From Dehalococcoidia bacterium (lineage in GTDB: Bacteria > Chloroflexota > Dehalococcoidia > Lucifugimonadales > Lucifugimonadaceae), in NCBI GenBank assembly GCA_029936485.1, contig JAPYSM010000004.1, positions 1-33,471 of the forward strand: DNA of 33,471 nucleotides, given 5' to 3'. A program made the position numbers and the translations under genes. This document shows positions 1 to 33,471 of the stretch, piece by piece; position 1 is the stretch's first letter, and each line of letters opens with the position of its first letter. The notes under the pieces were generated by a model. The model was not told the origin of the DNA and searched no databases. It worked only from the letters and a program-made list of their open reading frames with translations.

Positions 1-710
1 ATAGACAGCCTTTGTTCGTGCGCAAGGCCACCTGCAAGCGGAAGATCACGCGCCGTAGCTAGCGCGGCCTTGATCGCGCCGGATAAAGCTGGGTCAATCT
101 CCGCCAGATCGCTGGCAATTCGCTCAGATTCCATCTCAAGATCGTCCGGTTTTACCACGCGTTGGATCAGTCCGGCGTCTCCGGCGTCCGAGGCGTTGAG
201 ACGGCGTCCGGTGAGCAGCATGTCGAGCGCCCTACCCTGCTTTAGTGCCCGTGGCAGTGTCTGCGTTCCGCCGGCGGCGGCGATCAGCCCGTGGTAGGTT
301 TCGGGCATCGAGAAGACGGCGTTATCGGCGGCGATCCGGATGTCGCACAGTAGCGCCAGCTCGACGCCCGATCCAATGACATGCCCGTGGAGTACGGCCA
401 CGGTGGGCACCGTTAGGTCCCGCAATACACCGAAGACGTCACGCTCCCAACGCGCGTTCCGGGCCGCAGCCTGGGATGGAGCACTGCCAAATTCGGAAAG
501 ATCGGCTCCTGCGCAGAATCCACGATCGCCAGATCCCTTGATCAGCACAACCGCCACATCAAGGTCCCAACGAACGGCATCGAGCACCTCTGACAGGTCG
601 TCCCTCATCTGGACATTGAAGGCGTTGATCACATCGGGCCGATTCAAAGTGATATGCGCAATCTGACCGCACTTCTCATACGTCACGGTCTCGAAAGTGC
701 TTTCGGTCAT
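1..710 (-). CDS. Enoyl-CoA hydratase/isomerase (crotonase) family protein, partial (runs off left edge)
   Basis: Own reverse-strand translation: MTESTFETVTYEKCGQIAHITLNRPDVINAFNVQMRDDLSEVLDAVRWDLDVAVVLIKGSGDRGFCAGADLSEF...HGHVIGSGVELALLCDIRIAADNAVFSMPETYHGLIAAAGGTQTLPR; crotonase motifs RGFCAGADL and GG-TQ. Start ATG at 710 overlaps the upstream gene's stop. Confidence 0.9.
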   Translation of the reverse strand, partial: MTESTFETVTYEKCGQIAHITLNRPDVINAFNVQMRDDLSEVLDAVRWDLDVAVVLIKGSGDRGFCAGADLSEFGSAPSQAAARNARWERDVFGVLRDLTVPTVAVLHGHVIGSGVELALLCDIRIAADNAVFSMPETYHGLIAAAGGTQTLPRALKQGRALDMLLTGRRLNASDAGDAGLIQRVVKPDDLEMESERIASDLAEIDPALSGAIKAALATARDLPLAGGLAHEQRLS

Positions 711-1426
711 TTCGACCCGTCATCTTGCCGAAAGCCTGGATGCCTACGCCCATTAAATGCATCGATGCCTTCCGCACGCTCGGGGTCTGTGTGGAGGAGT
801 ATCGCCAGGTCAGCCTCTAGGCGAAGCGACTGGTCCAGCGGCATGTCAGACCCTTTGAGCACCGCTTCTTTGGCGAAACGTCCAGCCGATTTGCCGTGTG
901 AGGCGATCTCCTTGGCAAGTTCCTCCGCCCGAATTTTGGATTCCCCAACCGGACATATCTCGGTCACCAGTCCTGCCCGTAACGCCTCCTCCGCAGTGAT
1001 CCTTCTGCCCGTAAGAAGCATGTCGGTCGCCAATCCGGGGCCGACTATCCGAGGAAGGCGCTGTGTCCCACCGTCAGATGGCAGTCGCCCGCTTCCCGAG
1101 TCCGTCACCGCAGTTAGAGCGAACGTGGTATCGCTATCACATATCCGCATGTCTGCTGCGAGCGCCAGTTCGAGTGCGCGGTCGTCGATTCGGCCCGACA
1201 AGCCTGCGACCACGGGTACCAGGAGCGCGGCGAAGGTGGCCGGCATTCCCGGTTCAACGGAGTCAGCCCCAATCCGTTCGCCGATCAGGACGATCATAGC
1301 CGCCCGAACGTCCTCATCTGTGGCGGCCCTTACGCACGCGTCTTCGAACGCTGCCCTGTCTCCGACCGGGATTGTCAGGACGCGGGCGGTCGAATTTTCA
1401 GACGATTGATTAACCGGGTTGTTCAT
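707..1426 (-). CDS. Divergent enoyl-CoA hydratase/isomerase-like protein
   Basis: 239 aa ORF with crotonase-like C-terminal half (ALELALAADMRICDSDTTFALTAV...GGTQRLPRIVGPGLATDMLLTGRRITAEEALRAGLVTEI); lacks a recognisable FCAGADL oxyanion-hole segment; 4-bp ATGA overlap with the downstream crotonase. Confidence 0.8.
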   Translation of the reverse strand: MNNPVNQSSENSTARVLTIPVGDRAAFEDACVRAATDEDVRAAMIVLIGERIGADSVEPGMPATFAALLVPVVAGLSGRIDDRALELALAADMRICDSDTTFALTAVTDSGSGRLPSDGGTQRLPRIVGPGLATDMLLTGRRITAEEALRAGLVTEICPVGESKIRAEELAKEIASHGKSAGRFAKEAVLKGSDMPLDQSLRLEADLAILLHTDPERAEGIDAFNGRRHPGFRQDDGSK

Positions 1427-1490
1427 GTTGATTGTCAGGTGTGCTGAGTTGGTGAGTCAGGGTCTTGATTTTACAGGCGTCGGCGTGGCA

Positions 1491-2363
1491 TCAGGAATTG
1501 GGCGTCCCCCGAATCAGTCGGGCCTCGATTTCTGAACGAGTTGGAACGCCGGATAGCCCTTCACGTTCTACGGAAAGACTTGCGGCGGCGTTGGCGAACC
1601 GCGCCGCCTCTACGGGATCAGCCCCCTCGGCCAATCGCACCAGGCATGACGCGCCCCAGATGTCGCCCGCGCCGGTCGGATCCAGCTCTTTCGCTGCGTA
1701 TGCCGGAACATGTGCAGGATCCCCACCGGTGTATATCCGGGAGCCGTTCGAGCCATCCGTCACGCCGAGAATGTCCGTATAACCCATCCAGCCTGTCATC
1801 TCGCCGGGATCACTCTCATGGAACTCGGTGGTCGAACCCGCCAGCAATCGGTATCCGTTCGCCAGATCGGGGTGCGGGCCGCTCTCCTCGGTCACGCGGC
1901 CGTAATCGTCCCACCGCCTCAGCCAGCCCTGTACCGCTGCACCGACGACGGCATTAGTGAACCAGCTCACTGCGTCCGGGGGCACTTCTTGGACCAGCGG
2001 ACCGAGAAACACGATTGGCGCGTCCAGCCATTCCGCAGGTATGTCTGAGCGGTTGATGGAAGACGAACGAGCTCCAAGCACCTGGGTCCTTTCGCCGTCG
2101 CGGCTGTAGACGTTCTGAAAGAAGGTCGTGAACCCGGATTCGACGATCGATACTTCGATACCGGGCAACACGGAATCGACGGGATAGTCAGCGGCGGCGC
2201 TCGCAACGACCGCCACATTGAGTCCGAGCGCCTGCGCACACAGGGCGCTGAATGTCGCTGCGCCGCCCGGCCGAACCCGGCCGTGAGGATTCCCCGGCTC
2301 GGGTGTCACGTCGTACGTCAGAACGCCGATAGCGAGGAAGTCTGGAGTTATAAATGCAGGCAT
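1491..2363 (-). CDS. PfkB/ribokinase-family carbohydrate kinase-like protein
   Basis: ORF 1491..2372; likely ATG at 2363 (MPAFITPDFLAIGVLTYDV). Contains GGAATFSALCAQALG and the DPTGAGDIWGASCLVRLAEG signature with anion-hole/catalytic GAGD. Confidence 0.8.
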   Translation of the reverse strand: MPAFITPDFLAIGVLTYDVTPEPGNPHGRVRPGGAATFSALCAQALGLNVAVVASAAADYPVDSVLPGIEVSIVESGFTTFFQNVYSRDGERTQVLGARSSSINRSDIPAEWLDAPIVFLGPLVQEVPPDAVSWFTNAVVGAAVQGWLRRWDDYGRVTEESGPHPDLANGYRLLAGSTTEFHESDPGEMTGWMGYTDILGVTDGSNGSRIYTGGDPAHVPAYAAKELDPTGAGDIWGASCLVRLAEGADPVEAARFANAAASLSVEREGLSGVPTRSEIEARLIRGTPNS

Positions 2364-2399
2364 CGTCAGCACACCCCTCCAAGATTGGATCGAACTTAG

Positions 2400-2440
2400 T
2401 CCCCGGGCCGTTCGCGTTTTCAGCGAACGGGACCCGGGGA
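2400..2440 (-). terminator. Long imperfect hairpin between jag and the PfkB gene, candidate terminator
   Basis: tccccggg-c-cgttcgc gttttca gcgaacg-gga-cccgggga: two paired blocks (8 bp + 7 bp) with a small asymmetric internal loop; no clear U-tract. Confidence 0.5.
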
Positions 2441-2454
2441 GCCAAGATCAGAGG

Positions 2455-3501
2455 CTAACGGCGACCCCGGCGGCCTCCCCGGCCTCTTGGGCGACGCCCA
2501 CCTTGTGAACTTGATTCACCATCGCCACCCGGGTAGATGATGACGAAACGATCCGATCCTTGTCCGCTGCTCTCGGTCCGCACCTCAGTGTTATTGGCGA
2601 GGGCCATGTGGACCCAGCGCCGCTCATACGCGGGCATAGGCTCAAGCTCTGCAGCCTCGCCCGTATCGGCGACACGCTCTGCGGTGCGTGCCGCCACACC
2701 CGCCAGGGTGTCACGGCGACGCTCTTTGTAACCCTCGATGTCTATCTGGACATACGCCGAGCGACCGAGCTGGTGGGTGACGATCAGGTTGACCAGGTAC
2801 TGGAGTGACTGGAGCGTCTCGCCGCGTCGTCCGATGAGCAGACCAGAGTCTTCTCCCTCGATATCGAACACGGAAACGCCGTCGTCAGTCTCTTCCCGAA
2901 CATAAGTGTCTGCGACGACACCCATACTAGCTAGGAAGTAATCGATTACTTCCGATGCGAACTCGATGGCCTCGGGGTCCGGTTCCCTCGGCTCAGAACG
3001 GTCTCGTCGCTCCGGGCGAGGTGAACGTTCTCCGCGATCCGCTTGATCACGCCGGCCACCGCCACGCCTTGGGGCGCGTACAGTGCTTGCAGGTTCCGGT
3101 GTATGTTGATTGCTCGCCGGTTGTTCTTCTCCGGCCTCCCCGTATGAAGAAGCCGCCGGGGCTGAGTCATCCCCTTCCGACGACTCGTCCTCGTATTCCG
3201 CGTCATTTTCGTCCGACCGAGAGGGCTCGTCTTCGCCTACGTCATCTTCGTAGTCGTCGTCAGAATCCTGCGCGTAGTCATCCTCGCCAGATTCAGGCTC
3301 GTCTTCATATGTGCGGCCGGTGGAGCCCGCCTCAAGCAGGGTCACCGTAATTTCGGCCGGCTCTCCCCCGAACCCAAGAATCCCAGATCGTCCAGGGTTA
3401 ACGACGACGACTTCTACGTCTTCGAGGTTTGCGTCGAGCGCTTCGAGCGCGTTGTCTGTCGCTTCTTCGACTGTCTTCCCCGAGAACCGTCGCGGTTCCA
3501 T
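2455..3501 (-). CDS. jag: RNA-binding protein Jag/KhpB (EloR), Jag_N + KH + R3H domains
   Basis: ORF 2455..3540; likely ATG at 3501 (MEPRRFSGKTVEEATDNALEALDANLEDVEVVVVNPGRSGILGFGGEPAEI) preceded by AAGGGGGAG. KH segment LLIGRRGETLQSLQYLVNLIV, R3H region, acidic linker and RG-rich C-terminus; downstream of yidC. Confidence 0.92.
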   Translation of the reverse strand: MEPRRFSGKTVEEATDNALEALDANLEDVEVVVVNPGRSGILGFGGEPAEITVTLLEAGSTGRTYEDEPESGEDDYAQDSDDDYEDDVGEDEPSRSDENDAEYEDESSEGDDSAPAASSYGEAGEEQPASNQHTPEPASTVRAPRRGGGRRDQADRGERSPRPERRDRSEPREPDPEAIEFASEVIDYFLASMGVVADTYVREETDDGVSVFDIEGEDSGLLIGRRGETLQSLQYLVNLIVTHQLGRSAYVQIDIEGYKERRRDTLAGVAARTAERVADTGEAAELEPMPAYERRWVHMALANNTEVRTESSGQGSDRFVIIYPGGDGESSSQGGRRPRGRGGRRGRR

Positions 3502-4393
3502 CAATGATCTCCCCCTTATCTTCATCTTCGGCCTCCGCAACGCCGGCTTCTACAGCCGCCGCCGCCGTGGCCGCTGATGTGCCGAACCGTGTGCCCAGAA
3601 GGGCCCCCGGTCCGGAAATCACGGCAGTAATTGCTACTCCAATCAAGTTGGAGAACAGAATGTATATGGCCAGTCCCGCCGGGAACTGGAATGTGAAGAA
3701 TCCGAACATGATCGGCATCAACCACAACATCATCTGGTTGGTCTGTGCTGATCGTTCGTCCATCGATGGCATGGCGCTGATCTTCTGCTGCGCCCACATT
3801 GATGCGCCGACCAGGATTGGCAGTGCAAAGTTGAACGGCGCTGGCGCGTTCTGCACCAAGTCAACCAGGTCCATACCGATAAACATACTTCCCAGCGGGA
3901 CATCGCTGGCGGCCGGATTCCATCCATATATGACGGTCGACAGATTGGCTGTGCCTTCGGGCGTGGCCGGGACGGCCCTGAAGATGGCTCGGTAAAGTCC
4001 AAACCAGATCGGCATCTGCAGGACCATCGGTCCCAGGCAGCCGATCGGGCTTACGCCCGCGGACTTGTACATTTTCATCGTCTCTGCGGACTGAATGCGA
4101 CGACCGTCCGGGTGGTCCTTGTAACGGGCCTGCATGGCCTTCATGCGCGGCTGAAGAGCGGACATCTTGCGCATGTTGCGCGTCTGCATAATGGTCAACG
4201 GGATCATTAACAGTCGCACCGTTACGGTGAAGAAGATGATCGCCAGACCGAAATTGCTGAACAGTATTTTGTCCAGCAAGACCAGCGAGTTCACCATCGG
4301 CCCGATGACGAACAGGTCGAACTTGAAGATGGAGATCGCAATCACTGCGACGCCGAGGATGATCATCATCCTTCTGGAGAAGAACGCACTCAT
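3398..4393 (-). CDS. yidC: Membrane protein insertase YidC/Oxa1 family
   Basis: ORF 3398..4426; likely ATG at 4393 (MSAFFSRRMMIILGV). Oxa1 hallmarks: LMIPLTIMQTRNMRKMSALQPRMKAMQARYKD, GVSPIGCLGPMVLQMPIWFGLYRAI; highly basic C-terminal tail RRKPRRRRSRRR. Confidence 0.93.
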   Translation of the reverse strand: MSAFFSRRMMIILGVAVIAISIFKFDLFVIGPMVNSLVLLDKILFSNFGLAIIFFTVTVRLLMIPLTIMQTRNMRKMSALQPRMKAMQARYKDHPDGRRIQSAETMKMYKSAGVSPIGCLGPMVLQMPIWFGLYRAIFRAVPATPEGTANLSTVIYGWNPAASDVPLGSMFIGMDLVDLVQNAPAPFNFALPILVGASMWAQQKISAMPSMDERSAQTNQMMLWLMPIMFGFFTFQFPAGLAIYILFSNLIGVAITAVISGPGALLGTRFGTSAATAAAAVEAGVAEAEDEDKGEIIDGTATVLGEDSRRSDRQRARSARRKPRRRRSRRR

Positions 4394-5682
4394 CAGCACG
4401 CCGCTCCCGTCTCTGCTTCGATGCACGACAATCGGTTGCGGTCAGCGGTGTTGAACTTGATCACCTGATCATCGGTGGTGTGGGCGTACAGGAAGCCATC
4501 GTCGACAAGCAGGCTAGCTTTCACCCCGCCATCCGTGGCAAAGCCGTTCAGTTCATTTCCGTTCGCCAGGTTGAACACACCGATGTTGTCTTTACCGGAA
4601 GGCACCGCAACCGCGTCTCCGCCGTTCCGTTCAGTGATGACGGCCGCTCGTCCGACGATCTGGCCAATAATTTCTCCGGGGTTCGCCCAGATTTCCGCCC
4701 CGGTATCCGGGTTGAGTGCGTAGAACTTGCCGTTCAAAGTTCCCACATACAGTGTGTTTTCGTAAACAAGTGGGGTGGCCCAGAACCAGCCGTCTGAACT
4801 AAATGACCATTCACCTGCGCCCGGCGGGTTTGATCCAGGCCCAGCGGCTTCCCGGGTCGCTATGTCCAGCGCATAGAAGTTGTCACTGAAGTCTCCGAAG
4901 TAAATTTTCCCGTTCAGGACGAGTGGCTCTGCGACGATAGCGCCCTCTGCATAGAAGCTCCACAACTCGTCGCCGGCGGTTCCGCTTTCGCCGCCCAGCG
5001 ATACGGCGTGGAAGACACCATCAAGATCGCCGAAGTAGACGACTTCATCTGATACGACCGGGGTTCCCCACACGGAATCCGTGGTGGCGAATCGCCAGCT
5101 CACGGTCGGTGTTGCGGGGTCGCTGATGTCCAGCGCGTACAGATATCCATCTGCGCCGGGCGAACCAGGGCCAGGGTCGTTGTCAAACTCGTCGTCGATC
5201 TGCGCCGTGCCAAACAGCACTATGTCCCCCGCTAAGGCGACTGCGCCAACGATCTGAGTCTGACGTTCAAATCTCCAGAGTTCCTGGCCGGTTTCTGTGG
5301 AAACCCCAAAAACCGTTGCGGAACAATCGAGGCCGTCACAGTCGTATGCGGCGCCTAGCACCCGGTCGCCGTCTACGCGAGGCGTGCCGTAGATGGGCCC
5401 GAGTGTGTCCACGTCGGGCGCCGGAAATCCCCATGCGCCGTCGTATCGACCGTTGTTGTTTAGATCAAGTCGTGTGATCCGGCCGTCTTTCGCGCCCAAG
5501 TAGACGTGTTCTCCGCTAACCACAGGCGCGGCCCAACCACCATCCGGGTCCAGATCTCCGATGCAAGCGGCCAGTATGAACAGCGATGCCGAGAACAAGA
5601 ACGCAATGGCAAGATGCCGTGGCCTGCGTGACCTGGACCGCAATATCCGCGGCCCAGGTGTTCTCTCCGGGTGTTTATTCAA
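4393..5682 (-). CDS. PQQ-like beta-propeller repeat protein, predicted lipoprotein
   Basis: 429 aa; signal peptide with lipobox-like FILAAC; repeated propeller blades (PVVSGEHVYLGAKDGRITRLDLN, TPVVSDEVVYFGDLDGVFHAVSL, EPLVLNGKIYFGDFSDNFYALD, TPLVYENTLYVGTLNGKFYALNPDTGAEIW). Stop overlaps the yidC start (TGATG). Confidence 0.85.
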   Translation of the reverse strand: MNKHPERTPGPRILRSRSRRPRHLAIAFLFSASLFILAACIGDLDPDGGWAAPVVSGEHVYLGAKDGRITRLDLNNNGRYDGAWGFPAPDVDTLGPIYGTPRVDGDRVLGAAYDCDGLDCSATVFGVSTETGQELWRFERQTQIVGAVALAGDIVLFGTAQIDDEFDNDPGPGSPGADGYLYALDISDPATPTVSWRFATTDSVWGTPVVSDEVVYFGDLDGVFHAVSLGGESGTAGDELWSFYAEGAIVAEPLVLNGKIYFGDFSDNFYALDIATREAAGPGSNPPGAGEWSFSSDGWFWATPLVYENTLYVGTLNGKFYALNPDTGAEIWANPGEIIGQIVGRAAVITERNGGDAVAVPSGKDNIGVFNLANGNELNGFATDGGVKASLLVDDGFLYAHTTDDQVIKFNTADRNRLSCIEAETGAAC

Positions 5683-5780
5683 GGGCGGGTTGTATCTCCG
5701 GGTCTGGTCATTTGCTCACTCCGCCCAGACAACTGGTGGATCCGTACGGGGAGCGGGATGTGTTAAAATTCGCTGGTGTC

Positions 5781-6035
5781 TCAGGCGTTGTGCCCTGTAC
5801 CGGCGTCGGAATCGACGGCACCTGCCGTCGGGACTGGGTCGTATCCACCTTCATGTCCAGGATGGCACCGGCCAAGACGGTTGAACGTCATACGGATGCC
5901 TTTGAAGACGCCATGCTCGCGCACGGCGTCCTGCGCGTATATAGAGCACGTGGGCTCATACAGACACTCTGAAGGCAGATACGGAGAGATTATCCTTTTA
6001 TATCCTTGCAAAAGCAGAATCACAATTCGGCGCAT
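5781..6035 (-). CDS. yidD: Membrane protein insertion efficiency factor YidD
   Basis: 84 aa MRRIVILLLQGYKRIISPYLPSECLYEPTCSIYAQDAVREHGVFKGIRMTFNRLGRCHPGHEGGYDPVP; CxxxPTCSxYA signature; adjacent to rnpA. Confidence 0.93.
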   Translation of the reverse strand: MRRIVILLLQGYKRIISPYLPSECLYEPTCSIYAQDAVREHGVFKGIRMTFNRLGRCHPGHEGGYDPVPTAGAVDSDAGTGHNA

Positions 6036-6416
6036 TTAGGAACGCTGCTTTTCGAGTTGGCTCTGTTTCACCGGCGCCGTTTCTTCGGACTGCAACACCC
6101 CGGCTCGTCCGGCCAGCCGTCTCAACGACGATAGCAACATCTGGTAGTCCACGTGCGCCGACGCGGGCGTTGCGGAGACGACGATGTCATAACCCGGAAG
6201 GATCTCAAGTGTTGAGAAACACTCTCGCAACCGACGTTTGACCTTGTTCCTGGTTACAGAACCGCCGACCCGTTTACTGACCGCCAACCCGTATCGGCTG
6301 ATCTCGCTGTCTGATCTCGCAGATCCAAACGCCATAAGGCCATCACTCACGCGTCGTCCGCGTTTACGGACATAACGGAATTCAGCGCTTTTATGTAGTC
6401 TGGCAGCGTTGCGCAT
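6036..6416 (-). CDS. rnpA: Ribonuclease P protein component
   Basis: 126 aa MRNAARLHKSAEFRYVRKRGRRVS...YGLAVSKRVGGSVTRNKVKRRLRECF; RnpA signature (V)xRNxxKRRLRE; between rpmH and yidD. Confidence 0.95.
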   Translation of the reverse strand: MRNAARLHKSAEFRYVRKRGRRVSDGLMAFGSARSDSEISRYGLAVSKRVGGSVTRNKVKRRLRECFSTLEILPGYDIVVSATPASAHVDYQMLLSSLRRLAGRAGVLQSEETAPVKQSQLEKQRS

Positions 6417-6451
6417 CAGTGAACCTGTGCGGCCGGGGATCCAAGCGGGCT

Positions 6452-6589
6452 CTAGACGGACAGGCGTGAGCGCCCGCGAGCCCGGCGCCTAGCCAAAACC
6501 CTTCGCCCACCGACGGACCGCATACGCAGCCTGAATCCGTGAACACGAAGGCGACGTCTCTTTTTTGGTTGGTATGTGCGTTTTGGCAT
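6452..6589 (-). CDS. rpmH: 50S ribosomal protein L34 (45 aa, absent from supplied ORF track)
   Basis: Own reverse-strand translation: [45 protein letters not shown], canonical L34; immediately upstream of rnpA. Confidence 0.97.
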
Positions 6590-6805
6590 TTACTCAGAAA
6601 AATCTCAGGACTTCCAAAAATTTACTTGACGATTATAGGCGCTGAAGCCGTCCGGTTACAGACGTTATATTTTGGATTTTGTAGCTGTTTTCTTGACGGC
6701 TCGTCTAGGCGTTCCTAGAATCGAATGTCTGGGGTCCCGATAAAGACAGTCGGCGACCGTCCTCAATGTCTCAGGCCTTGAAGTGACAGGAGCGCGCAGG
6801 GATTT

Positions 6806-7660
6806 ATGGTTGCCAAGTCAAAGGATACCGGAATCGACTCTGAAGCGGATGGTGTTTCCACCGTCACAGAAGCGCTTCGGAACTACACCCTGACAATCGC
6901 CGAGGACGACCGGCCCACTGCAAGCGCGGAGCTGGGAAGGTTCGTAAGGTGGTTGGGTAATGGCCGCTCGCTTGACTCACTGGCACCGCCAGAAATTGGC
7001 GACTACAGCGACCACATCGGAGCGCACGGAACGGCTCCCGACGCGGTTGACCGGCTGGCCATCGTAAAGCTCTTCCTTGCCCATCTGAAGAAGAAGGAAT
7101 ATATCGAGGTGAACCTTGCGCAGCACCTCCGGCTTCGAAGAGGACGCGGCACCGCTACCGCAGCAAGGATGGCATCAGCTGCCTCCGCGGGTACGGGAGC
7201 ACGACTAACCAAGTCAGGGCACCAGCAGATGCAAAATCAGCTGGCCGAGCTAATCATTCAGCGGACCCAGTTTTCGGAAGACATCCGAAAGGCTGCAGCT
7301 GACAAGGACGTCCGTGAGAACGCGCCGTTAGAAGCGGCGCGCGAGGCTCACGGTATGGTTAGCCTGAAGATCGGTGAGATTGAGGAGACCCTCAGGGGTG
7401 CCGAGATCATCACTGAGCGTAATGGCACACGAAAAAAAGGCGTCGTACGGCTTGGCGGTCGAGTGACCATCAAAGAACTCGGTTCCGGACGTGCTACGGC
7501 CGTCCAACTGGTCCACCCGGATGAGGCCAATCCTCTCTCAGGAAAGATGTCCAGCGGTTCGCCCGTCGGCGGAGCGATCATCGGCCACACGGTTGGCGAC
7601 ACAGTGACTGTTGATACGCCGGCCGGCAGGAAGAAGTTCGAGATCGTCAAGGCCAACTAG
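6806..7660 (+). CDS. GreA/GreB-family transcription elongation factor with N-terminal integrase core-binding (SAM-like) domain
   Basis: 284 aa. C-terminal half GreA-like: RLTKSGHQQMQNQLAELIIQRTQFSEDIRKAAADKDVRENAPLEAAREAHGMVSLKIGEIEETLRGAEII ... VGDTVTVDTPAGRKKFEIVKAN. N-terminal ~100 aa resembles XerC/D core-binding domain: ALRNYTLTIAEDDRPTASAELGRFVRWLGNGRSLDSLAPPEIGDYSDHI...AVDRLAIVKLFLAHLKKKEYIEVNLAQHLRLRRGRG. Confidence 0.85.
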   Translation: MVAKSKDTGIDSEADGVSTVTEALRNYTLTIAEDDRPTASAELGRFVRWLGNGRSLDSLAPPEIGDYSDHIGAHGTAPDAVDRLAIVKLFLAHLKKKEYIEVNLAQHLRLRRGRGTATAARMASAASAGTGARLTKSGHQQMQNQLAELIIQRTQFSEDIRKAAADKDVRENAPLEAAREAHGMVSLKIGEIEETLRGAEIITERNGTRKKGVVRLGGRVTIKELGSGRATAVQLVHPDEANPLSGKMSSGSPVGGAIIGHTVGDTVTVDTPAGRKKFEIVKAN

Positions 7661-7690
7661 TCGGCCTCTTTTCAATGAACTATCGGCCCG

Positions 7691-7711
7691 TATTGGGCCA
7701 ATAGCCCAATA
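7691..7711 (+). terminator. Hairpin downstream of the greA-fusion gene, candidate terminator
   Basis: tattgggc-caata-gcccaata: 8-bp perfect stem, 5-nt loop, 31 bp after the stop; no U-tract. Confidence 0.4.
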
Positions 7712-7901
7712 AGTTCCAAGTCAATTCGCTACACGTTTCCATCACGTTAAGCCACGATATAAACGCCACGGATGACTACGCGCATGCCTCGCAAGCGACC
7801 GTGACAAGACGTTCTCTCCCGAGCCACATCAGTTCATTACGTAAAAAGGCGTGCAAAGACTCCGCACCAGCGCGATCTAGTCGGTCGGAGTTACAGCTCT
7901 G

Positions 7902-8867
7902 ATGATGCTGTCAGACCAGCTATGGGTTTGGATTTCCTTCAACACGCTGTTGGTCATCTTGCTCTTCTTGGATCTCGTGGTCCTCGGTCGCGCCCGGACC
8001 GTCTCGATGCGGGAAGCGGTGCTCGGGACGATCTCCTGGACGGCTATAGCATTCGCCGTTAACGGGGCGATATTCTTCTTCGGTAGCAAGGCCGAGGGCA
8101 CGGATTTCCTGACCGCGTACATCGTTGAACGCGCGCTCAGTATCGACAACCTCTTCGTGTTTCTGGTGATCTTCACGTACTTCGGCGTCCCCAAACAGTT
8201 TCAGATGCGCGCACTGCTATGGGGGATCATCGGCGCACTTGTGGCGCGCGCCGTTTTCATCACAGCCGGTGTCGCCGTGATCAACGCTTTTGAGCCGGTC
8301 GTATATGTGCTCGGAGCCTTCCTCATCTACACGGCATACAAATTGGCAACGTCTGGCGACTCCGAGATAGACCCCGAGAGAAACATCGCTCTCAGGTTGG
8401 CCAGAAAGTACTTCACGGTATCCGACGATTACGACGGCCAAAAGATGTTCACGCGTATCGGCGGCAGCGCGCGTGCCATCACGCCCATGCTCCTCGTCGT
8501 CATCGTCCTCGCTACGACGGACGTCGTGTTCGCCGTTGACTCCATTCCATCGGTCCTGGCGATAACAACGGACGGCTTCATCGTCTGGAGTTCAAACGCC
8601 ATGGCGGTACTTGGCATGCGGCCGTTGTTCTTCGTTCTTGCCGGCGCTGTCGCTCATTTCCGATATCTCCAATACGGTCTCGCAGCGGTTCTAGGGTTCG
8701 TCGGATTCAAAATGATCTCGGAAGAGTTCATCCACATAGAGACCATCCTCTCCCTTGCCGTGATTGTGGCCGCTCTGGGGGTTAGCATGCTGGCGTCCTG
8801 GGTGTTGCCAGATCGGGATCCAGAAGAGGCCGATGGACCAGGAGAATCGACCGAGGTAGAGGGTTAA
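7902..8867 (+). CDS. TerC/Alx family integral membrane protein (putative Mn2+ or metal efflux)
   Basis: 321 aa polytopic; TerC motifs VERALSIDNLFVFLVIFTYF and VVIVLATTDVVFAVDSIPSVLAITTDGFIVWSSNAMAVLGMRPLFF. Confidence 0.92.
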   Translation: MMLSDQLWVWISFNTLLVILLFLDLVVLGRARTVSMREAVLGTISWTAIAFAVNGAIFFFGSKAEGTDFLTAYIVERALSIDNLFVFLVIFTYFGVPKQFQMRALLWGIIGALVARAVFITAGVAVINAFEPVVYVLGAFLIYTAYKLATSGDSEIDPERNIALRLARKYFTVSDDYDGQKMFTRIGGSARAITPMLLVVIVLATTDVVFAVDSIPSVLAITTDGFIVWSSNAMAVLGMRPLFFVLAGAVAHFRYLQYGLAAVLGFVGFKMISEEFIHIETILSLAVIVAALGVSMLASWVLPDRDPEEADGPGESTEVEG

Positions 8868-8913
8868 CCCCCCGCTTTTAAGCAGACGTCACCACGAGAG
8901 GAAATCGAACAAG

Positions 8914-11805
8914 ATGGCCATCAGTGCGCGGAGCGATCTCGCTGCAGACCTTAGAAGTGTCGTGCAGGGTGAGGTCCGATTCGACAGCTACTCTCGTGCC
9001 CTTTACAGCCAGGACGCCAGCATTTACTCGATGGAGCCAGCAGGGGTGGTCCTGCCGAAGTCCGTGGAGGACACTCAGGCCGTCCTTGAGATCTGTAACC
9101 GCAATGGTGTGAAGGTGCTAAGCCGTGGCGGCGGGACCGGGTTGTCCGGCCAAACGGTGCAGGAAGGCGCAGTCGTCATCGATTACACCAAGTACATGCA
9201 CGATGTGCTTGAGATCAATGTGGAAGAGCAGTGGGTCCGCACCCAACCCGGCATAACGCTCACAGAGTTGAACCGGCAATTGCGTCCACACGGCCTGATG
9301 TTCACACCTGACCCGAGCACAGCCAGCCGGGCTACTGTCGGCGGGGCGATGGGCAACAACTCCTGTGGCGCGCACTCGATCATCTATGGAAAGACCGTTG
9401 ACCATGTGCTTGGGCAGGACGTTGTTCTCTCCGACGGAGGTATTGCCAATTTTGAAAACGTCTCCGGTGCCGCACTGGAGGCCAAGTTAAGGGTCGGCGG
9501 ACTTGAGGGCGATATTTATCGCACCGTCCGCGACGTTGCGTCACGTGCCGCCCCGCTTGTCGAGGCTAATTTCCCGAAGGTGTTAAGACGGGTCGGCGGT
9601 TACAACCTTGACCTCGTGAATGAGCCGGGCGGACTCAACCTCGCACAGCTCATGGTCGGTTCTGAGGGCACGCTGGCCGCCGTCACGTCCGCGCGACTGA
9701 ACCTCGTGAAAATCCCCGAGTTTTCCGGACTCGCCGTCCTGCATTTCAAGGGTCTGGACGAGGCGATGGAGGCCACCGTCGCCACGCTTGAGCACGATCC
9801 ATCTGCGGTCGAGCACATCGGCGCGATCATCATCACGCAGGCCCGCCGACACATCAGCTTCTCCCGGAATCTCGGCTTCCTTCAGGGCGAGCCGACTGAC
9901 ATTCTCGTCGTCGAGTTCAACGGGAATTCTCAAGAGGAGATCTCTGACAAGTTCGACAAACTCGAACAGGACATGACCCGAAAAGAACTCGGGTTCGCCG
10001 TGACACGACTCCACACCGCGGCCGAACAGGCCCAAGTGTGGTCCATGCGCGAGAACGGACTCGGGCTGATGAATAACATCGAGGGCAGCGCCAAACCGCT
10101 TCCGTTTGTGGAAGACACCGCCGTCGCACCCGAAAAGTTGCCCGAGTACGTACGTCGATTCCAAGAGATCATAAAGAACTCCGGCACCGAGGCCGGCTAC
10201 TACGGCCACGCCTCAGTGGGCTGCATGCACATCCGTCCGTTGATCGACATCAAAACCCGAGAGGGCATGGATCGGCTCTACAAGATCAGTGACGAGGTGT
10301 CCGATCTCCTGAAGGAGTTCGGTGGTTCCATGACCGGAGAGCACGGCGATGGTATTGTGCGCGGTTTCTGGACCGAGAAGATGTTTGGATCGGAGTTGGT
10401 TGAGAACTTCCGCGAGGTGAAGAGGGCGTTCGACCCAAAGACGATCATGAATCCGGGGAAGATTTTCGATACGCCCCACATTCTGGATAATCTGCGATTT
10501 GGCGATGAATACCATTCGCACGAAATTGAAACGCGCCTGGACTTCACGGCCGAAGGCGGCTTTGCCGGAGCCGTCGAGATGTGCAACGGCGTCGGCGCGT
10601 GCCGCAAGCTCAACCTGGGTGCCATGTGCCCTTCGTACATGGCGACCCGCGAGGAGGAGCACACGACGCGCGGCCGGGCAAACGTGCTTCGGGCGGCGAT
10701 CTCGGGCAAGTTCCCGGTCGATCAACTTACCTCCAAGCGTACATTCGAAGTGCTGGACCTTTGCCTGGAGTGCAAGTCATGTAAGGCGGAATGCCCCTCA
10801 AATGTGGACATGGCCAAGATCAAATACGAGTTCCTCCATCAGTACTACAAGACCCACAAGGTGCCGCGGCGTTCAAGGATGGTCGCCGATATCCACAAGA
10901 CGAACGCCCGAATGGCGCCGATCGCCCCGGTAGCGAACGCCATAACTCAGAGCGCTCCGATGCGGTGGGCGCTGGACAAACTTGTTGGCTTTTCATCGGA
11001 TCGGCCTGCGCCTCCAGTGGTCCGGAACACCTTCCAGAGGTGGTTCGACAAACGGAAGGCGCCGACCGGAACGTTCCCCCGCGGACAAATCGTGCTGTTC
11101 CACGACACCTTCATGAATTTCAACTACCCGTCGATCGGCGTCGCAGCGACGGACCTGCTTGAGGCACTCGGTTTCGAGGTCATCATCCTCAAAGACCGCA
11201 AGTGCTGCGGTCGCCCGATGATCTCAAAGGGGCTGCTGGACATGGCCGGCGAGAACGCCCGTTACAACGTCGATCTCCTGTACGAGTACGTTGAGCGCGG
11301 GATCAAGATCGCCGGTTGTGAGTCATCGTGTGTGATGACGATCAAGGACGAATACCCTGATCTCCTGGGCGGGGATGAAAAGGCTCGAGCGGTTGCGGAT
11401 AACACCGTGATGCTTGAGGAAATCATCGCCAACTGCCTTGGCGATGATGGGCCACAGCTTGAGTTCACAAATATGTCAAAGAAGGTCCAGTTTCTGGGCC
11501 ACTGTCACCAACGGGCGCTCACCGGCCTCAATTCCAGTATCAAGGCGCTAAACCTGCCACCTAACTTCGAGGTGATTGATATCCCGGCCGGTTGCTGCGG
11601 CATGGCGGGATCTTTCGGATACGAAAAAGAGCACGTCGAGGTGTCCATGGCTGCTGGCGAAGAGCGTTTCTTCCCATATGTCCGGAACAATCCAGACGCA
11701 GAGGTTTGCGTCACCGGCATCTCGTGCCGGGAACAGACATCCTTTGGCACGGGCCGTACCGCACGTCACCTCGTGGAAGTGCTGGCCGACGCTCTGAAGA
11801 AATAG
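8914..11805 (+). CDS. FAD-linked oxidase / (Fe-S)-binding fusion (D-lactate/glycolate dehydrogenase-type)
   Basis: 963 aa; FAD PCMH segment (VKVLSRGGGTGLSGQTV, FTPDPSTASRATVGGAMGNNSCGAHSIIYG), FAD-oxidase C-terminal (GSMTGEHGDGIVRGFWTEKMFG), Fe-S cluster cysteines (CLECKSCKAECPSNV) and CCG-type motifs (CCGRP, CCGMAGSFGYEKEH). Confidence 0.93.
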   Translation: MAISARSDLAADLRSVVQGEVRFDSYSRALYSQDASIYSMEPAGVVLPKSVEDTQAVLEICNRNGVKVLSRGGGTGLSGQTVQEGAVVIDYTKYMHDVLEINVEEQWVRTQPGITLTELNRQLRPHGLMFTPDPSTASRATVGGAMGNNSCGAHSIIYGKTVDHVLGQDVVLSDGGIANFENVSGAALEAKLRVGGLEGDIYRTVRDVASRAAPLVEANFPKVLRRVGGYNLDLVNEPGGLNLAQLMVGSEGTLAAVTSARLNLVKIPEFSGLAVLHFKGLDEAMEATVATLEHDPSAVEHIGAIIITQARRHISFSRNLGFLQGEPTDILVVEFNGNSQEEISDKFDKLEQDMTRKELGFAVTRLHTAAEQAQVWSMRENGLGLMNNIEGSAKPLPFVEDTAVAPEKLPEYVRRFQEIIKNSGTEAGYYGHASVGCMHIRPLIDIKTREGMDRLYKISDEVSDLLKEFGGSMTGEHGDGIVRGFWTEKMFGSELVENFREVKRAFDPKTIMNPGKIFDTPHILDNLRFGDEYHSHEIETRLDFTAEGGFAGAVEMCNGVGACRKLNLGAMCPSYMATREEEHTTRGRANVLRAAISGKFPVDQLTSKRTFEVLDLCLECKSCKAECPSNVDMAKIKYEFLHQYYKTHKVPRRSRMVADIHKTNARMAPIAPVANAITQSAPMRWALDKLVGFSSDRPAPPVVRNTFQRWFDKRKAPTGTFPRGQIVLFHDTFMNFNYPSIGVAATDLLEALGFEVIILKDRKCCGRPMISKGLLDMAGENARYNVDLLYEYVERGIKIAGCESSCVMTIKDEYPDLLGGDEKARAVADNTVMLEEIIANCLGDDGPQLEFTNMSKKVQFLGHCHQRALTGLNSSIKALNLPPNFEVIDIPAGCCGMAGSFGYEKEHVEVSMAAGEERFFPYVRNNPDAEVCVTGISCREQTSFGTGRTARHLVEVLADALKK

Positions 11806-12079
11806 ACTTCGGGTGGGCGGTCCGCTGGCCAGCTTTACGATGTTGTTGAGAACATTGCTGTGCACATGGACCTCTCGTCCGTGCCGCGAAGCTCTTGGAG
11901 ATTCTAGGTACGCGCTTGGACCTAAAAATGCGGATCTACCCTGTCCGGGTATGGTCTGGTCGACCCAAGGGCGTATCGCGCGCCCCTATCGTGTTACTGG
12001 GCTGAAGTCTGTGTCGTGTGTACGATTCGACCACTTCGCGATGATGATCTAGCAAGGCACACACGGGAGGTTAGCCTAA

Positions 12080-12943
12080 TTGGAGATCGTGTTCTTGGAT
12101 CACGCGTGGTCGCGTGATGTGACTAAGGTCGGCGGTAAGGGGGCTGGGCTCGGTCGATTAGCTGGGGGTTTTGCGGTCCCTCCCGCATTTAACCTGACTG
12201 TGGATGCGTTCAATCGGTGGGGAGATTGCCGGCACAATTCCCCTGACCCACCTGACGACATGATGCAGGCTGTCGCTGCCGCGTACGCCACGCTGGGAAC
12301 GTTGTGCGACACCGACGATCCAGACGTCGCCGTGCGTTCCTCCGCCGTGGATGAAGACGGCAGCGACAACTCATTCGCCGGACAGCACGACACTTTTCTC
12401 AATGTGAAGGGGGAAGATGCTGTCGCTAGAGCCATTGTCCGTTGCTGGTCCTCGTTGGACGGCGATGTTGCCATGGACTACCGGCGCCAGAGCGGTCTCG
12501 CAGTGGATAACGCCGTCATGGCGGTCGTTGTTCAGCAGATGGTACCGGCCGATATTGCGGGGGTGGCCTTCAGCGCTAACCCGATCAGCGGCGATCTCGG
12601 GCAGGTTGTCATTAACTCGAGTTGGGGGCTGGGCGAAAGCATCGTCAGCGGCACGGTTACTCCGGACATGTACACGATCAAAAAATCGGACACGATTCTT
12701 GTTTCGGCCCAGATCGCAAATAAGGCAAAGATGACCATCTCCAAAGGAGACGGTACGGAAGAGGTGACTGTTCCCAGAATCATGCGGAAACAGCCATCGA
12801 TGTCTGACGAGCAGGCTCTCGATGTCGCCCGGCTCACAGCCTCACTGGAGAAAGCAGAAGGCCACCCGGTCGATATCGAGTGGGCGTTCTTCAAGGACAA
12901 GCTTTACCTGCTTCAGTGCAGGCCGATAACCACGCTCGGCTGA
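12080..12943 (+). CDS. Standalone PEP-synthase/rifampicin-phosphotransferase-type ATP-grasp (pyruvate-phosphate-dikinase N-terminal) protein
   Basis: 287 aa, TTG start after GGGAGG; VGGKGAGLGRL, AVRSSAVDEDGSDNSFAGQHDTFLNV, QQMVPADIAGVAFSANPISGD, EWAFFKDKLYLLQCRPITTLG. No phosphohistidine or PEP-binding TIM-barrel domain. Confidence 0.88.
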   Translation: MEIVFLDHAWSRDVTKVGGKGAGLGRLAGGFAVPPAFNLTVDAFNRWGDCRHNSPDPPDDMMQAVAAAYATLGTLCDTDDPDVAVRSSAVDEDGSDNSFAGQHDTFLNVKGEDAVARAIVRCWSSLDGDVAMDYRRQSGLAVDNAVMAVVVQQMVPADIAGVAFSANPISGDLGQVVINSSWGLGESIVSGTVTPDMYTIKKSDTILVSAQIANKAKMTISKGDGTEEVTVPRIMRKQPSMSDEQALDVARLTASLEKAEGHPVDIEWAFFKDKLYLLQCRPITTLG

Positions 12944-13046
12944 AACGACTCTGTAACCGTGCAACGTAAGAGAGTCTCAAAAGATCACGACCCATACCCA
13001 GCACAGGCTCATGTGACGCGTATCAGAGATCTAGGGAGTCGATCAG

Positions 13047-13196
13047 ATGGCAGAGCATCACCTGGAACCGCAACCAATCCCAATCTCGCCGGAGTTCCCG
13101 GTGACATCCGCGGACCCGAAGACGAACAACTGCCGCTCGTACAGGACCGTTAGCACGGCAGCAAAGGCTCCAGGGAGTACGTCTGTTTTAGGTTAG
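13047..13196 (+). pseudogene. Possible truncated, frameshifted remnant of a PEP-utilising (mobile-domain) partner protein
   Basis: ATG with upstream AGGGAG gives MAEHHLEPQPIPISPEFPVTSADPKTNN... while another frame over the same bases gives GPEDEQLPLVQDR; joined, they resemble the FPVxWxDPEDxxLxWxxDR start of PEP-utilising mobile-domain proteins (from memory). Confidence 0.35.
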
Positions 13197-13231
13197 ATCG
13201 CCACTATTAGCCCCGATAACGTAACGATTCC

Positions 13232-13261
13232 GATCCGCCCCTGTAAAAGTGAGGGCGGATC
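13232..13261. other. Inverted repeat/hairpin upstream of the MFS gene
   Basis: gatccgccc-ctgtaaaagtga-gggcggatc: 9-bp perfect arms, 12-nt loop; terminator or regulatory structure. Confidence 0.4.
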
Positions 13262-13375
13262 GCCGCGTCTAGATCCATAATCTATTGATCTCGTTTCCAG
13301 GAATCCCAGATAGTCTGATTCTTGGACGCCTTGATCCCTGATATTTATCCCACCGAGGAGTCCATCTCGAGCCGA

Positions 13376-14809
13376 ATGCCTGATACATCTGAAGCATCGA
13401 CCATTCCGAGCACTGGTGCGCGTGCGGTCCGTTGGACCGTTATCGCAGTGGTGCTCGGCGCCACATTGATGCCGCTCAACTCCACGATGATTGCCGTGGC
13501 TCTGCCGGAGGTGACCGACGATCTCGGCGTCACAGTGTCCCGTTCGGCGTGGCTTGTGACGGCGTACCTGGTTGCACTTGCGTCACTGCTGCCCCTCACC
13601 GGCGATCTTGCGGATCGGTTCGGAAGACGGCGCATGATCCTGTCCGGACTTACCGTCTTCGGTTTCGCGTCTATAGGATCGGCGGTTTCGCCAGATTTCG
13701 AAACACTCCTAGTCTTCCGAATCCTTCAGGCGATTTCTGGTTCGATGGTATTGCCCGCCGGCTGGGCCGTAATCCGAGAAGTTGTTCCCGAGCACCGGCG
13801 TGCATACGCATTCGGGCTGATGGGTTCAATCATTGGTCTGTCCGCAGGCGCGGGACCGCCTGTCGGCGGCCTTTTGACGGAACTCGCCGGCTGGCGCGCT
13901 ATCTTCTATGTGAACGTCCCCGTTGTGGCATCAGCGTTGTTGCTCGGATGGCGTGTCCTGCCACGGACCCGGCAACGAGATGGGGCCGGGGCCCAATTTG
14001 ATTACGCCGGAGCGATACTACTTCCGATTGTCCTAGCGGGATTGGCTGGGGTGCTCACGGCGATAGCTCGCGGCGCTCCGTGGGCGTTGGTCGGCACAGC
14101 CGCTACGGCCGTCGCCGGTGGCGCTGTACTGCTTGCGTTCATCGAGACACGCTCATCATCTCCGGTAATTCAGCCGCGATTGTTCCAGATACGGGCCTTC
14201 ACCGCGGCGGCGGGCGGAGTGGCGTTCAGCAATATGGCAATGTATGTGACGTTGTTAGCGGTTCCGTTGATGTTGACCGCAAGGGGTGGCTACGCCACGA
14301 TCGAAATAGGACTCGTCCTGATGGCGCTATCGATAGCAGCGTTCATCGTGTCCCCGGTCGCCGGACGTTTTGCAGATCGACTGGGTCGGCGGACCCCCAC
14401 GGTGCTCGGACTGGCGATCTCTACAGCAGCAGCCTTTCCGCTTGCCTTCGAGGGTTCCGATATCTCCGTGCCGGTACTGGTCGCCACCCTGATCGTGTTT
14501 GGCATCGGGTTCGGCATCGCAAATCCCGGTATGCAAACCGGTGCGATCGAGGCCGCCCCCGCAGACCGAACTGCTGCCGCTTCCGGGGTGTACTCCACGA
14601 GCCGTTATTTTGGCAGTATCGTTGGCTCCGCAATCCTCGCAGGACTGATTGGAGCCGACCGGACTAACGTGTCGGGCATAGATGGTGTGTTCATACTGGC
14701 GTTTGTAGCGTCAGCCATTGCACTGGTCTCGGTGATCGGCATGACGGCCCGGAAGCCGGGGGGGTCATCGCCCGAACATACCGGGTCGACGATCGTGGCC
14801 GGAGGCTAG
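13376..14809 (+). CDS. MFS transporter, DHA2/EmrB-type drug:H+ antiporter family
   Basis: ORF 13322..14809 (TTG at 13322 or ATG at 13376); LPEVTDDLGVTVSRSAWLVTAYLVALASLLPLTGDLADRFGRRRMIL, GLSAGAGPPVGGLLTELAGWRAIFYVNVPV; ~14 TM pattern. Confidence 0.92.
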   Translation: MPDTSEASTIPSTGARAVRWTVIAVVLGATLMPLNSTMIAVALPEVTDDLGVTVSRSAWLVTAYLVALASLLPLTGDLADRFGRRRMILSGLTVFGFASIGSAVSPDFETLLVFRILQAISGSMVLPAGWAVIREVVPEHRRAYAFGLMGSIIGLSAGAGPPVGGLLTELAGWRAIFYVNVPVVASALLLGWRVLPRTRQRDGAGAQFDYAGAILLPIVLAGLAGVLTAIARGAPWALVGTAATAVAGGAVLLAFIETRSSSPVIQPRLFQIRAFTAAAGGVAFSNMAMYVTLLAVPLMLTARGGYATIEIGLVLMALSIAAFIVSPVAGRFADRLGRRTPTVLGLAISTAAAFPLAFEGSDISVPVLVATLIVFGIGFGIANPGMQTGAIEAAPADRTAAASGVYSTSRYFGSIVGSAILAGLIGADRTNVSGIDGVFILAFVASAIALVSVIGMTARKPGGSSPEHTGSTIVAGG

Positions 14810-14928
14810 CGGCGGGTCCGGGGCAAGTAATGGGTTGTCTGTAACAACACCTCAGGGGCTGCACTTCCTCCGCCCGGCGTAATTCCTGAATCTCTCGAAG
14901 GACCGAAATACTCGCTTCTTGCCGCTGG

Positions 14929-14946
14929 TGAGCGGAACACCGCTCA
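14929..14946. terminator. Hairpin between convergent MFS gene and hemL, candidate bidirectional terminator
   Basis: tgagcgg-aaca-ccgctca: 7-bp perfect stem, 4-nt loop, in the convergent gap. Confidence 0.45.
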
Positions 14947-14954
14947 GCATGGGT

Positions 14955-16238
14955 CTAGATCCGGGCTAGCGCTCGTTTTGTTGCCGCTACCGTGTCCCTC
15001 AAGTCCTGATCTGTGTGTGCCAGGGACACGAACCATGCCTCAAACTGAGACGGGGGCGGATATACACCTTCTTCCAGCATAGCGTGGAAGAATTTTGCGA
15101 AACGATCTCGATCAGTTGCCGATGCCGAGTCCATGTCAGTCACGGTGTCGCCGGTAAAGAACACCGTCAGAAGGGAGCCGACGCGATTAACCACCGCAGG
15201 GAGCTCGGCTTCCGCGAACGCCTCAGAGAGGCCATTGGCCAGCGCCGCTCCCTTGCGGTCGAGTTCCTCATATACGCCGGGCTTGGCAAGTTCTTCAAGC
15301 ATGGCGATACCCGCCGCCATCGCCACAGGGTTTCCGGAAAGCGTGCCGGCCTGGTACATCGGTCCCAGCGGGGCTACCGTGTTCATGATCTCCGCGCTTG
15401 CGCCGTATGCTCCGACCGGCAGCCCGCCGCCGACAATTTTGCCCAGGCAGGTTATGTCCGGGGTTACGCCGAAGATTGACTGCGCTCCGCCGAGGGCGAC
15501 GCGAAATCCGGAGATCACTTCGTCAAAGATAAGAAGCGCTCCGTCTTTCTCGGTGGTACTTCGGAGTCCCTCAAGGAACCCTTCAACGGGCCGTACAACG
15601 CCCATGTTGCCGGCAACTGGCTCGACGATAAGTCCGGCAATTTGCCCCGGGTTGTCGGCGAACAGTTTCTCGATAGCTGCAAGATCGTTATAGGAAGCGA
15701 CCAGCGTGTCACGAGCGTAATCCGGGTGTACGCCTGCGCTGTCCGCGATCCCGTGTCCCGCGGCGGCGGACCCGGCGGACACGAGCAATGCATCGTCGTG
15801 TCCGTGGTAGCCACCGATAAATTTTATGATCTTGTTGCGGCCTGTGTACGCCCGCGCCAGTCGGAGGGCGGACATCGTCGCCTCGGTCCCGGACGAAACG
15901 AATCGCACCATCTCGATCGACGGCACCGCGGACACCACAAGCTCCGCCATGCGCACCTCTGTTGCGGTGGGAGCGCCGAAACTGGTGCCATTGATCGCGG
16001 CGGCCTGAACAGCCTTTAAAACGGCGGGATGGGCGTGGCCCAGGATCATCGGGCCCCAGGAGCAGACGTAATCGATCAGCTCATTGCCGTCTTCGTCCCA
16101 AACGCGTGAGCCTTCCGCTCGATTAAAAAAGAGTGGCGTCCCGCCTACGGATGTCCAGGATCTTGCGGGGCTATTGACGCCCCCAGGGATAAGTTCACGG
16201 GCGCGGTCAAACAACTCTTGCGAGCGGGTGGTATCCAA
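14955..16238 (-). CDS. hemL: Glutamate-1-semialdehyde 2,1-aminomutase
   Basis: 427 aa; ELFDRARELIPGGVNSPARSW, IKFIGGYHGHDDALLVSAGS, LIFDEVISGFRVALGGAQSIFGVTPDITCLGKIVGGGLPVGAYG (PLP Lys motif). Confidence 0.97.
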   Translation of the reverse strand: MDTTRSQELFDRARELIPGGVNSPARSWTSVGGTPLFFNRAEGSRVWDEDGNELIDYVCSWGPMILGHAHPAVLKAVQAAAINGTSFGAPTATEVRMAELVVSAVPSIEMVRFVSSGTEATMSALRLARAYTGRNKIIKFIGGYHGHDDALLVSAGSAAAGHGIADSAGVHPDYARDTLVASYNDLAAIEKLFADNPGQIAGLIVEPVAGNMGVVRPVEGFLEGLRSTTEKDGALLIFDEVISGFRVALGGAQSIFGVTPDITCLGKIVGGGLPVGAYGASAEIMNTVAPLGPMYQAGTLSGNPVAMAAGIAMLEELAKPGVYEELDRKGAALANGLSEAFAEAELPAVVNRVGSLLTVFFTGDTVTDMDSASATDRDRFAKFFHAMLEEGVYPPPSQFEAWFVSLAHTDQDLRDTVAATKRALARI

Positions 16239-16330
16239 GTGTCATCACCTGTCGGTCAGGCTAGAAGGGTTTTGCTATTCAATACGGGCAGGCGGGAATT
16301 CTACCCGAGCAGCGACTCTAGCGGGACCGG

Positions 16331-17629
16331 TTATCTAGCGTTGTCCTCGTCTGCTTCAGACTCTACGTGAGCATCTTCATCAGGGAGTCCAAACAGTCGT
16401 GAGATCGCAGTTGCCGCTTGATCATCGTCACGAGTCCTCAGGAACGAGATCGGGTCCGCAAGGATTTTTGAGACGACCGATTTTGTCATCGACTCGATGA
16501 CCGAGCGCTGCTCTTCGGTCAGATCCTTCAGACGGCGAAACCCGTTTTGTAGCTCCCGCAACCTGATCTCTTCGGCGTGTGCGCCGAGAGCCCTGATCAC
16601 CGGTTCCGTGGCAAGCGCCGTGAGTGACTCGTTAAATCGTGGCACGTCTCTGTCGACAATGATTTCGGCTTCCGCTGCGGCGCCTGCGCGGTCGGCGCGG
16701 TGCTCGTCAGCGATCGCCTGTAGATCCGGGAGACCGTAGAGAGTGACGTTTGGCAGTTTACCAACCGTGTCCTCGATGTCACGTGGCATGGCGAGGTCGA
16801 GCATCACCACCGAGTGGGGCTTGGTGTCCGAGTTTTCCAGCGCAGCCTGTACCATTTCCATGGTGATGATGGGTTCGCTGGACGCGGTTGCGGAGATCAC
16901 TACGTCTGCGTTTGCGATGGCCGAGCCCAGGTTGTCCCTGAGCACCCAATCGCCGCCAAGCTCTTCTGCGACGCGTTCGGTTCGTTCTGCGTTGCGTCCG
17001 GCGACCGTCAACTGGCCAGCTCCCATGCGCCCAAGAGTGCGCGCCGCAAGTTTGCCGGTCTCGCCCGCTCCAACCAGCAGGACATGACGATCGTTCAGCG
17101 AACCTATGGCCCGCTCCACAAGTTGAACGCCGATGGAGCTGACGGTTAGCCGGCTACGGCCAATGCCGGTGGCCTCACGGATTCGTCTGCTACTGCGAAG
17201 CGCGTAGTGGAAGAGCCTAGAAAGAGGTGTATCGACCGAGCCGGCCTCACCTGCCAGTCTCAGCGCGGTCTGTACCTGTCCGGCGATCTGATGCTCGCCG
17301 ATGACCATGGAATCAAGTCCACAGGTCACCCGAATGGCGTGTCGAACGGCACCATCACCTTCGTACACATAAGCGACGGCAGAGACCTCATCCTCGTTGA
17401 GGTCTGCCATGGCCCCCAGCGACGCTATGAGTCGTGCGCGGGCGCTGTCAAGGTCTTCACCAGTGGTGTAGATTTCGGTGCGGTTACAGGTCGAAAGGAC
17501 CACTGTTTCTCCAAGCTGCTTTTGCAGTTGGAGTAAGAGGTCAGGAAGATTCCGGTCATTGACCGAAACTCTCTCTAAGAGCTCTGTTGAGGCGGTCCGG
17601 TAATTCAGCCCGGCTACGAGGAAATTCAA
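16331..17629 (-). CDS. hemA: Glutamyl-tRNA reductase
   Basis: 432 aa; VLSTCNRTEIYTTGED, VCGLDSMVIGEHQIAGQVQTAL-type motif, VLLVGAGETGKLAARTLGRMGAGQLTVAGRNAERTERVAEELGG, MLDLAMPRDIE. Confidence 0.97.
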   Translation of the reverse strand: MNFLVAGLNYRTASTELLERVSVNDRNLPDLLLQLQKQLGETVVLSTCNRTEIYTTGEDLDSARARLIASLGAMADLNEDEVSAVAYVYEGDGAVRHAIRVTCGLDSMVIGEHQIAGQVQTALRLAGEAGSVDTPLSRLFHYALRSSRRIREATGIGRSRLTVSSIGVQLVERAIGSLNDRHVLLVGAGETGKLAARTLGRMGAGQLTVAGRNAERTERVAEELGGDWVLRDNLGSAIANADVVISATASSEPIITMEMVQAALENSDTKPHSVVMLDLAMPRDIEDTVGKLPNVTLYGLPDLQAIADEHRADRAGAAAEAEIIVDRDVPRFNESLTALATEPVIRALGAHAEEIRLRELQNGFRRLKDLTEEQRSVIESMTKSVVSKILADPISFLRTRDDDQAATAISRLFGLPDEDAHVESEADEDNAR

Positions 17630-17743
17630 GTTGGCTCCGTGTTATACGCGACAGCCAGAAAACTCTAGCACAGCGTGACGAAAGTCACAAAGCTCGTCCG
17701 AGCCATTCATCGGGTAAGTCCATGCTACTATCCGGACTCCCAG

Positions 17744-17798
17744 TCGCAGGTGTGCGATGAGCCGGTGGTGAAGCCGTAAATTACCAACAATGCACCGG
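17744..17798 (+). promoter_or_regulatory. Potential structured 5' leader of the rhodanese gene
   Basis: tcgca-ggtg-tgcga hairpin (17744-17757) followed by ccggtg...caccgg stem (17762-17767 / 17793-17798) enclosing tggt...acca; not recognised as a known riboswitch. Confidence 0.25.
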
Positions 17799-17842
17799 AT
17801 TACACTTGATCAGGCCCACATATTTCCAGACCGGAGAAGGAT

Positions 17843-18688
17843 TTGGCCCTCAACATCAAATCGCCGCAAGAGCGCGGTTACACAAACCCGGATCTACTGG
17901 TCACGACCGACTGGCTGGCCGAGCGCCTGGACGACCCGAACGTCGTCGTCGTTGACCAAGACCTGCCGGAAAACTATGCCCGAGTTCACATTCCCGGCGC
18001 AGTCGTCTACCAGGACCACTACTACAAAGAACTGTCAGGCACGCCGTACATCCAGGACGCCCGGACCTTTGCGGCAACCATGGAGTCTCTCGGCATAGGT
18101 GACGCTACGACGGTCGTTGCGTACGACTCTGACGCCAACCACGTAGCCGCCCGATTATTTTGGGCGCTCAAGTACTACGGCCACGAAGACGTCAAAATTC
18201 TCGACGGCGGGTTCCCGAAGTGGTTGGCTGAAGGCAGGCCTCTGTCCAGAGAAACACCGGTTTCACGGTCCGCGAGTTTCACCTCTAGACCGCAGGACGA
18301 CGTGTTTTCGGACAAGGACGATGTCCTTTCCTGCACCACCGAAAGCAATGCCATTCTGCTCGACGTCCGTACAGATGAAGAGTGGAACGGAACCAACAAG
18401 CGTGGCACAGCCCGTGGCGGCCGGATTGGCAATTCCGTCCATCTAGAGTGGAAGAACTTCATCACCGAGGGCGACGTACCAGTTATCAAGCCCGCCGACG
18501 AGTTGCGAGAGATGCTTGAGGCAAACGGGGTGACTCCTGAGAAAAAGGTCGTCACCTACTGACAGGGTGGCATCCGTGCGTCGCACGGATTTCTGGTTCT
18601 CCAGCTTCTCGGCTACGAAAATGTCCGAGTTTACGATGGTTCCTGGCGGGAATGGGGCAACGCGATCGGCTACCCGATCGTTACATGA
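17843..18688 (+). CDS. Two-domain rhodanese (thiosulfate/3-mercaptopyruvate sulfurtransferase), candidate selenoprotein with in-frame TGA at 18560-18562
   Basis: TTG start after GGAGAAGG. Upstream 239 aa are rhodanese-like ([58 protein letters not shown]). The ORF-track call stops at VVTY-TGA, but the same frame continues [41 protein letters not shown] to 18688, so TGA occupies the catalytic Cys position of CxGGxR. Confidence 0.8.
18572..18590 (+). promoter_or_regulatory. Candidate bacterial SECIS hairpin
   Basis: atccgtgc-gtc-gcacggat: 8-bp perfect stem with GTC loop; loop begins 17 nt after the TGA codon; outer CAG (18563-18565)/CTG (18593-18595) may form a lower stem. Confidence 0.6.
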
Positions 18689-18820
18689 GCGCGTTTGGTC
18701 TCGGGGGTTGATTGCGATCCATTCCCGGGCCTTTCTCCCAGTGGGAGAGGGGATGTGCGCCCCTGGCCCTACACCTCCTCCGTGCGCCTATTCGTTTCTT
18801 TCAATCACTAAGGGGATCGT

Positions 18821-19945
18821 GTGCCTGAGCCCTTGCGCCTTACTTCTGGACAGTCTGCCGACATGTTTGAACTGTTGCGGCAGATGACCCTGATCGAGTC
18901 CCCTACTTCAGACAAGGCCTCAAACGATCGTTTGATAGAAATTGTTCGAGACCGATTTGAGACTCTTGGGGCTACGGTAGAGATCAATAAGCAATCAAAG
19001 TTCGGGGACCACCTCGTCGCACGCTGGCCGGGAAAAGGCAAATCGGGCCTTGTGATCGGACACATCGACACCGTGTGGCCGATCGGGACTTTGGCCGACA
19101 TGCCTTACCGGGAAGAGAACGGGAACATTTACGGCCCAGGCGTGCTGGACATGAAGGCCGGTATCTCCGCCACAATCACGGCGCTCGATATGCTCAGAGA
19201 CACATGCAACTGGCCAGAACGAACGCTCACGGTGCTAATCAACTCGGACGAAGAGGTCGGTAGCCCAAGCTCGCGACCGCTCGTTGAGACCGAGGCTAGT
19301 AAATCGGCTTACACCATCGTCATGGAGCCGGGCATGGGCATCGCACTCAAGACGGCTCGTAAGGGGCTTGGTGAATTCCGGCTGCGCATCGAGGGCCGAG
19401 CATCGCACGCCGGCGCTTTCCCGGAAGATGGCATCTCGGCCATCGAGGAGATGGCGCATCAAATCCTTCACATACAGGCGCTTAAGGACTGGGACCTCGG
19501 CACGACCATCAATGTCGGCCTCATAGATGGCGGATCGGCCCGCAACACCATTCCGGCCGAAGCGAACGCCGTCATCGATGTCAGAGTCACGTCGGCGGAC
19601 GAAGGTCACCGCGTCACGAACGCGCTGCACAACATAAATCCGATAAACCCGGAGACTTCTCTGGAGATGACCGGGGCGCTGCACCGCCCTCCGATGGAGC
19701 GCGAAGGTCCAGTGGCCGAGCTTTTCAGCCGCGTTCAGTCGATTGGTGCAGAACTCGGACTTGAACTCAGCGAATCGTCGACCGGCGGTGGCAGCGACGC
19801 AAATTTGACCGCGGCGCTTGGGATTCCGACCGTAGACGGCATGGGAGCAGTGGGCGAACACCCACACGCAGACGGCGAGTACCTGGTCGTCTCAGAGTTG
19901 CCGAAGAGGACCGAGTTGCTGGCCCACTGCCTCAGGAATTTGTAG
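18821..19945 (+). CDS. M20 family metallopeptidase (carboxypeptidase G2/ArgE-like)
   Basis: 374 aa, GTG start; GLVIGHIDTVWPIGTL, GPGVLDMKAGISATITAL, NSDEEVGSPSSRPLVE, GRASHAGAFPEDGISAIEEMA, STGGGSDANLTAALGIPTVDGMGAVGEHPHADGEYL. Confidence 0.94.
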   Translation: MPEPLRLTSGQSADMFELLRQMTLIESPTSDKASNDRLIEIVRDRFETLGATVEINKQSKFGDHLVARWPGKGKSGLVIGHIDTVWPIGTLADMPYREENGNIYGPGVLDMKAGISATITALDMLRDTCNWPERTLTVLINSDEEVGSPSSRPLVETEASKSAYTIVMEPGMGIALKTARKGLGEFRLRIEGRASHAGAFPEDGISAIEEMAHQILHIQALKDWDLGTTINVGLIDGGSARNTIPAEANAVIDVRVTSADEGHRVTNALHNINPINPETSLEMTGALHRPPMEREGPVAELFSRVQSIGAELGLELSESSTGGGSDANLTAALGIPTVDGMGAVGEHPHADGEYLVVSELPKRTELLAHCLRNL

Positions 19946-20906
19946 GGCCATTTGATCCGCCGGACGGCCCGTCATAGGACCCGGAATCGGACGGGCCTGG
20001 TCGCCTTCCGGCCGGGATTAACAGTAGAGGCCGGCCGGACATGCGTATCACTTCGTCCGCCGTGCACCCGAGCATGGCGCGGAGCCAGCCCCTGCGGACA
20101 ACAGAAGCCATGACCAGCAGATGCTCCGGTGCCGACTCCTGGACGGCTGTCAGTGTCTGTGCCGCGGTCCCCACCTCTACGCGAGTGCTTACGTCAAACC
20201 CTTCCTCCGCCAGCAGAGCCGCGTGGTCTTCGAGATACTCTTCGGCCAACTCCACAGCGCCCCGAACGAATCTCGGGGCTACGCTGCTCAGTTCCGCGGC
20301 GAGGTTGAACCCGGCTATTTCCGGCACCACGCGAATGAGTGTGATCGGCAGGTTGCCCAAGCGGGCGATGCGGCGGACGTAAGGAAGCGCGAACTCCGAT
20401 ACACGTGTCCCGTTCAATGCCACAAGCAGTCGTGTGAGCGGGACATCGCCATCCTTGATCTTCCTGGCCCGGTGCCCATTCAGTATTAGCATCGGGATCG
20501 GGGCCCGGACGCGGATTTTTTCGCTAGCGCTTTCCGTCACGTGACGGAGCGCCGGATGGCGTTCACCGGCGGCAAGCGCCATCAGGTCAAATCCACCGGC
20601 CGAGGCACGTGACACGACGGTATCGACAAGCTCCCCTGCGGCAGTAGTGGAGTGCGCCATTACGCCGATGTTATCGAACTGCTCCACCAGTTCTGCAAAG
20701 TACGCTCGTGCCAAACCCTGGGCACGATCCGTAAGCATGTTCGGGTACTCGATCTGCAGGTGGCCCGTGGAGCGTGATCGTGTTGGACGCAGGACGTGCA
20801 ACAAGGTCAGCTCGGAGTCGCACCAATTCGTCAGCTGGACGAGATGGGGCAGAATTCGCTCCGTGCTCTCGGAACCGTTCATCGGGACGAGAACGCGCTT
20901 GAACAT
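19932..20906 (-). CDS. Universal stress protein (tandem UspA domains)
   Basis: ORF 19932..21005; likely start MFKRVLVPMNGSESTERILPHLVQL at 20906. Second UspA-like domain at TRLLVALNGTRVSEFALPYVRRIARL...PEHLLVMASVVRRGWLRAMLGCTADEVIRMSGRPLLLIP. 3' end overlaps the M20 gene by 14 bp (convergent). Confidence 0.88.
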   Translation of the reverse strand: MFKRVLVPMNGSESTERILPHLVQLTNWCDSELTLLHVLRPTRSRSTGHLQIEYPNMLTDRAQGLARAYFAELVEQFDNIGVMAHSTTAAGELVDTVVSRASAGGFDLMALAAGERHPALRHVTESASEKIRVRAPIPMLILNGHRARKIKDGDVPLTRLLVALNGTRVSEFALPYVRRIARLGNLPITLIRVVPEIAGFNLAAELSSVAPRFVRGAVELAEEYLEDHAALLAEEGFDVSTRVEVGTAAQTLTAVQESAPEHLLVMASVVRRGWLRAMLGCTADEVIRMSGRPLLLIPAGRRPGPSDSGSYDGPSGGSNGPTNS

Positions 20907-21197
20907 CGGAAAAAGTTGACCGACACTGCTATAAACAAACCCCGCGGACTCTCGGCAAGTCGCCGATATCGCCCCCAAGGCTGGCAAACCCATTCTATTC
21001 CCCACGCGAACCCGAGGCTCGATTGGATTGAATGCGAGATTTGAAAGCTGGCGCCTGTGCGACGGTCCCCGAGGCGGCTAGACTAAGCATATTGTGATTC
21101 ATCTCGGGTCAGGATCCCCACATTTGCCGGGGAGGATCGATGTCGTTACATAAGGCTGGGCGGTTTCGCCCGATTCACGCGAGAACTCCCATTACTC

Positions 21198-23426
21198 GTG
21201 CCGATTAGCCAGTCTGAACTCGACGAAGTAGCCCTTTCCAGAGCCGAATACGAAGCGATTGTTGATCGTCTCGGGCGCGACCCAAACCCGCTCGAACTCG
21301 GGCTGTTTGGATCGCTATGGAGCGAGCATTGCGGGTACAAGCACTCGAAACCGCTTCTCCGGACACTGCCTGGGGACAGCGACCGATTGCTCACCACGCT
21401 CGGCACAGAGAATGCTGGTGTTCTGGACATCGGCGACGGGATGGCGATCGCGATGAAGATCGAATCCCACAATCACCCGTCGGCTATCGAGCCACGTGAA
21501 GGTGCGGCGACCGGCGTCGGCGGGATCGTGCGGGACATCTTTGCGATGGGCGCTCGCCCGATTGCGCTCCTGAACTCGTTGCGTTTTGGCAGGCCGGACA
21601 GTGCCCGTAACCGTTACCTGCTGGACGGCGTTGTAGGCGGAATCTCTTTTTACGGAAACTGCCTTGGCATCCCGAATATTGGTGGCGAGGTCGTGTTCGC
21701 CTCTTGTTACGACGGCAATCCGCTTGTGAACGCGATGTGCGTTGGGCTGGTCGAGAACGGATTGATCATGTCCGCCCGGGCCGAAGAACCCGGAGATTTG
21801 CTACTCCTAGTCGGCTCCGATACGGGCCGTGATGGAATTCACGGCGCTTCCGGCCTGGCATCCCGTACTTTTGAAGAGCAGAACGAACTTCGGTCCGCCG
21901 TACAGGTCGGCAACCCGTTTCTTGAGAAGGTCCTGATAGAGGCCTGCATGGAGGTGATCCAACTCGATAGCGTGGTCGGGCTGCAGGACTGTGGCGCGGC
22001 TGGAATTACGAGCGGCGCTATCGAGATGGCCGAACGCAGCGACATGGGGCTGCGTCTTGACGTGTCTGTTGTTCCCCGGCGCGAAGAGGGTATGACGCCG
22101 TACGAGGTGATGCTGTCCGAATCGCAGGAGCGCATGCTGCTTGCTGTAAAACCGGGGCGTGAGCACGAGGTCGAAAGCGTGTTCCGTAAGTGGGACCTAG
22201 ACGCCACCCGGATCGGCGAATTCGTGGACGGTGATTCGGTTGTGATCCTGGACGGCGACGAGGTGCTGTCTGAGACTCAGATCAAGGTGCTCACGGACCC
22301 GCCCGAATACGAGTTCGACCCACCAAAGCCGGCCTGGATAGTGACCTTGCAAGCGGCCGATCTTGACGCCATCCCGATCCCGAACGACTCACCATCGGAC
22401 CTGCTTTTGAAGATGCTGGCGACTCCGAATATTGCCTCCAAACTGCCGGTGTTCAGGCAGTACGATCACCAGGTGCAGACGAACACGGTCGTGGGTCCTG
22501 GTGGAGACGCCGCGGTGATACGGCTGAAGGGCAGCAAGCGCGGTATATCTCTATCCACGGACGGCAACGGTCGTCTCTGTTACCTGGACCCATACATAGG
22601 CGGCCAGATAGCGGTCGCAGAGGCTTGCAGGAACGTTTCAGCAACCGGCGGTCTTCCCGTTGCGATTACCGACTGCCTCAACTTCGGGAGCCCGGAGACT
22701 TTAGACGGCCAGTACCAGCTTGTGCAGGCGGTTGCTGGGATCAAGAAGGCGTGTGAGGCGTTCGACATCCCGGTTATCAGCGGCAACGTGAGCCTATACA
22801 ACGAAGCGCCCGGTGGTGCGATCTACCCGACGCCCGTGATCGGCGCCATAGGCCTCTTGGACAATGTCCGGAAGCATGCGTCGGCCGGGTTTGCTGGAGA
22901 CGGCGATGTTGTTTATCTCATTGGCTCAGCGTCACTTAAAGGTGATGCCTCGACACTCGCCGGAAGCGAGTACCTAGATGTGATCCTGGGCAAGGTTGAG
23001 GGGCAGCCTCGGCTTGATCTCGATCTGGAAGTGAAGACGCAGCAAGCGTGTCGCGACGGAATCGTCGCCGGGGTTGTACGGTCAGCTCACGACGTGTCCG
23101 AAGGTGGCGTTGCGGTCGCGCTGGCGGAGGCGGCGATTCTTGGAGAACGAGGGGTTGTGGTTGACGTCGCTCTGGGCGGTCGGTGGGACGCAGCGCTCTT
23201 CGGAGAGGCGCAGTCACGCATCATCGTGACGGTGGCTGCCGATCAAACGGGCGAGTTGGAACGGATCGCCGTAAACGCAGGCGCACTTTTGTTGCGGCTG
23301 GGGACGACCGGCGGCGACCGGATCGTCGTCGGTGATCTCGTTGACCTGTCGCTGTCTGATGTGTCGGAACGATGGATGTGCGGGTTCCGGGACGCGACAC
23401 AGAACACCCCACCAACGACCAGTTGA
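21198..23426 (+). CDS. purL: Phosphoribosylformylglycinamidine synthase subunit PurL
   Basis: 742 aa, GTG start; LFGSLWSEHCGYKHSKPLLRTLP, AIAMKIESHNHPSAIEPREGAATGVGGIVRDIFAMGARPIALLNSLRFG, VISGNVSLYNEAPGGAIYPTPVIG, SAHDVSEGGVAVALAEAA. Confidence 0.97.
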   Translation: MPISQSELDEVALSRAEYEAIVDRLGRDPNPLELGLFGSLWSEHCGYKHSKPLLRTLPGDSDRLLTTLGTENAGVLDIGDGMAIAMKIESHNHPSAIEPREGAATGVGGIVRDIFAMGARPIALLNSLRFGRPDSARNRYLLDGVVGGISFYGNCLGIPNIGGEVVFASCYDGNPLVNAMCVGLVENGLIMSARAEEPGDLLLLVGSDTGRDGIHGASGLASRTFEEQNELRSAVQVGNPFLEKVLIEACMEVIQLDSVVGLQDCGAAGITSGAIEMAERSDMGLRLDVSVVPRREEGMTPYEVMLSESQERMLLAVKPGREHEVESVFRKWDLDATRIGEFVDGDSVVILDGDEVLSETQIKVLTDPPEYEFDPPKPAWIVTLQAADLDAIPIPNDSPSDLLLKMLATPNIASKLPVFRQYDHQVQTNTVVGPGGDAAVIRLKGSKRGISLSTDGNGRLCYLDPYIGGQIAVAEACRNVSATGGLPVAITDCLNFGSPETLDGQYQLVQAVAGIKKACEAFDIPVISGNVSLYNEAPGGAIYPTPVIGAIGLLDNVRKHASAGFAGDGDVVYLIGSASLKGDASTLAGSEYLDVILGKVEGQPRLDLDLEVKTQQACRDGIVAGVVRSAHDVSEGGVAVALAEAAILGERGVVVDVALGGRWDAALFGEAQSRIIVTVAADQTGELERIAVNAGALLLRLGTTGGDRIVVGDLVDLSLSDVSERWMCGFRDATQNTPPTTS

Positions 23427-23523
23427 ACAGCGCGCCGACAACTTAATTATCCACTGGACCAAGTGACGCTACGTTTGACACGATTTGACCGCGATGCTAA
23501 ATTTTGAATGGCTGTTTATGAAT

Positions 23524-23550
23524 GCGAGTGCCAGATCGGCGCTCGCTTTT
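23524..23550 (+). terminator. Rho-independent-type terminator downstream of purL
   Basis: gcgagtgcc-agatc-ggcgctcgc (9 pairs incl. one G-U) followed by TTTT. Confidence 0.6.
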
Positions 23551-23602
23551 CGCGATCCTCTTGACGTGCGATCAATGGGATTAGCGACCCCCGGAGGCCC
23601 CA

Positions 23603-24022
23603 TTGCCCAGGTACGACTATCGGTGCGCTGACGACGCCTGTGAGAACGACACATTTGAGGTGTCCAAGAGTTACACCGATGATTCCATAATCGTGTGCCC
23701 GGTTTGCAATGTAGAGGCCAAGCGGCTGTTGTCGCCCATCGCCGTGCACTTCAAAGGCAGCGGTTTTTACGTGACCGACAATCGGGCGTCGAACGGCGCT
23801 TTAGATGTTGGTTCGGGTTCGGACTCTTCCGAAAACGGGTCGAAGTCTGATTCCAAATCTGAGTCCGAGACCGAGAAGAAGTCGGAGTCCAAGTCTGAAA
23901 AGAAGTCGGACTCTGGCTCGGAGAGTTCCAAGTCGGACAAGTCGGACAAGTCGGACGCGAAGAGCAAGTCGTCGTCCAGCGACTCCAAGAGCACTCCGAA
24001 GGCCACTTCCTCCGCTACATAG
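23603..24022 (+). CDS. FmdB-family zinc-ribbon protein with Ser/Lys/Asp-rich low-complexity tail
   Basis: 139 aa, TTG start after GGAGG; MPRYDYRCADDACENDTFEVSKSYTDDSIIVCPVCNVEAKRLLSPIAVHFKGSGFYVTD, then ~75 aa of SDSKSESE-type low complexity. Confidence 0.88.
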   Translation: MPRYDYRCADDACENDTFEVSKSYTDDSIIVCPVCNVEAKRLLSPIAVHFKGSGFYVTDNRASNGALDVGSGSDSSENGSKSDSKSESETEKKSESKSEKKSDSGSESSKSDKSDKSDAKSKSSSSDSKSTPKATSSAT

Positions 24023-24085
24023 AAGACCTACAACAGCGTCGTGAGGGCTGGCCTTTCTCCGTCCGTGTCGCGATCACGACCGTAG

Positions 24086-24105
24086 GGGCGTATGACAATA
24101 CGCCC
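24086..24105. repeat. Palindromic repeat-like hairpin (gggcgtat-gaca-atacgccc)
   Basis: 8-bp perfect arms, 4-nt loop; intergenic between the fmdB-like gene and dtd. Confidence 0.45.
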
Positions 24106-24358
24106 GCCAGCACCAGCACACCGAGGTCCTCGAAGGACCAGATTGTTGCAATAACGCGCTCGGGCTTTGACGCTTTTCAAGCGACAACTCCCTCTCCCAA
24201 CCGGAAGTAGAGAATCGTGTAACCCGGTTTTCGCGGCTGCCAAATTACTGTACAGGCGGAGCAAGCTCCGTTCGGCATTTTCGCGGACATTAATTAGCTC
24301 ATTTGATTTCGGGATAACATGATGTCTCACCGTTAATCCAGCGCAGAGGGGGGCCTTT

Positions 24359-24829
24359 TTGCGAGCTGTTGTCCAACGCGTCAGCCGTGCGTCCGTGATC
24401 GTGGATGGGGTTGTGACCGGAAGCGCCAGTGTGGGACTGGCTATTTTGATAGGGATTACACACAATGATGGGCCGGAGGAAGTGACCTACCTCCGGGACA
24501 AGATCACCAATCTGCGAATCTTTCACGGCGATGACGGCGATATCGAATTCGAACGATCAGCGTTGGCCATCAATGCCGACATTCTGCTCGTCAGCCAGTT
24601 CACGCTGTACGCATCGACTCGAAAGGGCCGGCGACCGGGCTTCACAGAGGCCGCTCCGGGAGCGATTTCTGAACCGCTTTTTAACCATGTGGTTGACGCG
24701 TTCAAAGAGACCGGCTTGCGGGTTGAAACGGGCGTATTCGGTGCAAAGATGCTGGTGGAGTTGGCAAACGATGGGCCGGCGACGTTCATCCTGGACACGG
24801 CCGACCGGAAGACGCCAAGACGGGGCTAG
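24359..24829 (+). CDS. dtd: D-aminoacyl-tRNA deacylase
   Basis: 156 aa, TTG start; MRAVVQRVSRASVIVDGVVTGSASVGLAILIGI, LVSQFTLYASTRKGRRPGFTEAAP, VETGVFGAKMLVELANDGPATFILDT. Confidence 0.96.
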   Translation: MRAVVQRVSRASVIVDGVVTGSASVGLAILIGITHNDGPEEVTYLRDKITNLRIFHGDDGDIEFERSALAINADILLVSQFTLYASTRKGRRPGFTEAAPGAISEPLFNHVVDAFKETGLRVETGVFGAKMLVELANDGPATFILDTADRKTPRRG

Positions 24830-24871
24830 ACCGTTACTTATACTCAGCACAAGATCGGGAGTACATGCACG

Positions 24872-25321
24872 ATGCAACTGGAGCCACATATCGAACAGTT
24901 CATCCACGACAACCCGCAGGGCGTGATGACGACATTCCGTGGCAACGGAATGCCGCAGCTCAGCATCGTCACGGTTTATCCGCGTGATGGCGGCGTAGGT
25001 ATCTCGATCACGGAGACCCGGATCAAGTTCAAGAATCTTCTCAAAGACCCTCGCAGCTCGGTCCTGGTCTCTCACGAGGACTGGTGGTCCGGGTTCCTCG
25101 TGTTTGAGGGCACCATGGAGATGCAACACTCGGGGAACACTGATCCGGAGGAGTTGCGGCGGGCCCGCCAAAACATCTTTAGCGCAACCACTCGTAGGCG
25201 TAGCGCTAACTGGGACGAGTACGACAAGCTCGTGGATGATGATAAGCGGGTCGCCATGATCCTGCGGCCGGACGCTATCTACGGGTCAGCGCTGGCGCGC
25301 ATGGAGGCGGCGCGGGGGTAA
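24872..25321 (+). CDS. Pyridoxamine-5'-phosphate-oxidase-fold (F420-dependent-type) protein
   Basis: 149 aa; GVMTTFRGNGMPQLSIVTVYPRDGGVGISITETRIKFKNLLKDPRSSVLVSHEDWWSGFLVFEGTMEM; PPOX class pattern. Confidence 0.85.
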   Translation: MQLEPHIEQFIHDNPQGVMTTFRGNGMPQLSIVTVYPRDGGVGISITETRIKFKNLLKDPRSSVLVSHEDWWSGFLVFEGTMEMQHSGNTDPEELRRARQNIFSATTRRRSANWDEYDKLVDDDKRVAMILRPDAIYGSALARMEAARG

Positions 25322-26003
25322 GGAATATTGGACAACCCCGTGGGGGCGGCGCTAACTCCCCCAAGTTGTGACAATTACACCTTGATCGCAGGATAACCCG
25401 CTAGCGTCAAACCAGTTTGCAAGGTCCGCCCCTCTCCTCCTTTCTCTCCCGGCCTGGAGAGGAAGGAAACGGCCTGATCACAACGTGTCCCCATCGTTCA
25501 TTTCCGCTCTAGGCCGGGCTTGCTCCATCCGGTTATTTCCTACACACCCGTCCTGTCGGAAACGCGTAGGGCCCGTCTGACTACCCCCTGCGGTCGATGC
25601 CAATCGAACCCTGCGACTGCTGCGTCGAGACACTCTGCTCGGGGATACCGAAGGCGTGTCTAAACTCGCCTTCGATGACTGCGACCAGAACGCCAGGCCG
25701 CCCTATCCCAGCGACCTGGCCGGAGTACTCCCGTCGGCGCTGACTACCCAGCCCTCCGATCGGTCGGTGGCTATGGGATCGCTTTCGCCCTCGCCGGGGT
25801 TCTATAGTGGCTCCGTCGACACAAGAGAGCGGCCGTCTGACGACCAGAAGGTGTACGACCCTCGTACTGTTAGCGGAACGACTGGATATCGTCGCAAAGG
25901 CCGCCGACGCCACCGATGAAAGTGGCGCAACATCCGTCAACGACGTCGGCGCGGCATCCATCATGATTTACGACTCGGAGCACCTCACGAGCCTAAAGGT
26001 TCG

Positions 26004-26882
26004 CTATCGGGTCTCATAGTCGAGGGCGATGTTTAGCGCTATTACGGAGTGGGTTAGCGCGCCTACAGAGATCAGATCAACACCCGATTCGGCGGCGGCT
26101 CGTACGGTCGCCATGTTGATATCGCCCGATGCCTCGGTGAGCGCTCGGCCCGCCACTAAAGTCACCGCCCTGCTCATCTCGTCCGGCGACATATTGTCGA
26201 GCAGGATGATGTCCGCACCGCCCTCAAGTGCCTCGCCAGCCTGATCGACCGTCTCGACCTCGACCTCTATCCGGAGGTTATGGCGGACGTTCTGCCGTGC
26301 GCGCCGAACCACGTCTGCAATGCCAAGGCCCTCTGCAGCTAGCGTCTCGAGGTGGTTGTCCTTAATGAGCACAAGATCGCCAAGATTGAAACGATGATTC
26401 GTGCCACCGCCTGCTATGACCGAGTACTTGTCCAGAGCGCGCAGGCCCGGGGCCGTTTTGCGTGTGTCGATGATCCGGGCGTTAGTCCCTTTTACGGCGT
26501 CCACAAGCTCGGCCGTCATGGTTGCGATACCGCTCATGCGCTGAAGAAGATTGAGCGCGGTGCGTTCTGCCTTCAAAATCCCGGCCACCGAACCAGAGAT
26601 CCGGGCTATCACCTGACCCGGCTCAAGCCGCAAACCGTCCTCCACAAGCGGTTCTGCTTCGATGCTCGTGGCCACACGACGAAATACCTCGCATGCGACC
26701 TGTACGCCCGCCAGCATGCCCGTAGAGCGCGCCACGAGGTTCGCAGTACCGAGAAGCTTCGACGGGATCAAGGCGTCGGTCGTGGCGTCCCCAAGGCTCA
26801 GGTCTTCACGCAGGGCGCGGTCGATCACGTCGTCAATCGCGGCGTACGGGAAGCCCCCGGTAAGGTCCCCAGAACTATCCAC
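26004..26882 (-). CDS. nadC: Nicotinate-nucleotide pyrophosphorylase (carboxylating)
   Basis: 292 aa; ALREDLSLGDATTDALI, ERTALNLLQRMSGIATMTAELVDAV, IIDTRKTAPGLRALDKYSVIAGGGTNHRFNLGDLVLIKDNH, VDLISVGALTHSV. Confidence 0.97.
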   Translation of the reverse strand: MDSSGDLTGGFPYAAIDDVIDRALREDLSLGDATTDALIPSKLLGTANLVARSTGMLAGVQVACEVFRRVATSIEAEPLVEDGLRLEPGQVIARISGSVAGILKAERTALNLLQRMSGIATMTAELVDAVKGTNARIIDTRKTAPGLRALDKYSVIAGGGTNHRFNLGDLVLIKDNHLETLAAEGLGIADVVRRARQNVRHNLRIEVEVETVDQAGEALEGGADIILLDNMSPDEMSRAVTLVAGRALTEASGDINMATVRAAAESGVDLISVGALTHSVIALNIALDYETR

Positions 26883-26891
26883 GGGCGACTT

Positions 26892-28103
26892 CTAGCCGGC
26901 CACGTCCAGCATTCGCTGGAGTGCAACCCGGGCGTCGATCGCCGTCTGTCCGTCCACCTTGATCGGGTTGATCACAAGACCGGCCATCAGGCCGTCCAGG
27001 ACCCAGAGCAGGTAAGCCGGGTGGATCCGGTACATCGTGGCGCAGGGGCACACGATCGGATCCAGGCAGAACACCGTCTTGTCAGGGTTTTCCTTGGCGA
27101 GCCGATTGACCAGGTTGATCTCTGTCCCGACCCCCCAAACGGATCCGGCAGGCGCCTCCGAGATCATCTTGACGATGTACTCGGTCGAACCGACGTAATC
27201 GGCGGCGTCCACGGCTTCTCGTGTGCACTCCGGGTGAACGATGACGTTCACGTCCGGGTACTTGTCGCGGGATGCCTGGATCTGCTGTGAGGTAAACCTC
27301 GTGTGGACCGAGCAATGACCCTGCCAGAGGATCACCCGGGCTCGCCGAATCACTTCTGGAGAGTGGCCGCCCATAAGCGCATACGGATTCCAGACAATAA
27401 TCTCGTCTTCCGGGATACCCATCTTGAGCGCCGTGTTGCGGCCAAGGTGCTGGTCTGGGAGGAAGAGGACGCGCTTGCTGCGCTCAAACGACCAGTCAAA
27501 CGTCAGATCGGCGTTGCTTGAGGTGCAGACGATACCGCCATTGCGGCCGCACAGCGCCTTGATGTCCGCCGTCGAGTTCATGTAGGTGATCGGGACAATC
27601 TCGTCTTCGCCACCGAGGACGGACGTCAGGTCTTCCCACGCATCCTCAACGTCTTCGGTCTGCGCCATATCACTCATCGAGCAACCGGCAGCCATGTTCG
27701 GAAGAATTACCGTCTGTTGCGGACCACTCAGTACGTCTGCGGTCTCTGCCATGAAATGGACGCCACAGAAAATGATGTACTCGGCGTCTTTTTGCTCGGA
27801 TGCCAGACGAGAGAGCTTGTACGAGTCTCCGGAGAAGTCTGCGTGCTTGAAAACGTCTTCGCGCTGATAGTGATGGCCCAGGACGATGACCTGATCGCCC
27901 AGCACTTCACGTGCGCTGACGACGCCATCGTTGACTTCTTCTGGCGTCATTTTGAGGTACCTGATCGGCACCTTCTGCCATCTGACGCCTGCCTGGAATT
28001 CCTCCTCCAGGGTCAGGGTTCGCAGGTTGCCGTCTGTTTTGCAGAAGGCTGACTGCTCCAGTTCGGTAATCGGAATTACGATCTGTCGTGAGCCGGTGGT
28101 CAT
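26892..28103 (-). CDS. nadA: Quinolinate synthase
   Basis: 403 aa; [91 protein letters not shown]. ATGA overlap with miaB. Confidence 0.96.
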   Translation of the reverse strand: [403 protein letters not shown]

Positions 28104-29431
28104 GCTGGATACACCCTCAGTCGATCTCCCGCAGCCAGCATTTCAGCCGCCGTAACCTTTCCCTGTAACGACCAGGGAGTGGTCTCGGTAATTCGCACGC
28201 TGGCGAATCCGCCTATACGAGTCTCGAGCGTCTCAGAGTTTTCTAGGTGGACAAGTTTATCCGTTCTTGTGCGTCCCGTGAACCTTCCCCTTGAATACCC
28301 GTCGATGAGGACATCGAATTCCCGGTCCGCGAGGCCGGCGTTGATCTCGGTACAGATGGTTTCCTGCAGCTCGTTCAACTCAACCAGGCGACACTTCTTT
28401 TCCTCGATCGAGACGGTGTCGGGATGCTGACGCGCCGCAATAGTACCTGGCCTGACAGAGTACGCGGCTGAATGAACCTTATCGAACCGCACCTGCGTGA
28501 GGATATCGAGAGTATTTGCAAACTGTTCCTCTGTTTCTCCAGAGAAACCCACGATCACGTCCGTGACCATAGCGATATCCGGGATGATTGTCCGGACCTC
28601 GTCTATCTTACGGAGGTACTCATCTCGTGTGTATCCACGACGCATTCGTTCCAGGATCACGTCATCGCCCGCCTGGAACGGCAGATTGATGTTCTCGCAC
28701 ACCTTGGGAAGCTCCCCGACGGCGCGGATGATCTTCTCCGACATGTCACTCGGGTGGGATGTCAAAAACCGGATACGATCCAATCCGCTCACTTCGTTGA
28801 TGGCATACAACAGGTCCGCCAGATCATGAGCCGGATCGAGGCCGTGCCCGTACGAATCTACGTTCTGTCCGAGCAGCGTGACCTCTCGGACGCCTCGGCT
28901 CACGAGCATCTCTGTCTCGTGGACAAGTTCTTCCACCGAACGACTGACTTCTCGGCCACGTCGGTAAGGGATTATGCAGAAGCTGCAAAACTTGTCACAG
29001 CCGTGGATGATCGGGATAAAGGTTGAGACTTTGGGATCGGCCGGCAGGAGTTCTTGAATACAGCCGTCGGGGTCTATGCCTATCGCCTCGCCTGCCATCT
29101 CAAGGATGGGCCGGAACTGTTGTGGGCGCGCCCATGCATCAACCTGAGGGAATCGACGGTTGAGTTCTTCGCTATTGGGGCCGACCATGCAGCCCATGAC
29201 CGCTATACGGCGTTCCGGGTAGATATCTTTGGCTTTTTTGAGATCACCTAGCAGCCCGGTCGCCCGGTCTTCAGAACTCTGGCGCACGACGCAGGTGTTG
29301 AGCACGACTACGTCAGCCCCGCGGGGGTCGTCGCACTCGGACAGGCCAAGCTGTTCGAACCCGCTCGCGAGTCGTTCAGAGTCAGCCTTGTTCATCTGAC
29401 AGCCGACTGTCCAGATGTGATAAGTGGTCAT
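28100..29431 (-). CDS. miaB: tRNA-2-methylthio-N6-dimethylallyladenosine synthase
   Basis: ORF 28100..29506; likely ATG at 29431 (MTTYHIWTVGCQMNKADSERLASGFEQLG). Radical-SAM motif HGCDKFCSFCIIPYRRGREVSRS, C-terminal TRAM region. Confidence 0.94.
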   Translation of the reverse strand: MTTYHIWTVGCQMNKADSERLASGFEQLGLSECDDPRGADVVVLNTCVVRQSSEDRATGLLGDLKKAKDIYPERRIAVMGCMVGPNSEELNRRFPQVDAWARPQQFRPILEMAGEAIGIDPDGCIQELLPADPKVSTFIPIIHGCDKFCSFCIIPYRRGREVSRSVEELVHETEMLVSRGVREVTLLGQNVDSYGHGLDPAHDLADLLYAINEVSGLDRIRFLTSHPSDMSEKIIRAVGELPKVCENINLPFQAGDDVILERMRRGYTRDEYLRKIDEVRTIIPDIAMVTDVIVGFSGETEEQFANTLDILTQVRFDKVHSAAYSVRPGTIAARQHPDTVSIEEKKCRLVELNELQETICTEINAGLADREFDVLIDGYSRGRFTGRTRTDKLVHLENSETLETRIGGFASVRITETTPWSLQGKVTAAEMLAAGDRLRVYPA

Positions 29432-29463
29432 AAAGGGCGGGCCGTGAATTGATGTGAAATACG

Positions 29464-29556
29464 TGGCGGAGGGAGAGGGATTCGAACCCTCGAAGGGGCT
29501 TGACACCCCTTACCGGTTTAGCAAACCGGCGCACTAGGCCTCTATGCGACCCCTCC
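29464..29556 (-). tRNA. tRNA-Ser(GCT)
   Basis: Reverse strand ggaggggtcgcatagaggcctagtgcgccggtttgctaaaccggtaaggggtgtcaagccccttcgagggttcgaatccctctccctccgcca: 7-bp acceptor, anticodon arm CCGGT-TTGCTAA-ACCGG, long variable arm AAGGGG...CCCCTT, T-arm GAGGG-TTCGAAT-CCCTC, encoded CCA. Confidence 0.96.
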
Positions 29557-29785
29557 ACGGTAGTTAAGCCCTGGCTAGAACTATACCGACGCCTAGTTGG
29601 GCGCGCAATTATTTTGGGGTGGCTGAACAGCGTGTTAGGTACAGAGTTTGAAGGGCCTACATTTCCTCCTACCATCTGCTGCATGCCCCATCATTCACAC
29701 GCAGATGGGAATCCATGAAACAGCAAATGTGCGGCAATAGCACACAAACACATCACGTATCTGGGTACCAAGTCAGGAGTATCCC

Positions 29786-29986
29786 GTCATTTTGAGTCCG
29801 AGGCTAAGAATGTCCCGGGTTTGTGTCCATCCGGGTGCATTTATGGAAATACTGCGCTCAAGTCCCGGTTGGTCACATGAGTGCGCCCGGTTTGGACAGT
29901 TAGTCTCGAGTAGGCTCGAAGTTTGAGATCCGGCGTCCAATTTATGACAACCCGGAAGATCCCTCGCGTGCGGTCTTCAAAATGAC
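29786..29986. repeat. MITE-like ~200-bp element with terminal inverted repeats
   Basis: GTCATTTTGA at 29786-29795 and TCAAAATGAC at 29977-29986 (10-bp perfect TIR); intergenic; no ORF of note. Confidence 0.45.
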
Positions 29987-30073
29987 AGCACAGTCGTTGC
30001 TCTAAACTTCCATGAGGTTCTCAAACGATAGGCGCTGGGCGGGCCGGCTGCCCCGCCTTGGGCGTTTTCGTCT

Positions 30074-30502
30074 TCAGGCCGTTGTTCGCTCTGATCCTGG
30101 GTCGCCTATCCAGACTTCTCCGCCCTCGAAGTACTCTTTCTTCCAGATCGGAACGACCTCTTTGAGGCGGTCTACAAAGTGTAGAGTCGCTTCAAAAGCG
30201 GGGCGTCGGTGCGCCGCGGATACGGCAATTACTAGGCTCAGCTCGCCAATATCTACGCGCCCGATGCGGTGCGCCACGGCGACCTTGTCGATCTCCCATC
30301 GATCCTTGATCTCGTCGATCAACTCCTGGAGTTTCTCATCGGCCATCGGCCTGTACGCCTCGTACTCCAAATACTCGACGCCCCGCCCATCATTGTGGTT
30401 GCGTGTGATGCCCTCAAACGTGATTACGGCACCATCTGTGTCCTCACGGACGGCGCCCGTGAGGACCTTCGGATCGAGTGGCTGTTCTGTGATGATTATC
30501 AT
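30074..30502 (-). CDS. moaE: Molybdopterin synthase catalytic subunit
   Basis: 142 aa; GAVITFEGITRNHNDGRGVEYLEYEAYRPMADEKL, AHRIGRVDIGELSLVIAVSAAHRRPAFEA, VPIWKKEYFEGGEVWIG. Confidence 0.95.
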   Translation of the reverse strand: MIIITEQPLDPKVLTGAVREDTDGAVITFEGITRNHNDGRGVEYLEYEAYRPMADEKLQELIDEIKDRWEIDKVAVAHRIGRVDIGELSLVIAVSAAHRRPAFEATLHFVDRLKEVVPIWKKEYFEGGEVWIGDPGSERTTA

Positions 30503-30528
30503 GATGGGATGCGAATTTTACTTTGTTA

Positions 30529-30936
30529 TCAGCGGGAGCGAGCGATATGTGCCAATTCAACCTTGCTCCCTCTCCCAGCGGGAGAGGGAGCAAGGTGAGG
30601 GAAAAGCCACGTACTCCAGCAACGTTTCTAATACGCCATCAAGATTCTCGAACACATCATTGTTCCAGAATCTGAACAGGCGATAACCGCGACGTTCAAA
30701 AACGCCGTGAACTCGTTGCCTGCCTTTACGGTATCCATGTGTTGGGAACCGACCATTTCAATTATCAGATGATCTTTTTCATTGCAAAAATCGACCACTT
30801 AAGCTGGAACGGGGAACTGGCGGCGAAAGTTTGCGCCCGCTAACCGCCCATTACGGGGTCGAGACCAAATCAACATTCCCGCGTCGGTTTGGTTGTAGCG
30901 TAACTTCCTGGCAATCGGTGTGTATCGAGAATTCCG
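30529..30936 (-). pseudogene. Decayed DUF559 (very-short-patch-repair/restriction-endonuclease-like) gene
   Basis: Reverse strand: RYTPIARKLRYNQTDAGMLIWSRPRNGRLAGANFRRQFPVPA*VVDFCNEKDHLIIEMVGSQHMD then, after a frameshift, RGYRLFRFWNNDVFENLDGVLETLLEYVAFPHLAPSPAGRG; matches the DUF559 pattern but with an in-frame stop and a frameshift. Confidence 0.75.
30561..30595. repeat. Dispersed palindrome, best copy (15-bp arms)
   Basis: ccttgctccctctcc-cagcg-ggagagggagcaagg, perfect 15-bp arms; related degenerate copies at ~18730-18752 and ~30973-30994. Confidence 0.75.
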
Positions 30937-31002
30937 ACGTGCCGACCCGATAAGTCTTCTTGCTCACCACAGCCCTCTTCCGCTGGGAGAGGGGAATCTC
31001 AA

Positions 31003-31248
31003 CTACCCTCCGCTCACAGGTGGTATCAGGGCCAGTTCGTCACCGTCGGAGAGTACGGCGTTGAATCCCACGTACTCATTATTGATCGCCGCCATGAGGC
31101 TGATCGGTGCTGTCCATTCCTTCGGGGCGTTGTGCTGGGCCGTGTCGATGGCGTCCTTCACTGTCGCGCCGGATGGAAGCTCAACGAAGAAATCGCCGGT
31201 CCCCGCTCTATCACGGAGTCCGGCGAACAGTTTGATGACAATCTTCAT
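31003..31248 (-). CDS. moaD: MoaD/ThiS-family sulfur carrier protein
   Basis: 81 aa MKIVIKLFAGLRDRAGTGDFFVELPSGATVKDAIDTAQ...NNEYVGFNAVLSDGDELALIPPVSGG; terminal GG. Confidence 0.93.
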   Translation of the reverse strand: MKIVIKLFAGLRDRAGTGDFFVELPSGATVKDAIDTAQHNAPKEWTAPISLMAAINNEYVGFNAVLSDGDELALIPPVSGG

Positions 31249-31420
31249 GGTCGAAAGGTTCTCAGGTCACGTGTCACGATTGCTTCAAGTATAAGGCTGG
31301 CCGAGGGAAAATCGGCGATCTCACCACAATACTCAGCTTCACTACACGGCCCCTCACATGGCACAATTAGCCCTCTGAATATGAGATATGGGTCCCGCAC
31401 GCGGGCGACGACAGGGCACG

Positions 31421-32380
31421 ATGGCAATCTCAAAGGTATTTATAGACGGTTCGTACGGCACCACGGGTCTCAGGATCCGTGAACGGCTTGAACCGCGCGA
31501 CGACATCGATGTGGTCGTGGTGGACAAAGATCTCCGTCGAAATGTTGATGAACGACGCGAGGCGCTCGTGAATTCCGACCTCGCGATCCTCTGCTTGCCA
31601 GACGATGCGGCGGTAGAAGCTGCTGGATGGGCTGCCGATAGTGATACGAAGATCATCGATCCTTCAACGGCGCACCGTGTCGTTGAAGGCTGGGTTTACG
31701 GGCTGCCGGAGATGGCTCCGAGACAGCGTGAAGCGGTACGTGAATCAGACACGGTGTCGAATCCGGGCTGTTACCCGACCGGGGTTATTCTTTGTGTCCG
31801 GCCGTTGACCGAGGCGGGCATCCTGTCAAAGGACGCTCCAATCACGATCCATGCCCTGTCCGGATACTCCGGAGGCGGCAAGAATCTGATCGCAAAATGG
31901 GAAGGTGGACAGCCTGATCTAGCTGGTCTTCCTTTTGAATCGCCGTACGCGCTCCACACAGAACACAAGCATGTTCCAGAGATAAAGAAATACTCGGGAC
32001 TTACATACGAGCCCCAGTTCATGCCGGCTGTCGGCCCTTTCCTGAAGGGAATGCGAGTTGAAATTCCCCTTCACAACTCGGTAATTCAGAAGGACGCTTC
32101 GTCCGAGACGATATGGAAGATTCTCAGCGAACGCTACGCCGATGAACTGCTGGTAAACGTTGTGTCTATAGACGACGCACTCGCCTACTCAGACCCAGCG
32201 TTCGATCCCCAGGCCCGGAACGACAACGATGGGTTGGACATCTCGGTGGTCCCGAACATCCTGGGACATGTCTTGCTGATTATCCAAATAGACAATCTGG
32301 GCAAGGGTGCGTCAGGCGCGGCGATCCAGAATATGAACCTGATGCTTGGACTGCCGGAACACGCTGGACTCACTGTCTGA
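31421..32380 (+). CDS. argC: N-acetyl-gamma-glutamyl-phosphate reductase (type 2-like)
   Basis: ORF 31388..32380; likely ATG at 31421 (MAISKVFIDGSYGTTGLRIRERLEPRDDIDV); LAILCLPDDAA, VSNPGCYPTGVIL active-site Cys, HALSGYSGGGKNLI, GLPEMAPRQREAV. Confidence 0.95.
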   Translation: MAISKVFIDGSYGTTGLRIRERLEPRDDIDVVVVDKDLRRNVDERREALVNSDLAILCLPDDAAVEAAGWAADSDTKIIDPSTAHRVVEGWVYGLPEMAPRQREAVRESDTVSNPGCYPTGVILCVRPLTEAGILSKDAPITIHALSGYSGGGKNLIAKWEGGQPDLAGLPFESPYALHTEHKHVPEIKKYSGLTYEPQFMPAVGPFLKGMRVEIPLHNSVIQKDASSETIWKILSERYADELLVNVVSIDDALAYSDPAFDPQARNDNDGLDISVVPNILGHVLLIIQIDNLGKGASGAAIQNMNLMLGLPEHAGLTV

Positions 32381-32769
32381 CGTTCTCTGAGCTGCCCTGA
32401 TCTTCTGGGAATTGATTCAATCCCGGTCTCTGTTGGGAGATCACGGGTATGCAGTTCGGCAGAAGCTAACTCACTGATCCAAAGAGCAAAATCCGAGATG
32501 TGGCACGATCTCGGTGTCGAACGGTGTCCATCACGATCAGGAGAAAGCCGCTTTAGTGCTTGAAGTAATTCCCGAAACTAACCTGACCTGTCCCGAGTGC
32601 CGGGGTCGTTCACGCCGAGATCACGTTGGCGTACAACTGACTGGTTGCGTATGACTACACGTCTTGCGTGCGAACCTGACCCCACCTGAGAGCGGTTTCT
32701 CCGTTTTCTGCTCCTCACGGATCTATTGTGTCCAGTCGTCCAACGTAAAAAGGCAGGGATCATCTCGTA

Positions 32770-33054
32770 ACTCCAGCATGATCGTGGAACGGCAGCGGCG
32801 TACGAAGCGAAGACACATAAGAGCATCGCCTTTATCCCAAACGGTGGTACGACCAACGTGATTCTTGACCACTTCACAAGCGGTCCGTTTAATGGCGAGA
32901 TTCGCCGTTTACTTGCGAACTGCAGTGTGTCGACACTGGAGATCGGGCCGGGATCGGGGTCGTTAACAAATATGAACGAGGTGTCTCACCCGCCGTGGGA
33001 ATTGATCACACCGACGCGTGAACACCCTCGCTCAACAGCGCTTTCTCGTTGACA
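32770..33054 (+). pseudogene. Decayed C-terminal fragment of a histidine phosphatase (phosphoglycerate-mutase-like) protein
   Basis: Frame reads QHDRGTAAAYEAKTHKSIAFIPNGGTTNVILDHFTSGPFNGEIRRLLANCSVSTLEIGPGSGSLTNMNEVSHPPWELITP; resembles the VSHGGTINVILAHLLG...NCSITxLE...LNDTSHL C-terminus, but catalytic SHG is PNG and no N-terminal RHGE part is evident in this frame. Confidence 0.5.
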
Positions 33055-33171
33055 CTACTTACCCGCCGTACCTACACTTGATTGGTTAACAACCTGAACG
33101 ACGGTGTTTTTGCCGCGTCCGGGCGTCCTTCGAATGTCACTGGCAAACGTAACTGGAGATATCTTCCTTCT

Positions 33172-33432
33172 ATGGTTCGCATCCGGCTGCGCCGCATTGG
33201 CGCAAAGGGCCACCCGTTTTACCGTGTAGTAGTCGCTGACCAGCGCACCGCCCGCAATGGAGCCTTCATCGAGCAGATTGGCACGTTCGACCCTATGACC
33301 GATCCGTCCGAGGTCAAGATCGACGAACAGCTGGCCCTCAAATGGCTGCGCCAGGGCGCACAGCCCAGCGAGTCCGTCGGGGCCATGCTGAAGAAGCTTG
33401 GCATCTTGGATAAAGTGAAAGAGACCGCCTGA
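33172..33432 (+). CDS. rpsP: 30S ribosomal protein S16
   Basis: Likely ATG at 33172: MVRIRLRRIGAKGHPFYRVVVADQRTARNGAFIEQIGTFDPMTDPSEVKIDEQLALKWLRQGAQPSESVGAMLKKLGILDK. Confidence 0.96.
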   Translation: MVRIRLRRIGAKGHPFYRVVVADQRTARNGAFIEQIGTFDPMTDPSEVKIDEQLALKWLRQGAQPSESVGAMLKKLGILDKVKETA

Positions 33433-33436
33433 TCTC

Positions 33437-33471
33437 ATGAAAGAGATGGTTGAGTACATCGCCCGCGCCCT
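33437..33471 (+). CDS. khpA: KH-domain RNA-binding protein KhpA, 5' fragment (runs off right edge)
   Basis: ATG at 33437: MKEMVEYIARA..., canonical KhpA (YlqC) N-terminus, 4 bp after the rpsP stop. Confidence 0.7.
   Translation, partial: MKEMVEYIARA

Follow-up and report, generated by a model that had tools for sequence, protein, structure and literature searches.

A GreA-family protein fused to a tyrosine-recombinase core-binding fold is widespread in Chloroflexota

Gre factors are, to our knowledge, nearly universal and normally lack a DNA-binding domain. The canonical members, GreA and GreB (PF03449 plus PF01272; E. coli GreA, 1GRJ), consist of a coiled coil with an Asp and a Glu at its tip, within the sequence G-D-L-S-E-N-A-E-Y, and an FKBP-like C-terminal domain. 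Gre factors bring these two acids into the active center and take the place of the trigger loop in hydrolyzing backtracked RNA (PMC4598747). Core-binding (CB) domains, in turn, are the N-terminal part of tyrosine recombinases (PF02899, PF13495; 3NRW, lambda Int, XerA), and when separated from the catalytic domain their binding to DNA is usually weak. Here we describe a protein, CB-GreA, that joins the two. It shares the coiled coil, the FKBP-like domain, and the tip Asp and Glu with GreA/GreB and adds an N-terminal CB domain and a linker. With the recombinase N-domains it has in common the four-helix fold and the basic residues of helix D, but the R-H-R-Y catalytic domain is absent and the CB domain is joined to GreA instead; CB-GreA is not a recombinase. 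Thermus Gfh1 also has the GreA fold but carries an Asp cluster where CB-GreA has a DVREN tip. Two NCBIfam GreA fusions, PRK06330.1 ("transcript cleavage factor/unknown domain fusion protein," 718-residue class) and PRK14720.1 (906-residue class), likewise have GreA at the C terminus; their match to CB-GreA covers the GreA part.

The CB-GreA gene lies at 6806..7660 on the plus strand of the window, the whole stretch of 33,471 nucleotides that was analyzed, which is contig C34 of a draft genome (2.25 Mb, 87% complete). Its nearest named relatives are in metagenome genomes of Dehalococcoidia/SAR202, with Candidatus Lucifugimonas marina among the matches. The frame runs uninterrupted from an ATG and encodes 284 residues plus a stop, and start and length are identical in congeners. 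In the full-length AlphaFold model, four helices and a short fifth are followed by a disordered linker (residues 112 to 130) and then by GreA. The preliminary description of this DNA had proposed a GreA fused to an integrase core-binding domain, with the tip acids kept and no recombinase catalytic domain. Pfam, AlphaFold, Foldseek, hhalign, and the tip alignment all agree with the fusion, and Pfam identifies the C-terminal part as GreA. The coiled coil occupies residues 132 to 201 (7199..7408, plus strand), with model helices at 136 to 165 and 173 to 198, and matches GreA_GreB_N at residues 134 to 201 (E 1.3e-11). The FKBP-like domain occupies residues 211 to 284 (7436..7657, plus strand) and matches GreA_GreB (PF01272) at 211 to 282 (E 1.3e-21); both matches exceed the gathering cutoffs. 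A Foldseek search with the full model returned GreA/Gfh1 matches with E values down to 1.5e-14 and TMt of 0.83 to 0.90 to six GreA/Gfh1/GreB structures. CB-GreA scores below all NCBIfam GreA cutoffs (111.5 versus 139 bits for TIGR01462 and 114.4 versus 145 for NF001263), and it is thus a divergent variant rather than a standard GreA equivalog. Its catalytic tip, D168-V-R-E171-N172 (7307..7321, plus strand), aligns with D41-L-K-E44-N45 of E. coli GreA, and Asp and Glu fill the D41 and E44 columns in 161 of 161 fused proteins. The tip mostly reads D-K/G-D-x-R-E-N-A-P-L/Y; some fused proteins outside the Dehalococcoidia class have the more canonical GDLSENAGY.

The CB domain spans residues 16 to 111 (6851..7138, plus strand), with helices at 20 to 28, 36 to 50, 61 to 74, 77 to 96, and 104 to 107 in the AlphaFold model. 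Residues 1 to 131 of the window protein alone have no Pfam match, and among 35 diverse relatives in the family alignment, PF02899 matches nine N-domains and PF13495 eight. AlphaFold folded the isolated N-domain with a pLDDT of 90.2 and a pTM of 0.84. When this model was compared to the PDB with Foldseek, the first 19 matches were all integrase or recombinase chains (best E 0.011), and the integrase N-domain 3nrw aligned with TM values of 0.79 and 0.77. The same entry is the best PDB hit of the N-domain profile (E 0.013). Since the Foldseek E values are modest, the case for the fold leans on the agreement of independent methods. Indeed, hhalign paired the N-domain with CB domains chosen via Pfam, and not via our profile, at a probability of 94.3% (E 1e-7), while six reversed or column-shuffled decoys reached at most 0.44%. 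The profile also retrieved true tyrosine recombinases, told by the catalytic motifs in their sequences, from 300 Chloroflexota genomes (E 1.5e-8 to 1e-3). The N-domain is therefore a genuine tyrosine-recombinase core-binding fold, as first supposed, and these searches together with the Pfam matches of relatives exclude the alternative that it is not an integrase fold. A flexible linker of about 20 residues (112 to 131; 7139..7198, plus strand), with pLDDT below 50 over 112 to 130 and fast sequence drift, connects it to GreA.

We collected 161 distinct CB-GreA sequences from Chloroflexota, a phylum to which the oceanic SAR202 group and Dehalococcoides belong. That the same architecture recurs in so many sequences from many genomes excludes two genes merged by an assembly error. 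A match is present in 143 of 148 genomes of the class, the large majority of matches spanning the N-domain too, and a search with the N-domain alone found it in 37 of 40 close relatives. Outside the class, at least 15 more Chloroflexota families have fused proteins; the survey of the architecture that was suggested at the outset finds it widespread. Among the 148 class genomes, family f10 is one of the few families with no CB-GreA detected, and two genomes that are 90 to 95% complete (G052 of f49 and G070 of f54) gave no Gre match. At two loci (L237:480-1025 and L239, ORF from 447), a protein with the CB-GreA-type tip DKD[VF]RENAPL has no detectable CB domain in the fetched stretch, a possible secondary loss of that domain. 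In a tree built without the tip columns, the majority of fused GreA domains form one group (SH-aLRT 90), and a second fused group comprises f106, f129, and f140 (SH-aLRT 96); the tree is poorly resolved, and one and two fusion events are therefore inseparable on it. Core-binding domains have been reused elsewhere: family f126 encodes proteins of about 355 to 363 residues (L182:861-1925 and L186:950-2038, both plus strand) with an N-terminal Phage_int_SAM_1 domain and a MerR-type helix-turn-helix at about residues 237 to 302.

The divergent neighbor of the CB-GreA gene is the RNase P protein gene rnpA (6036..6416, minus strand); about 80 SAR202-type loci were compared, and 45 of them contain a rnpA homologue. 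Downstream on the plus strand lie genes for a TerC-family membrane protein (7902..8867; 42 loci) and an FAD-linked oxidase/Fe-S protein (8914..11805; 59 loci), all three neighbors being assigned by Pfam. Synteny is stable within SAR202, the N-domain had no match in 50,697 phage records, and none of 54 plasmid matches reached 80% protein coverage. On these grounds we rejected a mobile or phage gene.

We then considered the other Gre proteins of these genomes. The preliminary description had raised the possibility of a canonical stand-alone greA; none was found in the source genome (87% complete), where CB-GreA is the only GreA_GreB match, and the copies in relatives are nearly always without the catalytic tip. 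CB-GreA is likewise the only Gre found in two genomes of family f1 (G013 and G049). Closed genomes of the Dehalococcoides-type family f17 have one PF03449 match each, and about 39 of 147 class genomes have a single Gre, as counted from match numbers. Many CB-GreA genomes also encode a stand-alone GreA of about 155 residues. In genomes classed as CB-GreA positive, a class assigned by hand from match listings with 22 rows left unclassified, the acid pair is missing from 90 of 92 stand-alone copies. Degenerate tips include GGTENNAEY, LGTSQNDAEY, and FGDTVDNAEY. The remaining two copies are one in f2, with the tip E-L-gap-E-S-A, and one in G305 on a long branch. In a first sample of genomes lacking CB-GreA, the tip acids were kept in 33 of 33 stand-alone copies; these genomes were the top profile scorers and hence a biased sample, which we checked with 20 lower-scoring ones. 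A D/E..E copy is kept in 18 of these 20 (G216 is without one, and G188 is too fragmented). Second GreA copies in f102 and f116, which lack CB-GreA, have D..D, with Asp in place of E44; second copies thus decay outside CB lineages as well. The data are fairly summed up by saying that almost all genomes retain one Gre with an acidic tip and that in CB lineages this is the fused one. These observations are only partly independent phylogenetically: CB presence and tip loss involve five to six changes on a weak tree, and with one supported independent contrast there are too few events for significance.

The tip-degenerate stand-alone genes are found at L229-L236, L238, L250, L252, L255, L260-L262, most of L263-L349, and L382-L407, for the most part in genomes that encode CB-GreA too. 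Genomes G005 (L236), G065 (L250), and G095 (L272), as well as family f10, have two or three tip-degenerate copies and no CB-GreA detected, and one pair at L236 is in tandem. Such genomes are possibly without any cleavage-competent Gre. Like Gfh1, the degenerate paralogues are Gre relatives that lack a GreA-type tip, and they may be anti-cleavage or pause factors.

Taken together, these observations lead us to favor, with some reserve, the view that CB-GreA is the organism's cleavage-competent Gre and that its CB domain makes a weak, largely sequence-independent contact with DNA beside the elongation complex. We infer the cleavage activity, the placement on the polymerase, and the DNA contact from homology and conservation. 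The coiled coil would enter the secondary channel of RNA polymerase, where D168 and E171, judging from family knowledge and their invariance, would activate the hydrolysis of RNA in backtracked complexes. Homology to Gre/Gfh1-polymerase structures suggests that the roughly 20-residue linker joins the coiled coil outside the channel, and nearby DNA would plausibly be in reach of the exapted CB domain, whose weak, largely nonspecific contacts next to the elongation complex could keep the factor on or near a transcribing or stalled polymerase. We assign cleavage to CB-GreA because the stand-alone GreA, where it persists, is nearly always tip-less; the invariant tip and single-copy status point the same way. 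The preliminary description had also imagined action at specific loci or repair sites. We found no support for this: CB-GreA is the general, and often the only, Gre of these bacteria, which makes a global role more likely than a locus-specific one.

How the CB domain contributes can be judged from its surface and its history. Mean net charge is +4.0 for fused N-domains (n = 151) versus +4.7 for recombinase-type CB domains (n = 12). Position 88 is Lys or Arg in all fused N-domains and all compared recombinases, position 83 is basic in 91%, and positions 109 and 112 are basic in 97 to 99%. This likeness to recombinases in average charge and helix-D basic positions favors a retained contact with DNA, and with the invariant tip it makes the proposed DNA-tethered anti-backtracking factor plausible at the level of sequence. 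As a counterweight, the N-domain of the window protein itself has a net charge of just +1. The weak DNA binding usual for isolated CB domains, the lack of a detectable CB domain at L237 and L239, and the lack of CB-GreA in a few class families such as f10 also speak against the favored view. The low charge of the window protein would suit a CB domain that no longer binds DNA and serves as a protein-interaction module, positioning GreA by docking on another factor or on RNA polymerase, at a surface specific to the lineage. The most invariant N-domain residues are W49, G51, R54, L104, and H107, whose role could be structural or protein binding; W49, G51, and H107 are candidates for a conserved non-basic docking surface, and the T-x-x-x-Y segment typical of helix B in Xer CB domains is absent from the fused domains. 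Against the recombinase-like average charge and helix-D positions, we regard docking as a possible but rather unlikely explanation. It is far less believable, indeed very improbable, that the N-domain is a neutral passenger, left without a function by an ancient chance fusion. The two proteins with the CB-GreA-type tip and no detectable CB domain (L237 and L239) would fit such a passenger, but the domain is kept across most of the class and in 15 or more families beyond it. Moreover, it is under purifying selection: its dN/dS is 0.03 to 0.15 between congeners and reaches 0.20 at most when more distant relatives are compared, on a par with the GreA part or somewhat above it. The linker next to it drifts and, in six of seven comparisons, collects replacements faster than either of the other two regions. 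Selection and distribution thus largely refute a passenger.

The GreA part could also act in the opposite direction, as a Gfh1-like inhibitor of cleavage. Among PDB sequences, CB-GreA matches Thermus Gfh1 and a GreA/Gfh1 chimera best, and tip acids do not guarantee cleavage, since Gfh1 has them and cannot hydrolyze RNA (PMC4598747). The tip of CB-GreA, however, is of the GreA type, D-x-x-E-N, and not an Asp cluster, and many genomes have no Gre besides this protein, so we consider an inhibitor improbable. With CB-GreA as the cleavage factor, a two-factor Gre system can be envisaged, more tentatively, in which the DNA-tethered protein carries out all cleavage and the former housekeeping GreA, now tip-less, competes for the secondary channel or stabilizes pauses as its antagonist. 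If true, cleavage and anti-cleavage factors would have arisen here as a pair of independent origin, in principle like GreA and Gfh1 of Thermus.

The fusion also bears on the annotation of Dehalococcoides. GreA of D. mccartyi CBDB1 (cbdbA743) is reported from a proteome study to be strongly acetylated at K17 in stationary phase (PMC7918482). The GreA ORFs of three related Dehalococcoides-type genomes (L224-L226, f17) have 265 to 266 residues and include the CB domain. In these full ORFs position 17 is Asn or Ser, and the 17th residue counted from the internal Met116 (MTASGYKKLEDEL..LK) is Lys. K17 thus fits numbering from Met116, and, judging from the related genomes, the CBDB1 entry probably starts at the GreA part; this points to truncation of some deposited GreA entries.

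A word search of a library of open-access papers found no published description of the CB-GreA fusion. The component families are known; the fusion, its breadth, and the loss of the tip in paralogues appear to be new from this survey of Chloroflexota. Across a large part of the phylum, including cultured Dehalococcoides-type bacteria, the often sole Gre factor carries a recombinase-derived DNA-binding fold. CB-GreA makes it testable whether tethering affects where and how backtracked polymerase is rescued, and the loss of catalytic residues from the companion GreA is a natural experiment in the division of work between secondary-channel factors.
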